Source of the DNA: Paenibacillus humicola
GTDB taxonomy: Bacteria; Bacillota; Bacilli; Paenibacillales; Paenibacillaceae
Assembly (NCBI RefSeq): GCF_028826105.1
Contig: NZ_JAQGPL010000001.1
Coordinates: 3,126,501-3,190,500, forward strand
DNA length: 64,000 nucleotides
Direction of reading: 5' to 3'
A program made the translations under genes and the position numbers. The notes beneath the pieces were generated by a model. It was given only the letters and a program-made list of their open reading frames with translations, searched no databases and was not told the origin of the DNA. This document shows, in pieces, positions 1 through 64,000 of this stretch (its first letter is position 1; every line of letters starts with the position of its first letter).

Positions 1-1
1 C

Positions 2-1714
2 AAAACGACAGAGACCGACATGCACACAGTTGAAGAGTCGCTTAACGGCTGGCAGCGGTTCTGGGAATTTCCCGGGCAGCACGCCTGGATATCTGAATTC
101 GGCGCGTGGGCGCTCGGCAAACTGGTATTCCTAAGCGGAGCTGTCCTGCTTCTTTCGGCTGCGACTCCCGGCCTCCTCAACAGGCTGCGCTTCGCCGAGG
201 AGCTTCTGTCAGCACCGCTGATGCGTTTATCCCACCAGTTGAGCGTCATTATTGGCTTGATGCTGATCGTTCTTTCCTGGGGAATTTCCCGTCGGGTTAA
301 ACGGGCATACCAATGGACGCTTGGTCTGTTGTGCGCCGGAGCCTTATTTACATTCTCCAAAGCGTTTGATTTTGAAGAAGCGATCTTCTTGCTCTTTGTA
401 GCCCTGCTCCTATATTTATCGCGAGAGCGTTTTTACAGGATTGGGGCTCCAATCAACCGTGAACGCGTGGCTGTCTGGGCTGTAACCACACTTGTTATCG
501 CTTATATTTATGATTTCGTTGCCGCCGGCACCATGCCCAAATTTATTTACCATCTCCCGAAACATCGCTACCTTCACCTGATTTTGAACCCGACTGAGCA
601 TACCGTTGCCATCGTAACGGGACTCGGGATGACGTGGCTTCTCTTATCACTCGCTCTTCTGTTTCGGCCGAATAGGCTTGTTGCGCGCGGGGCCTCGGCA
701 GCCGACCTGGATAAGCTGCGCGGCTTTTTAAGCGAAACACAAGGCAGCCTGCTGACACATATGTTGTTTGCCGGCGACAAAAGCTTTTTCTGGGCATGCG
801 GTGACCGCGTTCTCATTCCCTATTCCATCATCCGCAACAAGTTTGTCGTTCTTGGCGATCCGATCGGTGATCTGTCGCTCATTAATGACGGTATTCAAGA
901 GTGCCAGCACCTTGCGGATTTATACGATTTGGAAGTCGTATTTTACCAAGTGTCTCCGGCGTATCTTCCGATTTATCACGAGAACGGCTACCGGTTTTTC
1001 AAATTGGGGGAAGAAGCGCTCGTGAACCTGTCGACCTTTACGCTGTCCGGAAAGGCCAATACGAATCTTCGCAATGTCAACAATCGCTTTGAACGCGATG
1101 GCTTTCAGTTTGATGTCCTGCAGCCTCCGCATGACAAACAAATTCTGGAGCGTCTTCGCCCGATCTCGAATGAATGGTTAAAAGGTCGGCGGGAAAAAGG
1201 ATTTTCGCTTGGCTGGTTTGAGCCTGCCTATTTGCAGGAATCGCCGATTGCGTTACTGCTGGCGCCGGATGGACAGGCAATCGCTTTTGCATCGCTTGCG
1301 CCGAGTCATGACAACCTGCGGACCATGTCCGTCGACCTGATGCGTCATCTAACGGATACCCCAAACGGGACAATGGACTTCCTGTTTATTCGTTTGTTGG
1401 AATGGTCTCGTGACCAGGGATATTCCTTCTTTAATCTAGGCATGGCGCCCCTGGCCAGCGTCGGCGTAGCGCGTGCCGCCATGCGCGAGGAAAAGCTGGC
1501 AAACCGGGTATATGAATACGGAGGACATTGGTATGGTTTTAAAGGCCTTCGTCATTATAAAGAAAAATTCCGTCCAAAATGGGAGCCGCGCTACCTGGCC
1601 TATCCCGCGCGTATAACCCTTCCCCTTCTTCTTGTCGAATTAATTCTTTTGATTGCCCGACGACCCAATCGAGGACGTGCGGCCAAACGAATAAAAGATT
1701 CGACATCCGATTAG
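2..1714 (+). CDS. mprF: Phosphatidylglycerol lysyltransferase MprF, 5' end cut by window
   Basis: This is the C-terminal part of an MprF-type protein. MprF transfers lysine (or alanine) from aminoacyl-tRNA to phosphatidylglycerol and flips the product to the outer leaflet, which lowers negative surface charge and protects against cationic peptides. The first ~215 residues are a run of membrane helices. The rest is the soluble GNAT-like synthase domain (DUF2156), with the block containing FNLGMAPL and the end motif YGGHWYGFKGLRHYKEKF. An ATG lies at position 20, but the frame is open to the window edge and no ribosome binding site precedes that ATG. Complete MprF proteins are about 850 residues, so the upstream flippase helices probably lie outside the window. 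The short tail after the last membrane-like segment is basic. Function is confident; the specific amino acid transferred cannot be told. Confidence 0.9.
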   Translation, partial: KTTETDMHTVEESLNGWQRFWEFPGQHAWISEFGAWALGKLVFLSGAVLLLSAATPGLLNRLRFAEELLSAPLMRLSHQLSVIIGLMLIVLSWGISRRVKRAYQWTLGLLCAGALFTFSKAFDFEEAIFLLFVALLLYLSRERFYRIGAPINRERVAVWAVTTLVIAYIYDFVAAGTMPKFIYHLPKHRYLHLILNPTEHTVAIVTGLGMTWLLLSLALLFRPNRLVARGASAADLDKLRGFLSETQGSLLTHMLFAGDKSFFWACGDRVLIPYSIIRNKFVVLGDPIGDLSLINDGIQECQHLADLYDLEVVFYQVSPAYLPIYHENGYRFFKLGEEALVNLSTFTLSGKANTNLRNVNNRFERDGFQFDVLQPPHDKQILERLRPISNEWLKGRREKGFSLGWFEPAYLQESPIALLLAPDGQAIAFASLAPSHDNLRTMSVDLMRHLTDTPNGTMDFLFIRLLEWSRDQGYSFFNLGMAPLASVGVARAAMREEKLANRVYEYGGHWYGFKGLRHYKEKFRPKWEPRYLAYPARITLPLLLVELILLIARRPNRGRAAKRIKDSTSD

Positions 1715-1748
1715 ATTAGCGTTCGATTGAGATATCGAACAAGCATAG

Positions 1749-2015
1749 GACTACGTCATTGATCACAAAGCTTGGCGCGGCTTCGGCTTGATGGGTGAGT
1801 TCGACGTGGAAGGCACGGTCGTCCTCAATTTCCTCGCTGGGGACTACTTCGTTGTGCCTGGCACAGGCACTGACAAAGACCGCCTTGCTGAAGAAATCAC
1901 AGGCAAAGTATTCGGCGGCTTGATGCAAGAAATCTCAGACTACAAATACGTTGGTCCTGGTAACTCAACATTCGTCAGAGCAGCTGGAAACGGCGAATTG
2001 TACGGCGAAATGTGA
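1749..2015 (+). pseudogene. Unrecognised ORF, possible 3' remnant of a gene
   Basis: An open frame follows the mprF stop directly, reads without a stop from 1749 and ends at a TGA at 2013-2015. The translated segment (about 88 residues) looks like real coding sequence in its codon use: it contains VEGTVVLNFLAGDYFVVPG and ends in GNGELYGEM. Only internal TTG/ATG starts exist (1788, 1791) and neither has a ribosome binding site, so this is more likely the tail of a lost gene than a complete one. I do not recognise the family. A terminator follows at 2071-2100. Confidence 0.35.
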
Positions 2016-2070
2016 TTTCGTGTCATAAAAGTCGAAGGCTAGTCTCTGTCAAATGACAAAATCAAAAAAC

Positions 2071-2100
2071 AAGGTCTGTCAATGCGACAGACCTTTATTT
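2071..2100 (+). terminator. Rho-independent terminator
   Basis: A perfect 9-bp stem (AGGTCTGTC / GACAGACCT) with a 5-base loop is followed by TTATTTAT. It ends the transcript that carries mprF and the small ORF behind it. Confidence 0.8.
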
Positions 2101-2244
2101 ATAAGAGAAAACATCTGAAAAAATCTTATTCTTGTAATTTTGGCGACGGCTATGCTCCATTTTGAGCTCGACGGGGTTGGTTGCAGTACGGTTGATAAAC
2201 AGCCGGCGCGTCAGAAGGCGTTTCGCATGCCGCATCTATGTCCG

Positions 2245-2322
2245 TCACAGCGGATATCCAAAATGCCGGTTGCCGTACACGCAAGCCGAATAGTCCCGGG
2301 CGCACCAAACGGGTAGTGTCAT
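2245..2322 (-). CDS. Possible 25-residue microprotein
   Basis: This short frame starts with ATG about 20 bases after the stop of the small membrane protein gene at 2343-2561. An AGGAGGAG sequence lies in between, about 12 bases from the ATG, which is longer than ideal. The peptide has two cysteines and many aromatic residues (WCARDYSACVYGNRHFGYPL). It may be a translationally coupled microprotein or a chance frame. No family is recognised. The rest of the 2101-2342 interval shows nothing else I can name. Confidence 0.2.
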   Translation of the reverse strand: MTLPVWCARDYSACVYGNRHFGYPL

Positions 2323-2342
2323 TTCGATGGTACTCCTCCTAA

Positions 2343-2561
2343 CTACATGGTCAATTTTCCGTATATCCAGTTTATTAAAAATAACATGATCGCTAATGCA
2401 ATGTTGAACCAACCAATAATCCTGGATACCTTATGCTCCCTTTTCATCTCTGCCTTTTCATATCTTTTTGCTTCCATAAAGAGAGTAACTATACCGCTTA
2501 ATAATAACATAATCAAGACATATCCAACATTAGCTACGATTCCTCCAACAAATCCCACCAA
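2343..2561 (-). CDS. CLC_0170-family small membrane protein
   Basis: This 72-residue protein has two membrane helices (about residues 8-29 and 48-66). They are separated by a charged linker with the pattern EAKRYEKAEMKREHKVSRIIGW, which resembles the CLC_0170 family of tiny Firmicute membrane proteins of unknown function. The first codon is TTG; the GTG at the second codon has better spacing (7 bases) from the AAAGGGGA ribosome binding site, so the true start may be 2558. The gene stands alone on the minus strand between plus-strand genes. Gene identity is fairly sure; no role can be assigned. Confidence 0.7.
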   Translation of the reverse strand: MVGFVGGIVANVGYVLIMLLLSGIVTLFMEAKRYEKAEMKREHKVSRIIGWFNIALAIMLFLINWIYGKLTM

Positions 2562-2774
2562 ACAGTCCCCTTTTCCAATTTTAGGGGTATTATAACCTAT
2601 TCCGAGTTTATTTACTCAACGATTATTTGCGCTCCCGATTCCGCGCTTTAACTGTTGGGATCACGTATTTCCAAGGAAAATAAAAATGTTTGGGCACATG
2701 CCGTTATCAATACATGATTTGCCCATACCTTGATAAAGGAAAGCATCATGATTTTAATTGGAGGGTGATGTCAA

Positions 2775-2966
2775 ATGGAATATTTCCGAAGACAGGTATG
2801 GGATCGGTTTGTAACACTTAGAGTCCTATATCCAAGGCAAGTAAACGTATCCTTCGATGAGTTTTGGAATGAATTTCTGGCACGATATCAACGGCTGGAA
2901 GATCCCCCGACGGATACTTTTTATGATGAAGTGTATAAGGAGTTTGAAAAGCGTGCTGCACACTGA
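2775..2966 (+). CDS. Small hypothetical protein (63 aa)
   Basis: This is a 63-residue, acidic and aromatic-rich soluble protein with no signal peptide or membrane segment. The ATG is preceded by GGAGGGTGATG at good spacing, which strongly supports translation. No family is recognised. Its TGA stop is followed in the same frame by a further ~60 open codons ending at 3146 (see the separate entry), so the gene may once have been longer or may be followed by a second small gene. Confidence 0.55.
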   Translation: MEYFRRQVWDRFVTLRVLYPRQVNVSFDEFWNEFLARYQRLEDPPTDTFYDEVYKEFEKRAAH

Positions 2967-3005
2967 GAAATCACGGTAATTGCCTATTTAGTCCATGGAT
3001 TCAGA

Positions 3006-3146
3006 ATGGGACAAGTGGTAGTATTGGAGTATAAAGAAATCTTTTTCCGGCATAAACTAAAAAAGAGTCTTCGCCGAGTGGAACTGCAAAGACTCTCGGA
3101 CAAAAAGCTGTGGTCAAACCCCATGGCGCGCAAAGATTTGCTCTAA
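3006..3146 (+). CDS. Possible 46-residue basic peptide or read-through tail
   Basis: An ATG-started frame of 46 codons lies in the same reading frame as the small gene just upstream, separated from it only by that gene's TGA and 13 further sense codons. The peptide is lysine- and arginine-rich (RHKLKKSLRRVELQRL). There is no ribosome binding site before the ATG. The stop codon overlaps the first arm of a terminator-like hairpin. It may be the severed 3' half of the upstream gene, or chance. Confidence 0.2.
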   Translation: MGQVVVLEYKEIFFRHKLKKSLRRVELQRLSDKKLWSNPMARKDLL

Positions 3147-3200
3147 GCGAAACCCACCGTTAGGCGGCCAACCTTACGCGGTGGGTTTTCGCTTGTTTAG
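3145..3200 (+). terminator. Terminator-like hairpin
   Basis: The arms AAGCGAAACCCACCG and CGGTGGGTTTTCGCTT pair with one bulge across a ~19-base loop, followed by GTTTAG. The hairpin could end the small genes at 2775-3146. The remaining bases to the efflux gene start (3201-3505) contain no gene or regulator that I can support. Confidence 0.55.
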
Positions 3201-3505
3201 CTTCCGTTCCCAGCTGTAGGTTTTACTATTTCACTTGTCTACTATTTGGGGGGCATATCACACTATCCTGCAGTTGAACGGATTAAGAGGCGTCGGCCGG
3301 TTTCGGACCTGAAACCCAAGCTACTGCCTTTTCCCCAATTTTAATACAGTCATATTGTCCCCGATAACTTGACTGTCCCCTACTACAGGTTTTTCCCCTT
3401 GATTACATCTATACCGGATATATGCTGAAAAAATTATTATTTGCAATGAACATTCGCCCGCCTAACCAAGTCCTTTTCTGTATTAGGAGAGGAGAGAATA
3501 AATTT

Positions 3506-6500
3506 ATGCAACGATTTATCGAATCGTTCATACGGCGGGCGCCGGTCCTCACAATCATCGTCGCACTTCTGCTTGCTTGGGGTGCAATTTCTGCCCTTCA
3601 GATGCAGCGCGATTATTTACCGGGTATCAACAATACAACACTGATGGTATCGCTTCGGGCATCATCGTATCAAGCGGATCAAGTAAAGCGCGAGCTCACT
3701 ATGCCGCTTGAAGAAGTAATCCGGAGAACAGATGGAATCGTCAACCTCGATACGACATCCTATGACGGCGGCTTGCTCATGAATGTGTACTATCCCATGA
3801 ATTATAACATGGCCAAGGCCGAACAAGATATCCGGATGGCAATTAATGATGCCGAATTGCCGGGCGATGTCAATAAGCCGTCCGTTACCCGGCTGACGAT
3901 TAGCACCTTTCCAATTCTCAGCTACAGCCTGATGGCCAAGACTGCGGCAGTCGATGATATAACGCTGCAATCAACGGTCCAAAGCCGCATCGTTAATCTG
4001 CTGAAATCCGTCCCGGGTGTCGCGGATGTGCAAACGGTCGGCGGCGCAAGCGAAGGCTACGTCGTCTTGATCCGAACAAAGGACCTAACGGCAGCCGGTA
4101 TGACGATGGATGATTTCAATACATCGATTGCGGCACAGACCTCGTCTTTGCAAGGGTATATGTCGAACGTCAAATCCTCCTTTCCAGTACGGATTGAGGG
4201 CTGGGATCTGACGGAAAAGGAATTGAACAATCTTCTTATCAAAAACAAATTCGGTCAGCAAGTCCCGCTCTCGGCGGTCGCATCGGTATCCCGTTCACTA
4301 ACCGACGTCAAGACCGTATCGCGTACGGACGGCAAAGCCAGCGTCCTGATCAACGTCATCAAGACGCCGGGCGCCAGCATCACGGACGTAGCGGCGAACG
4401 TTAAAGCACGTGTAGCCGCGCTGCCCGATGTCAAAAACGGAAATGTCTCTATGACACTTACGGCGGATCGCGCGCATGACCTGAATGCATCATTAATGGG
4501 GCTGGTCCGCGAAGGGCTTTTAGGCTGTTTATTTTCCATGCTCTGCGTCCTATTCTTTTTTCGAAACGTCCGTTCGACGCTGCTGGTCGCCGTATCGCTT
4601 CCTGTCTCTTTGCTTGCGACAACAGCGATCTTAAAAAGCATGGGCGTTACACTGAATATATTAACGGTGTCCGGCCTCATTGTTGCGATGGGCCGGATAG
4701 TCGATGACGCCATTGTTATTCTGGATAATATGTATCGCCGGATACAAGAAAAAGGAGAGCAATCCTCGCTGCATGTTTTGGCATCATCTGTCGTCGAAAT
4801 GCTACCGGCTATCTTAGGCTCTACGGCGACGACGATTGCCGTCTACGTGCCGATCGCATTGGTTGGAGGCATTATTGGCGCTTCGTATTCCGGTTTCGCT
4901 TGGTCGGTTGTCATAGCGCTTACTGTTTCATTTCTTGTAGCAATGCTCGTGATTCCGGCCTTCGCTTATATGGGCTGGCACAAGCCCGGCAGTAAGGCTG
5001 TGACGCTCGAGCCTATCGTGAAGCCTTTCCTGACAGCCGCGTTAAAACACCGAAAAATCGTGCTCGCTGTATCGCTGATCGTATTCATAACTGCGGCATT
5101 TCTCGCTTCACGGCTTCCGTTCAGCCTGCTGCCAAGCACTGCAAGCGGTCAAGTGGCCATTCAATTGGAGCTGCCGAAAGGAACTCCGCTGCCCGCAGTG
5201 GATCAAGCGGTTCAAAGTGTGGAACAAGTGCTCCGGCAAGATCCTCAGGTTGCCTCGTTCTCTGCCACAATCGGCTCGTCGTTTACGCCGCAGGCCGACG
5301 ACGTATTCGATCAAGGCGGCGGTTATATCCAGCAGCCCAACATCGCGAACCTGTCGGTTTCACTGAAGAACAAAAAAAACGTAAACGACTATATTCCGAT
5401 TTTGCAGGCGAAACTGACGAAACAAAAGGGTCCGGCGGCCGTAACGGTAACGAACCAAAATATTGCAGGCGACGATTCAACGATCAATGTCATGTTGAGC
5501 GGTGCGGATGCAGCTACGCTTGATAAAGCAGCGTCCGTTGTTCGCGCCAAACTTTCCGGTATTACCGGCCTTAACGTCGCAGGCAAAACAGATTTAACAA
5601 GCGGCAATCCGAAATTCACGATTACCCTTGATCGAGAAAAAGTAGTAAAAGCCGGCGTAAAAACAGATGATATTTATAAGTTGATAACTCGTTATTTGGC
5701 AAAAGGAAAAGACTTTGACATTCCGGTTTCGACTGCTGCAGGTGCAATTTCGGTCGACGTCTATATAGATCCGATAAAGTCGGGACTTATGAACGGAGAT
5801 GAGAGCTTGCCCGCTTATACGCCGGAGCAGGTACTTGCCTCGTTTGCTGCAGAAACAGTAAAAGGAACAGGCGGCTCAAGCTATCGTTTGGACCAGCTCG
5901 GAACGATCCGCCATAGTGAAGCCGTCTCCACGATTCAAGAACGCGACGGGGAGCCTTATACGGTCGTATCGGCACGCATTATCTCGAATGACGTGAGCGG
6001 CGTTTCCAAAGCCGTAAACCATACGCTAAAAACCATAGCATTGCCGAGTGGTGTCAATTACTCCCTTGGCGGTATCACGCAGCAGGTAACTCAGATGATC
6101 GTCGAAATGGCGATCGCGGTCGCGGTCTCGATTCTGCTTGTACTGCTTATTACGAGCTTAGTGTTCCGCGGCTGGCGCGCTCCGCTTGCCGTCCTCGTCA
6201 GCATTCCGCTAGCGTTATCCGGCATCGTGCTCGCGCTTTATGCCGTGCACGGTCAGTGGAATCTGGCCGCGCTCATCGGAGCGCTCATGTTAATCGGCAT
6301 CGTTGTTACGAATGGTATCGTACTCATCGATAAGATTGAGCGAAACCGTCGTGAGGGGCTGAGCCTGCGCGGCGCAGTCATGCAGGGCACCCTGTCTCGG
6401 GTGCGCCCGATCTTCATGACGGCGGCTACAACTGTACTGACGCTTATTCCGCTTGGGTTATCCGGGGATGACGGTACAGTCATTTCCAGAATTCTTGGTG

Positions 6501-6628
6501 TTGTGGTTATCGGGGGTATGGTGACCTCGACGCTTAATAGCCTTGTCGTCATACCCATCCTGTATGAAGCGTTAAACCGGAAGAGCAGCCGGGCACAAAA
6601 CATTCCTGAGCATGGTGTTTCTGGTTAA
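3506..6628 (+). CDS. RND-family efflux permease (AcrB/SwrC-like)
   Basis: This 1040-residue inner-membrane proton antiporter belongs to the AcrB/MexB superfamily (SwrC/YerP in Bacillus). It has 12 predicted membrane helices: one at the N terminus (about residues 15-35), five after the first large extracytoplasmic loop and six in the second half. Between the helices are two periplasmic-type porter domains. The acidic pair D400-D401 in VDDAIVILDN of TM4 matches the conserved proton-relay residues. An in-frame ATG at 3422 has no ribosome binding site; the ATG at 3506 follows AGGAGAGGAGAG and is the better start. No membrane-fusion protein or outer-membrane channel gene is adjacent, as is common for Gram-positive RND pumps. 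The substrate is unknown; surfactants, lipids and antibiotics are known for relatives. Confidence 0.9.
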   Translation: MQRFIESFIRRAPVLTIIVALLLAWGAISALQMQRDYLPGINNTTLMVSLRASSYQADQVKRELTMPLEEVIRRTDGIVNLDTTSYDGGLLMNVYYPMNYNMAKAEQDIRMAINDAELPGDVNKPSVTRLTISTFPILSYSLMAKTAAVDDITLQSTVQSRIVNLLKSVPGVADVQTVGGASEGYVVLIRTKDLTAAGMTMDDFNTSIAAQTSSLQGYMSNVKSSFPVRIEGWDLTEKELNNLLIKNKFGQQVPLSAVASVSRSLTDVKTVSRTDGKASVLINVIKTPGASITDVAANVKARVAALPDVKNGNVSMTLTADRAHDLNASLMGLVREGLLGCLFSMLCVLFFFRNVRSTLLVAVSLPVSLLATTAILKSMGVTLNILTVSGLIVAMGRIVDDAIVILDNMYRRIQEKGEQSSLHVLASSVVEMLPAILGSTATTIAVYVPIALVGGIIGASYSGFAWSVVIALTVSFLVAMLVIPAFAYMGWHKPGSKAVTLEPIVKPFLTAALKHRKIVLAVSLIVFITAAFLASRLPFSLLPSTASGQVAIQLELPKGTPLPAVDQAVQSVEQVLRQDPQVASFSATIGSSFTPQADDVFDQGGGYIQQPNIANLSVSLKNKKNVNDYIPILQAKLTKQKGPAAVTVTNQNIAGDDSTINVMLSGADAATLDKAASVVRAKLSGITGLNVAGKTDLTSGNPKFTITLDREKVVKAGVKTDDIYKLITRYLAKGKDFDIPVSTAAGAISVDVYIDPIKSGLMNGDESLPAYTPEQVLASFAAETVKGTGGSSYRLDQLGTIRHSEAVSTIQERDGEPYTVVSARIISNDVSGVSKAVNHTLKTIALPSGVNYSLGGITQQVTQMIVEMAIAVAVSILLVLLITSLVFRGWRAPLAVLVSIPLALSGIVLALYAVHGQWNLAALIGALMLIGIVVTNGIVLIDKIERNRREGLSLRGAVMQGTLSRVRPIFMTAATTVLTLIPLGLSGDDGTVISRILGVVVIGGMVTSTLNSLVVIPILYEALNRKSSRAQNIPEHGVSG

Positions 6629-6640
6629 ACGAACGAAAAA

Positions 6641-6677
6641 ACAAGGCGGATCGGAAGACTCGGCCCGCCTTTCTTGT
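6641..6677 (+). terminator. Rho-independent terminator
   Basis: AAGGCGG pairs with CCGCCTT across a 15-base loop, with flanking ACAA/TTGT pairing and a T-rich exit. It separates the efflux gene from the DedA-PAP2 gene. Confidence 0.65.
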
Positions 6678-6694
6678 AACTGGGGGTCACCATC

Positions 6695-7981
6695 ATGAAT
6701 CTATTTGCGACTCTTCTTGAGCATTACGGATACATCCTCATTTTTTTGTTCCTCACACTCGAAATGCTTGCCCTGCCGCTACCTGGTGAAATGATGATGA
6801 GTTATACCGGCTTATTCGTTTATGAAGCGAAGCTGAACTGGTTACTCAGTATCGTATCGGCAGGCGCAGGCGCATTGACCGGCGTGACATTATCGTACGC
6901 GATCGGATACCGTCTTGGGCGCCCCTTTATTACGCGATATGGGAGACGGGTCCATTTTACGGAAGAACGAATGGACAAGTTGACCGGTTGGTTCGAAAAA
7001 TACGGCGAGAAACTGCTGTTCATCGCTTATTTTATTCCGGGTGTCCGGCATGTCACGGGATACTTCTGCGGCATCACGCGGATGCCCTACGGCCGTTACG
7101 CGCTTTACGCCTATTCGGGTGCATTCTTTTGGGTGAGTTTGTTCATTTCACTGGGCAAAGTACTAGGCCCGAAATGGGAGCAGTATCATTCGACTGTAAA
7201 CCGCTACATGCTGGTATTCGCCGTCGCCTCGGCTTTGCTTACGGTGATTATCTATCTAATCCGTAAATATAAAAGGCGCGCGGCGGAGAGCTTACTGCGG
7301 TTGTTAACACAGGGTGTTTACCGGTTCAACTCGTTTGGTAAGGTCCGTTTTTTGCTGCTGGCCTCGTTTGCAGTATTCGTTCTTTTTTTCTCTCTCATGC
7401 TTGGTGTGATTCAAGATTTTCTGGCGCATGAGTACGGACAATTCGACGAAATCACTTTTTATTTGGTATCGGTTGCCTTTGGTCCTGAATGGCAAAGCCG
7501 AATGAACAGCTTCGCCACACTTGGGACCCCCAAGCTATACGTCCTTGTGTTTGTGCTCGCGGCAGTATGGATTCTGCTGCACAGCCGGGAGCGGAAGCTC
7601 GATCTATTTTTTCTGGCCTGGGTAATTGCCGGGGGCGAGTTATTCAACGAGGGACTGCGGCTTTTGTTCCATCGTCCTGGTCCTGTTTCGGCTGGTGTAA
7701 GACTGTTCGACACGTTCCCCAGCAAGGAATCGTTGATTTCACTGACAGTATGCGGATTCTCGGCTTATTTGCTGCTCCGGCATTACCGGTACCGGCTTAT
7801 CCGCGTACCTATCGTCTTCGGCGTGATTTTCGTTTGTCTGGCTGTGGGCGTCAGCCGCATTTATTTCAAGGTGCAGTATCCGAGCGATGTATTTGCCGGG
7901 TACGTGTTCGGTGGGGCATGGCTCAGTTTGCATGTGCTGTTGCTTGAGATTTTACGAAAATTTAAGAGTAATACCCAATAA
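6695..7981 (+). CDS. DedA (SNARE-assoc/VTT) - PAP2 fusion membrane protein
   Basis: This 428-residue membrane protein has two parts. Residues 1-190 are a DedA/VTT-domain protein with the family block FIPGVRHVTGYFCG (113-126); relatives such as UptA and DedA move undecaprenyl-phosphate or other lipids across the membrane. Residues ~215-420 have the fold layout of a PAP2 lipid phosphatase (five to six helices), but the catalytic motifs are degenerate. The first-motif lysine is R322 and its RP is G329-P330. PSGH reads PSKE (342-345). The SR-x5-H-x3-D motif reads S387-R388...Q394...D398. Both catalytic histidines are therefore missing and the domain is probably not a phosphatase. The ATG follows GGGGGTCACC at good spacing. 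The likely role is lipid-carrier handling, with the dead domain perhaps structural or substrate-binding. Confidence 0.85.
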   Translation: MNLFATLLEHYGYILIFLFLTLEMLALPLPGEMMMSYTGLFVYEAKLNWLLSIVSAGAGALTGVTLSYAIGYRLGRPFITRYGRRVHFTEERMDKLTGWFEKYGEKLLFIAYFIPGVRHVTGYFCGITRMPYGRYALYAYSGAFFWVSLFISLGKVLGPKWEQYHSTVNRYMLVFAVASALLTVIIYLIRKYKRRAAESLLRLLTQGVYRFNSFGKVRFLLLASFAVFVLFFSLMLGVIQDFLAHEYGQFDEITFYLVSVAFGPEWQSRMNSFATLGTPKLYVLVFVLAAVWILLHSRERKLDLFFLAWVIAGGELFNEGLRLLFHRPGPVSAGVRLFDTFPSKESLISLTVCGFSAYLLLRHYRYRLIRVPIVFGVIFVCLAVGVSRIYFKVQYPSDVFAGYVFGGAWLSLHVLLLEILRKFKSNTQ

Positions 7982-8115
7982 AAATCGTTTATTGTTTTGC
8001 CGTAAGGCCTATGCTATAAGGATTGTTCAAACATCTGATCTGCGATGGACTTTTGAACGGTGACACAATATGCCATACTAAGAGTAGCTTCTTTACCGGC
8101 AGGAGTTGAACAAGT

Positions 8116-8649
8116 GTGGTGGACGAGGAGCTGCGCGGAATCATCGAACTTGCAAGACGCGGCGACCAAGACGCTTTCGCCAAGCTGGTAACGCGTTTTA
8201 AAGGACATGTATACCGCTATGCCGCAGGCATGCTGGGCGACCGGATGGATGCGGAAGATGCGGCTCAAGAAGCATTCACCAAGGCTTATTTTGCGATGGG
8301 AAAGCTTGACGACGCACACGCATTCTTCGGCTGGCTGATGCAAATCGTCACCAATCATTGCAAAGACAAGCTGCGGCAGCGTATGAAACGCTTCGAGACC
8401 GGTGATATGCCGGATGAGACGGTACCCGATACGTCCGCCGCGGACCCGGCTGTGAAAATGTCGATCGAAGAGGCTTTGGGGCGGCTTTCCATCGAACACC
8501 GAGAGACCGTTCTTCTGCATGACGTACAAGGCTTCCGATATGACGAAATCGCCAAATTGACAGGGATCCCGATCGGAACGGTAAAATCCCGGCTGTTCAC
8601 CGCAAGGATGTCGCTTCGAAAGCTGTTAGACAAAGGAGAGGGGGAGTAA
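8116..8649 (+). CDS. ECF-type RNA polymerase sigma factor
   Basis: This is a 177-residue sigma-70 family factor of the extracytoplasmic-function group. Sigma region 2 covers about residues 24-92 (with DRMDAEDAAQEAFTKAYF) and region 4 about residues 118-170 (YDEIAKLTGIPIGTVKSRL). The GTG start follows CAGGAGTTGAACAA. Three bases after its stop begins a zinc-finger anti-sigma gene, and a membrane protein gene follows, so all three form one operon. By family precedent the factor is held inactive at the membrane by the anti-sigma factor and released under envelope stress. A loose -35/-10-like pair (TTGAAC near 8055) lies upstream but is too weak to call. Confidence 0.93.
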   Translation: MVDEELRGIIELARRGDQDAFAKLVTRFKGHVYRYAAGMLGDRMDAEDAAQEAFTKAYFAMGKLDDAHAFFGWLMQIVTNHCKDKLRQRMKRFETGDMPDETVPDTSAADPAVKMSIEEALGRLSIEHRETVLLHDVQGFRYDEIAKLTGIPIGTVKSRLFTARMSLRKLLDKGEGE

Positions 8650-8651
8650 CG

Positions 8652-9131
8652 ATGCACCCCGAGGAACAATTATCGGCTTATCTTGATGGAGAGCTCACAG
8701 CGAAGGAGAAAGACGAGGTTGAGGTGCATTTGGCTGACTGTTCGGCATGTCTTTCACTGCTGAACGACATGATGAACCTAAAGCAAACGGTTTCGATAGC
8801 CATGATGTCGAACATGGTTCCTCCCAACCTGGAAAGTCGCGTGACACAATCTATTGCTCGCGAGGAAAAATCGAGACTGATCGGAAAGGCCTTGCTGCTT
8901 GTTCCGATTCTTGCGGCGACAACGATGGCACTGCTCGCTTATCTGACCGGACCTGTAATTGTACGTTTGATGGGCGGAATTGTCGTGATCGGAAGGGTGC
9001 TGCTGTTTGCCGGTTCCCGTATGGTAGCCGATACCCCGATGCTGGCAGGCGCGGCGATTATACTTTCGCTGATCCTCCTTTCAGTCTCCATCCTCTCACT
9101 TCGGCGGTTGCTGCAGTCGACAGCGGCATGA
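8652..9131 (+). CDS. Zinc-finger (zf-HC2) membrane anti-sigma factor
   Basis: This 159-residue anti-sigma factor has the N-terminal zinc-binding motif H26-x3-C30-x2-C33 of the ZAS/zf-HC2 family, which binds the sigma factor in the cytoplasm. Two hydrophobic segments (about 80-120 and 130-152) anchor it in the membrane. It starts three bases after the sigma stop (ribosome binding site GGAGAGGGGG within the sigma gene end), so the two are translated together. No protease site can be identified from sequence, so the release mechanism is unknown. Confidence 0.9.
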   Translation: MHPEEQLSAYLDGELTAKEKDEVEVHLADCSACLSLLNDMMNLKQTVSIAMMSNMVPPNLESRVTQSIAREEKSRLIGKALLLVPILAATTMALLAYLTGPVIVRLMGGIVVIGRVLLFAGSRMVADTPMLAGAAIILSLILLSVSILSLRRLLQSTAA

Positions 9132-9145
9132 AGGGAGGTGTGGGA

Positions 9146-9985
9146 ATGAACAGAGCCTTTGCATGGTTTGGTCTTCTTATGCTGGCTGTCCTTCTATACA
9201 GGCCGGGGGAGGCGTCCGCCAACAGCCTATTTGAGCACCAGCAAACAACCGTTCCAGAAGGACAAACGATCGATGACGTATATGTGATCGGCAACGATGC
9301 CGAAATTTCGGGGCACGCAACGGGGGCCGTCGTCGTAATAAACGGCAGCCTTCATCTTGCAAGCACCGCGCGAGTCGACGGGGTTGTCGTCGTGATCGGA
9401 GGCCGGATCAGTCAGGATCCCGGTTCCGCGCTTGGCGATGATATTTATCATTTTTCGCTCGATACCGCAACGCAGAACAGTCTATTTACTGGAGGCGGAT
9501 TGGCGGCGGGTGTATGGGCCGTAGAGCTTGCAGGCAGCTTGCTTCTGCTCCTCATTCCCATCACGGTTCGTTTCATCGGAGGCCGAAGAGCTGCAGATGC
9601 GATCAGGCGGCAAGCCGAATTGCCTTGGAGGAGACGCTTATATTTGGGGGCCGTGAGCGGCGTCATTCTCGCCGCGTTCAGCGTGCTCTGTGTCGTAACG
9701 CTGATCGGTATCCCCTTGCTTATCGTTGTTGCAGCGATCCTTGCGGCCGCTATGGTGATGGGGCTGACGATTTTGAGTTATCAGCTCGGCGGATTGTTAA
9801 AGGAGAGCCTAATTCCAACCGAGTGGATCCGACTCACTGCCGGCGCATTATTCATTTCGGCAGGTATCAATATTCCTTTAGTGGGATGGCTGGCATTTCT
9901 GTTTTTGACTTTGTTGTCGTTAGGCTCATTGACACAGTGGTTATTCACGCTCAGAAGAAGAAAATCGTTATTTAAGCAAGGTTAA
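9146..9985 (+). CDS. Bactofilin-like polymer-forming membrane protein
   Basis: This is a 279-residue protein. Residues 1-25 are a signal peptide or membrane segment. Residues ~35-105 carry repeated glycine/valine-rich turns (VIGNDAEISGHATGAVVVI, VVVIGGRI) typical of the bactofilin-like polymer-forming beta-helix fold. The C-terminal half has about five hydrophobic helices ending in an RRRK tail. The ATG at 9146 follows AAGGGAGGTG at good spacing, 14 bases after the anti-sigma stop, so it is the third gene of the sigma operon and a likely target or accessory of that stress response. The exact function is unknown. Confidence 0.75.
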   Translation: MNRAFAWFGLLMLAVLLYRPGEASANSLFEHQQTTVPEGQTIDDVYVIGNDAEISGHATGAVVVINGSLHLASTARVDGVVVVIGGRISQDPGSALGDDIYHFSLDTATQNSLFTGGGLAAGVWAVELAGSLLLLLIPITVRFIGGRRAADAIRRQAELPWRRRLYLGAVSGVILAAFSVLCVVTLIGIPLLIVVAAILAAAMVMGLTILSYQLGGLLKESLIPTEWIRLTAGALFISAGINIPLVGWLAFLFLTLLSLGSLTQWLFTLRRRKSLFKQG

Positions 9986-10018
9986 AAAACGGTCATCTCG
10001 GCCACTTCCGATCAACAA

Positions 10019-10055
10019 TAAACAGCCGCTTTCCGATCACGGAAAGCGGCTGTTC
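10019..10055. terminator. Strong symmetric terminator
   Basis: A perfect 14-bp stem (ACAGCCGCTTTCCG / CGGAAAGCGGCTGT) with an ATCA loop. It ends the sigma-factor operon from the left and may also stop minus-strand transcription from the small frame at 10073-10147. Confidence 0.85.
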
Positions 10056-10072
10056 TGTTCTCTCTGTAAGCG

Positions 10073-10147
10073 TCAAATCCAACATACCACATTGCCGAAA
10101 CGCGGTTCGTCCATTCCCGACCGAAACGTTGTTCTTTCTTGGGTCAT
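10073..10147 (-). CDS. Tiny ORF with strong RBS, probable gene remnant
   Basis: This minus-strand frame of 24 codons starts with ATG behind an excellent site (GGAGGTTGT, 5 bases). It reads MTQERTTFRSGM... and ends at a TGA just before the bidirectional terminator. The beginning resembles small Firmicute proteins that start with MxxERTTFxxG and continue into a zinc-ribbon, so this may be the 5' end of a truncated gene. The resemblance is a recollection of pattern, not a search result. Confidence 0.25.
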   Translation of the reverse strand: MTQERTTFRSGMDEPRFGNVVCWI

Positions 10148-10286
10148 AATACAACCTCCGATTTCGCAGGATAACCTTATTTATTCTTAAACATTTATGC
10201 ATTATTCCCACTGGTATATCATTCATGTGTAATGGGAAACCTACATATTGAAATTCAATTATTATCCTACTTTTGGGGGGAGTTGT

Positions 10287-10997
10287 ATGAAGGACCATCT
10301 CATTATTTTGATTAGAAGTTTTTTATCATTCATAATTCTAATGGTAATTGCGAGAACGCTAGGAAAGCAAACCCTCTCCAACATGAACTTTGTTGATTTC
10401 GTAACAGCAGTCATATTGGGAGCTACAGCAGCCAACTTTGCATTTAATGAAAAAATAGAAGTTGCCCACCTATTGATAGCTCTCTCTGTCTTTACAATTA
10501 CTTCATACATCTTATCCAAGCTTTTTTTGAAATTCCGAAAATTTAAGATGTGGACAGAAGGAGCACCAACCGTTCTCATAGAAGGCGGGGTAATTCTGGA
10601 AGACAACATGAAAAAAAATAATATGACAATGGATTCTTTAAACGAACAGCTTCGCCAGAGAGAGATTTTTAATATAGAAGATGTGGAGTACGCTCTCCTT
10701 GAGATTAACGGTAAACTATCTGTACAAAAGAAAAAGGAACTGCAAGCCGTGACATTAAAGGATCTACAGTTGAATACAGGTAATGACAAACAGTTCCCAA
10801 TTGAGCTTGTAATCGACGGGCAGCTTTTGAATGACACTTTAAAAGCCAACCATATTTCCGAAACCTGGCTGCTGTCCCAACTGAAGGCACGCGGCAAAAA
10901 GTTAGAGGACGTATTCTATGCCGTAAAAGGCAGCAACGGCCATCTTTATGTGGATGATTATAAGGATAATATTCGCCATCCAATTGATGTGGAATAG
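10287..10997 (+). CDS. DUF421-family membrane protein (YetF/YrbG-like)
   Basis: This 236-residue protein has three N-terminal membrane helices (about 5-25, 35-52, 58-78) and a two-part soluble domain, as in the DUF421/YetF/YrbG/YdfS family common in spore-formers. The core contains GKQTLSNMNFVDFVTAVILG and GAPTVLIEGG, both family hallmarks. The ATG at 10287 follows GGGGGGAGTTGT. Codon use is clearly more AT-rich than in its neighbours. It stands alone and its role is not established; some relatives act in spore or envelope functions. Confidence 0.88.
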   Translation: MKDHLIILIRSFLSFIILMVIARTLGKQTLSNMNFVDFVTAVILGATAANFAFNEKIEVAHLLIALSVFTITSYILSKLFLKFRKFKMWTEGAPTVLIEGGVILEDNMKKNNMTMDSLNEQLRQREIFNIEDVEYALLEINGKLSVQKKKELQAVTLKDLQLNTGNDKQFPIELVIDGQLLNDTLKANHISETWLLSQLKARGKKLEDVFYAVKGSNGHLYVDDYKDNIRHPIDVE

Positions 10998-11113
10998 CAG
11001 ACTTTCGGTAAACAATTATATTTGATGCACCTATCCAATACATCTTCATGGAATATGACGCGATCCCTTAGAATGTCTGAAACTTCTTTTACATTCAGAG
11101 TTACTTTCCTCAT
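10958..11113 (-). pseudogene. Possible HTH/excisionase-like gene fragment
   Basis: A minus-strand frame of 51 codons begins with ATG behind GAGGAATG. It opens with VTLNVKEVSDILRDRV, the sort of helix-turn-helix start seen in excisionase or MerR-like proteins, and then loses similarity and runs into the 3' end of the convergent DUF421 gene. It is probably a truncated gene. The family guess is weak. Confidence 0.2.
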
Positions 11114-11230
11114 AAAAACACCATTCCTCGCAGAATTGTCACACTAGATATACCGGTTGAAATACCCGTGCCTTGGACTGAGGCATCACTTCTCCCATCC
11201 ATTATAGGCTGGACTACTTCGAAAAATTCA

Positions 11231-11308
11231 CTACAAAAAGATAGATTCCTGATCGTCTTTCAGCTCCCGCAGCCACATGCCGATATACGACGGGCTGTTC
11301 CCTAGCAT
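11231..11308 (-). pseudogene. Fragment resembling the C-terminal end of ArdC-type proteins
   Basis: A 25-codon minus-strand stretch reads NSPSYIGMWLRELKDDQESIF. It matches the helix pattern (SxxYIxxWLxxLKxDxxxIF) near the end of ArdC/zincin-like antirestriction proteins carried by plasmids and integrative elements. The rest of such a gene is absent. Its position beside a tyrosine recombinase fits a decayed mobile element. The remainder of 10998-11405 shows no other recognisable content. Confidence 0.3.
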
Positions 11309-11405
11309 GCTTGTTATTGTTATAAACCACTAACACAAAATTGCATTAAATATGGATTTAATGTAACTTTAGTTTAGATGGATATTTTCACTATGAGGTA
11401 GAGCT

Positions 11406-12320
11406 ATGATAGAACAAATGGAAATGTACGAGCGTGAAATAAGGCTTTTTTTAAGCTACTTAAAAGACCGCGGATATTCAGTTGAGACCCAAAAAGGATA
11501 TCTTCATGATCTGAAGCATTTCCTAACCAGCTTGGACGGTAAAACCATTGCCTTAGTAGACAAGATTGATGTGATGAATTACCTTTCTACTCTTCGCGAA
11601 CGTAATACAGGGCCTGGATATCGAAATCGAAGTCAATCTGCTATACGATTATTCTTTAATGTCCTTAAAGAGTTTAATGTAACTCCGGTTAATCCCGCAT
11701 TGGATATTCCAAAGGCGAAAGTAGCAAAAAACCGTGTTCCCACTTACCTTGAAAAAAACTATCTCGATGCATGTACACAGCTTGTCAATGGGAAATACCA
11801 ATTACGAAATATTACAATTATTGCCCTCATGGGATATGCCGGGTTAAGGGTTAGTGAGATTGTAAAATTGAATAGAGTCGATTTTAACCCAAATGCTTCG
11901 CTGCTAGGTGTGCTCGGAAAAGGGGAAAAGTGGCGGTACATCCCAATCCCTAAGGACTTGTGCGATTTACTGGAGAAATATCTGGAGAGCCGTATAAGAC
12001 CAAAAAACAAAAAGGATGAACTCGCCTTTTTCATCTCTCAGTTTGGCCGGCGGATGAGTAAAAGAATGGTACAAACTATCACAGACAATATGTTTACAGC
12101 CTTAATCAAAGAGTTCCCTCAGCTGAAAGGCCTAAAGTTGTCGGCGCATAAGCTCCGACATTCCTTTGCAACTTATCTACTTCGAAACGGAGCAGATTTG
12201 AGAACCGTACAGGAACTTTTGGGACATGAGGACATTTCAACAACTCAGATCTATACGCATGTTTCGGATGAGGCCAAGCAAAAAGCCATGCAAAAAATTC
12301 ATTTATCTCTACCCTTTTAA
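11406..12320 (+). CDS. Tyrosine recombinase (XerC/D-like integrase)
   Basis: This 304-residue site-specific recombinase is complete. It has a SAM-like N-terminal core-binding domain (about residues 7-95) and a C-terminal catalytic domain carrying the full set R148 (GLRVSE), K172, H248-x2-R251 (HKLRHSF), H274 (LGHED) and Y283 nucleophile. The length is typical of XerC/XerD or small integron/transposon integrases. The start follows a weak GAGGTAGAG site. Gene composition is AT-rich and different from the operons on both sides, and fragments of mobile-type genes lie immediately upstream, so it probably arrived on an element. Housekeeping XerC/D cannot be excluded without comparison. No att repeats were identified. 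Confidence 0.88.
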
Positions 12321-12580
12321 TGTTCAGAAATTGCTGCAGTAGTCAGTGTTGAATTTTGAGCCTTGTTCGTGAAGTTAAAGAAATTGTAGTAGCTCCGAAC
12401 GAATAGGCGCTGTTAGAGTCCAGACGTGATATCACCTCCCATGGATGTTTTTGCGGAGAGAGGAGTGCAATAATTGTAGTTTCAATTTATAAATTTTTTT
12501 AACCAGATGTAACAGGTTCTGAGTTAGTTTTCTTTTTCTGAAGAAGCCGGGATCGGCTCCGACCGTTTTACATATCTATA
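12321..12580. other. Intergenic region without recognisable genes
   Basis: AT-rich spacer downstream of the recombinase. No frame with a credible start, no direct repeat matching the upstream flank and no RNA gene was seen. Confidence 0.5.
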
Positions 12581-12583
12581 CAA

Positions 12584-12609
12584 AAGGCTCGCCTTTATTG
12601 GCGAGCCTT
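12584..12609 (-). terminator. Rho-independent terminator of the sulfide operon
   Basis: A perfect 10-bp stem (AAGGCTCGCC / GGCGAGCCTT) with a 6-base loop. The T tract (TTTTG) is on the minus strand, so it ends the TauE-SQR-DUF1641-CstB transcript. Confidence 0.85.
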
Positions 12610-12711
12610 CACAGTGCGTTCATTTTTCATCTTGGAAATAACTTCACTAATCATCTTATCACGTTCCGGATCGGAACCTGGTATGTCCTCCTTGATTACA
12701 TCGCGTTTGGT
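12595..12711 (-). pseudogene. Short reading frame (38 codons), possible gene tail
   Basis: Between the persulfide dioxygenase stop and the terminator the minus strand reads KEDIPGSDPERDKMISEVI and onward to a TAA that lies inside the terminator stem. It has no start codon with a ribosome binding site at its head, and an upstream TAG interrupts it. The hydrophilic helix-like composition suggests the 3' end of a lost small gene of the operon. The family is unknown. Confidence 0.25.
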
Positions 12712-12748
12712 CTAGTATAGATACTCTGCTTCTCGATGTATGGCAGAA

Positions 12749-14167
12749 TCAATGTACTTGGAAATCCTGATTTCTTTTCGACCATTCGTCGTATCCGCCA
12801 AGCAGGTTCAAAACCTTTTTGACGCCATTAGCCGAAAGAATACTTGCAGCGATTGCGGACCTTCCACCGCTCTTGCAATAAACCAAAATAGGTTTATCAG
12901 TCGGCAAATCATCTAAACGCTCCGGCAGCCGTCCAAGCATGATATGATGAGCTTCTGGCAGATGTCCGTTTACCCATTCATTGTCATTTCGAACATCCAA
13001 CACGTATATCTCTCCGAGTTGAATGGATTCGTTCGCCTCTTGAATGGTGACATTATCGTATGCTTGACCGTCCTGCCCCGCAATACCGACCACGCTTGGA
13101 TTCATGGTTGCTGCCAACTGATCCAGTCCGATGGACTGGAGAGAGCGAGCAATCGCAGGAATATGTTCTTCTTGCGCTAATACATAAATGGGCAGGTCGT
13201 ATGAAAGCAGCCAACCGGCCCAATTAACAAATGACTTATTCCATGGAATATTAATCGTTCCGGTAATGTACTGTTCAGCAAATCGATTGGAAGGGCGCGT
13301 ATCCACAACGATCCCCTCTTTTACCCAGTTCGAAACTGCTTCCGCGTCAATAGGTGCCCTTACCGGCTGTTCCACTTGGGAAAGTAGAGCGGTGCCATCC
13401 TTATTAAACTTTTTCATCATCGCAAAATACTTAGGCGCTTCCGGCAAACCCGACAATAACTGGTTAACAAACTCCTCCTCGTCGCAATACTGGAGTGCCC
13501 AATTTAACCGTTTCTCATATCCGACCGTACTTGACGGTACAGCTCCCAGCGCCTTCCCGCACGCACTCCCTGCACCATGTGCCGGCAGCACCTGCATAAA
13601 ATCGGGAAGTTCTTTGAATTTGGTTAAGGATCGAAACATTTGTCTGGCCAATTCCTCCGATGTCCCTCGTTCGCCCGCTGCTTTCTCAAGCAAATCCGGA
13701 CGCCCTACGTCACCGACGAAGACAAAATCGCCCGTAAAAATACCGAACGGCGCTACCGCTTGCCCATCAGTAAATAAAAACGAGATGTGCTCAGGTGTAT
13801 GTCCTGGTGTATGCATAACTTCAAAGCCAACATTTCCAATACTGAATTTATCGCCGTCCTTCAGCTTTTGGGAGTGATAATGGTCTATAGACTGATATTT
13901 CCAGCCCTCTCCCCCTTCATCAGATAGATAAAGCTTCGCCCCAGCTTGAACCGCCAATTCTCTCGCACCAGAGATAAAATCGGCATGGATATGCGTCTCC
14001 GCTGCCGCAACGATAGATAACCCTTCCTTTGCCGCAGTATCGATATAAGGTTTGATATCGCGGGACGGATCGATCACAATTGCTTTACCAGAAGCCAGAC
14101 AACCGACAAGATAGGAAGCCTGGGCTAATTTTTCGTCATAAAAATATTTCAAGAACATTCGAATCAC
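12749..14167 (-). CDS. cstB: Persulfide dioxygenase-sulfurtransferase, CstB-like
   Basis: This 472-residue protein has the CstB layout: an N-terminal metallo-beta-lactamase/ETHE1-type persulfide dioxygenase domain, a middle pseudo-rhodanese and a C-terminal active rhodanese. Predicted iron ligands are H59 (in THIHADF), H123 (PGHTPEH) and D147 (FTGDFVF). C203 sits in HGAGSACGK, matching the conserved dioxygenase-domain cysteine. The middle rhodanese (about 272-365) has AQEEH in place of a catalytic cysteine loop. The last (about 375-468) carries C431 in VYCKSGGRS. The enzyme oxidises persulfides to thiosulfate or sulfite using O2, consuming the product of the SQR encoded upstream. It is the last gene of the operon, 14 bases after the DUF1641 gene. 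Confidence 0.92.
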   Translation of the reverse strand: MIRMFLKYFYDEKLAQASYLVGCLASGKAIVIDPSRDIKPYIDTAAKEGLSIVAAAETHIHADFISGARELAVQAGAKLYLSDEGGEGWKYQSIDHYHSQKLKDGDKFSIGNVGFEVMHTPGHTPEHISFLFTDGQAVAPFGIFTGDFVFVGDVGRPDLLEKAAGERGTSEELARQMFRSLTKFKELPDFMQVLPAHGAGSACGKALGAVPSSTVGYEKRLNWALQYCDEEEFVNQLLSGLPEAPKYFAMMKKFNKDGTALLSQVEQPVRAPIDAEAVSNWVKEGIVVDTRPSNRFAEQYITGTINIPWNKSFVNWAGWLLSYDLPIYVLAQEEHIPAIARSLQSIGLDQLAATMNPSVVGIAGQDGQAYDNVTIQEANESIQLGEIYVLDVRNDNEWVNGHLPEAHHIMLGRLPERLDDLPTDKPILVYCKSGGRSAIAASILSANGVKKVLNLLGGYDEWSKRNQDFQVH

Positions 14168-14181
14168 TCCAATTCAAAATC

Positions 14182-14793
14182 TTAATCCGCCACCGTTGAA
14201 GCATTTCCGTATGGTCCTGAGCCCGTGCGTTCTCCCATAACTTCCAGGAAGGCGCTAAATAAATGAAATCCTTTCTGCACGGAAGGATCTTTTAAAAGCT
14301 TTAACATCGAAAATAACGTAAAGGGCTTTGTATGACTCGTCGCCCTGAATTGGATATCTTTGATCAAGGAAACTCCATCCCGTACTTTCGAACTCCAGGG
14401 CTCTATTGCCACTTTCGCACTGTTTATTAAATACTCAAGGGATTGTTTATCCGCAACGACAGAATCAAGCATATCAAATATAGGTTCTATGACTTGCACA
14501 TATCTTGTGAATTTCGGCAGCTTATCCAGGAGGATAAGCGCAGATTCAAGCGTTTCCCGGCTGAAGTGCACATTGGGAAATTCCCCTTTAAAATTGTCAA
14601 GCGATTGGTTCAGTGATTCTTTATCCTTCATAATTTCATGAATAAATGTCAGCGTACGATCGATGGAATCGAACATTTTCAACAGATCGGGAAGCTTCTC
14701 AAATACAGTTACGATATTGGATATCATTTCAGGTTTGGATAAAGCTTCCTCGAGCGGATGATTCGGGTTCAAGTTTTGATTCTCCGACATCAA
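14182..14793 (-). CDS. DUF1641 protein of the sulfide operon
   Basis: This 203-residue soluble, helical protein is of the DUF1641 type. Relatives (YrhD, YjgD) lie beside formate dehydrogenase-like or FAD-dependent oxidoreductase genes. The conserved C-terminal part is around LFSMLKLLKDPSVQKGFHLFSAFLEVMG. It sits between SQR and the CstB gene (24 and 14 bases), so it probably works with SQR, possibly as an accessory or membrane-docking subunit. There are no cysteines and no obvious cofactor motif. The role is inferred from context only. Confidence 0.82.
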   Translation of the reverse strand: MMSENQNLNPNHPLEEALSKPEMISNIVTVFEKLPDLLKMFDSIDRTLTFIHEIMKDKESLNQSLDNFKGEFPNVHFSRETLESALILLDKLPKFTRYVQVIEPIFDMLDSVVADKQSLEYLINSAKVAIEPWSSKVRDGVSLIKDIQFRATSHTKPFTLFSMLKLLKDPSVQKGFHLFSAFLEVMGERTGSGPYGNASTVAD

Positions 14794-14817
14794 ATACCCT
14801 CCTGCCTATTCCGAAAA

Positions 14818-16005
14818 TCACATCAAACCTTTAAGCATTCCATTCCAATACATAATCGGGAGCAGTTCCTTTTTCAACAAATACATACTCCATCTTTCTT
14901 TTCCTTGATCAAACGGAAATGTCTCGCTCGGTTCGTTGCTATAATCAAATTCCGCCAAAATGAGGCGACCGTAGCCCGTCACGAGGGGACATGATGTATA
15001 TCCGTTATATTTATTCGCAACAGCCCCGCTACGGATTATACTCAGAAGGTTTTTTGCGACAACGGGAGCCTGTTTACGAATGGCCGCTCCTGTTTTCGAA
15101 GTCGGCAAGCCTGCACAATCGCCTATTCCAAATACATTTGAAAAGCGATTATGCTGCAATGTATATGGGTCGACATCGACCCAACCCTCCGTATTGGCCA
15201 GAGCGCTCGATTTAATAAAATCAGGCGAGCTCATAGGGGGAACAACGTGAATCATGTCATAGGGCATCTCAATAAGCTGCTTCGTATCCAAATGCTCGAA
15301 CACTGCAATTTTTTCGGAACCCCGAATTTCAATCAAATGATGTTTAAAACGGGTTTCAATCTCTTTGCGCTCGATGACTTTATTTAAGGAGGCAGCATAC
15401 TTTTCCACACCGAAAATTTTCGCGCCGCCCGAAAAAAACATCACTTTCGCCTTATCGCGAACGTTCGCTTTACGGAAAAAGTCATCTGCAAGGTACATTA
15501 TTTTTTGCGGGGCACCACCGCATTTCACGACCGTATTAGGGGCGGTAAAAATGGCATTTCCGCCCTTGAAATTGCGCACGCTTTCCCACGTGCTGTTCAC
15601 GTAATCGTACGAATAGTTGCTGCATACGCCATCTTTTCCGATAAACTCTTTTAAACCTTTGATTTTATGCCAGTCAATTTGAATGCCTGCGGCAACAACC
15701 AGATAATCATATGAAATCGTCTTTCCGAAAGAAGTCGTCACCTTATTTTCTTCCGGATTAAACAATTGAACGGCCTCTTGGAACCAGACGGCCCCCTCCG
15801 GGATCACAGAAGATTCTTCGCGTTCAGAAATCTCCCGACGGACTGCCCCGCCGCCGACCAATGTCCAGAGCGGTTGATAATAATGTTTACCGGATGGATC
15901 GAGGATAAGAATTTGACCGGATAAATGCCGGGCTTCGCGCAGCAATCGGGCTGCCACGCTGATCCCGCCGGATCCCCCGCCAACGATGATGATTTTGAAA
16001 TGCAT
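14818..16005 (-). CDS. sqr: Sulfide:quinone oxidoreductase
   Basis: This 395-residue FAD enzyme of the pyridine-nucleotide disulfide oxidoreductase fold oxidises sulfide to sulfane sulfur and passes electrons to the membrane quinone. The N-terminal dinucleotide fold is IIIVGGGSGGISVAARL (5-21), and the FAD-binding block near the end is FGIGDCAGLP (292-301). C162 (KCGGAPQK) and C339 are spaced 177 residues apart, nearly the spacing of the catalytic disulfide of SQR; C128 is a third candidate. The hydrophobic C-terminal tail (LPIMYWNGMLKG) could provide membrane contact. Start ATG follows AAGGGTGAG. It is the second gene of the operon, after the TauE exporter. Confidence 0.93.
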   Translation of the reverse strand: MHFKIIIVGGGSGGISVAARLLREARHLSGQILILDPSGKHYYQPLWTLVGGGAVRREISEREESSVIPEGAVWFQEAVQLFNPEENKVTTSFGKTISYDYLVVAAGIQIDWHKIKGLKEFIGKDGVCSNYSYDYVNSTWESVRNFKGGNAIFTAPNTVVKCGGAPQKIMYLADDFFRKANVRDKAKVMFFSGGAKIFGVEKYAASLNKVIERKEIETRFKHHLIEIRGSEKIAVFEHLDTKQLIEMPYDMIHVVPPMSSPDFIKSSALANTEGWVDVDPYTLQHNRFSNVFGIGDCAGLPTSKTGAAIRKQAPVVAKNLLSIIRSGAVANKYNGYTSCPLVTGYGRLILAEFDYSNEPSETFPFDQGKERWSMYLLKKELLPIMYWNGMLKGLM

Positions 16006-16061
16006 GTATACTCACCCTTTCCCTTAATTTGTAAAAGGCAAATTCAACGGAACTGTCCTGA

Positions 16062-16847
16062 TTATAAATGCAAGGCCTGTGCGTTCAGAATCAGCATATA
16101 AACGGCAACAACCAATACGACACCGGTAAAGATGTACTGCAATGTTTTTCGTTTTTCGCTCCACCTGGATGCTAAAGCAGTGCCGATCAGTCCTCCGACG
16201 ATCCCTCCTGCGATATACTCGATCGCGATCCACCAGTTGACCAATCCTGAAATACTGTAGCTGACGGCGGTCGTTAACCCGAATGTTCCGACCGAGAACA
16301 AGGATGTCCCAATCGCTTCAACAATCGGCAAACCTGCAGAATACATGAGCCCGGGAACAATAAGGAAACCGCCACCAATGCCGAAAAAACCGGAGAGAAA
16401 ACCGACTAATATACCTACCGCAATTACGAATACAAGGTTGAGGGACGAGGAACTGGATAAGTTTTTTTCCCCTGCTCCTTTCTTCGGCATGATCATTCGA
16501 AGTGCAAGAACGATCATCAACACCGCGAACAAAAATAAAAGCTGCTTGGCAGGTACCAGCTTTCCGATGATAGATCCTCCATATGCGCCAAATGTACCCG
16601 GAAGTGCGAAAGAAACGGCAATTTTCCACTTCACATGTTTCTTTTTTGCGTGCAGGATCAAATTCATGTAGGCGTTAATCGCCACCGCGAGAGCGGTACT
16701 GCCGATTACGATATGCGGATTCCGAACGCCCACAACATACAGCAGCAAAGGAACGGCCAGTATGGATCCACCGCCGCCGAGCAATCCCAACGTAAACCCT
16801 ACCGTGATGCCGGATAAAACGGCTAGAACCACCTGCATTGCTGACAA
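16062..16847 (-). CDS. TauE/SafE (TSUP) sulfur-anion exporter
   Basis: This is a 261-residue polytopic membrane protein with about eight hydrophobic helices and the TSUP hallmarks GLLGGGGSILAVPLLLY and GFFGIGGGFLIVPGL. The family exports sulfite, sulfoacetate or thiosulfate, or takes up sulfur compounds. As first gene of the SQR-CstB operon it most likely exports sulfite or thiosulfate made by persulfide oxidation. An ATG at 16865 lies upstream of the AAAGGGGGG ribosome binding site, so the TTG at 16847 (6-base spacing) is the better start. It is divergent from the sensor kinase gene across ~120 bases. Confidence 0.88.
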   Translation of the reverse strand: MSAMQVVLAVLSGITVGFTLGLLGGGGSILAVPLLLYVVGVRNPHIVIGSTALAVAINAYMNLILHAKKKHVKWKIAVSFALPGTFGAYGGSIIGKLVPAKQLLFLFAVLMIVLALRMIMPKKGAGEKNLSSSSSLNLVFVIAVGILVGFLSGFFGIGGGFLIVPGLMYSAGLPIVEAIGTSLFSVGTFGLTTAVSYSISGLVNWWIAIEYIAGGIVGGLIGTALASRWSEKRKTLQYIFTGVVLVVAVYMLILNAQALHL

Positions 16848-16964
16848 TGATTTCCCCCCTTTCATGATGAAAGTGTATGATGAAAAGAGAAACGAAGAAA
16901 TCGGGGAAATTCCTGATTCGTTTCGTAGCGGATATGTAGTACGCTATAATTCCGGCGGGAGGTT

Positions 16965-18026
16965 ATGACCATGTCTGGTGCACTTGACCACGATACTCGA
17001 AGACTTCGGGAGTTATTTAATTTCTTGAACGATGGAATTATCGTGATGGATCAAAACAGGATCATTGTCTTTATCAACCCTTCAGCAACCCGAATTACCG
17101 GGTGGGAGCTGGGAGATGTTATCCCCTATTGTACATACTGTCAAAACAGACTTGTCCCCCCTGGAGAAGAACGATGCTTTCTTGCCAGCCAGCCGGAGCA
17201 AAGCTATTTCGAATCGGATCTTCCGACAAAAATGGGAGCGTTTGTATCCGTGGGAATGAGTCGAACATTTTTATCGGCATCTCATGATTCACCAAATCGG
17301 GATATGGTTATCACCATTCGAGATGTCACAGTTGAACGCCAATCGAAAGAATTGGAGAGACGTACGCAATTAAATCAACGAACGTTGGAGGTTCAGGAAG
17401 AAGAAAGGAAAAGAATCTCGCAGGAACTTCATGACGGCATTTCTCAAACGTTATACGGCATCAGCCTAAGCCTCGATCATCTTAGAACTCATTCCTCAAA
17501 TCAAAACATTAAAATTGATGAAATTAAGCAGCAAGTAAAACTTTGTGCCGAAGAAGTAAGGGCGATGTCGCGGGCATTATACCCGGCCGTTCTATACGAT
17601 TTGGGACTGACGGCAGCGATTCAAACGCTTGCAGATCAGATGAAAACCGATCATCGCGTGATCGAAATCCATATTGACTCCGATTGGATACAAGATGAAT
17701 TAAGCCGAAATACCGTACATGTTTACAGAGTCGTACAGGAGGCTCTGCATAATGCCATTCTGCACGGAGACCCCTCCCGAATCCGTATTTCTCTTTCTTG
17801 CGATCAGAAATGTTTTGTGAAAATAGAAGATAACGGAATTGGGTTCGATACCGAATTGATACTAGAGTCCCCCGGTTACGGGCTAAAAAATATGAAAGAA
17901 CGTGCGGCAGCACTAAATGGTCAACTCACTATTCATTCTTCATGCAATCAAGGTACAAAAGTGGAGCTTCAATTTCCAAATCCTTTGAGCGCCAAGATCA
18001 GCATGCTTAAGGAGGAATTCGGTTGA
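16965..18026 (+). CDS. PAS sensor histidine kinase, NreB-like with three of four cluster cysteines
   Basis: This 353-residue cytoplasmic kinase has an N-terminal PAS domain (about 13-125), a coiled linker, a HisKA_3 dimerisation domain with phospho-acceptor H156 (ELHDGISQTLYGI) and a HATPase domain (DNGIGFD, GLKNMKERA). The PAS domain has C56-x2-C59-x11-C71, exactly the spacing of the first three cysteines of the oxygen-sensing [4Fe-4S] kinase NreB; the fourth position (74) is alanine. There are no membrane segments. GGGAGG is 2 bases from the ATG at 16965 and 8 from the ATG at 16971, so the latter may be the real start. The gene is divergent from the sulfide operon and overlaps its response regulator, so it probably senses sulfide, persulfide or redox state. 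Confidence 0.88.
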   Translation: MTMSGALDHDTRRLRELFNFLNDGIIVMDQNRIIVFINPSATRITGWELGDVIPYCTYCQNRLVPPGEERCFLASQPEQSYFESDLPTKMGAFVSVGMSRTFLSASHDSPNRDMVITIRDVTVERQSKELERRTQLNQRTLEVQEEERKRISQELHDGISQTLYGISLSLDHLRTHSSNQNIKIDEIKQQVKLCAEEVRAMSRALYPAVLYDLGLTAAIQTLADQMKTDHRVIEIHIDSDWIQDELSRNTVHVYRVVQEALHNAILHGDPSRIRISLSCDQKCFVKIEDNGIGFDTELILESPGYGLKNMKERAAALNGQLTIHSSCNQGTKVELQFPNPLSAKISMLKEEFG

Positions 18027-18688
18027 ATAAGAAAAAGCTGGTCATTATTGATGATCACCCGCTGGTTCGAAAAGGGTTACGTCTTATTTTCGATGAGGAG
18101 TCCGATTTCAAGGTTATCGGAGAAGGATCATCCGGGGAAGAAGCTGTCCTTTTGGCGGAACGGTTAAATCCCGATGCTATGTTAATGGATGTACACATGC
18201 CGAGTGGACTGGATGGCGTTACCGCTGCCAGGCATATTCGTGAATTGCATCCTCAAATACGCCTGATCATGTTAACCATGTTCGATGACAATGCCCACAT
18301 CGAAAAAATGATGGCGGTCGGCGTTGAGGGGATTATATTTAAACATGACGATAGTCAAGAAATTATAGAAGCCCTTCGAACCGGAAATTTACGTTCACCT
18401 TACCTTCCGAGTCGGTTACCCGATGAAGTTCGAAAGCGAATATTGAAAAAGTCCAGAAATGCCGGGTTGTTTGATGCCCTATCTCCTAGAGAAACGGAAG
18501 TGTTGATTTTTCTTGCGAATGGTTTTACAAACAAAGAAATCTCCAGCAAATTATTTATTAGCGTAAAAACAGTCGAGACACACCGTTCCAATATCATGAG
18601 AAGATTGCAATTGGAATCCAGGGCAGATCTAGTCAATTACGCATTAAAAAACGGGTATATTGAATCTCTAAAATCACTGGAAGAATAA
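18023..18688 (+). CDS. NarL/FixJ-family response regulator
   Basis: This is a 221-residue regulator. The receiver domain (1-120) has phospho-acceptor D56 (AMLMDVHMPSG) and acidic pocket D10-D11. The LuxR-type DNA-binding domain (about 150-215) reads LSPRETEVLIFLANGFTNKEI. The TTG start overlaps the kinase stop (TTGA) behind AAGGAGGAATTC. It is the cognate partner of the PAS kinase and the likely activator of the divergent sulfide operon. Confidence 0.93.
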   Translation: MNKKKLVIIDDHPLVRKGLRLIFDEESDFKVIGEGSSGEEAVLLAERLNPDAMLMDVHMPSGLDGVTAARHIRELHPQIRLIMLTMFDDNAHIEKMMAVGVEGIIFKHDDSQEIIEALRTGNLRSPYLPSRLPDEVRKRILKKSRNAGLFDALSPRETEVLIFLANGFTNKEISSKLFISVKTVETHRSNIMRRLQLESRADLVNYALKNGYIESLKSLEE

Positions 18689-18919
18689 TACTTATAGGTA
18701 TTACTCTAGTAAACCGTTTCAAGATCGACTCCGTCTCGGCGGTACCGAGCCGCAGTGCGGTAGCCGTTAAGCTTCAATAATATCCCTTATTGTAGCTCGG
18801 CCAGTAGTAACTTATTAAAGTGATGCGCTGCGCTATCCTAGATATCAGGATTAATACTTCCCACTGAAGTTCATTACTTGGGAGATTACCTTTTCACTTT
18901 CTTTGTTTTGGATATGCTT
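18689..18919. other. Intergenic region without recognisable genes
   Basis: No frame, RNA gene or strong hairpin was identified between the response regulator and the sialidase-like fragment. Confidence 0.4.
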
Positions 18920-19228
18920 TTAGTTTACCGGGATCGAATTGCCCGCAGCGAGAATCGTACCGGCACGCATCTCACCGACGTCCACCGGCAATTCATAAAG
19001 GTACGGCTGATAACGCAGTCCCCAGCCGTTTACCGTATCCTTTACGCTGGAGTAAAGTGACCAGGTCTTTCCCTGGTCCATGCTTCGGTAAATCGCGAAT
19101 TCGGGAGTTCTCCCGGTATAGTGCTCGAAAGTGGCAAGGAAAACGCCGTTGTCTCGGTCTCCGTGTTCCAGGCAAATAACGTCATTTAATTCGTCGGGGA
19201 GTCGGTTCTCATCGCAAGCATTAAACAC
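18920..19228 (-). pseudogene. Fragment of a sialidase/BNR-repeat family protein
   Basis: About 100 residues of a secreted-sugar-hydrolase type sequence. ATFEHYTGRTPEFAIYRS is followed by an Asp-box (SMDQGKTWSLY) and the block WGLRYQPYLYELPVDVGEM, which resemble the N-terminal third of sialidase-family beta-propeller proteins of ~350-400 residues. The frame stops at 18920 and no continuation is found downstream. On the 5' side the frame has no credible start, and the preceding ~100 bases carry another broken reading frame. It is therefore a decayed gene next to the pectin locus. Confidence 0.6.
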
Positions 19229-19450
19229 AGTAAAGCACGCCTACGCTGCACCCGAGAACGTGATAAATAGATCTTCATTGTGTCTTAACAGACTTATCAT
19301 GAGCAGGAAAGAGATCCCATCAGCAAGGTTAGGAGAGGAATTAATCACCTGAATAATTAACTGCATTAATTTTTATTATGAGTCGCAAACGTTTCGGTAC
19401 GCGATTCCAGCGGCGGGAAAGACATAGCCAGTGACCGAAAATACCAAAGC

Positions 19451-19476
19451 TAACGTAATTATTATTATGTAAACTT
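19451..19476. repeat. 26-bp AT-rich element, copy 1
   Basis: TAACGTAATTATTATTATGT followed by AAACTT. It matches the element at 36024-36049 at 23 of 26 positions. Its ends are partly inverted (GTTTACATAA / TTACGTTA), as expected for an operator. It lies just past the terminator of the pectin operon and upstream of the sialidase-like fragment. Confidence 0.5.
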
Positions 19477-19488
19477 AGTCGTGCCGCC

Positions 19489-19531
19489 AAAAATAAAAAG
19501 CGGCGATCCGGATCAACTCCGGATAACCGCT
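19489..19531 (-). terminator. Terminator of the rhamnogalacturonan operon
   Basis: On the minus strand AGCGGTTATCCGG pairs with CCGGATCGCCGCT (one mismatch), followed by TTTTTATTTTT. It lies 47 bases after the GH105 stop. Confidence 0.75.
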
Positions 19532-19577
19532 CCTCCGTAACGCCGCCTGCTTTAGCATGGCTTTTTGAAAAACCGCG

Positions 19578-21845
19578 CTATCCCGCCGCCGTTTCCTGAC
19601 GCTGCATGGCCGCCAAATGCCGCCGCATCCGTAACGTTTCGACCCCGGCCAGCAGCACGATCCCGATCCCGTGGGTATCGTTCAGATTCCAGGACAGCTC
19701 GTCCTTGTAGTACAACGGCGAGAAGGAATAACCGGACCCCCGGCAAACCCCGAACACGTTGCCCTGCTTGTCGATCGAGATGCGCGTCAGCCCTTCCCAG
19801 CCTTTGCCGACCGCCGCGATATAAGGCTCGGGCTCGGACAGCCAGCCGCAGCGGACGCCCATGGCAAACGCGTAGACAAACATCGATGTGCAGGACGATT
19901 CCTCGTACGATTCGGGGATGTTCAGCACCTGATGCCACAGCCCGTTCACGCCCTGCAGCCTCAAGTAACCCTCGCACAGCTCCCGGAAGAACGAAAGCAG
20001 CTCGGGCTGCTTCGCATGCCGCTCCGGAATTACGGTCAGCAGCTCCGCAAGCGAGAACAGCACCCAGCCGTTCCCCCTCCCCCACGGCACCCCGTTCGGA
20101 TGGTCATATTTGAAATCGTACACATGGGACATGACTTTCGTTCCTTCCATAAACAAATATTTCCTGTAAAGCAAAAACTGCGAAGCCGCATCGTCCAAAT
20201 ACGCCGTATCTCCCGTCAGCTCGTAGTACCGGATCATGAACGGCGTGCTCATGTACAAATTGTCGCACCACATCGTATCCTTCATAAACTCCACGCTGCC
20301 GTGCTCCCGGTACAGCGCGCCGTCCGGCTGCCGGTCCTGCTCGAAGCGGATGTACAGCGCGATCCGGTCGACCGCTGCCCTGGCTCCTTCCAGCTCGCGC
20401 ACCTTCATCGCCGCCAATGTCGTTGCGCCGAAGGAGCCGCAGTCGTCGAGGCTGTCGATTGCCGAGAGCAGCGGATTGATGCCGGCCGCCCCGTACCGCT
20501 CCCGGTCCCACAGCGCGTACCGGTCATTCGAAGTCGCCAGCCGGATATGGTCGGCCGTATAGTCGACGTAATCGTCCCGGCCGAGCTCGAGCCCGGTTTG
20601 CAGCAGGCCGTAAAGCGTAACGCCGAGAGGATAATTCCAGTGGCCGTACAGCGGATTTTCCAGGTAGGCGCGGATCTGGCAGCCGGGCCGGTCGACCCGC
20701 CAGTAGATCTCGCCGTCGGCGCCGGCAAACGGTGCATGCATGCTGCGAAGCTGCTGCAGCCGCTCGGCGTCGAAGCCGCCAAACGGTCCGGCATACATCC
20801 AAGGATCGTCCCGGTCAGCGCCCTCTACGAGCTGCGCCGGAATAATCCGGATACCGCCGCCGGTACTGCCGTCTCCCTCCTCGCCCGTCTCCGCCACCAG
20901 ACAAAACCCCCATCCGCCTGCCGGGGGGCACTCGGATTCGACGATTAGCTCATGATCGCCGTATGAAAGCGTAACCGGACAATCGAACGGAACGGCAGTC
21001 GGCCCGTCACCGCCTGCAGCCGCATCGCCTCCCGCAATCGCTTTGCGCGAATAGACGCGGTCGCCGTTCACATAGATCGCAATCGAACCGGCCGCTTCGC
21101 CCCGAAGCGTTATCGTCCGGCTCCGCGCGGAGGTTACGCGCAGCTTCGCCCGCCCGTACGCGAACCGTCCCGGTACCGTGCCGAACATTCTCGCCAGCTG
21201 GCCGCTGCGGAGTTCGGTCTCGTTCCAGTCCGGGCTCGGTCCCCACCTCACGTCTGTAGCCGGCTCCGCCACGCCTTCCGCCGGCCAGACGTCAATCGTT
21301 CCGGCGTCCGTCGGCTCGCTGAAGATCCAGCCCTCCTGCCCTTCCCGCTCCGGCGAAGGCGCAAGAAAATGGACGGGCCGTTTGGCGGAACCGGAGCCGA
21401 AGCGGCCGCCGAAGCCGGCCGCCGTCTTCATGAAACGCAGCACGAAATGGTTCCAGCCTTGGCGCAGCTTGACGCCGACGCCATATTTGCGGTCCGGGAA
21501 CGACTCATGCTGAATGTTCGACCGGAACGCCGGTTCCCCGTTGACGAAAATATGCAGCGGACCGAAGCAGCTGACGCTGAAGTTCCCGTCCGCCTCCTGA
21601 TCGCTCCACAGCTTGCCCCAGACGAAGACGAACTGCAGATCGCGCGCATGTCCGCATTTTGCCGCCAAATCGAACTCGTAACGGGTGTCGCCGCCCCGCT
21701 TGAAGCCGTTCTCGCAGAACACCCGGTACACGGGCGGATGCTTCGGGGCCGAGCCGATGTAGCGCTCCGCGACGGCGGTCAGCGCGCCTTCGATGTTGTC
21801 CCCGCACCGGCGATAGATCGAATCCTGCTCCGGAAAATAGCTCAC
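19578..21845 (-). CDS. Long GH105-type unsaturated rhamnogalacturonyl hydrolase
   Basis: This 755-residue protein is about twice the length of YteR/YesR. Residues ~385-745 are the GH88/GH105 alpha/alpha-barrel that hydrolyses the unsaturated galacturonyl residue left by rhamnogalacturonan lyases. Visible blocks are DDCGSFGA, WCDNLYMSTPFMIRYY (with the candidate catalytic Asp), GVPWGRGNGWVLF and WNLNDTHGIG. Residues ~1-340 look like beta-sandwich modules with sugar-binding character (repeated HIFVNG and AIYVNGDRVY elements). No signal peptide is present, so it acts in the cytoplasm on imported oligosaccharides. Last gene of the operon, 30 bases after the PL22 gene. Confidence 0.88.
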   Translation of the reverse strand: MSYFPEQDSIYRRCGDNIEGALTAVAERYIGSAPKHPPVYRVFCENGFKRGGDTRYEFDLAAKCGHARDLQFVFVWGKLWSDQEADGNFSVSCFGPLHIFVNGEPAFRSNIQHESFPDRKYGVGVKLRQGWNHFVLRFMKTAAGFGGRFGSGSAKRPVHFLAPSPEREGQEGWIFSEPTDAGTIDVWPAEGVAEPATDVRWGPSPDWNETELRSGQLARMFGTVPGRFAYGRAKLRVTSARSRTITLRGEAAGSIAIYVNGDRVYSRKAIAGGDAAAGGDGPTAVPFDCPVTLSYGDHELIVESECPPAGGWGFCLVAETGEEGDGSTGGGIRIIPAQLVEGADRDDPWMYAGPFGGFDAERLQQLRSMHAPFAGADGEIYWRVDRPGCQIRAYLENPLYGHWNYPLGVTLYGLLQTGLELGRDDYVDYTADHIRLATSNDRYALWDRERYGAAGINPLLSAIDSLDDCGSFGATTLAAMKVRELEGARAAVDRIALYIRFEQDRQPDGALYREHGSVEFMKDTMWCDNLYMSTPFMIRYYELTGDTAYLDDAASQFLLYRKYLFMEGTKVMSHVYDFKYDHPNGVPWGRGNGWVLFSLAELLTVIPERHAKQPELLSFFRELCEGYLRLQGVNGLWHQVLNIPESYEESSCTSMFVYAFAMGVRCGWLSEPEPYIAAVGKGWEGLTRISIDKQGNVFGVCRGSGYSFSPLYYKDELSWNLNDTHGIGIVLLAGVETLRMRRHLAAMQRQETAAG

Positions 21846-21875
21846 CGGTTTCTCCTCCTCTCGCTGATCCGCCGG

Positions 21876-23039
21876 TTAACCGGCACTCCCGGCAGGGACA
21901 TAATCCGGCAGTGCGCCGGGATCTTCCGGCAGCTCGATCATATACAGATTGCCGTAGCCGTTGCGATCGCTCGTATAGACGAGCCGCTTGCCGTCCGGGC
22001 TGAAGCGCGGATGCGCATGCACCTTCTGCACATGGAAGCTGCAGCGGTGCTCGCACAGAATTTTCGGGCCGACGAACGCGCCGTTCATCCTTTTCCAGTA
22101 AATCATCAAGGTCAGCGGATCCCGCCCGTCGACGACAACCTGATTGAAATCGTTCGACTGCGCATGCCAATTGCGAAAACGGAACTCGACCTCTTCCATG
22201 CCGGTTCCGTCGTGATGGATTTTGCCGATGAAGGCCGTGCCGTCCTCGCGAAAGCCGTGATAGCCGACCTGTACGCCGTCCTCCAGCCAATATTCGTGGC
22301 CGACCTTCTCCTGCGGCTCGAACCGCTCGCGGATCCGCCGGGCGCTGCCGTCCCGCAGATCGCAGACCCAGATCCGGTGGTCGACCAGATGCCAGGGCCC
22401 TTCATGGCAAAAGGTGATCAGATGCGGCACCGTCGGCGACGTGTTAATGTGGCCGATCCAGCTGCGGTCCTGCAGCACCGTTTCCGCTTCGCCGCCGTCG
22501 ACGGGCACCTTCATGATTTTCGAGAGCGGGTTGGCTTCCATCACTTCCCGGTGGCCGACATAGCCGTTGCCGAGATCGATGCGGATCCGGTGCGACAGAT
22601 TTTCCGAGTGGACGGAAATGATATGCTTCCCGTCGGCCGTGACGCTTTGGCTGCCGAGGTTAAACCCTTCCGGGCATTCGTACAGTATGCGTTCCTCAAG
22701 CGTGTGCAAATCCAGCTCGACGATCCGGCGCCGGTTTTTGTAATACAGCCGCGTTCCCTCGGGATTCAGACATGCGCCAAGACCGTCGGTCCGCCCGGTC
22801 AAGTCGGTCAGCTGCGTCATGTCGCCGGTTTTCATATCCATGCTGTACAGGTTCGTGGCGTTGCCCCGGTCGGAGACGAGCAGCAGCTTCCCGCCGTTGT
22901 CATACCAGCCGTTTTCGGTAAAATACAAATGATGGCTGTGGGCCGCGTAATCGGTCATTTGCAGAACGGGAAGCCCCGATGCAGGGTCCTGCGCCGTTTT
23001 CCATTCCGACGGCCATACCGTTCCTTTTCCGCTCGGCAT
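21876..23039 (-). CDS. Oligogalacturonate lyase (PL22)
   Basis: This 387-residue seven-bladed beta-propeller of the Ogl family cleaves di- and oligogalacturonate to 5-keto-4-deoxyuronate in the cytoplasm. Characteristic stretches are HSHHLYFTENGWYDNGGKLL, SDRGNATNLYSMD, IGHINTSPT and RFSPDGKRLVYTSDRNG. Several histidines that bind the manganese ion in the family are present (HINTSP, FCHEGPWH, HAQSN). A GTG at 23051 sits right on the GGAGG, so the ATG at 23039 (about 11 bases) is the better start. It follows the acetylesterase by 26 bases. No kduI or kduD homologue is visible in the window for the next steps. Confidence 0.88.
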   Translation of the reverse strand: MPSGKGTVWPSEWKTAQDPASGLPVLQMTDYAAHSHHLYFTENGWYDNGGKLLLVSDRGNATNLYSMDMKTGDMTQLTDLTGRTDGLGACLNPEGTRLYYKNRRRIVELDLHTLEERILYECPEGFNLGSQSVTADGKHIISVHSENLSHRIRIDLGNGYVGHREVMEANPLSKIMKVPVDGGEAETVLQDRSWIGHINTSPTVPHLITFCHEGPWHLVDHRIWVCDLRDGSARRIRERFEPQEKVGHEYWLEDGVQVGYHGFREDGTAFIGKIHHDGTGMEEVEFRFRNWHAQSNDFNQVVVDGRDPLTLMIYWKRMNGAFVGPKILCEHRCSFHVQKVHAHPRFSPDGKRLVYTSDRNGYGNLYMIELPEDPGALPDYVPAGSAG

Positions 23040-23065
23040 GATGCCAAACACCTCCGTAGATTGGA

Positions 23066-23725
23066 TTATCGAACAAAGCGGGACAGATCGATGTTCAGTC
23101 CCTTCACGCCGTCCGCAACGAGCCCGGCGATCACGTCCGCGCCCTTCTCGGTAAAATGGGTCCGATCGGTACCGTTGACGACAATCATGAAGAAGCTCTC
23201 CGCTTCCGCATAGCCGACCGACGTATAATACGCAAGGCTGAGCGCCATTAAATCGATCAGCGGAGCGTTCTCCCGCTCCGCCACTTCCTTCATCGCACAG
23301 CAGTAGGCCGCAAAATCGTTCTGAAACGAGCCGTCCTCGTAATGAAGCCGGCCGACCGGCGTCACGAACACCGGCGTCGCTCCGCGGGCGCGTGCGGCCG
23401 CCGCATATTCGGCAAGATACCGCTTATAGTCGGTGTGCGGATCGGTGTACCGTTCCGGCCGGCTCGCGGTGGCGTCGTTATGCCCCATCTGGACGAGCAG
23501 CCAGTCGCCAGGCTTCATCGTCTCCGCCAGCGCGTCCAGCCGCCCTTCCGTAATGAACGTCTTCGAGCTGCGACCTCCGATGGCGCGGTTATCGAACCGC
23601 ACGCCGTCCGTAAAATATCGGCCGATAAACTGTCCCCATCCGGCCTGGGGCGCGTGCTCGCGCGAATACGTCTGCACGGTGGAGTCGCCTGCAAGAAAGA
23701 CGACGGGTCGATCCTGTCCGTTCAT
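23066..23725 (-). CDS. Rhamnogalacturonan acetylesterase, SGNH/CE12 family
   Basis: This 219-residue SGNH hydrolase removes acetyl groups from rhamnogalacturonan fragments. The nucleophile is S15 in GDSTVQ, the oxyanion residues are G50 and N83 (MGHND), and the catalytic pair is D187-x2-H190 (GTDRTHF). It resembles YesT/YesY of Bacillus. No signal peptide is present, so it is cytoplasmic. Its start overlaps the stop of the PL11 lyase (ATGA), meaning tight translational coupling. Confidence 0.92.
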   Translation of the reverse strand: MNGQDRPVVFLAGDSTVQTYSREHAPQAGWGQFIGRYFTDGVRFDNRAIGGRSSKTFITEGRLDALAETMKPGDWLLVQMGHNDATASRPERYTDPHTDYKRYLAEYAAAARARGATPVFVTPVGRLHYEDGSFQNDFAAYCCAMKEVAERENAPLIDLMALSLAYYTSVGYAEAESFFMIVVNGTDRTHFTEKGADVIAGLVADGVKGLNIDLSRFVR

Positions 23726-25584
23726 CCGTTAACCCTCTCTTTCAAGTTCGTGTCCGGCACCGTGTAGATCGCCGGCACCGGCGGTTCCGCCATCCCGACT
23801 CCGAGATGAAAGCCGGGATGAGGCGGCTGGTTATACGCGACGTTTTGCCAGGCGATGGACAGCCGGTAAACCGGATCGTGCATCAGCGTATAAATGCGAT
23901 GCTCCGTTTCGTCCGTCGTCGTGTAGATGCGCAGCTCGCGGCTGTCCTCCGCGCGCCACACCGCTTCCTCCCGCCAGTCGCCAAGCAGGTCGGCCTGCAG
24001 GCAGGGCGTCGCCTTGGTGCCGTTGTTCGAAGCGCAGCCGTCCGCCGTCAGCAGATTAACCGTGCGCATCCCCTCATAATCCCATTTGTCGATGCGGTTC
24101 CGGTCGAGCAGCTCCCGCAGCAGATCGCCGTCCCACCAGATGGCGAAATTGACCGACGACGGAATGGACGTGTCGCTGATCAGCTCTCCCTGGGCGGTAA
24201 ACAGCTTGCGGGCCGCCCAGCACTCCTCGCCTTCGAAACGCGGATCGATGTCCGCGCATAGGCCTCTGCCGACGTCGTACTTCGACGGCGCTCCCCACAG
24301 CAGCTCGCCCGTTCCGGCGTCGTGCATCTCGATGCCGGACGCCGACGGGGTCTCGTGCACCTGGAAAACCTGCAGGCCCGGCCTTCCCGGAACGAGCTTG
24401 CCGACGTGCATCGCGTCGCCGTGGCCGAGCCCGGTCGAGTACAAGCCGGCGCCGTCGTGGTCGACGACGCAGGAGCCGTACACGATTTCGTCGCAGCCGT
24501 CGCCGTCCACATCCGCGACGCTGACGCTGTGATTGCCTTGACCGGCATAAGCGGCATGGACGCCGTCGTCGCTGTCGAATACCCAGCGCGGGGTAAGCTC
24601 GCCGTTCCGCCAGTCGAAGGCGGCCAGCACCGACCGGGTGTAATAGCCCCGGCACATGACGATGCTCGGGCGCTCGCCGTCAAGATACGCGACACAGGCG
24701 AGGAACCGGTCGACCCGGTTGCCGTCCCCGTCGCCCCAGGCGCGTATATCGCCGCGCGGGGGGACATACGGGACCGTCGCCAGCGCCCGGCCGGTCAGCC
24801 CCTCGAATACGGTCAAATATTCGGGCCCTTCCACGATAAAGCCCCGTTCGTTGCGGTAATCCGCATCCGCGTCGCCGATGACGGCGCCGGTTCCGTCCGT
24901 CGTCCCGTCCGCCGTTTTGCAAACGAGCTCCGCCCGGCCGTCGCCGTCCAGATCGTAGACGAGAAACTGCGTATAATGCGCGCCTGCGCGGATGTTCCGG
25001 CCGAGGTCGATGCGCCACAGCAGCGTCCCGTCCAGCCGGTAGCAGTCGAGATAGACATTGCCGGTATAACCGTCATGCGCGTTGTCGTGCGAGTTGGACG
25101 GGTCCCACTTCAACACGATTTCGTACTCCCCATCGCCGTCCACGTCGCCGACGCCGGCGTCATTGGCGCTGTATTCGTATGCGATACCGTCCGGCGTTAC
25201 GCTTCCGTCCGGCTTCTGCAGCGGGACCGCATGATACGGCTTTTCCCAGACGAACGCCTCCGCCGAAGGCGGCATTTCAGCGCCGTCCACAACCGCGCAT
25301 ACGCGATAGACCGACTCCAGCGTTCCGTCCGCGTCCGTCAGATTCGTGGCGCCCGTTAACGGTTCGGCGTTTACCCGGATGCCGTCGCGGTACAGATTGA
25401 ACGCGACCCCTTTATCCGCTTCGCCGCCGAGCAGGCGCCAGCCGGCATAGACGCCCCGCGCCGTTTTGACGGCGATCAGCCCACGGCCGAGCGCTTCCAT
25501 CTGGCGCGGCTTCGCGGCCGGACCGGCGCTTCCTTTTGCCGAACCGTCCGCCGTGCCGTTCCTGCCGTCCGTTTGATCCGCCAC
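23722..25584 (-). CDS. Rhamnogalacturonan lyase PL11, intracellular (YesX-like)
   Basis: This 620-residue eight-bladed propeller lyase of family PL11 cleaves the rhamnose-galacturonic acid backbone by beta-elimination. Repeated calcium-binding DVDGDGEYEIV, DLDGDGRAELV and DVDGDGCDEIV loops are clear, with KWDPSNSHDNAHDGYTGN and ADLLGDWREEAVWR as family blocks. The N terminus (first ~30 residues, Gly/Ala/Ser/Lys rich) has no hydrophobic core, so the enzyme is not secreted. This matches the exo-acting YesX more than the secreted YesW. It is co-transcribed with the solute-binding lipoprotein gene upstream (24 bases). Confidence 0.92.
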   Translation of the reverse strand: MADQTDGRNGTADGSAKGSAGPAAKPRQMEALGRGLIAVKTARGVYAGWRLLGGEADKGVAFNLYRDGIRVNAEPLTGATNLTDADGTLESVYRVCAVVDGAEMPPSAEAFVWEKPYHAVPLQKPDGSVTPDGIAYEYSANDAGVGDVDGDGEYEIVLKWDPSNSHDNAHDGYTGNVYLDCYRLDGTLLWRIDLGRNIRAGAHYTQFLVYDLDGDGRAELVCKTADGTTDGTGAVIGDADADYRNERGFIVEGPEYLTVFEGLTGRALATVPYVPPRGDIRAWGDGDGNRVDRFLACVAYLDGERPSIVMCRGYYTRSVLAAFDWRNGELTPRWVFDSDDGVHAAYAGQGNHSVSVADVDGDGCDEIVYGSCVVDHDGAGLYSTGLGHGDAMHVGKLVPGRPGLQVFQVHETPSASGIEMHDAGTGELLWGAPSKYDVGRGLCADIDPRFEGEECWAARKLFTAQGELISDTSIPSSVNFAIWWDGDLLRELLDRNRIDKWDYEGMRTVNLLTADGCASNNGTKATPCLQADLLGDWREEAVWRAEDSRELRIYTTTDETEHRIYTLMHDPVYRLSIAWQNVAYNQPPHPGFHLGVGMAEPPVPAIYTVPDTNLKERVNG

Positions 25585-25608
25585 TTACGACTCCCCTCCC
25601 GTGTCCGG

Positions 25609-27168
25609 TTATTTCGACTTCGCTTGCGACGCCTCATAGAGGCTGTTGATTTCCGCCGTATAATCGTCGCCGCCGCTGCTGCGCCACAGGTCGACCGCCT
25701 GCTTGAAGCCGTTTTCGTCGATTTGGCCGACGATAAATTTGATCCGTGCGTCGCTGATGATGTTGTCGAGCTGCGCGCCTTTTTGGGCGTACACCTTGGA
25801 GATAAGCGGCTCCGCCGGATTCGGCACGACGATTTTTTCGTTCGCGTTCATAATGTTCGTCTCCTTCAGCCGCAGCGGCGTCTGCTCGACGTCCAAATAA
25901 TTGTTGGCCGGAATGCCCATCAGCATCTGGTTCAAATCCTGAATATTCGCCTGAATTTTCTCATCGGTGCTGCGGACGATATAATTGTCCTTCATCGTAT
26001 AGTTCTGTCCTTCGAGACCGGCCCAGATCAGCGTCTGCTCCTCCTTCGAGTTGAGCGAATCGAGGAACGTCAGCACCTTCTTCAGCTCGTCCTCCGTCTT
26101 CACGCTCGATTTCGGAATGGCCAGCATGCCCGCGTAGCCGGACGTCGGCAGGTTGTGCTGCTTGCCGTCAGGCCCCGTCACGGCGCCAACCGCGTCGAAA
26201 ATATCCGTCGCGCCGGCATGCGCATCCTCGTAAGCCGTCTCCAGCCGGTGCGTATTGTCGAGCACGGTCACTTCCACCCCGGCCTGGGAGTTTTTGACCG
26301 GATCGTCCATTTTGGCCGGATCCAGGACGGCGAAATCCGGATTGATCAGCTTCTCCTCATACAGCTTGCGGAAAAATTTCAGCGCGTCCATATACTGCGG
26401 CGTCATATGCGCCGGAACGAGCTTCCCGTTTGCGTCCACGCCCCACTTGTTCGGCACGCCGAACCAGGTCCCCATAATGTCCCAGATCGTCGAGTCCTTG
26501 GAGGCGACAAGGCCGTACGTGTCGTTTTTGCCGTCTCCGTCGGGGTCCTTTTCGGTAAAGGCTTTCAGCATGTTGTAAAAATCGTCGACCGTCTTAGGCT
26601 CGGTGAGGCCGACCTTCTTCAGCCAGTCCTTGCGGTACAGGATGCCGTAACGGCCGAGCGGGCGGGAACGGTAAATGCCGTAAATTTTGCCGTTGATGGA
26701 CGAGTTGTTCAAAATGATCGGATTCGCCTGGCTGAGGTACTGGTAATCCTTCAGATAAGGACCGATTTCCCAAAACGCGCCAGCCTGCACCGCGCTGACG
26801 AAGCTGGCCGACTTCGACAGCACCGCCATAATCGTCGGCAGCTTGCCGGATGCGAGCGTAATGTTGAACTTGTCCTCATAGGTGGTGGCCGGCACCCAAA
26901 CCGGCGTTATATCTGTATTTGTCATTTCCTCCAATTTCTTCAACACAGGACTGCCTTTCTGCGCCAGGTCGGTCTCGAAGGACGGCAGCATGATATCCAG
27001 CTTGAGCGGCGCCGGCTTCCCGTCGCTGCCGCCCGAGCCGTCGGCGTTTGTCGAATCCGCGGATGAAGGCGAATCGGAGGACTTGCCTCCGCTGCTGCAT
27101 GCCGTGAGACCGGTCAGCGCGACAAGTCCGACCAGAAACAGCTTGTACCTCATTTTTGCTTGAACCAT
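25609..27168 (-). CDS. Solute-binding lipoprotein of sugar ABC importer (second copy)
   Basis: This 519-residue extracellular binding protein has a lipoprotein signal (lipobox LTACSS, cysteine at ~24) and a low-complexity Ser/Gly linker. It belongs to the LipO/YtcQ-type family 1 solute-binding proteins. A calcium-like loop DPDGDGKNDTYGL is visible. It is very similar along its whole length to the other binding protein of this operon (shared blocks GAFWEIGPYLKDY, GKIYGIYR, ARIKFIVGQIDE), a local duplication with divergence. It probably binds a different rhamnogalacturonan oligosaccharide for the same permease pair. Confidence 0.92.
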   Translation of the reverse strand: MVQAKMRYKLFLVGLVALTGLTACSSGGKSSDSPSSADSTNADGSGGSDGKPAPLKLDIMLPSFETDLAQKGSPVLKKLEEMTNTDITPVWVPATTYEDKFNITLASGKLPTIMAVLSKSASFVSAVQAGAFWEIGPYLKDYQYLSQANPIILNNSSINGKIYGIYRSRPLGRYGILYRKDWLKKVGLTEPKTVDDFYNMLKAFTEKDPDGDGKNDTYGLVASKDSTIWDIMGTWFGVPNKWGVDANGKLVPAHMTPQYMDALKFFRKLYEEKLINPDFAVLDPAKMDDPVKNSQAGVEVTVLDNTHRLETAYEDAHAGATDIFDAVGAVTGPDGKQHNLPTSGYAGMLAIPKSSVKTEDELKKVLTFLDSLNSKEEQTLIWAGLEGQNYTMKDNYIVRSTDEKIQANIQDLNQMLMGIPANNYLDVEQTPLRLKETNIMNANEKIVVPNPAEPLISKVYAQKGAQLDNIISDARIKFIVGQIDENGFKQAVDLWRSSGGDDYTAEINSLYEASQAKSK

Positions 27169-27214
27169 CGATGTTCTCCCCTTTAAGTCGTTGTAATGTG
27201 GGGCTGCGGCTGTA

Positions 27215-29854
27215 TCAGCCGCCGCCCGTTTGCAGCGTTACAGGACCGAGCAGCCCCGAAGGCAGCCGCTGACCGTCGTAACGGTTCGCCAGGCTGTTCG
27301 TCACCTCGATCCGCAGCTCGTTCGCGCCTGCCTGCAGGAACGGGCTGACGTCGAAGACGTACGGCTTCCACATCCGGACGCCCGCATCGCGGCCGTTCAC
27401 CGCGACTCGGGCGATTTCGCCCGTGTCGCCGAGGTCGAGCCGGACGGGCCGGCTGCCGATCTGCGCTTCGCCGCCGCCGTCGCGATATCCGCCGACGGAC
27501 GGGGCTCCGCCTTCCGGGCCGCCCGCTTCAACCGCTTCGGCGGGAAAATCGAAGCGGCTTTCGTACACGAGCGTGCCGGAGAAATGCTCCATCCCTTCCC
27601 ATTCCGCCCAGGATGAAAGCGCCGGGCGCGGTCCGCCTGACAGCGGCCCTCCGCTAACGTGCCACTGAAGCTGCAGCGGGATGATCTTGGGGAACTCCCC
27701 GCTCTCCGCCGCCGAATCCGCCGGCGCCGCAAGTGCCGGATCGGCGGCGACGATCAGGCATTCTCTGCGCTGCAGGCGAAGCGCAATCGGGCTGCCCGCG
27801 TTCCGCTCCGCTTCGGAACGATCGGCGAGCTGCTCTGCAGCGGATGTGCCGCATGCCGCTTCCGGGCTCCGCGCCGCAAAGGTCTCTCCCGTCCACGGCT
27901 GCCAGATTTCCGCGCCGCAGCCGGCCGGGATGCGCAGGCTGCCGGTGTATTCGTCCTCGCCTTCGTTCACGATGCAATAGAACAGAGTGCCGCCTTTCTT
28001 CACCCTGCTGATGCGAACGGCTGCGCAGGCCGGTTCGAGCAGCGGCTCAGCCAGCGCGAGTTCATCCAGCACGGCGGGGATATCCTCGGCCCGCTGCACA
28101 AAGCGCCAGCTCTTCGCATGCTCCGATCCGGGACGTCCGGCTTCCGGCAGCGCGATTACCGCTCCGCCTTGGGATACGAACTCGGCAAGCAGCCGCAGAC
28201 CCTCGGGCTTGAAGGCGTCCGTATTCTCAATCAGCACAGCCTTATACGCATAGCCGGCAATCCGGATGAGCCCGTCTTCGATCGTGCAGGATGCGGCCAG
28301 CAGCTCTTCCTCCAGATAGTTGAATTCGATCTGGCGTTCGAAGAGCGGCTTCGCGATGCTCCACGGCATTTCCGAGGCACCCGTCAGCACCGCAATTTCC
28401 GCCGTATTCGCGCCGTCCGTCATCAGCCAGCTCATCCGCTTGATATACCGTGCGAACTGCTCGTAATGAGGCCACCAGATATTGTTCGGCCCGACATCCG
28501 GCGGACGCTCGTCCCTGCGTTCCCCGCGGATCGAATAATAGAAGGCGTGCGGAACGATCAGGTTCGTTCCCCGGACGAACAGCCAGTCCAGGTACCACTT
28601 CATATTGTCCGCCGTCAGCGCCCAGCCGCTTTCCTTCCCGCAGACGCCGAAGCACTCGTTCAAATTGCGGCGCCGCCCCCGGTGGCGCGCCGCATCGGAA
28701 GCGCATTTGGCCAGCACGGTGTGAGGCCCGTCCAGCGCTTTGCCGTCTTCGGGGGCGATCCACCGCCAGACGACGTCCTGCCCCGGGATATGAAAATGCT
28801 CCAGCAGCCCGATGTCCCCGCTGCCCGCCGGATGGCCGGTCAGCGCGATGCCGTGCGCCTCGCACCACTGCGCGAGCGGCCGGTAATACGTGCGCGTGAG
28901 CCTCGCGCGCACCGCGTCCTCGAATCGGCCGCGGATACCGGCCGTGCCGGCCCCGGCTTCAAGCCACAGAGCAGGCAAATCCCGCTCGCCGCCTCCGGCG
29001 GCCGTATACTCGGCGAGGAATCCGCGCGTCCACGGCCGCAGGCCCCGCTTATGCCGCCGGCCGAGCAGGTCCGGCTCGTCGGTGAACATGGCAATGACCG
29101 TCCCGCCGAAATAATCGCGAAGCCGCTCGTAATAAGCGTCGTGCGTCAGCGCGATGAACGTCCGCATCGCTTCTTCGTTCAGCAGGTCCGCTGCCCTCGG
29201 CGCATCCGGCTCCCCGTCGTCCTGCCCGGGGTGAATGCCGCGGATCGTGCCGCCGGACGGCGTATCGACGAAGACGGCCGCGAACCAGCCGTCCCCGTCC
29301 GGCGCCCGGAACGGCACGCTTCCGCCGCCTCCGCCCGGCGATAACGCCGCCCGCCAATCGAGCACCGTTACCGAATCCGGAACGACGGAGCCGTCCGGGA
29401 GCTTGCGGTACGCCAGCATCGAGACCAGCTCCTCGTCCGGCTCCAGCCCGACCGGGACCACCGCCGGACCGGCTTGGCACGGAAATTCCCGCATCGCCAG
29501 TCCCCGGCTGGCAAATGCGGGATTTTGCTTCACGACGAGGCCGTTCGCCGCGCCGGACGGATACATGCCCTCGTCGTACAGAATAACCGACATGCCGAGA
29601 CGCGCCGCTTCCGCAACCGCCGCTTCCGCCAGCTCCAGATATGCCTCCGACATATACGGCATCGAGCGCGGAAGTCCCATGCGCGGATGGAGCACGAAGC
29701 CGGTCACTTCCTTCGCATGAAACTCGCGGATTTGCCGGATCAGCTCTTCTTTCGACAGCTCGTCGTTCCAGAACCAGAACGGCATCGGCCCGAATTCGGC
29801 CGCAGGCGCTTCAAATTGCTTTCTCCACTGATCAATCATTTGCTGTTTATCCAT
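27215..29854 (-). CDS. GH106-like alpha-L-rhamnosidase
   Basis: This 879-residue cytoplasmic glycosidase starts with an (alpha/beta)8-like catalytic region (MPFWFWNDELSKEELIRQI, YDEGMYPSGAANG, FTDEPDLLG, ECFGVCGKESGW). This is typical of the GH106-like family that removes terminal rhamnose. The region around 385-520 includes NLNECFG and HAFYYSIRG. A C-terminal galactose-binding-like beta-sandwich (about 740-875) carries the VAVNGRDAGVRMWKPYVFDVS motif. No signal peptide is present. It lies between the two binding-protein genes, so it is part of the operon. The exact linkage cleaved is not deducible from sequence. Confidence 0.8.
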   Translation of the reverse strand: MDKQQMIDQWRKQFEAPAAEFGPMPFWFWNDELSKEELIRQIREFHAKEVTGFVLHPRMGLPRSMPYMSEAYLELAEAAVAEAARLGMSVILYDEGMYPSGAANGLVVKQNPAFASRGLAMREFPCQAGPAVVPVGLEPDEELVSMLAYRKLPDGSVVPDSVTVLDWRAALSPGGGGGSVPFRAPDGDGWFAAVFVDTPSGGTIRGIHPGQDDGEPDAPRAADLLNEEAMRTFIALTHDAYYERLRDYFGGTVIAMFTDEPDLLGRRHKRGLRPWTRGFLAEYTAAGGGERDLPALWLEAGAGTAGIRGRFEDAVRARLTRTYYRPLAQWCEAHGIALTGHPAGSGDIGLLEHFHIPGQDVVWRWIAPEDGKALDGPHTVLAKCASDAARHRGRRRNLNECFGVCGKESGWALTADNMKWYLDWLFVRGTNLIVPHAFYYSIRGERRDERPPDVGPNNIWWPHYEQFARYIKRMSWLMTDGANTAEIAVLTGASEMPWSIAKPLFERQIEFNYLEEELLAASCTIEDGLIRIAGYAYKAVLIENTDAFKPEGLRLLAEFVSQGGAVIALPEAGRPGSEHAKSWRFVQRAEDIPAVLDELALAEPLLEPACAAVRISRVKKGGTLFYCIVNEGEDEYTGSLRIPAGCGAEIWQPWTGETFAARSPEAACGTSAAEQLADRSEAERNAGSPIALRLQRRECLIVAADPALAAPADSAAESGEFPKIIPLQLQWHVSGGPLSGGPRPALSSWAEWEGMEHFSGTLVYESRFDFPAEAVEAGGPEGGAPSVGGYRDGGGEAQIGSRPVRLDLGDTGEIARVAVNGRDAGVRMWKPYVFDVSPFLQAGANELRIEVTNSLANRYDGQRLPSGLLGPVTLQTGGG

Positions 29855-29919
29855 CTCCCTTAAGGGCAGGTAGCCCGGTTTGCATCCTACTTCCTTCTTG
29901 CCGCCCCAAGGAAATTCCT

Positions 29920-31476
29920 TTATTTTCCGTCAGCTGCCTGCGCTTTTGCGTAGGCTTCGTTAATTTCCTTGATGTATTCGTCGCCGCCGCTTTTCTTCCA
30001 CAGCTCCACCGCCGACTGGAAGCCGGCTTCGTCAATTTGCCCGACGATGAACTTGATTCGCGCGTCCTCGATGATGTTGTCGAGCTGCGCGCCTTTCTGC
30101 ATGTACGTTTTGGAGATGAGCGGTTCGGCCGGATTCGGCACGATAATCTTTTCGTTCTCCTTCTGCACCTGCGAAACCTTGGCCCGCAGCGGGGTAGCCG
30201 GCTTGAACATCTTCGATGTCGGATCCTCCGGAATAAACATCAGCAGCTGGTTCAAATCGGTGAATGCGTCCTCCGGCTTGGGGTTATCGTCGGCAACCTG
30301 CACCAGCTTGCCGTCCTCGATATTGTAATTGACGCCCTCGATGCCGTACCCGGCGAGCAGCTGCACGTCGTCGTCGTTCATTTTATCGAGGAACGTCAGA
30401 ACCTTCTTCAGATCGTCCTCCGTTTTCACGCTCGATTTGGAAATGAGGAACATTCCCGAATAGCCCGAGGTCGGCAGGTTATGAAGCGCTCCGTCCGGTC
30501 CTTCCACCGAGCCGGTTACATCGATGACCGCCTTCGGGTCCGAGGTCGCCATCTTCTGCTCCAGCCGCCCGGCATTATCCGCCACGTCGACGATGACGCC
30601 CGCCTGGCCGTTTACGACCGGATCGAGCCATTTGGCCGAATCCATAACGGCGAAGTCGGAATTGACGAGCTTCTCGCTGTACAGCTTCCGGAAAAATTTC
30701 AGCGCATCCATATATTGCGGGAACAAATGAGCGGGCTCCAGCTTGCCGTTTGCGTCCAGCCCCCATTTGTTGGGCACGCCGAACCAGACCTGCATATTGT
30801 CCCACGGACCGGAAAATTTGGTGACGACCATGCCGTACGTGTCGTTTTTGCCGTCCTTGTCGGGATCGTCCAGCGTGAACGCTTTCAACATGTTGTAAAA
30901 ATCGTCGATCGTTTTCGGGGGCTGCAGGCCGACGTTGTCGAGCCAGTCCTTCCGGTACACGATGCCGTTGCGGCCGAGCGTCCGGCCCCGGTAAATGCCG
31001 TAAATTTTCCCTTCGATCGAAATATTGTTCAGAATGGTCGGGTTCGCCTTGCTGAGATTCGGGTAGTCCTTCAAATACGGACCGATTTCCCAGAACGCAC
31101 CCGATTGAATCGCGCTTATAATGCTCGGCGATTTCGGGTCGGCTTCGATCACCATCGGCATCGAACCCGAGGCAAGCGTAATGTTCATCTTGTCGCTGTA
31201 GGACGAGTTCGGCACGAAATTGATATCGAGTTTCGTGTTCGTGTACGCTTCGATCTTTTTCCAGACATTGCTCGATTCCGCCTTAGGAAGCGTCGTCTGG
31301 AAGCTCGGAATCATGACGCTGATCTTGAACGGCTGCGGCGTCTTCGCCCCCGAAGCCTCACTGCCCGGCTTATTCGCCGGTTCTCCTCCGCCCCCGCATC
31401 CGGCAAGCGCCGTCAATGCGAATGCCATTCCGAGCCCGAGAGCCGCACGTTTACCCTTGTTTACCATTCCCAACAT
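29920..31476 (-). CDS. Solute-binding lipoprotein of sugar ABC importer (first copy)
   Basis: This 518-residue lipoprotein has signal peptide 1-26 with lipobox LAGC and a Gly-rich linker. It is of the same LipO/YtcQ family as the copy at 25609-27168. It directly follows the two permease genes, so it is the default partner. Shared features are GSMPMVIEAD-type hinge strands, the DPDKDGKNDTYGM loop and the C-terminal FIVGQIDEAGF block. The start at 31476 follows GGGGGG with 7-base spacing. Confidence 0.93.
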   Translation of the reverse strand: MLGMVNKGKRAALGLGMAFALTALAGCGGGGEPANKPGSEASGAKTPQPFKISVMIPSFQTTLPKAESSNVWKKIEAYTNTKLDINFVPNSSYSDKMNITLASGSMPMVIEADPKSPSIISAIQSGAFWEIGPYLKDYPNLSKANPTILNNISIEGKIYGIYRGRTLGRNGIVYRKDWLDNVGLQPPKTIDDFYNMLKAFTLDDPDKDGKNDTYGMVVTKFSGPWDNMQVWFGVPNKWGLDANGKLEPAHLFPQYMDALKFFRKLYSEKLVNSDFAVMDSAKWLDPVVNGQAGVIVDVADNAGRLEQKMATSDPKAVIDVTGSVEGPDGALHNLPTSGYSGMFLISKSSVKTEDDLKKVLTFLDKMNDDDVQLLAGYGIEGVNYNIEDGKLVQVADDNPKPEDAFTDLNQLLMFIPEDPTSKMFKPATPLRAKVSQVQKENEKIIVPNPAEPLISKTYMQKGAQLDNIIEDARIKFIVGQIDEAGFQSAVELWKKSGGDEYIKEINEAYAKAQAADGK

Positions 31477-31524
31477 TCATGAACCCCCCATAATGAAAAA
31501 TAGTGAAGTAAGTTCTGGATGCGG

Positions 31525-32403
31525 TTATCCTTTCAGTGCGCCGATCATCATGCCTTTGGCGAAATGCTTTTGCAGGAACGGGTAAACAAGCAGAATCGGC
31601 ACGGTTCCTACGATGATGATCGCCATCTTGATCGCCTGGTCCGGCGGCTGAACGAAGTTCGGATCCATATTGTTCGGATCGCCGATCGTCCCCTGCGACA
31701 GCAAAATAATTTGTCGCAGCACAACCTGGAGCGGCCACATGCTGCTGTCGTTCAAATAAATGAGCGGCCCGAAGAAATCGTTCCAGTGGCCGACCGCGTA
31801 AAACAGCGCGAACGTTGCGATGACCGGCTTGGACAGCGGAAGCACGATCCGCCACAGCACGCCGATATCGGTGCAGCCGTCGATTTTGGCCGATTCCTGC
31901 AGCTCGAAGGGGATCTCCTGGAAAAACGTTTTTACCAGGATCAGGTTAAACCCGCTGATGGCTCCGGGCAGCACGACCGCCCAGTAGCTGTCGAGCAGGC
32001 CGAGCGATTTGACGACCAGGTAGGTCGGAATCAGCCCTCCGCTGAACAGCATCGAGAAAATGACCAGATTCAGCACGGCGTTGCGGCCGGCGAGCTGCTT
32101 GCGGGACAGCGCGTACGCCATGGTGAACGTAAACGCCAGATCGATCGCCGTGCCGAGCCCGGTAATGATCACCGACACGAACACGCTGTGGAACAAGGTG
32201 TCGGTCGAGAAAATATACCGGTACGCGTTCAGCGAGAACGTCTTCGGAATAATGAAGAACGGCCGTGCCGTCAGCTCGCTGTCGGTGGCGAAGGAGCCCG
32301 CAATGATGTACAAAAAGGGAAAAATGGTAACCAGCGCCATCAGGCCGAGAAACAGATAGTTCGCCGCATCGAAAATTTTACCGCTGAGCGTATTGTTGTT
32401 CAT
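31525..32403 (-). CDS. Sugar ABC permease, LplC/YtcP type
   Basis: This 292-residue inner-membrane permease has six hydrophobic helices. The EAA loop is at about residues 185-205 (ELQESAKIDGCTDIGVLWRI), which docks the ATPase. It pairs with the LplB-type permease upstream (15-base gap). No ATPase gene is in the operon; as in Bacillus, a shared MsmX-like ATPase elsewhere on the chromosome probably powers it. Confidence 0.93.
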   Translation of the reverse strand: MNNNTLSGKIFDAANYLFLGLMALVTIFPFLYIIAGSFATDSELTARPFFIIPKTFSLNAYRYIFSTDTLFHSVFVSVIITGLGTAIDLAFTFTMAYALSRKQLAGRNAVLNLVIFSMLFSGGLIPTYLVVKSLGLLDSYWAVVLPGAISGFNLILVKTFFQEIPFELQESAKIDGCTDIGVLWRIVLPLSKPVIATFALFYAVGHWNDFFGPLIYLNDSSMWPLQVVLRQIILLSQGTIGDPNNMDPNFVQPPDQAIKMAIIIVGTVPILLVYPFLQKHFAKGMMIGALKG

Positions 32404-32418
32404 GTGCTTCCCACCCGC

Positions 32419-33360
32419 TTAGAATAGTCCCGAATGGCCGGCCCGCTTCGCCAAATAATTCGAGGTAAAAATCAGCACGATGCCGACGAGCGACTTGAAC
32501 AGGCCGACGGCCGTGCTGTAGCTGAACGCGCCCTGCGTAATCCCGATCGTGTACACGTAAGTGTCGAACACGTCCGCGACGCTGCGGTTCAGCGCGTTCA
32601 TCATGAGCAAAATTTGCTCGAAGCCGCGGTCGAGGAAATTGCCCATCCGCAAAATCAGCAGCACGATAATCGTGCTCCGGATCGCAGGCAGCGTAATATG
32701 CCACAGCTGGCGCAGCCTTCCCGCGCCGTCGACGGTCGCCGCCTCGTACTGCTCGTGCTCTACGCCGGCCAGGGCGGCGAGAAAGATGATCGTTCCCCAG
32801 CCGATTTCTTTCCACATCGACTGCAGAATGATCATCGGCCGAAACCACGCCTCGCTCGACAGAAAATCGATGTTGTGCCCGATCCACTTGTTCAGCAGCA
32901 CGTTGACGAGACCGTTTTCGGTCGTCAGCAGCATATACGTGATGCTCGCGACAATAACCATCGAAATGAAATGCGGCACGTAGATCAGCGTCTGGACAAC
33001 CCGTTTATACGCCGAAATGCGGATTTCGTTCAGCAGCAGCGCCAGCACGATCGGGGCCGGAAAATAAAAGACCAGATCGTAGACGGCCAGAATCGTCGTG
33101 TTGCGCAGCAGCCGGAAGAAGTCGGGATTTTGCAGAAACGTCTTGAAATTGTCCAGCCCGACCCATTCGCTTTTGAAAAATCCAAGAAAGGGCTGATAAT
33201 TTTTGAAGGCGATCAGCACGCCCCACATGGGCAAATATTTGAATACAATAAAATAAATCAGTCCGGGAAGCAGCAGCGCATACAGCCACTTGTCCCGTTT
33301 CAGCCTGTCCGCGAACGAGATTTTCCGCAGCTGCGGCACCGTATCGATTGCTTTTTCCAT
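32419..33360 (-). CDS. Sugar ABC permease, LplB/YteP type
   Basis: This is a 313-residue permease with six helices after a basic cytoplasmic N-terminus (KRDKWLYALLLPGL). EAA motif: EQYEAATVDGAGRLRQLWHI. It is the first gene of the operon, which runs on through permease, binding protein, rhamnosidase, second binding protein, PL11, acetylesterase, PL22 and GH105. Ribosome binding site GAGGAGTGAGCG. Confidence 0.93.
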   Translation of the reverse strand: MEKAIDTVPQLRKISFADRLKRDKWLYALLLPGLIYFIVFKYLPMWGVLIAFKNYQPFLGFFKSEWVGLDNFKTFLQNPDFFRLLRNTTILAVYDLVFYFPAPIVLALLLNEIRISAYKRVVQTLIYVPHFISMVIVASITYMLLTTENGLVNVLLNKWIGHNIDFLSSEAWFRPMIILQSMWKEIGWGTIIFLAALAGVEHEQYEAATVDGAGRLRQLWHITLPAIRSTIIVLLILRMGNFLDRGFEQILLMMNALNRSVADVFDTYVYTIGITQGAFSYSTAVGLFKSLVGIVLIFTSNYLAKRAGHSGLF

Positions 33361-33397
33361 TTTCGCTCACTCCTCTCTATCGAGACCCGGTATTGGT

Positions 33398-33426
33398 TTT
33401 ACAATAAGCGTACAACGCTTTTCCAA
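33398..33426 (-). promoter_or_regulatory. Promoter of the rhamnogalacturonan operon with palindrome in the spacer
   Basis: On the minus strand TTGGAA, a 17-base spacer and TGTAAA lie about 40 bases before the first permease. The spacer contains a perfect palindrome AAGCGT-TGT-ACGCTT (33406-33420), well placed for a regulator that binds between -35 and -10. It is not the usual cre sequence. Promoter strength and regulator are inferred. Confidence 0.5.
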
Positions 33427-33572
33427 CAATCGGATTTTTTTGTTTTTCAACGCCTGCAGGCCGTTTACTGGCGATAGCACTTTGTTGTACGGCTTATCTC
33501 TTTTTGCCGGGGACGCCGTCCTGCCGATTCGCAAGCCGCGCAAAGCCGGACAAGCCTCGGGATGCCCCGCCT

Positions 33573-35915
33573 TTACGCCCTGCGGCGGCTGAGCTCCCGG
33601 TATTGGCCGGGCGTCGCGCCTTCATGCTTTTTGAAGATGCGGTTGAAATAGCTGTGCTGGTAGCCGACCTGCTCGGCGATGTCGTTAATTTTCAGCTCCG
33701 TTTCCTGCAGCAGCTGCTTGGCCTTCTCCATCCGCAGCTCGGTCAAGTAATCGATAAAATTGATGCCGACCATCGTCTTGAACGTCTTGCTCAAATAGTA
33801 GGTGTTCGTGCCCGTAAAATCGGCGCAGCTTTCAAGCGAAATGTCGCGCATATAATTTTCCTGAATGAGCGTCAGCACCTGCCCGACGATTTTTTTGGCA
33901 TGACTGTCCGAACGGGCTTCGAGACTTTCGATGAACGGCGCGACGACCATCTTGCTGAGCCAGGCATGCATCAGATTCGGCTCGCGTAACGCTGACAGCT
34001 GCTCGTATAAATTCGCTCCTTTATACAGCCGGCCGGGGTTAAAGCCCGCCTCGATAATCGTATGCAGCATCGTGCCGAGCAGATGGAGCATGCCCTGCTG
34101 CACGTCGATTTCCTTTGCTCCCTTGCTGGAAAGGGCATGCAAAAATTGCTCCGTCAGCCGGTCCGTTTCCTCCTGCTGCCCGGACCGGAGCGCCTGCACC
34201 ACCTCGCGTTCCAGGGCGAACGGATAGAGCAGCGCGACGTTTTCGCTTTCCTCCCCGGCATGGTCCATGTCGATGATCTGGTTCTGGTTCTCGAAGTCCC
34301 GGTAGCCGATCGCCTGTTTCGCTTCCTCGAACAGTGCGGGAATTTGGGTGATCGAAGAAGCTGATCGGCTGATCGCGATCGTAACCTGCAGCCGCACGAT
34401 CCGGTTCACCGATTGGATGATCTCCTCGCACAGCGGTTCGATTTCCCCCTCCGCCTGCGCGTCTTCCGGAAGGAAGGCCAGCAGGCCGAACGTCAAATCG
34501 TGAAAGTTGACCGCGGACGTCTCGAACGGCTTCGCCGCCGCCAGCTCGCGTGCGACATTGGCGGCGGCGAAGGTCGCGAGTCCTTCGTCGCCCATCCGAA
34601 AACGGCCCTCGAGATTGGCAAAGCCGGTCAGCCGGAAATAAATGACCTGAAACCGCCTGCCGTCAACGTTCCAGCCGTAATGCCTCATCCGTTCGCGCAG
34701 ATCGTGCTCGGAGTAGCTGTACAGGTAACCCTGGATCAGCTGCAGCAGAAAGCCTTCCTTCACATGCGGAAGCTGCGCCTCCAGCTTGTTTTGCAGGTCC
34801 AGGCTTTCCCTTGCGAGCAGCTGCCACCGGTTTTCGATCAGCTTGAACTCGTCCCGGATCGGCATCCCGTGCACGGGCGAGCGGTCGCCGGTCAGCAGGC
34901 GGACGAGCTTGGCCACCGGCGAATAAATCCGGCTGGAAGCAAGCCAGGCGAGCAGGGCAGCCAGCAGCAGCCCGGAGAAGCTGATCCCCCAGATCAGCCG
35001 GGAAATGAAAATAACCGGCGCCAGTATGGCATTGATCGGCGCAGCCGATACATAGAGCCAGTCCGATTGAATCCGGTTAAACGAGCCGTACGAAACGGTA
35101 TATTTCTCGCGGTTCCAATCGAACAGAAACGATCCGCTGGACGAACGGTTTTCGGCCACGGCTTTCTTAAGCGCCGTGTCAAACGCCGTTGCGGCGGCGG
35201 AATTGCCGGCCGAGGCGAGCACCGTTCCGTCGTCGCGCATCAGGAACGACTCCCCGACATTATACGGTGTTAGCGTTTTCAACAAAGAATCGACTTTCCC
35301 CTGGTCGAGGCTGAACAGGATGACGCCGTACGGATTGGGGCTCGCCGCCGGTATTTTGTGCACAAGCGTCAGCACGCTGGCCGCGCTTCCTGGCCCCGAC
35401 GGTGCAAGCGTCCAATAAATCGATTGCCCCTGCCGCATAAGATCGAGATAGGACTTTGAATCCGCCGCTGTCAGCACGCTGTATTCCGGATTCATCAGAA
35501 TCGGCTTGGAATGGTTCACAAACAGCTGCACATGCATCGTAAGCGGGCTCGCGCCCTGCATGATGAGCAGCGTTTTGGTCAAATTCCACGTGTTCAGGAA
35601 ATCGCGCTCGAAATCCCGGTTCATCAGATCGTTGTCGAGCTCGGGGTCGAACGACCAATGGGAAATCGACAACTCCAGACTCGTCAGCTGATCGTTAATG
35701 TTGTCTGCTCGTCTGATAATCTGACTTTGATGAAGAAGCGTCAGTTCTTTGGCGATACGGCCGCCGCCGATCCAATAAATCAGACTGCCGATAATGATTC
35801 CCGGAATGCTTGAGATCAGCAAAATGAGGATCAAAATTTTGCGGAAATGGCTCCCTTTGCCGCCAATTACAGCCGCCCCCGCGCCAAGCAATCTCCGGCT
35901 CACTTTTCTGAGCAA
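33573..35915 (-). CDS. YesS-like membrane AraC-family regulator
   Basis: This 780-residue transmembrane transcription factor has one N-terminal helix (about 25-50), an extracellular sensor-like domain (~50-290), a second helix (~292-320), a cytoplasmic GGDEF-like/linker region and a C-terminal AraC DNA-binding domain (about 680-775, NDIAEQVGYQHSYFNRIFKKH). This is the YesS architecture of Bacillus pectin operons. TTG start behind GGGTGG. It is the likely activator of the operon downstream, from which it is separated by ~210 bases with their own promoter. What it senses is inferred to be a rhamnogalacturonan oligosaccharide, directly or via the binding protein. Confidence 0.88.
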   Translation of the reverse strand: MLRKVSRRLLGAGAAVIGGKGSHFRKILILILLISSIPGIIIGSLIYWIGGGRIAKELTLLHQSQIIRRADNINDQLTSLELSISHWSFDPELDNDLMNRDFERDFLNTWNLTKTLLIMQGASPLTMHVQLFVNHSKPILMNPEYSVLTAADSKSYLDLMRQGQSIYWTLAPSGPGSAASVLTLVHKIPAASPNPYGVILFSLDQGKVDSLLKTLTPYNVGESFLMRDDGTVLASAGNSAAATAFDTALKKAVAENRSSSGSFLFDWNREKYTVSYGSFNRIQSDWLYVSAAPINAILAPVIFISRLIWGISFSGLLLAALLAWLASSRIYSPVAKLVRLLTGDRSPVHGMPIRDEFKLIENRWQLLARESLDLQNKLEAQLPHVKEGFLLQLIQGYLYSYSEHDLRERMRHYGWNVDGRRFQVIYFRLTGFANLEGRFRMGDEGLATFAAANVARELAAAKPFETSAVNFHDLTFGLLAFLPEDAQAEGEIEPLCEEIIQSVNRIVRLQVTIAISRSASSITQIPALFEEAKQAIGYRDFENQNQIIDMDHAGEESENVALLYPFALEREVVQALRSGQQEETDRLTEQFLHALSSKGAKEIDVQQGMLHLLGTMLHTIIEAGFNPGRLYKGANLYEQLSALREPNLMHAWLSKMVVAPFIESLEARSDSHAKKIVGQVLTLIQENYMRDISLESCADFTGTNTYYLSKTFKTMVGINFIDYLTELRMEKAKQLLQETELKINDIAEQVGYQHSYFNRIFKKHEGATPGQYRELSRRRA

Positions 35916-36023
35916 ACCAGTCCACCCGCCTTTTCATAATGGTTTTTTCGTTCTTGTTCGTTATTCGACGATTCCGGCAAGATTCCTTTTCGATTGTGGA
36001 AGCGGATACATAAGCATAAATCG

Positions 36024-36049
36024 TAACATAACTATAATTATGTAAACTT
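36024..36049. repeat. 26-bp AT-rich element, copy 2
   Basis: TAACATAACTATAATTATGT followed by AAACTT, 23 of 26 positions identical to 19451-19476. It lies between the terminator of the VOC gene and the YesS-like regulator start (about 110 bases upstream of it), so it may be that gene's promoter/operator. Confidence 0.5.
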
Positions 36050-36056
36050 TTTGGCG

Positions 36057-36092
36057 TGAAAAAATCCGATGAGGCCGACCGCCCCATCGGAT
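36057..36092 (-). terminator. Rho-independent terminator of the VOC gene
   Basis: ATCCGATG and CATCGGAT flank a ~13-base loop, with TTTTTTC on the minus strand. It lies 36 bases after the VOC stop. Confidence 0.8.
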
Positions 36093-36127
36093 CAAATACC
36101 GCAGCTTTACCGTTCCCCGCCCGGTTT

Positions 36128-36520
36128 TCAGCCTCTGGCGACTTTCGCCGCGTTCAGCTCGATTACGTTGCGGTCCGGATCGGTCACGTAGATTTGCCCG
36201 AAGCCGGTAATGCTGTTCGGATTCGCTTTATGCTCGACGCCGCGCTGCCGGAGCCAGTCCAGCGTCGCCTCGAAATCGGCGACGCGAATGGCGAAATGCC
36301 CGTCCCGCGTATCGATTCCGCTCGACCGAAGCGTTTCTCCGTTATGCACAATCAGGTGAAGCTGCTGGCCGCCGGGCCCGATCGCATACCAAGCCCCGGG
36401 AAAATCGAACGGCGGCCGCTCGATTTCCTTCAGGCCGATGATTTCCTCATAAAATGTCTTCGCCTGCTGCAGGTCCGTTACAATGATACTGACATGATGA
36501 ATGCCTTCATGCTGAATCAC
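36128..36520 (-). CDS. VOC-family (glyoxalase-like) protein
   Basis: This is a 130-residue protein with two beta-alpha-beta-beta-beta modules of the vicinal oxygen chelate fold. It starts with GIHHVSIIVTDLQQAKTFYEEIIGL and ends with PDRNVIELNA. Candidate metal ligands are the H in HHVSI, the H in LHLIV, the H in GHFAIRV and the E in VIELN. Enzyme activity is unknown (dioxygenase, lyase or resistance-type relatives exist). It stands alone with its own terminator. Confidence 0.88.
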   Translation of the reverse strand: MIQHEGIHHVSIIVTDLQQAKTFYEEIIGLKEIERPPFDFPGAWYAIGPGGQQLHLIVHNGETLRSSGIDTRDGHFAIRVADFEATLDWLRQRGVEHKANPNSITGFGQIYVTDPDRNVIELNAAKVARG

Positions 36521-36561
36521 CGGTAATCCCTCCCATCCGAATAGGTTACCGTTTCATTTTG

Positions 36562-37056
36562 TCATACTTCTTCCTTTGGTGGCAAGGCGTTCGGGGGCGG
36601 CAGAACCCGAAAGAAAGGCAATCCGTCGATCCCGAGCATCCGGGCATAAGTAAACAATTGACCTTTATGATGAATTTCGTGATCGACCGCACTTAACAGC
36701 CAGAAATGTCCCGTCGCCGCGCGGCCGATCACCTCGATTTCCGCCTCCAGCTGCGCATCCGTCAAAGATCCTAGATCCGCCTGCGTCTTATCGGTTAACG
36801 CATGTACGATTTTCCTGATATCGTCCATGGTCTCGTATGGGTATGAAGCAGGCGGAGTAAAGACACCTTGCTTAACCGTTTTCACGAACATCTCCATCAC
36901 GCTCGCCATATGGACGATCAGTCCGCCGGCCGTAAATGCATCCTCCCAAGGCTTGAAATTCAAATGGGCATCGTCGAACCGTTCCGTCATTTCCTGCAGC
37001 ACCTTACGATGCCGCAGCCAGTTTTGCAGTATTTCTTCCGCGTTCGTCACGTTCAT
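36562..37056 (-). CDS. DinB-family protein
   Basis: This 164-residue four-helix-bundle protein is of the DinB/YfiT type with the metal-binding histidines H47-like (LIVHMAS) and HEIHHKGQL near the C terminus. In Firmicutes such proteins include bacillithiol transferases and stress proteins. GGAGG is only 1 base from the ATG at 37056 but 7 from the GTG two codons on, which may be the true start. Function beyond the family cannot be said. Confidence 0.85.
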   Translation of the reverse strand: MNVTNAEEILQNWLRHRKVLQEMTERFDDAHLNFKPWEDAFTAGGLIVHMASVMEMFVKTVKQGVFTPPASYPYETMDDIRKIVHALTDKTQADLGSLTDAQLEAEIEVIGRAATGHFWLLSAVDHEIHHKGQLFTYARMLGIDGLPFFRVLPPPNALPPKEEV

Positions 37057-37211
37057 ACCTCCACAATCGTTATTTAGAATCCCTCCCTTCCATTGTAGCG
37101 GATACAGCGGCCGGGACTTCTTATCGATTGCGCAATCCGATTGCTGGCGGCCATCTTGTTGATCGGAGCTCTTTTGCCGCTGACCTCTCGGAATACGAGG
37201 AGGTGCACAAC

Positions 37212-37235
37212 GAAACAAGCCGCCCGTCGGGCGGC
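37212..37235 (-). terminator. Terminator of the GH78 operon
   Basis: A perfect GCCGCCC / GGGCGGC stem with TTGTTTCGTT on the minus strand, directly after the rhamnosidase stop. Confidence 0.7.
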
Positions 37236-37244
37236 CTGCGCGGA

Positions 37245-40136
37245 TTACGATGAAAGGTCGGCCAAAGCGCGGAGCACCTCGTCCATTTTGTACTGCGGAA
37301 CGCGGGCCATGCCGTTCTCCGCGACCTGCTTCAAGCTCGAGCCGCCCATGAACTGGAGCAAGCCTCCTTCGAACAAATGAGGCAAATGCCGCTTCAGTAC
37401 CTCGACAGCCCGGTCGTCGCTCAAGACGTCGCTCATGATCGAATCCGCCGTGTATACGGTTCGGAACAGATCCGCATTTTCGTACGCGAAGACGTATGTG
37501 CCGGAGCCCGCCAACAGCGTAACGCCCGCTTCATTCTCCGCTGCGGACAGAATTCCGTCCGCCGCCGCTGCCGGCGCTCCTCCCTCCGTCAAGCCGGCAA
37601 GCGAGGCGCCGCGAAGCACGATCTCTGCCGTCGCGTTGGCCGGAATCGTGACGTCCACCTTGATCCGGGACCCGTTTACTCTCCAGCCGGAACGAATTTC
37701 CCCATAGGAAGACAAGTGTGCTGCCGAAGCGTGCGTCAGCGCCGACGATCCGAACAGCGGCTCGATATGAATCCGTTTGAACGCGGGAACCGCGGCATCC
37801 ATATCCAAACCGGCCACCCTGCGGTACATCCATTCCCCGATCGCTCCGTAGGCATAATGGTTGAACGAGTTCATATCGTCGCTCCAGAACGAGCCGTCCG
37901 GCTTGATGCTGTCCCAATGCTCCCAAATCGTCGTGGCGCCTTTCGAAACCGAATAGAGCCAGCCCGGGTAGCTGTCCTGCAGCAGCAGCCTGACGGCGGT
38001 CCGGTGATAGCCGTGGTCCGACAGCGCGAAGCAGAGATAAGGCGTGCCGACGAATCCGGTCGTGAGATGATAGCCGTTCTCCACGATCAGATCATTCAGG
38101 TCCTTGGCCACGCGCAGCCGCGACTTTTCCTCCGCCAGCTCGAACACGAGAACGAGCACATGCGCGGTTTGCGTAGGCGACGCGACCCGGCCCGTCTGCG
38201 TCATGAATTCGTCCCGGAACGCCTGGACGATTCGCTTATGCAGTTCCCCGTACTTCGCTTCGTCCGCCGCGTAACCAAGCGCCTTGGCGGCTTCGCGGAG
38301 CAGCCGCGTCGAATGCGCGTAGAACGCCGTCGCCACCAGCTCGCGCGGCGTTGCGCCGACGTAGCTGTTCTCCTTGGCGTCCAGGCCGAGCCAATCGCCG
38401 AAATGAAAGCCGGTGTTCCACAGAAACTCGTGCTCTCCCTGCGCGCGAATGTACTCCACCCACGCTTTCATGCTGTCGTACTGTTCGGCCAGCAGCCTCA
38501 GGTCGCCGTAGTACCGATAGACCGTCCACGGGCAGACGACCGCGGCGTCTCCCCATGCGGCGGAGCTTGCCCCGCCGGCCGCGTCGGGGATGACGAACGG
38601 CACGCCGCCGTCCGGATGCTGCTCCGCCTTCAGATCGCGCAGCCATTTCGTGAAGAAAGGCGCGCCCTGGAAGTTGAACAGCGCCGTCCCGATGAACACC
38701 TGCGCATCGCCGGTCCAGCCGAGCCGTTCGTCGCGCTGCGGGCAGTCGGTCGGCACGTCCAGAAAGTTGCCGCGCTGCCCCCATAGAATGTTGCTCTGCA
38801 GCCGGTTCACACGGCTGTCGGACGATTCAAAGCCGCCGGTCCGCGGCATGTCCGAATGCAGCACTTCCCCGGCGAACGCGTCAAGCGGGAGCTCGCCGCC
38901 CGGATAGCCTTCCACCTTGACGTACCGGAAGCCCATGAACGTGAAATGCGGCGCGTAGCTTTCCTCACCCTCGCCTTTCGCAATATATTCCACCGTCTGT
39001 CTCGCAGGGCGAAGGTTGCCGAAGTAGATGTTCCCGTCCTTGTCCAACACCTCCGCGTGACGGAGTGTAATCGTCGTGCCCGCCGTCGCCTGTACACGCA
39101 TGCGGACGCGTCCGACCATATTCTGGCCCATGTCCAGCACGCGGTCGCCGGCCGGCGTGACGAACGCCGATACCGGCCGGATCGTCTCGGTAACGCGCGT
39201 CGGCCAGTTTTCCTGCGGTACCAGCATATTGAGCGGCAATTCCAGCGCTTCGGCCGGTTTCCACGATTCATCCGCGAACCCGCTCTCGCTCCAGCCTTCT
39301 TGTTCGAGGCGGGCGTCATACCTTTCTCCATGATAGATCGTCGAATACCGGATCGGGCCGGCTGCGCAGCGCCAGGAATCGTCCGAGACGATCACGTCCC
39401 CGGAGCCGTCTTCGTAACGCACATGCAGCTGCAGCAGCGCCGCCCGCCGGTCGCCATATTTGAAATCCCGGCCGTCGAAGCCCATCCCGCTGCGGTACCA
39501 GCCGTCCCCGAGACTGATGCCGACCGCGTTGCTTCCGGCCTGCAGCAGCTCCGTCACGTCGTAGGTTTGAAATTGAAGCCGGTGCCGGTAGCTCGTCCAG
39601 CCGGGAGCCAGCACCTCGTCGGAGACGCGCCGGCCGTTCGCGTACAGCTCGTAAACCCCCGCGGCGGTCGCGTAGATTCGGGCCGACACAACGCTTTTCT
39701 TCAAGTCGAACCGTTTGCGCAGCAGGAAGGCCGCTTCCTCCTGCGGATCGATGGCGTCCGCCGCCGGCGCGATCCACTTTGCCTGCCACTCGTGAAGCTC
39801 CAGCAGCGTCGTCTCGAACCAGGCGGTCTCGCTCCAGTCCGATTCGCGGCCGTCTGCATCCCAGGCTTTTACCTTCATCAGGTATCTCGTGCGGGATTGC
39901 AGCGCCGGTCCGGCATATTCGACTTGGATGGAGGCGTCGCTTTCCGTATACCCGGTATCCCAAAGCGGCGCGTCGAAATCGCCGTCCGCCTCCGTTACCA
40001 AAATGCGGTACCCCTTCTGCATCGCGCCGCGGCGGTCCGACTCGAGACGCCAGCCGAAACGCGGCGTTCGTACGCCGATTCCGAGCGGATTGCGGCGGTA
40101 TTCGCACGTTACATCCGTCACTTGCCATTTCTTCAT
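37245..40136 (-). CDS. GH78 alpha-L-rhamnosidase with C-terminal helical extension
   Basis: This 963-residue cytoplasmic glycosidase has N-terminal beta-sandwich modules (1-330) and an (alpha/alpha)6 catalytic barrel (~430-790) with the family signature DVPTDCPQRDERLGWTGDAQ, whose glutamate is the general acid, and the second acidic residue region GATTIWEHWDS. A C-terminal beta domain follows (~800-890). Residues ~895-963 form an additional Ala/Leu-rich helical segment (SDDRAVEVLKRHLPHLFEGG) that GH78 enzymes usually lack. No signal peptide. Last gene of the second rhamnoside operon, 52 bases after a permease. It releases terminal rhamnose from imported oligosaccharides. Confidence 0.92.
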   Translation of the reverse strand: MKKWQVTDVTCEYRRNPLGIGVRTPRFGWRLESDRRGAMQKGYRILVTEADGDFDAPLWDTGYTESDASIQVEYAGPALQSRTRYLMKVKAWDADGRESDWSETAWFETTLLELHEWQAKWIAPAADAIDPQEEAAFLLRKRFDLKKSVVSARIYATAAGVYELYANGRRVSDEVLAPGWTSYRHRLQFQTYDVTELLQAGSNAVGISLGDGWYRSGMGFDGRDFKYGDRRAALLQLHVRYEDGSGDVIVSDDSWRCAAGPIRYSTIYHGERYDARLEQEGWSESGFADESWKPAEALELPLNMLVPQENWPTRVTETIRPVSAFVTPAGDRVLDMGQNMVGRVRMRVQATAGTTITLRHAEVLDKDGNIYFGNLRPARQTVEYIAKGEGEESYAPHFTFMGFRYVKVEGYPGGELPLDAFAGEVLHSDMPRTGGFESSDSRVNRLQSNILWGQRGNFLDVPTDCPQRDERLGWTGDAQVFIGTALFNFQGAPFFTKWLRDLKAEQHPDGGVPFVIPDAAGGASSAAWGDAAVVCPWTVYRYYGDLRLLAEQYDSMKAWVEYIRAQGEHEFLWNTGFHFGDWLGLDAKENSYVGATPRELVATAFYAHSTRLLREAAKALGYAADEAKYGELHKRIVQAFRDEFMTQTGRVASPTQTAHVLVLVFELAEEKSRLRVAKDLNDLIVENGYHLTTGFVGTPYLCFALSDHGYHRTAVRLLLQDSYPGWLYSVSKGATTIWEHWDSIKPDGSFWSDDMNSFNHYAYGAIGEWMYRRVAGLDMDAAVPAFKRIHIEPLFGSSALTHASAAHLSSYGEIRSGWRVNGSRIKVDVTIPANATAEIVLRGASLAGLTEGGAPAAAADGILSAAENEAGVTLLAGSGTYVFAYENADLFRTVYTADSIMSDVLSDDRAVEVLKRHLPHLFEGGLLQFMGGSSLKQVAENGMARVPQYKMDEVLRALADLSS

Positions 40137-40188
40137 TTTCGCCTGTCTCCCCTTGCCTATTATTGACTAGCCGTCCGCAGGCATTGCT

Positions 40189-41019
40189 TCAGCCTTTGAC
40201 GGAGCCGGCGGTCATGCCGGCCACTATTCGCTTGTTGAAAAAGATAAACAGCGCAAGCGGCGGAATCGTGATGAGCAAAATGTTCGCAAACAGCAGATTC
40301 CACTGCGACACGAACTGGCTCGTATAATTGTACAGCGTCAGCTGAACGGTCACGTTCTTCGCGCCTGGAAAGAAATAGAGCGGATTCGTAAAATCGTTAA
40401 AAATCGTTACGGACTGCGTCACGATAATCGTCGCGGTCACCGGCTGCAGCAGCGGCAGGATGATCGTGAAAAACAGCCGGAAAGCGCCGTAGCCGTCCAC
40501 GACCGCGGCTTCGTCGATTTCCCGCGGAATCGCCGCCATAAAGCCCCGGTACAGCAGCACGCAGAACGGAAACCCGAGCGCCACCTCCACCAGTACAAGC
40601 CCGGCCATCGTTTTGAACAGGTGAATTTCGTCCAGCACCCAAATCGTCGGTACGATCGCCGGCGGAATGATCAGACCGGCGAGCACGAAGAAGCTGATCC
40701 ACGGCGTAGCCTTGTCGTTCCGCCGCTGCATGACGAAAGCGGCCATCGAGCAGAAGATAACCATTGCGGCGATGGACAGCACGGTCAGCAGCGAGCTGTT
40801 CCAGAACGCGCGCAGCAGCATGAAATCGCCGAATCGGATGACATCCTTCACATTCTGCCACAGTTCGATTTTGGAGGGCCAGGCCAAATTCATAAGCGAA
40901 GCCTCCGGAGCGCTTTTCATCGCCGTCAGCACGACGAAATAGAGCGGGATCCAGAAGATGACGATGCTGGCGGCAACGGCAGCGATTTCGACCGCCCATA
41001 TTCGCGCGCCGCGGCTCAT
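40189..41019 (-). CDS. Sugar ABC permease (UgpE/MalG type)
   Basis: This is a 276-residue six-helix permease with EAA loop PREIDEAAVVDGYGAFRLFF. The ATG overlaps the stop of the partner permease (ATGA) and is preceded by GAGGTGG. The frame can be read further upstream, but that stretch overlaps the partner gene in another frame and is not coding. Confidence 0.92.
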   Translation of the reverse strand: MSRGARIWAVEIAAVAASIVIFWIPLYFVVLTAMKSAPEASLMNLAWPSKIELWQNVKDVIRFGDFMLLRAFWNSSLLTVLSIAAMVIFCSMAAFVMQRRNDKATPWISFFVLAGLIIPPAIVPTIWVLDEIHLFKTMAGLVLVEVALGFPFCVLLYRGFMAAIPREIDEAAVVDGYGAFRLFFTIILPLLQPVTATIIVTQSVTIFNDFTNPLYFFPGAKNVTVQLTLYNYTSQFVSQWNLLFANILLITIPPLALFIFFNKRIVAGMTAGSVKG

Positions 41020-41882
41020 AAGTCCACCTCTTTGCGGTTCAAATAGCGGGACAGCGGAAAGACAAGGATACTGACGAACAGGAACAGAATGACGTTTCCG
41101 GCCGTCGACAGGCCATAGAAACCGCCTTGATATTGCTTGTAAATGATCGAAGCGATCACGTCGGTCGCGAAGCCCGGCCCCCCCTGGGTCATCGCCCAGA
41201 TGAGATCGAACGAACGGAGCCCGCCGATGAAGGCGAGAATGATGACCGCATTCGTAGCCGGACGGCTTAACGGAACGATGATGCTCCAAAACTTGTTCCA
41301 CGCGCCGCCCCCGTCGATCTGAAGCGCCTCGTAGTAATCTTCGGGAATGGATAAAATGCCTGCAATATAAATAATGGTCGCGAATCCGACGCCCTTCCAC
41401 ACGTCGACCATCGCCACGGACAGAAGCGCGATCCGCGTATCGCCGAGCCAGTCCGGGCCTTCGATGCCAAATCGTGCAAGGGTCGTATTGATCAGTCCCT
41501 CCGTCGGATGCATCATCATGCTGAACGTAATGCCGACGGCGATCGTGCTGACCAATGTCGGGAAAAAGACGACCGAGCGCAAATAATCCTTCGTTTTGAT
41601 TTTACCGGTGAGAAAAACGCCCAGCAGCAGTCCGCCTACCACCTTGAGCGAGCAGGTCACCACCGCGTAAATAAACGTATTTTTGAAGCCGATGCTGAGC
41701 GAAGGCTCCTTGAAGAAGGTCGTAAAATTCCGAAGCCCGATAAAATCCCAATCCGACAGCGTCCATCTCGTCAAGCTGAAGAAGAAGGACATCAGGGTCG
41801 GGACGATAAAAATAACGGTGTATACGATGGCCGCAGGCAGCAGAAACTGGTACGTATAAATGCGTTTGAATACCTTGGACAT
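41016..41882 (-). CDS. Sugar ABC permease (UgpA/MalF type)
   Basis: This is a 288-residue six-helix permease with EAA loop PEDYYEALQIDGGGAWNKFWSI. It lies 170 bases after the binding-protein gene, across two intergenic hairpins. The two permeases and the binding protein again come without an ATPase, implying an MsmX-like shared one. Confidence 0.92.
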   Translation of the reverse strand: MSKVFKRIYTYQFLLPAAIVYTVIFIVPTLMSFFFSLTRWTLSDWDFIGLRNFTTFFKEPSLSIGFKNTFIYAVVTCSLKVVGGLLLGVFLTGKIKTKDYLRSVVFFPTLVSTIAVGITFSMMMHPTEGLINTTLARFGIEGPDWLGDTRIALLSVAMVDVWKGVGFATIIYIAGILSIPEDYYEALQIDGGGAWNKFWSIIVPLSRPATNAVIILAFIGGLRSFDLIWAMTQGGPGFATDVIASIIYKQYQGGFYGLSTAGNVILFLFVSILVFPLSRYLNRKEVDL

Positions 41883-41907
41883 CCTTAAGGTCCCTCCAAT
41901 CCGGCCA

Positions 41908-42031
41908 AGAAGAAACGGGCAGGCCGCCTTAAGGCGGGCAAATTTCTTCCCTTGGACATCATATAAGCAAAGGATAGAGCGAGTCTAGATTTGAACGGGC
42001 GCAGCCCTGCCCCGATTCGGCAGGGCCGCTT
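41908..42031 (-). terminator. Two hairpins between binding protein and permease genes
   Basis: GCCCTGCC/GGCAGGGC (42001-42031) follows the binding-protein stop closely. A longer imperfect stem, AAGAAATTTGCCCGCCTT with AAGGCGGCCTGCCCGTTTCTT, lies at 41908-41949. Such structures commonly give partial termination or protect the 3' end, so that the binding protein is made in excess over the permeases. Confidence 0.6.
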
Positions 42032-42052
42032 CTTGATCATGCCGCGCCGTTC

Positions 42053-43381
42053 TTACCAGCCCGCAAGGCCGAGCTGCTGCGCCTGCTTCTCGACATCCTG
42101 GTCGTACAGCTTGGCGGCATCCTCCGCCTTGCGTTTGCCGGCGCCGACCTCCACCGTAATCTGCTCCAGGCTCGGCCCTTTCAGCGGCGAGAGGAATTCG
42201 AGTGCCGGAGCGGTCTTGCCCTGGTCGAAATACGGCAGCATATCCTTTACGACCTGCGGCACGTTGTCCGGCATGACGGCGCCTTTGACGACGTATGGGC
42301 CGGCAGGAATCGACAGCTTGGCGACTGCGGCCATCCCTTCCGGCGAAGCGATAAAGGACAGCAGTTTTTTCGCCTCTTCCGGGTGCTCCGTGTTCTTGTA
42401 AATGTAAGCGGCTCCCGGCATCCACACCGTAAGCCCGTTTTTGTCCGGACTGTCGCCCGGCTGCGCGAAGAAACCGATATCGTTCATCTGATCCGGATTG
42501 TTCTGCATAAGCGCCGGGATGGCGAAGGTCAGCATCGGATATTGGGCGCCTTTGCCTTCCGCCAGCATTTTCAGCCCGGCATCGTACGTCGTCGCGAGGA
42601 AATCTTTATTGTAGTATCCGGCCGTTTGCTCCAGCTTCTGAAAGCTGCGGAGGGCTGCCGGCGTCGTCGCGTATTTCGCCTTATTGGCCGTATAATCCGA
42701 AGCAAAATTCGGATCCTGCTCCTGGACATTGTAATAATCGGCCAACACGATGATCTGGGAGGTCCAAGTATCCTTGTAGCTGCCGATAATGGGCGTGATT
42801 CCCGCCGCCTTCAGTTTATCGTTATTCGCCATCAGTTCCGACCACGTCTTCGGTACCGAAAGGCCGAGCTTGGCGTAAATTTTCTTGTTATACAGCCAGC
42901 CTCCGCCAATCGAGGAAGAGTAGGGAACGCCATAAACCTTCCCATTCGCGGAAACGGTCTGCTTGAAGGAGTCGAGAACGTTCGCTTCGAACGGTTCATT
43001 CGTCAAATCCAGCAGGTTCTTGTCCGGATTGAGCGCCTGCAGCTGCGCGCCGGAATTATAGAACAGCACGTCGTCCATATCGCCGGTGGCGAGGCGGGTT
43101 TTCACGAAGTTGTCGCCTTCGTTGCCTCCGGGACGGGTTTCCGTTTCAATCGTAATGTTCGGATACTTGGCTTCGAACGCGTCGGTCAGCGCTTTGGCGA
43201 TATTCGCCGAATCCTGGGTGTTGTCGATCAGCAGGCCGAGCTTGACTTTTTCCTGCGACCCGCCGGCCGAACCGGTATTGCCGGGTCCGTTTTTGTCCGA
43301 TGCGCCGCCGCAGCCGGCGAGCAGTCCGCCCAGCAGCAGGACGCCGGTCAGCGTCGCGGCGATTTTCGTACGTTCACTCAT
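42053..43381 (-). CDS. Sugar-binding lipoprotein (ABC family 1)
   Basis: This 442-residue lipoprotein has a hydrophobic signal ending in lipobox LLAGCGG (cysteine ~24). It follows the MalE/UgpB-like fold: VKLGLLIDNTQDSANIAKALTDAF at the start, and a hinge near WSELMANNDKLK. It binds the oligosaccharide for the permeases downstream. The start follows CAGGGGGAC. It has its own upstream region with a -10-like TATAAG and a cre-like site, so it can be transcribed separately from the YesM/YesN pair. Confidence 0.92.
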   Translation of the reverse strand: MSERTKIAATLTGVLLLGGLLAGCGGASDKNGPGNTGSAGGSQEKVKLGLLIDNTQDSANIAKALTDAFEAKYPNITIETETRPGGNEGDNFVKTRLATGDMDDVLFYNSGAQLQALNPDKNLLDLTNEPFEANVLDSFKQTVSANGKVYGVPYSSSIGGGWLYNKKIYAKLGLSVPKTWSELMANNDKLKAAGITPIIGSYKDTWTSQIIVLADYYNVQEQDPNFASDYTANKAKYATTPAALRSFQKLEQTAGYYNKDFLATTYDAGLKMLAEGKGAQYPMLTFAIPALMQNNPDQMNDIGFFAQPGDSPDKNGLTVWMPGAAYIYKNTEHPEEAKKLLSFIASPEGMAAVAKLSIPAGPYVVKGAVMPDNVPQVVKDMLPYFDQGKTAPALEFLSPLKGPSLEQITVEVGAGKRKAEDAAKLYDQDVEKQAQQLGLAGW

Positions 43382-43448
43382 TGGTCTAGTCCCCCTGTAA
43401 CATTCAAAATGGATTCAGGACCCGGGCTCCCTATGCTTATAGTTTAGG

Positions 43449-43462
43449 TGAAAGCGTATCCA
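43449..43462 (-). promoter_or_regulatory. Candidate cre (CcpA) site
   Basis: TGAAAGCGTATCCA fits the 14-base core TGNAARCGNWWNCA at every defined position. It lies ~70 bases upstream of the binding-protein start and overlaps the probable promoter, so carbon catabolite repression is expected. Confidence 0.5.
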
Positions 43463-43592
43463 CCGGACAGCGCCTCATTGTTTGGATCGGCTTCCGAATT
43501 TTTTGGGTGATCGCGTATCGATTGCTTTTATGGCGGATCCAATAAAGAAGGACGGAAGCGGAAAATTTAAAGCTTGAAAAACTTCCCGGAGC

Positions 43593-45077
43593 TCAAAGCC
43601 CCTCCTTGAATTGGCCCGGCGTCAGTCCGGTATGCTTTTTGAATACCTCGGAGAAATGGCGGTGCGTCAAATAGCCGACCTTCTCGCTGACCTCGCCGAC
43701 CTTATAGCCTTTGCGCAGCAGCGTTTTTGCAAGCTCCATGCGGCAGCGGGTGACGTACTTGATGTACGTTTCGCCCATCACTTCCTTGAACAGCACGCTG
43801 AAGTAGGTGGCGTTCAGGCCGGCATGCTCCGCCGCCTCCTGAAGGGAGACGTCGCGCGAAATATGGCGCTCGATGTACAGCCGGGCCTTCTCCACTGCCG
43901 TATGCTTACTCTGCTCCCGCAGCTTCATCCCGCCGTCGGCAATCGCTTCGATCCGCTCCCGAAACCAATCCGGCGCGGCGCCCCGCTCCGCGGCCTCCCG
44001 AATTTCGATATGCGGCACGCACGGCTCCTGGGGCGCATCGTTAAGAGGGCCGCCCGCCTCCTTGACGGCTTCCGACGCCGCATAGATCAGCCGCAGCATT
44101 TCATGTTCGGCGACATCCGGATCGGCCTTTGCTTCGCGAATGCCGTCCAGGAAACGGTCGACCTGTTCGAGGAACAGCGCCCTGCTCCCGGCACGCAGGC
44201 TGAGGATGACCGATTCCGCCCGCTCCGCGAGCGAATCCGGCGACGCGCTCCAATCGCCCGGCTCGCTGAACCGGACGGCGCCCTTCAGCCCAAGCAGCAG
44301 CGCCGATTTGAGGGCGCGCTGCGCTTCCGAATAGCTGCGGTCGGCGCCGGCCGGATCGGCAGCCGTCGTTCCGATGCCCGCCGTTACTCCGGCCGTATCC
44401 AGGTCGCTTGCGATATCGTCCCAATACGACTGCGGAAGCGCCATGAAATGAAAGACGACGGCCAGCCGCTCCCGTTCGCTTCTTAAAAAGACGGTGCGGT
44501 ACGCCGCATGAACCGGCAGCGTAAACGCCTCCTTCGCGGCCAGAACCGTAACGCCGCACACGCGGCCCGCCTCCTGACCGAAGCAGTCGCGCCATTTGGC
44601 TTCCGCCTCTTTTCCGAACCGGAGCAGGTCCCATACCGCTTTCTCCAGCAGCTCCCGTCTGGTCTCCTCGATCCTACGCTCCAGCGTCCGGATTTCTTCG
44701 TTGCGGCCGATTTGACCCAGCACCTTCCGCAGCGCCCGTTCGATGCTCGTTTCCGTGATCGGCTTCTCCACATAGTCGGTTACGCCGAGCCGGATCGCGT
44801 TCTTCACGTACTCGAATTCGTTGTAGCCGCTGAATACGACGCAGCACGTATCGGGCGCTTCCTCCATGATCTCCTCCACAAGCCGCAGGCCGTCCTTTCC
44901 CGGCATCCGGATGTCGGTCAGCACGATCTCAGGACGTACGCTGCGGAACGTCTCGAGCGCGGAAATGCCGTCCATGGCCGTGCCGGCCAGCTCGATGCCG
45001 AGGCCCTTCCAATCAATCAAGGCGCCAAGCGCCTCCAGCACGATATATTCGTCGTCAAATACGACTGCCTTAATCAT
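43593..45077 (-). CDS. YesN-type AraC response regulator
   Basis: This 494-residue regulator has an N-terminal receiver (1-120, phospho-acceptor D55 in IVLTDIRMPGKDG), a long middle linker and a C-terminal AraC pair of helix-turn-helices (about 395-490, LQEAAEHAGLNATYFSVLFKE and HRHFSEVFKKHTGLTPGQF). It partners with the overlapping YesM-like kinase and presumably activates the rhamnoside importer genes downstream (about 210 bases on). Confidence 0.92.
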   Translation of the reverse strand: MIKAVVFDDEYIVLEALGALIDWKGLGIELAGTAMDGISALETFRSVRPEIVLTDIRMPGKDGLRLVEEIMEEAPDTCCVVFSGYNEFEYVKNAIRLGVTDYVEKPITETSIERALRKVLGQIGRNEEIRTLERRIEETRRELLEKAVWDLLRFGKEAEAKWRDCFGQEAGRVCGVTVLAAKEAFTLPVHAAYRTVFLRSERERLAVVFHFMALPQSYWDDIASDLDTAGVTAGIGTTAADPAGADRSYSEAQRALKSALLLGLKGAVRFSEPGDWSASPDSLAERAESVILSLRAGSRALFLEQVDRFLDGIREAKADPDVAEHEMLRLIYAASEAVKEAGGPLNDAPQEPCVPHIEIREAAERGAAPDWFRERIEAIADGGMKLREQSKHTAVEKARLYIERHISRDVSLQEAAEHAGLNATYFSVLFKEVMGETYIKYVTRCRMELAKTLLRKGYKVGEVSEKVGYLTHRHFSEVFKKHTGLTPGQFKEGL

Positions 45078-46836
45078 TCGTCTGCACCTCTTCCGGGAAC
45101 GGTTTGAAACGGAGCTCGATCCGGGTGCCGCGCCCCGCTTCGCTCGTTACAACAAACGAGCTGGAAGCGCCGTAATAGAGCGTCAGCCGGTCGCGGACGT
45201 TGCGAAGGCCGTAGCCATGACCGGTTTGCGCGACATCCTCCATGCCGACGCCGTCGTCTTCCACCATAAACAGCAGGAAATCCCCGTCCTTCCGCCCCTC
45301 GATTCGGATGCGTCCATTCCCCACTTTAGGCTCCAGTCCGTGAAAGATCGCATTCTCGACGAGCGGCTGAAGCACAAGCTTCAGCATATCGTAGCCCATA
45401 ATGGCGGGATCGACCTCGATATCGCAGCCGAAGCGGCCGCCAAAGCGAATCGTCTGGATCGTCATATAATGCCGGATATGCTCGAGCTCGCGGAAGACGG
45501 GAATCGTTTCGCGGCCTTTGTTCAGGCTGAGCTTGAAGCTCTCGGACAGCGCCAGCGCCATCGCGGCGGCCTCGGCGGTCTTGTTCAGCCGCGCCATCCA
45601 GTAGATCGAATCCAGCGTGTTGTACAAAAAATGCGGCTTGATCTGCGCTTGCAGCGCGCGCAGCTCCGCCTCCTTCTCCTTCAGCTCCGAATGAATCAGT
45701 CTTGCGCCGAGCTCCTGGTTTTCCAGGACGATCCGCTTGAACGTCTCGCCGATCGCGCCGACCTCGTCCTCCTTGAACGTTTCGGCAAAGACGCGGGAGC
45801 CTTTGTTCCAATCGAGCATCATTTTTTTCAGCCGCAGCAGCGGACGCGTAATGCTCCCCGATACGATAAAGGAGATAACGAGCGCGACAAAAGCGATCAG
45901 CGAGGCGATCAGCGCGGTCGCCGTGCCGATCCGGTTCGACTGCTTCAGCAGGCGGCTCTCCCGGATAATATGGATGAAGGTCCAATGCGTCGTCTCGTTG
46001 CGGAATTCGTTGACCAAATAACCGTCCTCCTGCAGCCGGTCGGTCATTTCCCGAATGCTGCCCGCAGGGAGCTCCGGCACCGCATCTGTTTGCGGATAAA
46101 CGATCCGGGCCGGATGGACGGATGAATCGACCGCCAGAAACTGACCGTTGTCCCCGCTTCCGTTAAAGACGCTGCCGAACATCGAGGCCGAGAGATTCGT
46201 GATCAGCAGTCCGAGAGGTTTCCCGTCTTCGGTGCCCGAATCCCGGAACAGCTTGACGGTCGAGAAGACGCCCTCCTTGCCGCCCAGTACGTTATAGCCG
46301 AAAAAAACGACGCGCCCCTGCGCCCGGACCGCTTGCCGGTACCAATCCGTCCGCATGATCTCCTGCGCTTTGTCCGGCTTCTCGTAAATCCCGGCGTCGT
46401 CCGACCTGCCGAGACAGTAGGTCTGGAAATGAAGATCCAGCACGCAGAGCGAATCGACGTACCGGGTATCGAACGAGTTGCTGTTAATGACCCGCTGCAG
46501 CCGGTTCACCGTCTGGGTGTCCGTTTCGCTCAGCTCGATCGGGTTCTTGATGCCGCTCTTTCGCAGATCGTCGCGGATTTCGTCGCTGAGCACGATGAAA
46601 CGGTTCAGGTTTACGACGTTGCGCAGCAGCAGATCCGCCACCTCGCTGGATGTTTGCAGATGGTCGTAATTCGTTTTCGTGTTGTTCTCGGTCAGCGTTT
46701 TTTTGGCGATATCGAAGGAGACGTAACCGAGCAGAAAGAGCGGCGGCAGCGAAAGAAGAATCATCGTCGCGAAGAAGCGGCTCCTGACTCGGCGGAAACG
46801 AAATCGGGAGGTAAGGCTGCGAATCGTTCCAGCCAT
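45070..46836 (-). CDS. YesM-type sensor histidine kinase
   Basis: This is a 588-residue membrane kinase. Helix 1 is at about 18-38, followed by an extracellular dCache-like sensor (40-285), helix 2 (290-315), HAMP (318-370), the His-kinase domain with phospho-acceptor in QIKPHFLYNTLDSIYW and a HATPase domain with VEDDGVGMED and GYGLRNVRDRL. An ATG at 46860 precedes the AAAGGAAGG site; the ATG at 46836 (7-base spacing) is the better start. The stop overlaps the YesN start by 8 bases. Confidence 0.92.
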   Translation of the reverse strand: MAGTIRSLTSRFRFRRVRSRFFATMILLSLPPLFLLGYVSFDIAKKTLTENNTKTNYDHLQTSSEVADLLLRNVVNLNRFIVLSDEIRDDLRKSGIKNPIELSETDTQTVNRLQRVINSNSFDTRYVDSLCVLDLHFQTYCLGRSDDAGIYEKPDKAQEIMRTDWYRQAVRAQGRVVFFGYNVLGGKEGVFSTVKLFRDSGTEDGKPLGLLITNLSASMFGSVFNGSGDNGQFLAVDSSVHPARIVYPQTDAVPELPAGSIREMTDRLQEDGYLVNEFRNETTHWTFIHIIRESRLLKQSNRIGTATALIASLIAFVALVISFIVSGSITRPLLRLKKMMLDWNKGSRVFAETFKEDEVGAIGETFKRIVLENQELGARLIHSELKEKEAELRALQAQIKPHFLYNTLDSIYWMARLNKTAEAAAMALALSESFKLSLNKGRETIPVFRELEHIRHYMTIQTIRFGGRFGCDIEVDPAIMGYDMLKLVLQPLVENAIFHGLEPKVGNGRIRIEGRKDGDFLLFMVEDDGVGMEDVAQTGHGYGLRNVRDRLTLYYGASSSFVVTSEAGRGTRIELRFKPFPEEVQTND

Positions 46837-46914
46837 GGATAACCTTCCTTTCTGCAGCATTGACCGGCGTTTTGATTTTTTCCATAGTCGATTTTTGTCG
46901 ATTTCAATTCTATT

Positions 46915-46952
46915 ATTGTACTTGACGCATCCGGCGAGTGAAAGCGCTTATT
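46915..46952 (-). promoter_or_regulatory. Promoter of yesMN-like pair with cre-like site
   Basis: On the minus strand TTTCAC, 17 bases and TACAAT form a plausible promoter about 80 bases before the kinase start. TGAAAGCGCTTATT (46939-46952), a 12-of-14 cre match with two end mismatches, overlaps the -35, which would repress it under CcpA control. Confidence 0.4.
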
Positions 46953-47003
46953 TTTTGGAAGCGATGTCCGGATTTTTTGGACGGCCCGTTTTTCTTGCCA
47001 AGC

Positions 47004-47045
47004 ACAAAAAAGCTCCCGCCTGCCTCGTGGGCATCGCGGGAGCTT
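47004..47045 (-). terminator. Rho-independent terminator of the ECF operon
   Basis: A perfect AAGCTCCCGC / GCGGGAGCTT stem with TTTTTTG on the minus strand, 25 bases after the BtpA gene stop. Confidence 0.9.
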
Positions 47046-47069
47046 GATGCGATGATTCGTTGAAAGCCG

Positions 47070-47858
47070 TTAACTTTGGAGCATGCGTTTGCGCTCGGCC
47101 ATCGCTTTTACGCGGTTCGGATCGAAGGGCTGCAGCAGCTGTCCGTCCTTCTTGATCGAAGTCCCGACGATCGCTCCGTCCGCGGCCTGAAGCACTTCCA
47201 GGACGTTGTCCGCGTCGACGCCTCCGCCGATCCAGACCGGGACGCCGACCGTTTGTTTGACTCTGCGGATATAGTCGAAGCTTTGCTCGACGCTCCGGCC
47301 GGCAATAACGAGCCCGTCCGCCTTTCCGAACCAGACCGCCTCGTGCGCCATCTCCTCGAGCGACGCGCCGCCGAGCGGCCACCGGGTCCGGTCGTATACG
47401 TCCGCGAACACGGCGATATTGCCGGCCATCAGCTCTCGCCGGTACCGCTGAACGCGCGCGGCGCAGCCTTCTACGATGCCGTCCGGCCCGACCATCGCGC
47501 CGACATACACCTTGATCCGGACGAACGATGCGCCCGCGGCATGAGCGGCCGCCAGGATCGCTTCCGGATCGTCCTCCAGCAGGCTGATGCCCAGCGGAAT
47601 CGAGACCCGGCCGCGGATCATCGCGCCCAGCGCGGACATCCAGGCGATCGTCTCGGTGCGCGCTGCCTTCGGAACCGGAAGATCGCCGATATTTTGCAGC
47701 ATGAGGCCGTCAAAGCCGCCATGCTCCAGTACCTCGGCCTCCCAGATAATCGAATCGATAAATCGATTCCGATCCATGCCGCCGTACATGCCCGAGCCCG
47801 GCAGAGGCGGACAGCCGACCACGCCGATCAGCGGCTTGGAACCATACCAATCGTTCAT
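47070..47858 (-). CDS. BtpA/SgcQ-family TIM-barrel protein
   Basis: This 262-residue (beta/alpha)8 protein has the BtpA/SgcQ family layout. LIGVVGCPPLPGSG is at the start, followed by GGFDGLMLQNIGD, VRIKVYVGAMVGPDGI and a phosphate-binding end (WIGGGVDADNV, DGAIVGTSIKKDG). The last block resembles ThiE/TrpF-like phosphate loops, so a phosphorylated sugar or nucleoside ligand is likely. The family is uncharacterised enzymatically; SgcQ sits in a sugar-phosphotransferase operon of E. coli. Last gene of the ECF transporter operon, 37 bases after the kinase. Confidence 0.85.
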   Translation of the reverse strand: MNDWYGSKPLIGVVGCPPLPGSGMYGGMDRNRFIDSIIWEAEVLEHGGFDGLMLQNIGDLPVPKAARTETIAWMSALGAMIRGRVSIPLGISLLEDDPEAILAAAHAAGASFVRIKVYVGAMVGPDGIVEGCAARVQRYRRELMAGNIAVFADVYDRTRWPLGGASLEEMAHEAVWFGKADGLVIAGRSVEQSFDYIRRVKQTVGVPVWIGGGVDADNVLEVLQAADGAIVGTSIKKDGQLLQPFDPNRVKAMAERKRMLQS

Positions 47859-47895
47859 CTCATTTCCCGTCCCTTGACTGAGGATTTTTCGCCGC

Positions 47896-48828
47896 TCACG
47901 CCATCCCTTTCAGCCTTTGCGCCGTATACCAGGCCAGCCGGCCGGAGGCGGCGGATCTTTCCGCCGTCATCGCCGCCATCGGCCCGTAGCCCTCCAGCAC
48001 GAACGAAGCCGATACGCTCCCCCATTCGGCGGCCGCCGCAGGACCGCAGCCCGCGGACATGCCGGCCAAAAATCCGCCGCAATAGGCGTCGCCGCAGCCT
48101 GTTGGGTCCACCGCTTCGCCGGGGTACGGGGAAATACGGGTCTCCCGGCCGCTCTCCTTCTCGTAAACGAGGCTGCCGCGTTCGCCAAGCTTTAGCACGA
48201 CGACCGGCGGCCCCATGACTGCAATCCGCCTTGCCGCTTCCGGCTCACCGATGCCGCTTCCGAGCATAGCCGCAACTTCGACGCTGGACGGCATGAACAC
48301 GTTCAGCAGCGGAAGTATTTTCGCCCAGCGGTCCGCATCGGACATCCAATCCTCATGCGGGTCGAGGGAAATGTACGGCACGCCGCGAGATTTGAGCGCG
48401 TAAACCCATTGCTCCTGAATGTCTATGGGCATCGGCGCGATATGGGCGGCCCGGATGCGGCCCAGCACCTGCTCCGGAACGAGCGGCGGGCGCGGCGAAA
48501 TGGAATGATAATCGCTTTCCGTATGGATCGGCACATATTTTCTGCCGCCCTGCACATCATATAAGGCCCACTGCCGGACCGCAGGCACGTCGAGCGCGAT
48601 CACCCGGTCCATGTCGATCCCCGATCGGGTCAGCAGCTCCAGCGCTTCCTTCGGATAATTGCGGCACATGCAGGTCAGCAGTACGGGATGAACTCCCCAA
48701 GCCTTCAGCCCCAGCGAAGCGTAAAGCGCATTCCCGCCCGGAGTGGTAAAATGCGTTTGGCCGTTTGGCAGCACGATATCATCCACGGTCAAATGGCCGA
48801 TTACCGCCGCTTCGAAACGTTCAGCCAT
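47896..48828 (-). CDS. PfkB-family carbohydrate/nucleoside kinase
   Basis: This is a 310-residue ribokinase-fold kinase. PfkB signature 1 is FTTPGGNALYASLGLKAWG; signature 2 is VDPTGCGDAYCGGFLAG, with the catalytic aspartate in GCGD (a cysteine replaces the usual alanine). The likely substrate is a sugar or sugar-amine delivered by the ECF transporter; FrlD-like fructosamine kinases or pseudouridine-type kinases are possible relatives. The start follows GGAGGGAGCGGC. It lies between the SIS gene (14 bases) and the BtpA gene. Confidence 0.88.
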   Translation of the reverse strand: MAERFEAAVIGHLTVDDIVLPNGQTHFTTPGGNALYASLGLKAWGVHPVLLTCMCRNYPKEALELLTRSGIDMDRVIALDVPAVRQWALYDVQGGRKYVPIHTESDYHSISPRPPLVPEQVLGRIRAAHIAPMPIDIQEQWVYALKSRGVPYISLDPHEDWMSDADRWAKILPLLNVFMPSSVEVAAMLGSGIGEPEAARRIAVMGPPVVVLKLGERGSLVYEKESGRETRISPYPGEAVDPTGCGDAYCGGFLAGMSAGCGPAAAAEWGSVSASFVLEGYGPMAAMTAERSAASGRLAWYTAQRLKGMA

Positions 48829-48842
48829 GCCGCTCCCTCCTG

Positions 48843-49967
48843 TCAGCCTACGATATTGCTGCCGAAAATTTGCCGGAAATTGACTTCCATCCGGTTTTTG
48901 TCGTCGAATCCGAGCATGACCGCTCCCACGGCCTGGGCGAACGAATAGGAGAAAATTTGCAGCGGAATCTGGTACAGCAGCGGCGTCAGGCACTCATCCT
49001 CCGGCGCCGTATCAGGCATCGCCAGAACGGTATCGGCCAGCTTCTGCGTCTCCGCATCGGCTTCGCTGCATATAACGGCGGCATGCCCGCCCATATCTCT
49101 CACGGCCTGCAGCTGCTCGCGGGCACGGTCCGCAGCCGCACCCGGCGGAGCGATGACGATCGTCACCGTCCCTTCCTTGGTGCAGAAATACTGCTCATGC
49201 GCCCACTCCTCCAGTTCCTGGGCCGTCGTATTGTGCTTGGCCGATTCGATCTGCTTCGCCATGCCGAACAAGGCCGAACCGTAATTCGGGCCGCCGCCCA
49301 TAATGACGACCTCGCTCGCTTTTGTCGCCAGTTCGCCCAGCCGGCCGGCGAGGTCGAAGGTGCTTTCGACCGCGGTATCCATCAGCGTGCCGAACGATTC
49401 GATTTTCCGCATCAGCGCTTCCGTGCCGCCTTTGCCGGTTCTCTCCGCCAAATACGCCGCCAGCACATATTGGGCAATCAAGGACGCAGTATAAGAAATC
49501 GTTCCCGGACCGAAGCCGGTATCCTCGTATTTGTAAAATACGGTGCCGTCCGCCTCCTGCCCGAGCCGTCCTTCGGTGTTGTACGAAACGCCGAACGTCA
49601 GGTGCCTTCTGGCTTTGCCTCGCACGACGCACTCCACCGTCCGCGCCACGCGGCCGGAATTCGAGGTGGCGACGATCCAGCTTCCTTCCGGTGCCCAGTC
49701 CGCCTCGTACCGGGAAAATTCCAGCGATTCCATGGCGCGGCAGTCGACGCCCGCCCACATCTTGAAAGCAAGCTCGGAGCTGATTCCGCAGAAATAGGAG
49801 TCGCCGCAGCCGACCAGATACGCGCGCCCCGGCAGCGGGCGCGGGTCCAGGATCGACGACCAGCTTGCCAGAATCGGTTTCGCTTGCGTTCTTACAAAAT
49901 GACCTTGGGCCCGAATGCCTTTCAGCATGTTGCCCCATTCGAGACTGACGTTTTCATGTACGAGCAT
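48843..49967 (-). CDS. SIS-domain sugar isomerase/deglycase (FrlB/AgaS-like)
   Basis: This 374-residue protein has two SIS domains. The first has AYLVGCGDSYFCG and VATSNSGRVARTVEC; the second has EVVIMGGGPNYGSALFG and the tail KNRMEVNFRQIF. It resembles the isomerase half of glucosamine-6-phosphate synthase and fructosamine-6-phosphate deglycases (FrlB), which act on phosphorylated amino sugars. There is no glutaminase domain. The ATG follows GGAGGGAATACG. It probably acts after the neighbouring kinase. The exact substrate is unknown. Confidence 0.85.
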   Translation of the reverse strand: MLVHENVSLEWGNMLKGIRAQGHFVRTQAKPILASWSSILDPRPLPGRAYLVGCGDSYFCGISSELAFKMWAGVDCRAMESLEFSRYEADWAPEGSWIVATSNSGRVARTVECVVRGKARRHLTFGVSYNTEGRLGQEADGTVFYKYEDTGFGPGTISYTASLIAQYVLAAYLAERTGKGGTEALMRKIESFGTLMDTAVESTFDLAGRLGELATKASEVVIMGGGPNYGSALFGMAKQIESAKHNTTAQELEEWAHEQYFCTKEGTVTIVIAPPGAAADRAREQLQAVRDMGGHAAVICSEADAETQKLADTVLAMPDTAPEDECLTPLLYQIPLQIFSYSFAQAVGAVMLGFDDKNRMEVNFRQIFGSNIVG

Positions 49968-49986
49968 CGTATTCCCTCCGATTCGG

Positions 49987-50790
49987 TTATAAGTAATCCG
50001 CCAGAAGCACGCCCGTCCCCGTGAGCCGGCAGCAGATCCCGAGGACGATCGCTCCAAGGGCGGCGAGCATGACGATGTAATCGAACGATTTCAGCTGCAC
50101 TTCGGTGATGCAGGTGCGGTTTTTTCGGGCGCCGAACGCTCTCGCTTCGAGGGCGATTGCCAGCGACTGGGCGATATCGATCGACCTCAGCAGCATCGGC
50201 CCGAGAATCATGACCGATTTGCGGATTCGTGCGAGCGGATTCCCGCTCTTGTAATCGTAGCCGCGCGATTTTTGCGCTTCCACCACCGTGACCCATTCCG
50301 CCCCTACCAGCGGCACGAGCCGGATCGCAAAGGAGACGGACATCGCCGCCTTATACGGGAGGCCCAGCTTCAGGAAGGCGGCAGTCATCTTTTGCGGCGA
50401 GGTGGTGGCCATCCAAATGCCCGCCGACAGCACCATTATGGTGACGCGAAGCCCCATCGCAAGCCCGAACCACAAGCCGGTATCGGTTAATGCAACTCCC
50501 ATTACGTTAAACAAAGGCTCTCCCGTTTTCACATAGGCCGGCCAGACGATCAGCGACAGCAGCACGAACCAGACGCCGGAAAGCAGCAGCATCCGGATCA
50601 GCGTGACCGGAAGCCGGATCCAAAGCGCCGTGCCGATAAGCAGCGCGGCGACGAGCGCCAGCGGCAGCGGGTGATTGAAGCACAGGGAGAGCACGAAAAT
50701 CGCGAGCACGGCGACCGTTTTCGTCCGCGGATCGAGCGCCTGATGGACGACGGACGGCCGTTCGATATAAATGCTGTAACCGGAAGCCAC
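49987..50790 (-). CDS. ecfT: ECF transporter transmembrane component EcfT
   Basis: This 267-residue membrane protein has about five helices and the two coupling-helix motifs of EcfT (LEARAFGARKNR and the preceding SRGYDYKSGNPLARI). It links the S component to the two ATPases. A GTG at 50838 overlaps the ATPase gene and has no site; the GTG at 50790 follows GAGGTGATC, an excellent ribosome binding site. Being in the same operon as its own ATPases and S component makes this a dedicated (group I) ECF transporter. Confidence 0.88.
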   Translation of the reverse strand: MASGYSIYIERPSVVHQALDPRTKTVAVLAIFVLSLCFNHPLPLALVAALLIGTALWIRLPVTLIRMLLLSGVWFVLLSLIVWPAYVKTGEPLFNVMGVALTDTGLWFGLAMGLRVTIMVLSAGIWMATTSPQKMTAAFLKLGLPYKAAMSVSFAIRLVPLVGAEWVTVVEAQKSRGYDYKSGNPLARIRKSVMILGPMLLRSIDIAQSLAIALEARAFGARKNRTCITEVQLKSFDYIVMLAALGAIVLGICCRLTGTGVLLADYL

Positions 50791-50803
50791 TTGGATCACC
50801 TCG

Positions 50804-51655
50804 TTATTTTGCCGGGACCGTCCGATCGCTTTTCGCACGGGAAAGCGCCCGAACGAGGCCCGGAACCGTAATAATCGGGTCGCCCGGGTCCATCAGACCG
50901 AGCTGACGGCCGACCCGGGTTACCTGCAGCGGTTTGACCTGCGCGTACCGCAGCGTTTGGAGATCGCTAAGCACGTCCGCGGTAGGCGCATCCTTCAGAA
51001 TGCGCCCGCCCGCCATCGCGATGGTGCGGGGTACGTAATCCGCGACGACGGGAATATCGTGCGTAATGATCACGATCGTGACGTTCAGCTTCTCGTTCCA
51101 TTCCTTCAGCAGGTTCATGATACGGGTGATGCCCGCGTAATCCAGCCCCGTGGTCGGCTCGTCGACGACGAGGATGGACGCGCCGACGGCGAGAATGGAA
51201 GCGACGGCCAGCCGCTGCCGCTCGCCCCTGCCGAGCATCGAAGGGTGCAGCTCCCGCTTTCCTTCCAGCCCGACCAGCTGCAGCGCTTCCTCGATCCGCC
51301 GCTTGACGGCTTCCGGCGCGAGGCCCGCTGCCCGGGGGCCGAAGCCGACCTCCTTTTCCACCGACTGGGAAAAGATCTGGTGGTCCGGATTCTGATAGCA
51401 GTAGCCGACAAGCCTGGCTAGCGCATCCCGCTTATATTCCCGCGTATTTCGTCCCCGGACCCAGACGTCCCCCCGGGTCGGTTTCAAGATGCCGTTAATA
51501 TGCTTGGCCAGCGTCGTCTTTCCCGCTCCGTTCTGGCCGATCAGCGCGATAAAATCCCCTTCGCGGATATCCAGATTAATGCCGCGGAGGATGGGGGACG
51601 TTTGTTTGTCGTATCCGAACTCCACGTTCTCGAAGCGAATGACCGGCGAATTCAC
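50804..51655 (-). CDS. ecfA: ECF transporter ATPase, second subunit
   Basis: This 283-residue ABC ATPase has Walker A GQNGAGKTT, Q-loop YCYQNPDHQIF, signature LGRGERQRLA (a variant of LSGGQ), Walker B ILVVDEPTTG and H-loop ITHD. The GTG start overlaps the stop of the first ATPase (GTGA). It forms a heterodimer with that subunit. Confidence 0.93.
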   Translation of the reverse strand: MNSPVIRFENVEFGYDKQTSPILRGINLDIREGDFIALIGQNGAGKTTLAKHINGILKPTRGDVWVRGRNTREYKRDALARLVGYCYQNPDHQIFSQSVEKEVGFGPRAAGLAPEAVKRRIEEALQLVGLEGKRELHPSMLGRGERQRLAVASILAVGASILVVDEPTTGLDYAGITRIMNLLKEWNEKLNVTIVIITHDIPVVADYVPRTIAMAGGRILKDAPTADVLSDLQTLRYAQVKPLQVTRVGRQLGLMDPGDPIITVPGLVRALSRAKSDRTVPAK

Positions 51656-52524
51656 TCTCCGTCCCCCCTCAGCCAAGCGCCGAGCGTACCCGCCGCTTCC
51701 TGTTCGTAAGGCGTAATCGCGTCCTCCCGCAGCAGTCCCGCTTGTTTCAGTCCATGCATCGCCTCGGCCACCTGCGGTACGCGAAGCCATCCTTTTTCCA
51801 GGAAAATCTCCGGGTGGCGAAAATGATTCGCCGGCGTATCATCGGCGAGAAGCTGCCCGTCCTCCAGCACCAGAATGCGGTCGGCAATTTCCGCCAGCTC
51901 TTCCACCGCATGATCGACAAGGACGATCGTTACTCCGCCGCGCTTCAGGTCGGCGATGGTGCGGTACACCTCTTCCTTGCCGATCGGGTCCAGCTCCGAG
52001 GTCGGTTCGTCGAGAATGAGCACCTTCGGCTCCATCATAAGCGCGCTGGCGATGGCAAGCCGCTGCTTCTGGCCGCCGGACAGCTTGTAGGTTTCCCGGT
52101 GCATGAAGTCCTGCAGGTTCACCCTGCTCAGAACCGGCCCGATCCGCCGGATAATGTCTTCCGGCGCATGCTCCAGATTTTCCGGCCCGAACGCCAGGTC
52201 CTCCATCACATTCATGCCGACGATCTGGCTTTCGGGATCCTGAAACACCATGCCGACCTCCTGCGCCAGCACCTCCGCCGGCACCTCGCGCGTATGCTTG
52301 CCCAGCATCCAAATATCGCCGGTCAGTTTGCCGCCTACCGCATGGGGAATCAGACCTTTGAGACATAGGCAAAGCGTGCTTTTGCCTGCTCCTGAGGCGC
52401 CGACAATCCCGACAAGCTGTCCTTTATGGACGTCAAAGCTGATATCGCGCAAAATGTCCGTGTCGCCCATGCGATAACGGAACGACAGCCCCCGGACCTT
52501 GATAACCGGTTCCACATCATCCAT
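51652..52524 (-). CDS. ecfA: ECF transporter ATPase, first subunit
   Basis: This 290-residue ABC ATPase has Walker A GASGAGKST, Q-loop VFQDPESQI, canonical signature LSGGQKQRLA, Walker B VLILDEPTSELD and switch histidine LVDHAVEE. The ATG at 52524 follows GGGAGGTGCGGC; in-frame codons further upstream have no site. It pairs with the second ATPase in one transporter. Confidence 0.93.
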   Translation of the reverse strand: MDDVEPVIKVRGLSFRYRMGDTDILRDISFDVHKGQLVGIVGASGAGKSTLCLCLKGLIPHAVGGKLTGDIWMLGKHTREVPAEVLAQEVGMVFQDPESQIVGMNVMEDLAFGPENLEHAPEDIIRRIGPVLSRVNLQDFMHRETYKLSGGQKQRLAIASALMMEPKVLILDEPTSELDPIGKEEVYRTIADLKRGGVTIVLVDHAVEELAEIADRILVLEDGQLLADDTPANHFRHPEIFLEKGWLRVPQVAEAMHGLKQAGLLREDAITPYEQEAAGTLGAWLRGDGE

Positions 52525-52573
52525 GCGCCGCACCTCCCAGGTTCTTTTTTTCATGAGCAATTCTTCCTGCATA

Positions 52574-53290
52574 TCAGGCCGCAATATTCCGCTCCAGCCG
52601 GTCCTCCCAATATAAGCCGCGGGACTTGACGACTTTATACAATATCGTGATTAAGATCGGCGAAAGAATAGCCGGCAGCAGCGCCTGATTCGTCAAAATG
52701 GAGAGCGTAACCCCGCCCCAGGCGACGGCAGGCGGCAGCACGTGAAGGAAATCGAGCCATCCCGGTATCGTAATGGCGTGAATGACAGGCGCGATGATAA
52801 TGCCCCCGATATAAAAGCTGATGACGTTCGAAGCGTTCGAGAAATTGGCGCCGCGGCACATTTTGTAGGTCAGCCAGGTGATGTAGGTGTGGGATAGACA
52901 GCCGGCAATGGAGCCCAAGGTGAGCTGCCCGCTGATGGCGTCTCCGATAGGCATCGAAAACGTTACGCCGATACAGGCCGGTAGTCCGAAGAGTACGGAT
53001 AAGGTTTGGGCGATGGAAAGCGAAGGATTCAAGCCGCCGATGCCCGGGATGAAATTGATGGCCAGCGGCCTGCCCGCGATATACAAGGCTGCGCTGACGG
53101 CGATCAGGGCGATCGTCGTCGCGTTCCATTTGAGCCCGTTGCGCACGAAGCCTTTGCGCCCGATCGTCCAGCCGGAAAACTCCATGGCCCAGATGGCAGC
53201 CGCCAGAACCAGAAACAGAAGCGAAGCAAACACCAAGACGGAATGCAGGGGACCTTGCCCGAGCAGGGCTGCCAAAAAATTGGACTGCAT
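52574..53290 (-). CDS. ECF transporter substrate-binding (S) component
   Basis: This 238-residue membrane protein has six hydrophobic helices and the S-component look (ALYIAGRPLAINFIPGIGGL, GDAISGQLTLGSIAG). It is the first gene of the operon. The family within ECF S components is not recognised, so the substrate must be inferred from the operon: a sugar-like or amino-sugar-like compound. The ATG at 53290 follows GGGAGGGAATCC. The residues around helices 2-3 (RPLAINFIPG) are unusually polar for a membrane face and may line the binding pocket. Confidence 0.82.
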   Translation of the reverse strand: MQSNFLAALLGQGPLHSVLVFASLLFLVLAAAIWAMEFSGWTIGRKGFVRNGLKWNATTIALIAVSAALYIAGRPLAINFIPGIGGLNPSLSIAQTLSVLFGLPACIGVTFSMPIGDAISGQLTLGSIAGCLSHTYITWLTYKMCRGANFSNASNVISFYIGGIIIAPVIHAITIPGWLDFLHVLPPAVAWGGVTLSILTNQALLPAILSPILITILYKVVKSRGLYWEDRLERNIAA

Positions 53291-53363
53291 GTGGATTCCC
53301 TCCCGAATATGCATTTGTAAACATTGTTCGCGGCGATTCACTCCTGTTGTAAAAAACTGTCTG

Positions 53364-53384
53364 TTACGTCACCGTTCCTGTCAT
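53364..53384 (-). other. Six-codon leader ORF in the ECF operon 5' region
   Basis: ATG ACA GGA ACG GTG ACG TAA stands behind a good AAAGGAGAG site, about 75 bases upstream of the S-component start within the transcribed leader. It may be a regulatory leader peptide or chance. Confidence 0.25.
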
Positions 53385-53444
53385 GGGAACTCTCCTTTCG
53401 AAGAAATAGGCCACGAATTCATGGTACGCTGCGGGAAAGGTATG

Positions 53445-53457
53445 TTGGTCTGACCAA
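53445..53457. promoter_or_regulatory. FadR/GntR-type operator
   Basis: TTGGTC-T-GACCAA, a perfect 13-base palindrome of the TGGTC-N-GACCA type bound by FadR-subfamily GntR regulators (PdhR, LldR, FadR). It begins 8 bases after the -10 box of the ECF operon promoter, over the expected start site, so binding should block transcription. No GntR gene is in the window. Confidence 0.65.
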
Positions 53458-53465
53458 TGTAATTT

Positions 53466-53493
53466 ATTATAACACATATTTTCGATTTGCCAA
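53466..53493 (-). promoter_or_regulatory. Near-consensus promoter of the ECF operon
   Basis: On the minus strand TTGGCA, a 16-base spacer and a perfect TATAAT. Transcription would start near 53458, inside the palindrome, giving a leader of about 165 bases. The rest of 53494-53600 is AT-rich with nothing else recognised. Confidence 0.7.
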
Positions 53494-53600
53494 TATTATA
53501 TAAGGAAAATATAACGTTAACCTCACTCAAAGATGAGAAAAATTCAAAATATTCATCGTATATGTAAGTTTTAATAACTTAAATGTGACATAAAAGGTGC

Positions 53601-53630
53601 AAAAAAACGCTCCCTGTCCTACAGGAAGCG
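53601..53630 (-). terminator. Rho-independent terminator of the helicase gene
   Basis: CGCTTCCTGT / ACAGGGAGCG (one G-T pair) with a 7-T tract on the minus strand, 11 bases after the helicase stop. Confidence 0.8.
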
Positions 53631-53640
53631 GTGAACTTCT

Positions 53641-55575
53641 TTATAAATAGGCGACATCCGCACCGCCTGGCAAATAACGGGCGATGTGCTCTTTTACCGC
53701 CGCATCCTGCAGCTCCTCTCCGAAAATCGAGACGATGCCGCGGTCTTCGCGGGTCCGGATCAGCCGCCCGATTCCCTGTCTCAAGCGGAGCAGCATCGAG
53801 GGCAGGTCGACTTCCTCGAACGGCCGGACGGCATCCTTCCGTTTGGCGGCATAGACGGGGTCGTTCGGCGGAAACGGCAGCGACCAGACCAGCACGTGCG
53901 ACAGCGACGGACCGGGGATATCGAGCCCTTCCCACAATGTAACCGCGCATAACACGCTTTTCTCGTCGCGTTGAAACTCGGCGATGAGACGGCTGATCTC
54001 CGCCTCGCCTTCGTACAGAAAACGGAATTCCGTGCATTCCCGGTAGCCTTTCAGCTCTTCCTTGAAGCAGTCCAGCTCCTCCCGGGACGGGAACAGGATC
54101 AGCGCTCTTCCGTCCGATTGCCTGAGCAGGTCGAGCGCCTGCTGCATTTTATCGGCATACGGCGTAACCGGAAATAAACCGGCTTTCATCTGCTTCGCAT
54201 AATCGTAAGGGGACGGAACCGAGAACGACAAATAGCTGTCGATTCCGAGGCTCTGCGCGATATAGTCGAACGCTCCGCCGGCCGACAGCGTAGCCGAGGA
54301 GAAGACGACCGGCATTTTCCGCGTGAAGACCCGTTCCTTCAAAACCTCCTTCACCTTGCGCGGCATCATGACGAGCGTCGTGCCGTCCCAGTCCTCCTCG
54401 ATCCAGGAGATGAGCCGCTGCGGATGGTCGAACAGCTGCAGCGCCAGCTGCATCATTTCGAGATGCTCCTCGACAATGGTGAGCCGGTATGCGTCAAGCG
54501 TAAACATTCCGCTTTCAAACACGAGCTCTTCCTCGATTGCGTACAGCAGCTCGCGAAACCGGTCGATTTCGCCGAGCAGCCTGCCGTTGATCGCAAACTC
54601 CTTGCGGCTCGAGCCCGGCACGTCCCTGCTTTCCGCCTCCAGCTCGGCAAACAGCGCAAGGCTTTGACCAAGCGCCTCTTCGATCGCAAGCGCGAGCGAT
54701 TCGCGGATCTGACCCTCGAGGAGCCGCGTCACGATGCTCGCGAACTGCGAATGCTTCAGCTTGTACGTCAGCGCGCTTTGTGCCGCCGTTTCCACGAGAT
54801 GCCCCTCGTCGAACACGACGGAGCTGTGCTCGGGCAGCAGCGGCAGCTGGCCTTCGCGTTTGCGGGCATCGTAGGTCCAGATATGCTCCATATAGAAGTC
54901 ATGGGAGCAAATGATCAGGTCCGCCGCTTTGCGGTAATGCTCCCTCGACAGCGTCTGCCCGCAGCGGTGCCGCTGGCTGCAGACGAGGCAGTCCTGGAAC
55001 ACGTCCCAGCCGATCCGCTCCCACTGCTTGTCGGTCAGCTCGGGATAATCCGTCCGGCTGCCGTACGGGCTAAACGCCTGCAGCGATCCCGAAGCATAGA
55101 CGAATTCCGGCAGTTCTTCGTAAATCCGCTGAAAAAGCTCGCCTTCATGGATCGAAGTTTTGGCATCGTCGAGCTTGTTCAGGCAAATGTATTGATGCTG
55201 CGATTTCCCCAGCCGCACATCGGCGGTCAGATTCAAATGGCGCGCCAGCTTCGCGACGTCGCCCTCGGGCTTTACGAGCTGCTCGATCAGCGATTCGTCC
55301 GCGCAGGCGACAATCGCCGGCTTTTGCGTATAGCGCGCATATAAAATCGCATACAGCAAATAGACGAGCGTTTTTCCCGTTCCGACGCCCGCCTCGGCGA
55401 AAATCGTCTTTTTCTCGCTGTACGCCCGTTCCAGCTGAAACGCCATAAAAATTTGCTCGTCCCGGACCTCGAAGCCGGCTTCGGGCAAAAGCTCGTAAAA
55501 CACATCCGCGATATAATCCCCGGCCTGCTTCATAAACGGCGCCGAAGGGTCGAATTTAAAGGGGTAAGTCGCCAA
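53641..55575 (-). CDS. ATP-dependent DNA helicase, DinG/XPD superfamily 2
   Basis: This 644-residue helicase has Walker A EAGVGTGKT (61-69), Walker B DEGH (256-259), SSATLS (motif III-like) and the C-terminal motif QGIGRLIRTREDRG (motif VI). Four cysteines in the family positions, C131, C196, C199 and C205, would bind a [4Fe-4S] cluster as in DinG and XPD. It probably unwinds damaged or structured DNA 5'-to-3'. No exonuclease domain is fused, unlike the longer Bacillus DinG. It stands alone. Confidence 0.9.
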   Translation of the reverse strand: MATYPFKFDPSAPFMKQAGDYIADVFYELLPEAGFEVRDEQIFMAFQLERAYSEKKTIFAEAGVGTGKTLVYLLYAILYARYTQKPAIVACADESLIEQLVKPEGDVAKLARHLNLTADVRLGKSQHQYICLNKLDDAKTSIHEGELFQRIYEELPEFVYASGSLQAFSPYGSRTDYPELTDKQWERIGWDVFQDCLVCSQRHRCGQTLSREHYRKAADLIICSHDFYMEHIWTYDARKREGQLPLLPEHSSVVFDEGHLVETAAQSALTYKLKHSQFASIVTRLLEGQIRESLALAIEEALGQSLALFAELEAESRDVPGSSRKEFAINGRLLGEIDRFRELLYAIEEELVFESGMFTLDAYRLTIVEEHLEMMQLALQLFDHPQRLISWIEEDWDGTTLVMMPRKVKEVLKERVFTRKMPVVFSSATLSAGGAFDYIAQSLGIDSYLSFSVPSPYDYAKQMKAGLFPVTPYADKMQQALDLLRQSDGRALILFPSREELDCFKEELKGYRECTEFRFLYEGEAEISRLIAEFQRDEKSVLCAVTLWEGLDIPGPSLSHVLVWSLPFPPNDPVYAAKRKDAVRPFEEVDLPSMLLRLRQGIGRLIRTREDRGIVSIFGEELQDAAVKEHIARYLPGGADVAYL

Positions 55576-55706
55576 TCCGGTAAGCCTCCGTATTCTTGGT
55601 CGTCAATTCCATCCCTTCATTATACCGTAAAAACGAAAATAAGCGACCCCTGCTTGCAGGGCCGCTGCCGATTTTCGCATTCAGCGCCGGACGGTGACCG
55701 GAAGAG

Positions 55707-55731
55707 AAAACCGCTCCCATGCAAGGAGCGG
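55707..55731 (-). terminator. Terminator after the VOC gene
   Basis: CCGCTCC / GGAGCGG stem with TTTTCTC on the minus strand, 16 bases after the VOC stop. A second looser hairpin lies at 55641-55667. Confidence 0.75.
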
Positions 55732-55746
55732 CTGATTGATTCCGTC

Positions 55747-56175
55747 TTATTTGCCTGTCAGACCCGCCGCTTTCGCATGGGGCGATTCCAGGTCGATTTG
55801 CATAAATTCGATCGGGTTTCCGTTCGGATCCTTCGCCCAGCACTGCCAGTTCTTGTCCATTCCCTGCTGCGGACCCCAGTAGACCTCGATATTGTTCGCC
55901 TTTAAATGCTTGTCCATCGCCATCAAATCTTTAACCTCGATGCACAGGTGCGAATAAGCGCCGCCCTGCTTCGGTTCAAAGCCTTCCTTGGCGTAAAACA
56001 GCTCGATGAACTGGCAGCCGGCCACGCGGATATATTCGATCCACGGTTTGCCTTCCTTGTCGTTCAGCGAGAACGCATGCTCAAAGCCCAGAATGTCGCA
56101 GTAAAAGTTCAGCATGTCCGCCATTTTGTCCGTCGTATACGCGGTATGGCCGATTCCGACTACATTGTCATTCAT
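55747..56175 (-). CDS. VOC-family (glyoxalase-like) protein
   Basis: This is a 142-residue VOC protein: VVGIGHTAYTTDKMADMLNFYCDILGF at the start, FIELFYAKEGF in the middle, YSHLCIEVKDL and NPIEFMQID at the end. Candidate ligands are the H in GIGHTAY, the E in FIELFY, the H in SHLCIE and the E in PIEFMQ. It shares strand and short spacing (32 bases) with the sugar isomerase-like gene upstream of it and may act on the same pathway. Substrate unknown. Confidence 0.88.
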   Translation of the reverse strand: MNDNVVGIGHTAYTTDKMADMLNFYCDILGFEHAFSLNDKEGKPWIEYIRVAGCQFIELFYAKEGFEPKQGGAYSHLCIEVKDLMAMDKHLKANNIEVYWGPQQGMDKNWQCWAKDPNGNPIEFMQIDLESPHAKAAGLTGK

Positions 56176-56207
56176 GGTATCGTCTCCCTCTGATATCAGG
56201 TTTGGAC

Positions 56208-57044
56208 TTACAGGCCGGCGGCGGCGAACACCTTATCGAAACCGGCTTTGGAACGCTGAAGAAGCTGCTCCGGCGACCCTTCCGGCGCGGATTTCGACAA
56301 AATTTCCTGTGCGACGACACCCTTGTATCCGATCGACTGCAGAGCGCCGAGCGCTCCCGCCAGATCGATGACGCCTTCGCCGGGGTACAGCCGGCCGTTG
56401 TCGAGCGCGTCCTCGATTTTCACGTCCGGCGCATCGTTGATGTGCACATGCACGATCTGCTCCGGTTTAAGTGCGCGAATATCGTCCAGCGTGCCTTCAT
56501 TGGTATACCAGTGATAGACGTCGAACAAAAGGCCGACATTCGGCCTTCCGATAGCATCGGCCCAGTCGAGCGTTTCTTCCATCGTCCAAATGAACGGATT
56601 TTTCCAAGCCGTACGCAGATGGTGCGGACCGACGAATTCGAGGCCGAGCCGGATCCCGTAGGCGCCGAGGATTTCGGCGGCGATCCGCATCCGCTTCGTG
56701 GCCTGCGCCATGAATGCGGCCGGTTTATGGTCCGTCGACGGCAAAATATAGGTACAGCAGGCCGTGCACCCCAGCGCCGCCGCCGCCGCGGCGGCTTCCG
56801 TCAGCTTCGGGAGGCCGTCCAAAAATACGGATTCGCTTTGCCTCCATTCGACGGACAGTCCGATCGAGCCGATCACGACGTTGCTGCGCTGAAGCAGCTC
56901 CTTCGCACCTTCGACTCCGTTGCGCTCGATCAAACCTCTTGCGTCGATATCCACGGCATCGAAGCCGTATTGGCCCGCCAGCTCGATAAACCGCTCATCG
57001 CTGCCGATATCGCCCAAACCGGCGCGCGAAAGACCTTTTAACAA
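56208..57044 (-). CDS. Sugar isomerase/epimerase-like TIM barrel
   Basis: This is a 278-residue xylose isomerase-like (AP-endonuclease 2 fold) protein. Metal ligands are expected in the strands ending GLEFVGPHH, LLFDVYHWY, HVHINDAPD and VAQEI. Such proteins are hexose, inosose or uronate isomerases/epimerases/dehydratases. The ATG at 57068 has no ribosome binding site; TTG at 57044 lies 8 bases behind AGGAGG. A cre-like site upstream points to carbon catabolite control. It probably forms a small operon with the VOC gene. Confidence 0.85.
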   Translation of the reverse strand: MLKGLSRAGLGDIGSDERFIELAGQYGFDAVDIDARGLIERNGVEGAKELLQRSNVVIGSIGLSVEWRQSESVFLDGLPKLTEAAAAAAALGCTACCTYILPSTDHKPAAFMAQATKRMRIAAEILGAYGIRLGLEFVGPHHLRTAWKNPFIWTMEETLDWADAIGRPNVGLLFDVYHWYTNEGTLDDIRALKPEQIVHVHINDAPDVKIEDALDNGRLYPGEGVIDLAGALGALQSIGYKGVVAQEILSKSAPEGSPEQLLQRSKAGFDKVFAAAGL

Positions 57045-57115
57045 TTCGACAACCTCCTCGTTTCCCATACGTGAATTACAAATGCGTTAAGCGCTGCAAG
57101 CGCGTTCCGGCTCAA

Positions 57116-57131
57116 TTGTAGACGCTTGCAT
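57116..57131. promoter_or_regulatory. Candidate cre (CcpA) site
   Basis: TTGTAGACGCTTGCAT matches the 16-base cre consensus WTGNAARCGNWWNCAW with a single mismatch. It lies about 70-90 bases upstream of the sugar isomerase-like gene, consistent with repression of carbohydrate genes. Confidence 0.5.
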
Positions 57132-57267
57132 AAACGCTGTCAACAACCTCGGGCAGCGGCGTACGATATGGGAATCGTCTCGCCTCAATTCCATTTCGAT
57201 ATCCATTACTGCCTTCCATATTCAAGAACGGCAGTCAGGCTGCTCTGCTTTTTTAATCCGCCCAGTT

Positions 57268-57498
57268 TTACTTATGCCGCTTGTTGTATTCCTCGTTTCG
57301 CTGCCGGACGGCATTGACGTACCTTTGCCAAAAATCTCGCACATAACATTCCCACAGCAGAATCCAGAAACCGAGCACGCTTAATATTATCGCAACATTG
57401 TCCGCTGAACCGCTTGCGGAGCTTCCTTCCATGGTCGTCCCTGCATACAGGATTACACCGCTTATCAGCATTAAGCCGCCTGCCAACACTCGCTTCAT
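57268..57498 (-). CDS. Small membrane protein (76 aa)
   Basis: This is a 76-residue protein with two hydrophobic segments (about 3-20 and 36-53) and a charged, basic C-terminus (RQRNEEYNKRHK). The ATG at 57498 follows CAGGGAGCGAC. No family is recognised. Confidence 0.5.
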   Translation of the reverse strand: MKRVLAGGLMLISGVILYAGTTMEGSSASGSADNVAIILSVLGFWILLWECYVRDFWQRYVNAVRQRNEEYNKRHK

Positions 57499-57590
57499 TC
57501 TAGTCGCTCCCTGCTTCGCCAGCCGCACAGCCCGTTTATCCGACCCTCATGAGCTCCGTGAAGCCGGCATCATACGACCGTCCCGTGCAA

Positions 57591-57643
57591 ACAAGCAGAC
57601 CGTTAAGGCAGCCGCAGCCGGCTCCTCATAACGGTCTGCTTGT
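57591..57643 (-). terminator. Long-stem terminator
   Basis: A perfect 15-bp stem (ACAAGCAGACCGTTA / TAACGGTCTGCTTGT) around a 23-base GC-rich loop, located between two minus-strand genes and most likely ending the 57682-57900 transcript. Confidence 0.7.
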
Positions 57644-57681
57644 CCGCTTGCGGCCCGCAGAGCGCGGCCGGATTGCGGCGT

Positions 57682-57900
57682 TTAGGCGCTGCAGCCTTCG
57701 CATTCGTAATATTGATCGCCGGTCGTCTGCTTAACGTCAAGCAAATCGCCGAGCACAATATCGTCCGTTTCGGTAAACTCGAAATCCGCGATCTTGAGCA
57801 GCACCTTCGCCCTCGCTTCTTCTTCCGTGGCGGCTGTCCAGCTGAATTCGCCTTTCTTGCCGGTCGATTTCACTTCGAATGCAAACAAATATCTTGCCAC
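57682..57900 (-). CDS. Small hypothetical protein (72 aa)
   Basis: This is a 72-residue soluble beta/alpha protein (RYLFAFEVKSTGKKGEFSWTA) with a C-terminal YYECEGCSA, possibly a metal-binding CxxC. The GTG start follows AGGAGGCTGG. No family is recognised. It is followed by its own long-stem terminator and preceded by a tiny zinc-ribbon gene. Confidence 0.6.
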   Translation of the reverse strand: MARYLFAFEVKSTGKKGEFSWTAATEEEARAKVLLKIADFEFTETDDIVLGDLLDVKQTTGDQYYECEGCSA

Positions 57901-57957
57901 TCGTTTCCAGCCTCCTCGAGTCGATTTAGTTTACCCTATCACGATCTCGAAAAGGAA

Positions 57958-58089
57958 TCAAGCCCGTTCATAGATTGTCAGAGCCGCGCATTTCGGACAA
58001 ATTTTGGTGCCGTTAAACTCGAGTATACGCTTGAAACGATGCCCGTTTACACAATGGTACCTTCGTCCAAACCACAGCAGCAGCTTCAC
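57958..58089 (-). CDS. 43-residue zinc-ribbon protein
   Basis: A short gene too small for routine listing. GTG behind AGGGTGATC opens a 43-codon frame with YHCVNGHRFKRILEFNGTKI and then CPKC: one C-x3-H knuckle and one CxxC, a minimal zinc ribbon. The basic middle suggests nucleic-acid or protein binding. It lies between the acetyltransferase and the 72-residue gene on the same strand. Confidence 0.55.
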   Translation of the reverse strand: MKLLLWFGRRYHCVNGHRFKRILEFNGTKICPKCAALTIYERA

Positions 58090-58173
58090 CAGATCACCCT
58101 CGTCCGTTCAGATTAACTTCACGGTACCATAAACCGCGTCAAGATTCTGTCGAACCAAGGTTGTCGAAAAATT

Positions 58174-59346
58174 TTAGAAAAAATCGAGCAAATAGGTCTG
58201 CCGCGAGGGGATAATCGCTTCCAGGCGGGCGGCCGCTTCGGGCGAGCCGGTAAGCTTTCCGAAGCCGTGCAGCTGCAGCGGGCGCAAATATCCCATCAAG
58301 AGCGCAGTCCACGTATTGATATCGCAGGCAAGCCTGGGCGCTTCGCCGCTGTTTTCCCGCTCCAGCGAGCCGCTGCCGTCCGGCGCCACCGCGAGCCGCC
58401 AAATGCCTTCGTTCCATTCGGCATGCCGGTCGCTCAGCTCGACGGTCAGGCGGGTCGCTTCCTTGCCCGGCGCGAAAGCGTATTGGCCGGCGAACGCGGC
58501 CGCGTCGACGATCCGCGCCATGAAATACGGCACGACCTCTTGTCCGATCCGCGGATTCGGCAGCAGATAAGGAAGCGCGTCGTCCATCGGCGCCTCCAGC
58601 ACCGCCTTGTCGATCATCGAATCGTGGTTGGCGATAAACGTCCAAAGCGCCCTCCGGGCTTCCTCGTCCTCAAACACCATTTCATGCACGGTCATAAGCC
58701 GGTCCGCGACCTCGTAGAGCATATAACCTGCGGGCTCGCCGTCCGGGCGGCGGCAAACCGCGGCGTTACCCTTCTTGCGGCGCAGCACCGACGTTTTCCA
58801 CCACGCTTCGTCGCGTTTCAGCGTGCCGTTATACCGGGAGGCATAACGCTCGTAGATGCCGGACAGCTGCGGGATTTCCTCCTCGCTGATCCGCGTCACG
58901 TGGAGCGCCGATGCGGTTCTGGGCGGAAACATCGGCGCTTCGACCGTATACTTCTTGTACTCGGTATAGGTTTCATAGCCGTATTTCCGGTAGAAGCCGA
59001 ACGAGAACGGCGCCAGGCACGACACGCTCTGCCCCCGCGCGCGCATCTGCTCCAGCGCGTGCGAAATCAGACGGGCGACGTGCCCCTGCCGGCGATGCTC
59101 GGGCCAAGACGAGACGCCTGCGATACCTCCCATGTCCAGCGCTCTGCCTTGCACATACAGCTGCAGCGGGATGATCGTCAGCTGGGCCTGGAGATCTCCC
59201 TCCTCGAACACGCCCCATACGTTTTCCGGCTTGAATCTTCCCCGCGCCGCTTCCAGCTGCTCCGGCGGCAGCTTCATCTGAAACGCGTACATCGCGAGCT
59301 TCATGCTGATATCAAATTCATCCATCCGAAGATTTCTGAGCTCCAC
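58174..59346 (-). CDS. Eis-like GNAT acetyltransferase
   Basis: This is a 390-residue protein: two GNAT domains (about 1-150 and 150-280) followed by an SCP2-like region (290-390), as in Eis. Acetyl-CoA-binding loop RRQGHVARLISHAL (around 86-99) is clear. The protein ends in DFF; Eis uses its C-terminal carboxylate in catalysis. GTG start behind GGGCGGAATT. Substrates in relatives include aminoglycosides and peptides, so a specific one cannot be given. Confidence 0.88.
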   Translation of the reverse strand: MELRNLRMDEFDISMKLAMYAFQMKLPPEQLEAARGRFKPENVWGVFEEGDLQAQLTIIPLQLYVQGRALDMGGIAGVSSWPEHRRQGHVARLISHALEQMRARGQSVSCLAPFSFGFYRKYGYETYTEYKKYTVEAPMFPPRTASALHVTRISEEEIPQLSGIYERYASRYNGTLKRDEAWWKTSVLRRKKGNAAVCRRPDGEPAGYMLYEVADRLMTVHEMVFEDEEARRALWTFIANHDSMIDKAVLEAPMDDALPYLLPNPRIGQEVVPYFMARIVDAAAFAGQYAFAPGKEATRLTVELSDRHAEWNEGIWRLAVAPDGSGSLERENSGEAPRLACDINTWTALLMGYLRPLQLHGFGKLTGSPEAAARLEAIIPSRQTYLLDFF

Positions 59347-59455
59347 GTCAATTCCGCCCCTCTCTCATCCAGTCGATAACCCCGCAGCAAATCGGCGGGC
59401 TTTCACTTCTTCCATCCCCGGGTATCCGATTCCTGCCGAACGGACCGAAAACGGC

Positions 59456-59492
59456 AAAAAAAATACGCCCGTCCGGACGAATCCAGAGGGCG
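59456..59492 (-). terminator. Rho-independent terminator
   Basis: An outer CGCCC/GGGCG pair encloses a GTCCGGAC palindrome, with TTTTTTTT on the minus strand, 25 bases after the dioxygenase stop. Confidence 0.6.
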
Positions 59493-59516
59493 CCGCTGAC
59501 AATTGCCAATCACATG

Positions 59517-60515
59517 TTACGAGCCGTTCCCGTCCGTTACGGGCATCATCATGCCGTTATCCATCCCCATCATCCGGACGCTGCCGGCCGATTCCCCCGG
59601 CTCCGAGACGATCACCTCAGTGCCGAAAACCGGCTTCGCAAAAGGCATATGGGTCGATCCTCTGGCCAGGATCTGGCGGTAGTTGCCCGAACTGCCTTCA
59701 TATCCGTCATGGTCCCACGGCACCCACGAACGCGCGTTGCAGTAGTGGCACACGTACGACCGGCGGAACCGGTCCGCCGTGCGGTTCGGATACGAGCGGT
59801 GAAACAGGTGCGAATGGAAAAACAGTACGTCGCCGGCCTTCATCGGGACCGGAATCGGGTCCGGGTAGTTCGCGACAACCTTGGACAGCGTATTGACCTC
59901 GTCGTCCAAGTGGCTGACGTTGTAGACGCCTTGCAAATCGCGAAACGTCTCCTTCGCTTTCGCCGTCCGCTGCGCGCTGTCCCCCGGCGGGTAAACCGGC
60001 TCGTGATTGGAGCCCGGGACGACCCACAGGCAGCCGTTCTCCTCATCCGCATCCTCAAGCGCAATCCAGGCGCCGATCAAGGAATCGGGCTGGGTCGAGA
60101 TATAATAGGAATCCTGGTGCCAGCCTTGTCCGCCGCGGCCGGGCGGATTGAAAAACAGCATCGACTGCAGCGCGTAGACGTCCGGACCGATCAGTGCCTG
60201 GATGACGTCGAGAATGTGCGGGTGAAGCATTCCCCGCTCCGCTTCCGGTTCGATGCGCGACAGCATGTGCACACGCGTCCGCTCGGCGAATTCCGCCTTT
60301 AACGGATCGCGGCTCGCCGGATCGGCCGCTCCCTTCTGCGATTCGTTCTGCAGCCTCATCCGTTCTGCGAATTCGAACAGCTCGCGCGTATCCTGCTCCT
60401 TCAGCAGACCATCCGCCTTCAGGAAGCCGTCCCGGTGATACTGCCTGTACTGCCCGACGCTGACCAGATAGCGGTCTGTGCGCCGCGCGTCTTGTACGGC
60501 TCCGTTTTGTTCCAT
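59517..60515 (-). CDS. Phytanoyl-CoA dioxygenase family oxygenase
   Basis: This 332-residue Fe(II)/2-oxoglutarate-type oxygenase has a double-stranded beta-helix. Predicted iron ligands are H133-x-D135 (GWHQDSYY) and H239 (HSHLFHRSYPN), with a downstream arginine (RFRRSY) for 2-oxoglutarate. The start follows TGGAGGGATTCG. It lies 89 bases downstream of an AraC regulator on the same strand, a common pairing in Paenibacillus-like genomes. Substrate unknown. Confidence 0.88.
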   Translation of the reverse strand: MEQNGAVQDARRTDRYLVSVGQYRQYHRDGFLKADGLLKEQDTRELFEFAERMRLQNESQKGAADPASRDPLKAEFAERTRVHMLSRIEPEAERGMLHPHILDVIQALIGPDVYALQSMLFFNPPGRGGQGWHQDSYYISTQPDSLIGAWIALEDADEENGCLWVVPGSNHEPVYPPGDSAQRTAKAKETFRDLQGVYNVSHLDDEVNTLSKVVANYPDPIPVPMKAGDVLFFHSHLFHRSYPNRTADRFRRSYVCHYCNARSWVPWDHDGYEGSSGNYRQILARGSTHMPFAKPVFGTEVIVSEPGESAGSVRMMGMDNGMMMPVTDGNGS

Positions 60516-60604
60516 AACCGAATCCCTCCATCAAGTCATCCATACCTTTATTGTGCTTAGCGGAGAAAGCGGATTCAATGGATCGAAGCGTGAAGACGGT
60601 GGCT

Positions 60605-61519
60605 TTATTTGATGTCCGCATCCGAAACGACGATATGCCGGTTGACGGGATACGGCGTATCCGGGTCGGCCGCCGCCGGCGCCATATGGCGGAAAATCGG
60701 CTCCGCGCATCGCTGCTTGTAGACGGTGGCCGTGATGCCGCGCAGCCGTTTGTACATTTTCGAGAAATGATGCTCGTCCGTGAACCCCACCTGATGGGCG
60801 ATCTGCTTCACCGTCCACTCGCCGCTCATCAGCAGCTGTTCGGCCCGCTGGAGCCTGCGCTCCAGAAGCGCCTGCTTCGGCGATATGCCGACGTACTGAA
60901 CGAACATCCGGGTAAAATGCTCGTGCGACCAGCCGGATTGAAGCGCGATCGTCTCAATCGAGAGCCGTTTCTCCAGATGCTCCTCCATATATCGGAGCGC
61001 CTTCGTAATGGGCAGCGGCAGCGGTAAAGCGCCATGGCTGTCCGGCTCGCCGGCGGAGGCATCGGCGGGAGCTGCGCAGAGCTCCTCCAAGGCGCCGGCC
61101 AGCAGCACGGACAGGCGCCGGATCCAGCCCGCGGGGCGCATGCTGCCGACCCACAGCATCCGCTTGATCAAGCCGGCGGCCAGCTGGTGGCTGCCGGCGG
61201 GAACGACAACCGGCTGTCGCAGCTGGCCGACGGGCGTTCCTCCGGTGCCGAGATACGCCGAGCCGTCATAATGAATGAACAAATGCCGGACGCTTCGTTC
61301 GGGATCGAACCGGTAGCTGTGACGTTCTCCCGGCCTCGTCATGACGAAGCACGGATCGGTAAGCGCGTATTCCTTGCCTTCCAAGTCGTAAATCGTACCC
61401 GTGCCGGAAGGGAAATAAACCAGCTCGTAATCGTCGATCGTTCTCGTTCCCAGAACGGAACCGGGTTTGATCCAGATATCGCCCATGGAGTGGACGACCG
61501 GCCACGGGGCTTTCTGCAT
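60605..61519 (-). CDS. AraC-family transcriptional regulator
   Basis: This 304-residue regulator has a cupin-like sensing N-terminus (about 15-110) and a C-terminal AraC DNA-binding domain (about 188-285, IETIALQSGWSHEHFTRMF and VKQIAHQVGFTDEHHFSKMYK). TTG at 61534 sits on the GGAGG; the ATG at 61519 is 8-9 bases behind it and is the likely start. It presumably controls the dioxygenase gene that follows. Confidence 0.9.
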   Translation of the reverse strand: MQKAPWPVVHSMGDIWIKPGSVLGTRTIDDYELVYFPSGTGTIYDLEGKEYALTDPCFVMTRPGERHSYRFDPERSVRHLFIHYDGSAYLGTGGTPVGQLRQPVVVPAGSHQLAAGLIKRMLWVGSMRPAGWIRRLSVLLAGALEELCAAPADASAGEPDSHGALPLPLPITKALRYMEEHLEKRLSIETIALQSGWSHEHFTRMFVQYVGISPKQALLERRLQRAEQLLMSGEWTVKQIAHQVGFTDEHHFSKMYKRLRGITATVYKQRCAEPIFRHMAPAAADPDTPYPVNRHIVVSDADIK

Positions 61520-61613
61520 GCTATGCGCCTCCAATCGCGGACGCAGGCTTCAGGTTGCGTCCGATTCCCATTATGACCCGAAGGGAACGCGATTTTCAAG
61601 CGCGGATATTCAT

Positions 61614-63929
61614 TCAGGACGGCGCGAACGTCCGGATGATGTCGACGATACCCTTGATTTGAAGCGGCTTGCTCAAATAGCCGTCCATGCCTGCCGCGAG
61701 GCACTTTTCCCGGTCGCCCTTCAGCGCGTTAGCCGTTACTCCGATCATTTTCGGGCAGTCTTTCCCCAGCTTCTCCTTGATGATGGCGGCGGCCTCCAGG
61801 CCGTTGATCACCGGCATTTGAACGTCCATGAAGATCAGGTCGAATTTCCCGGTAAGCGCCAGCTCGACCGTCTCGTTTCCGTTTTCGGCGATCCGGATGC
61901 GATGACCCTGCTTGCCGAGCATTTTCACAAGCACCAGCTGGTTAATTTTGTTATCTTCCGCCACCAAAATGTCGAGCGGCTCTTGGTCGGGAATAACGAA
62001 CTGCTTTTCCTGCCTGCCTCCCGGCGGCGCAGCGCTCGCTTTGTCCTGCAGGAACGATGCCGTAAAGGTGAACGTCGAGCCGGGGCCGTTCGTTTCTTCG
62101 ATCCTGATCTCGCCGCCGAGCAGGTGGATGAGCTTCTTGCTGATGGCAAGGCCGAGCCCCGTTCCCTCCGTCTCGCGGGTCATGAAGTTGTCAAGCTGTG
62201 CGAACGGCTGGAACAGATTGCCGATTTTGTCGGGCGGAATGCCGATTCCCGTGTCCCGGATCGAAAATTTGAGCGTAATCGCATCGTCCTTCACCGCCTG
62301 CTTTTTGACCGAGATCGAAACTCCGCCCTCGCTTGTGAATTTGATCGCATTGCCGATCAGATTGAGCAGCACCTGCTTGAGGCGCTTCTCGTCCCCGACA
62401 AGCACGGGCGGGATATCGGGGCTCAGCAGGAACGAAATGTCGAGCTTCTTTTCCTGCGCCTTCGGCGAGAGCACGTCCACCGCTTCGAAAATACACGAGC
62501 GGAGATGAAAGGGCTCTTGGATCAATTCCGTTTTGCCGGAATCGATTTTGGAGAAATCCAGAATGTCGTTAATGATGGCGAGCAGCGATTCTCCGCTTTT
62601 GCGGATGATCTCGAGATATTCCCGCTGCTGCTCGTCCAGCTCGGTCGTTTCCAGCAGCAGGTCCGTCATGCCGATGACGCCGTTCATGGGCGTGCGGATT
62701 TCGTGGCTCATCACGGCGAGAAATTCGCTTTTCGCCTTGTTGGTCGATTCGGCGGCTTCCTTGGCTACCATCAGCCTCTTCTGCTCGGTGATGTCCTTGG
62801 CGATAATGTAGTATCCGACGTTTTCCTGGTTGATGATGATCGGCGCTATGGACGTCAAAACTTCCGCGGCATGTCCGTCCTTGTGAAACACGGTGTCGAT
62901 GCGCCGATCCTCCGAGCTGTCGCTGACCGAAGTCGCGAGAATTTCTTTGATTCCCTTCATGCCCGTAAATTTGCTGAAATTGACGCCCACCATTTCTTCG
63001 ATCGGATAGCCGGTCAGCTTTTGAGCCATGACATTGGTGTTGATCACATTTCCTTCGAGATCGAGCGAAAAAACGGCGTCGTGATTATATTTCTTCAGAG
63101 ACGTATACCGTTCGATCGTCTCCTGAAGCTTTCGTTCAACCAGCTTGCGGTCGGTGATATCCTGAACGGTGCCGTTTATTTTCATCGGATTGCCGTCCTC
63201 GCCGAACGTCGCCGCCCCGCGGATATGCAAAAATTTTTCGGTTCCGTCCGGATCGGTAATGGCGAATTCCAGACTTAAATTGCCCCCCTGAAGGGTAAAC
63301 TCGAGCTCCTCCTGAAACTGCCGCTTCATAAAATCGGGCACAAGATCGGCCGGCCTCCATGATTGCGCGCCTTCATTCTCCGGAAAATGATAAATCCGGC
63401 ACAGCTGTCGCGAAAAATAAACCCTGTGCTGCACGAGGTCCCATTCCCAGCTGCCGATGGACGCGATCCGCAGCGATTCTTCAAATCGTTCCTCCTGCTT
63501 TTGCAGGTTCGTGAACGTTTCCGCGGATCGTTCCATTTCCCGCAGCCGGTCTTCGAGCGCCTTCATCGCGCTCAAATCGGCGCACTCGAGCAAGACGCAC
63601 GCGGGCGAAGAGCCATCCGTGCGAATAATCCCGGCCCGGATGCGGACGGGAACCGGATCCCCGTCCCTGCGGGCCAGGCGCATCTCGCATTCGGCGAACT
63701 CCGTTTCGCCGTCCAGGAGGCGCTCTAATTCCCGCTTCGCCCCGGGCGGTTCGATCAGGTTAAAAAATTCGACGGACGCAAGCTCGTCCTTACGGATGCC
63801 GAGCATTCGGCATAACGCGTCGTTCGCGGCTATCCATTCCTTTGACTGCGAAAGGACAGCCAATCCATTTGCAGTAAACTGCGACCACTCTGCCGCATAG
63901 CGATGAGCATTTTCTTGCAGATTCAGCAT
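61614..63929 (-). CDS. Hybrid sensor histidine kinase (3 PAS, HisKA, HATPase, REC)
   Basis: This is a 771-residue cytoplasmic hybrid kinase. Three PAS domains lie at about 10-120, 150-270 and 280-390 (the second PAC-type with [10 protein letters not shown]). HisKA carries the phospho-acceptor in [16 protein letters not shown] HATPase domain ([29 protein letters not shown]) is followed by a C-terminal receiver with [15 protein letters not shown]. No membrane helix is present. There is no output domain or adjacent response regulator, so the phosphoryl group must pass to a partner elsewhere. Ribosome binding site GAGGGGTTCG. The stimulus is unknown. Confidence 0.92.
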
Positions 63930-64000
63930 CCGTCGAACCCCTCTTTTTTTGTAAATTGGTCATCAAGCGCCCGAATGGAAGGCTCAATAATTTCATTACC

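Follow-up and report, generated by a model that had tools for sequence, protein, structure and literature searches.

A dedicated ECF importer operon of Paenibacillus humicola with an unnamed S family and a PfkB-SIS-BtpA enzyme set, possibly for nucleoside-like compounds

Introduction

ECF importers are best known as carriers of vitamins and metals, and their S components mostly carry vitamins. In the window analysed here, a stretch of 64,000 nucleotides from the soil bacterium Paenibacillus humicola, the genes of such an importer are followed by those of a SIS protein, a PfkB-family kinase and a TIM barrel, which raises the question of what is taken up and what becomes of it. The original prediction described an importer dedicated to a sugar-like substrate, with a kinase and a deglycase as in fructosamine or amino-sugar degradation. 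Among the open-licence PMC papers listed in our searches, none describes this gene set.

Results

Seven genes lie on the minus strand between positions 47070 and 53290, overlapping or separated from their neighbours by at most about 50 bases. The features of the locus are as follows.

52574-53290, minus strand: S component (substrate-binding membrane protein), 238 aa, assigned by predicted fold, without Pfam match
51652-52524, minus strand: EcfA1 ATPase (TIGR04520 242 bits, cut-off 315); longer starts are possible, e.g. at 52584
50804-51655, minus strand: EcfA2 ATPase (TIGR04521 221 bits, cut-off 330)
49987-50790, minus strand: EcfT transmembrane coupling protein (PF02361, CbiQ/EcfT, 98 bits)
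48843-49967, minus strand: SIS protein with two SIS domains, sugar-phosphate type (PF01380, 56 bits)
47896-48828, minus strand: PfkB-family kinase (PF00294, 75 bits)
47070-47858, minus strand: BtpA/SgcQ-family phosphate-binding TIM barrel (PF03437, 215 bits)
53466..53493, minus strand: promoter-like site TTGGCA-16-TATAAT upstream of the S gene, with TG before the second hexamer (11/12 matches)
53445..53457, strandless: perfect 13-base palindrome TTGGTCAGACCAA, operator-like, after the promoter-like site and near the expected transcription start
47006..47045, minus strand: probable intrinsic terminator of the operon, GCTCCCGC...GCGGGAGC stem, 16-base loop and six T, read from the sequence

All seven genes are thus where the original prediction placed them, and its complete dedicated importer, with S, two ATPases and EcfT together, is present. 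The identical seven genes in identical order were found in three further loci from MAGs of Bacillota and Chloroflexota, L003, L004 and L005 (L082 and L003 are the same contig), and therefore the order is not due to chance. In all seven other loci of the same S family whose contig runs on, PfkB and SIS follow the importer. The combination of S with PfkB and SIS crosses phyla: the importer with its catabolic set occurs in Bacillota and Chloroflexota, and the importer part also in an Acidobacteria MAG. The expected conservation of the neighbourhood thus holds across phyla and fails among close relatives, where the operon was detected in one of 295 sampled genomes of the family, the host itself. 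In the distant S relatives (L018-L028) no SIS, PfkB or BtpA gene was seen in the seven stretches read of 11. The S component had no match in plasmids and no relative in viral contigs. The GC content of the operon (60.9%, against 57.8 and 59.0% in the flanks and 55.4% in the window) gave no clear sign of import.

The promoter scan returned four sites with at least nine matches in the region, compared with a mean of 2.7 in shuffled sequences. The palindrome, presumably of GntR type by resemblance, has its sole exact copy in the host genome at 53445-53457; allowing one mismatch adds three places, and it is rarer than its reversed control (4 vs 7 per strand), so that enrichment in the genome was rejected. 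Similar palindromes lie near GntR genes, 27 bases upstream in L029 (position 6757) and 190 bases upstream in L037 (10080), though these may be chance since the loose pattern gives 23 sites across 13 loci. The same pattern was not found at the operon starts of L003 or L004. About 25 bases downstream of BtpA, the terminator hairpin has a stem of 8-10 bp and a T run; its 16-base loop exceeds the limit of 8 of the hairpin scan. Neither the window nor any of eight relatives gave an Rfam hit at gathering score, the preQ1 riboswitch included.

For the S component, a query lacking the first two residues (236 of 238 aa) matched no Pfam (E threshold 1e-3) or NCBIfam model, in agreement with the protein's predicted place outside the named families. 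Structure prediction gives the protein the fold of an ECF S component, to which one helix is added at the N terminus; EcfT and two ATPases are encoded beside it. The ATPases score 101 and 108 bits against the Pfam ABC_tran model and, like EcfT (78 bits, cut-off 112), stay below the NCBIfam equivalog cut-offs. EcfA1 carries a Walker A motif (GASGAGKST) and the signature LSGGQ, the signature of EcfA2 is degenerate (LGRGE), and the C-terminal half of EcfT contains SRG and ARA, which we take to be the known EcfT motif. The operon thus has the parts of dedicated-module ECF transporters, in which S, A1, A2 and T share one operon, but differs in its unnamed S family, the extra helix and the catabolic enzymes.

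As to a vitamin family, S itself falls directly into none, whereas intermediate S proteins do match: L018-L021 and L025 score above the cut-off of PF06177 (QueT) and L017 just above it, with a partial match to the riboflavin family. One homologue, P0087, carries a precomputed PF06177 hit, and one is annotated as riboflavin transporter FmnP in its source record. For the window S, membership in QueT (hhalign probability 1.7%) and, as a control, in ECF_trnsprt (PF12822; 0.5%) was rejected, each with no model match at E 1e-3 and with a low-diversity profile (Neff 1.8) that weakens both comparisons. Only the intermediates link the S family to QueT. A search of solved-structure sequences with S gave chance-level rows only.

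The SIS protein lies below every NCBIfam cut-off. With 85 bits it comes closest to the isomerase domain of GlmS (cut-off 381; 418 for TIGR01135), and against solved structures GlmS (1.3e-12) likewise precedes the putative fructose-amino-acid deglycase 3eua (5.8e-5). Aligned to the GlmS/GFAT isomerase domain (2zj3), K238, E241 and H257 fall over its K, E and H. Of 32 SIS proteins sought, 31 were extracted (all but that of L093), and every one has this site, K-x-x-E with H sixteen residues past E; their length and ELKH motif mark two of them as GlmS-like. The window protein represents a distinct EEWAHEQYF type. It shares with GlmS the two SIS domains and the aligned K/E/H, but has EEWAH in place of ELKH and, by eye, no counterpart of the C-terminal lysine of GlmS; identity with GlmS was rejected, as only SIS domains were found, the glutamine amidotransferase domain is absent and the score is below the cut-off.

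The kinase, too, is below every NCBIfam cut-off, including that of fructoselysine 6-kinase (46 bits, cut-off 247), and is thus not of FrlD type by this measure. PfkB and SIS are fused into one protein in L089 and L096, which supports the predicted logic of phosphorylation followed by a SIS step.

BtpA belongs to the BtpA/SgcQ family (TIGR00259, 207.7 bits, cut-off 153.4), for which we know of no assigned enzyme activity; the photosystem I BtpA (NF045918) was rejected, with 171 bits against a cut-off of 400. Its model (pLDDT 95) resembles the HisF/TrpA/RPE/TrpF barrels as well as NanE-type epimerases, and a search of solved-structure sequences with the single BtpA sequence gave no match. Among 180 plasmid records with BtpA, seven neighbourhoods were read.

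The same kinase-SIS-BtpA set adjoins a BMP (PnrA-like) importer in Mesorhizobium, L083 and L087, and a kinase-SIS pair a BMP permease in L099. The operon on Mesorhizobium huakuii pMHb encodes these enzymes with a GntR/UTRA regulator, but its importer is an ABC system with a binding protein, where the window has ECF. In a SIS tree of 31 rows, proteins from ECF loci pair with proteins from BMP loci (L007 with L087a, 96/89; L084 with L087c, 100/99), in a tree with eight of 28 inner branches open, seven long rows, L087a and L087c flagged for unusual letter make-up, and fused and GlmS-like proteins represented by their C-terminal 375 residues (260 in L096). L084 and L087 also share ZnADH, SDR, FdrA, AllG, M42, a ferredoxin-like protein and one unnamed protein.

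Dihydropyrimidinase-like genes occur in seven of 17 PfkB-SIS stretches and in none of 13 other SIS stretches, the stretches being of unequal length (3.3 to 25 kb) and the 13 including L094 and L095, with weak kinase-like neighbours, and L040, with a 24% kinase hit 4 kb off on the opposite strand. One further such gene lies just past the edge of the L087 stretch. A search past the stretch edges, covering ten genomes, none from the 13, found 1-8 dihydropyrimidinase-like genes in each (E up to 1e-50), from which a few per cent per stretch would be expected. Oxamate-carbamoyltransferase genes are likewise among the neighbours in relatives. In L084, DeoC (274 bits, cut-off 117) starts 6 bases past the end of BtpA; in L093, a nucleoside hydrolase and an adenine deaminase precede the enzyme set; and L029 has a gene resembling nucleoside hydrolase (31%) 4.7 kb ahead of S. 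Among the seven operon genes of the window there is no nucleoside phosphorylase, hydrolase or PsuG-type enzyme, nucleoside hydrolase having been noted in L029 and L093 alone.

Discussion

We consider it plausible, with chances approaching even, that the operon serves the catabolic uptake of a nucleoside-like compound, in which a pentose is attached to a ring rich in nitrogen (pyrimidine, hydantoin or purine type). Such an N-glycoside is favoured over Amadori compounds and amino sugars because of the BMP-importer sets, the pairs in the SIS tree and the dihydropyrimidinase-like, oxamate-carbamoyltransferase, DeoC and nucleoside hydrolase neighbours. A ribokinase beside BtpA, annotated in rhizobia and adjacent in the second BtpA locus of the host (319.5 bits, cut-off 299.65), also favours it.

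Substrate and chemistry are inferred. The S component with EcfA1, EcfA2 and EcfT would import the compound, and the PfkB kinase would phosphorylate its sugar. The SIS protein, with its GlmS-like K/E/H, may then open the phosphorylated sugar and most likely separate sugar phosphate from base, since SIS plus PfkB is what stays constant across the importer operons. BtpA, as a HisF/TrpA/RPE-type barrel, might isomerise or cleave the resulting sugar phosphate. In relatives, ring opening of the freed base by the dihydropyrimidinase-like enzyme would probably follow, with the FdrA/AllG proteins recovering the carbamoyl group. A broader proposal is possible but doubtful: that an undescribed ECF S family imports nucleosides or other N-glycosides with ureide- or pyrimidine-like rings as food, that PfkB forms the 5-phosphate, that the GlmS-like SIS protein and BtpA remove the sugar in place of a nucleoside phosphorylase or hydrolase, and that ECF and BMP importers have been swapped before the same route in soil bacteria of several phyla.

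Several observations count against a nucleoside-like substrate. No dihydropyrimidinase was found in the stretches read of the window, L003, L004, L005 and L029, and no ring hydrolase lies beside the operon in the window; the host genome has four dihydropyrimidinase-like hydrolase genes, all outside the window. L003 and L004 carry a GFO/IDH-type dehydrogenase instead, L003 also a 3-hydroxyisobutyrate-type one. The same enzymes occur with a sugar-type binding protein in L088, and the fused kinase-SIS protein with an amino-acid permease in L089, while the BMP parts of L083 match, below cut-off, a putative vitamin B6 transporter. Hexose phosphates are the normal substrates of GlmS-like SIS enzymes, and we know of no precedent for a GlmS-type reaction on a ring-nitrogen nucleoside. 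The weak direct comparison of S with core QueT and the odd letter make-up of L087a and L087c point the same way.

The substrates originally proposed did not hold up well. Uptake of fructosamines (Amadori compounds), with PfkB as an FrlD-like 6-kinase and SIS as an FrlB-like deglycase, would account for the pairing and fusion of the two enzymes, which it has in common with FrlD/FrlB and FraB-type pairs, and for the sugar-type binding protein of L088 and, by eye, the sugar-type ABC genes of L094 and L095. The K/E/H site would suit a deglycase too, judged by what we take to be the FraB residues, so that this pattern does not decide. We nevertheless regard fructosamine as unlikely: the kinase does match fructoselysine 6-kinase weakly, but far under the cut-off, the deglycase match falls well behind GlmS, and the model does not account for the dihydropyrimidinase, AllG/FdrA, DeoC and BMP neighbours. 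BtpA and, in relatives, the ring hydrolases also set the operon apart from the FrlD/FrlB and FraB-type pairs. Amino-sugar catabolism, in which the kinase would yield an amino-sugar phosphate, SIS act as isomerase or deaminase and BtpA as epimerase or aldolase, fits the GlmS likeness, the many SIS homologues named glucosamine--fructose-6-phosphate aminotransferase by their sources, and the NanE-like barrel. It leaves the ring hydrolases and carbamoyl genes unexplained, and no deacetylase or NagA/AgaS-type partner was recognised by eye in the stretches read (the 27 probes were for other genes), which makes it very unlikely.

Alternatively, the substrate would be some other N-heterocycle or the glycoside of a vitamin or cofactor, such as a B6 or thiamine derivative, and the nucleoside-like neighbours would only share a regulon. 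This would agree with the usual cargo of S components, the B6-like parts of L083 and a TenA gene that follows a BtpA in Sagittula. Given that no riboswitch reached gathering score and that AllG/FdrA/dihydropyrimidinase suit catabolism rather than salvage, we consider it quite unlikely. That the operon salvages a 7-deazapurine, such as a queuosine precursor, is highly improbable, although the intermediates and P0087 match QueT and a BtpA-SIS pair in Streptosporangium lies within 5 kb of folE/queE/queD. This link was rejected: a related pair in Nonomuraea has just BtpA and SIS in common with the L038 cluster (15 probes), and the Streptosporangium case may therefore be coincidence. The direct profile comparison was not significant, the preQ1 riboswitch was absent as above, and the window S is without a QueT/QrtT match and its partners are not of the Q pathway; we know of no role for the kinase or SIS in Q salvage. 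For the nucleoside-like substrate, in turn, the QueT match of the intermediates would be a point in favour, QueT being described in PMC11130926 as an importer family for purine-like queuosine precursors.

In Bacillota and Chloroflexota, this kind of locus links a set of catabolic enzymes to an ECF importer whose S family has no name. If the nucleoside reading is true, it provides a testable job for BtpA/SgcQ and for the distinct SIS type, and reveals a way of degrading nucleosides that bypasses the usual phosphorylase or hydrolase.

The BtpA slot is occupied by a TrpF-like protein in a single case, L093; L098 and L100 also gave TrpF-like hits, which by eye resemble ordinary tryptophan genes.

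An ECF importer operon with kinase, SIS and BtpA genes

Seven genes lie head to tail in the window, flanked by candidate control signals:

47070–53290, minus strand: genes for S component, EcfA1, EcfA2, EcfT, SIS protein, PfkB kinase and BtpA
Upstream of the S gene: strong promoter-like site (11/12 matches)
Directly after the promoter-like site, before the S gene: perfect 13-base palindrome, with no second exact copy anywhere in the 5.9 Mb genome
Downstream of BtpA: terminator hairpin, read from the sequence

The original prediction of this gene grouping stands, as does that of a complete ECF importer, with S component, EcfA1, EcfA2 and EcfT all present. The S component is as unusual as had been supposed: it had no match in Pfam or NCBIfam, and the six other proteins each had a Pfam match. 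The operon has a GC content of 60.9%, against 57.8% and 59.0% for its flanks and 55.4% for the window. The ABC signature of EcfA2 (50804–51655) is degenerate, reading LGRGE instead of LSGGQ, and that of EcfA1 is normal. No publication on the seven-gene set stood among the matches listed in searches of an open-licence library.

Gene order around the S component is conserved across phyla

The S gene occurred in one of 295 sampled genomes of the host's family, the host itself. Matches were found in 7 of 400 Chloroflexota genomes (three of them distant) and in 11 of 154 genomes of the class of L004, a MAG locus (nine distant); a scan of species genomes yielded seven S loci. We compared nine S-family loci besides the window (L003–L009, L029 and L084; 32–80% identical). 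EcfA1 and EcfA2 adjoin S in all nine, and PfkB and SIS follow EcfT in all seven loci whose contig continues. BtpA is present in five of these seven (L003, L004, L005, L029 and L084). A dihydropyrimidinase-like hydrolase takes its place in L006 and L007, and no BtpA was found anywhere in the two genomes, which are MAGs of unknown completeness. The patchy cross-phylum spread fits horizontal transfer of the set as a whole.

The enzyme set was found in none of seven stretches read around more distant S proteins that match QueT. As described in an excerpt of PMC11130926, QueT and QrtT are ECF subgroups for queuosine precursors, which are purine derivatives, and the C. difficile versions transport preQ1, or preQ1 together with queuine and queuosine. 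Two distant QueT-like S components (L030:8910-9710 and L033:10310-11116) lie near genes that by eye look like methylthioadenosine phosphorylases.

The same enzymes accompany other importers

A tblastn search of plasmids with the SIS protein gave four records and led to Mesorhizobium huakuii pMHb, where GntR/UTRA, kinase, SIS and BtpA genes precede a BMP-family importer. Further stretches came from a SIS profile search (E ≤ 1e-40), which within the host's phylum matched 6 of 348 genomes and within Chloroflexota 19 of 301. Kinase, SIS and BtpA occur with BMP importers in L083 and L087, and L099 combines a BMP permease with kinase and SIS; the same enzymes stand beside a sugar-type binding protein in L088 and an amino-acid permease in L089. 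PfkB and SIS are fused into a single protein in two Chloroflexota genomes (L089:1587-3749, minus strand, and L096:1458-3257).

In a tree of 31 SIS proteins, ECF-linked L007 is sister to BMP-linked L087a (96/89) and ECF-linked L084 to BMP-linked L087c (100/99), the L087 rows being flagged for unusual letter make-up. L084 and L087 also share, at 42–58% identity, a zinc alcohol dehydrogenase, an SDR, FdrA, AllG, M42 peptidase-like and ferredoxin-like proteins and one unnamed protein. Given these sister pairs and common genes, the importer has probably been swapped and the enzymes kept, which argues for a substrate of the same kind. The BMP binding protein is PnrA-like according to Pfam; PnrA is a purine-nucleoside receptor. 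A protein of 209–225 aa starting MTHTLHR accompanies the ferredoxin-like, AllG and FdrA genes in both stretches (L084:2779-3405 and L087:2749-3426, minus strand); the L084 copy had no Pfam or NCBIfam match.

Neighbouring genes and the class of substrate

We examined 30 SIS-bearing stretches (the window, L003–L007, L029, L037–L040 and L083–L101). In 17, SIS has a PfkB kinase as its neighbour or fusion partner, and seven of these carry dihydropyrimidinase-like genes (L006, L007, L037, L083, L084, L088 and L099), that of L037 lying 8.7 kb off on the opposite strand. An eighth was found at the edge of L087 when ten genomes, none from the other 13 stretches, were inspected past the stretch ends. 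Those 13, which include L094, L095 and L040 with weak kinase-like genes, have none. Since those ten genomes hold 1–8 such genes each, we roughly estimate, with no matched control, that a few per cent of 20-kb stretches would carry one by chance. The L083 and L088 proteins exceed dihydropyrimidinase/allantoinase cut-offs; those of L006, L007 and L084 score below.

L084 and L087 encode FdrA-like proteins and AllG (in Pfam, an oxamate carbamoyltransferase subunit), and in L084 a clear DeoC starts 6 bases past the end of BtpA. In L093, a nucleoside hydrolase and an adenine deaminase lie upstream of the kinase, a PRAI-like barrel and SIS. Haloarchaea and rhizobia pair BtpA with kinases without SIS, and Sagittula has BtpA without SIS and ureide genes nearby. 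A second BtpA locus of the host, likewise without SIS (L102:8557-16564; C1, about 2.51 Mb), comprises a GntR-like gene, BtpA, a ribokinase whose score exceeds the NCBIfam threshold and a peptide-type ABC importer.

Taken together, the hydrolase, FdrA/AllG, DeoC, nucleoside hydrolase and kinase neighbours point to a substrate in which a nitrogen-rich ring carries a pentose. We therefore tentatively prefer a nucleoside-like compound as substrate, at close to even chances, for this putative operon function. However, no ring hydrolase was seen in the stretches of the window, L003, L004, L005 and L029, and importer type varies widely (L088, L089). The kinase-then-SIS logic that had suggested fructosamine or amino-sugar degradation holds; the neighbours do not favour either substrate, so that an Amadori compound seems unlikely and an amino sugar somewhat more so.

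The PRAI (TrpF)-like barrel of L093 (3679-4401) sits between PfkB and SIS, a position often held by BtpA. A DeoC-like gene follows the host's second BtpA locus at a distance of about 7 kb.

Active-site residues and a proposed route

K238, E241 and H257 of the SIS protein align over the K, E and H of the GlmS/GFAT isomerase domain (2zj3). K-x-x-E and H recur at constant spacing in each of the 31 extracted SIS proteins, among them two that are GlmS-like, and 20 of the 31 have EEWxH at the aligned site. The GlmS counterparts serve to open the sugar and to shift a proton between C1 and C2; FraB-type deglycases use an equivalent residue pair. The predicted BtpA structure is a barrel, closest to HisF, TrpA, RPE, NanE, TrpF and KDPG-aldolase-like structures. 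By sequence, BtpA is linked to the C-terminal portion of TrpA-type proteins, which contains the phosphate site. In an alignment read by eye, most SIS-linked BtpA proteins carry ADVxDR(T/S) and most others VKHG/S.

For a nucleoside-like substrate, the PfkB kinase would phosphorylate the sugar, the SIS protein would separate sugar from base and BtpA might act on the sugar phosphate. We tentatively assign the separation to SIS because SIS and PfkB are the core that stays constant across the importer operons and are sometimes fused.

BtpA–SIS pairs with no PfkB kinase found occur on two Streptosporangiaceae replicons (L038:6974-8948 and L039:9102-10915; the two pairs share 60% and 48% identity). 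One has folE/queE/queD and a phosphoribosyltransferase gene less than 5 kb away, and the other, by eye, lies amid non-ribosomal-peptide-like genes.
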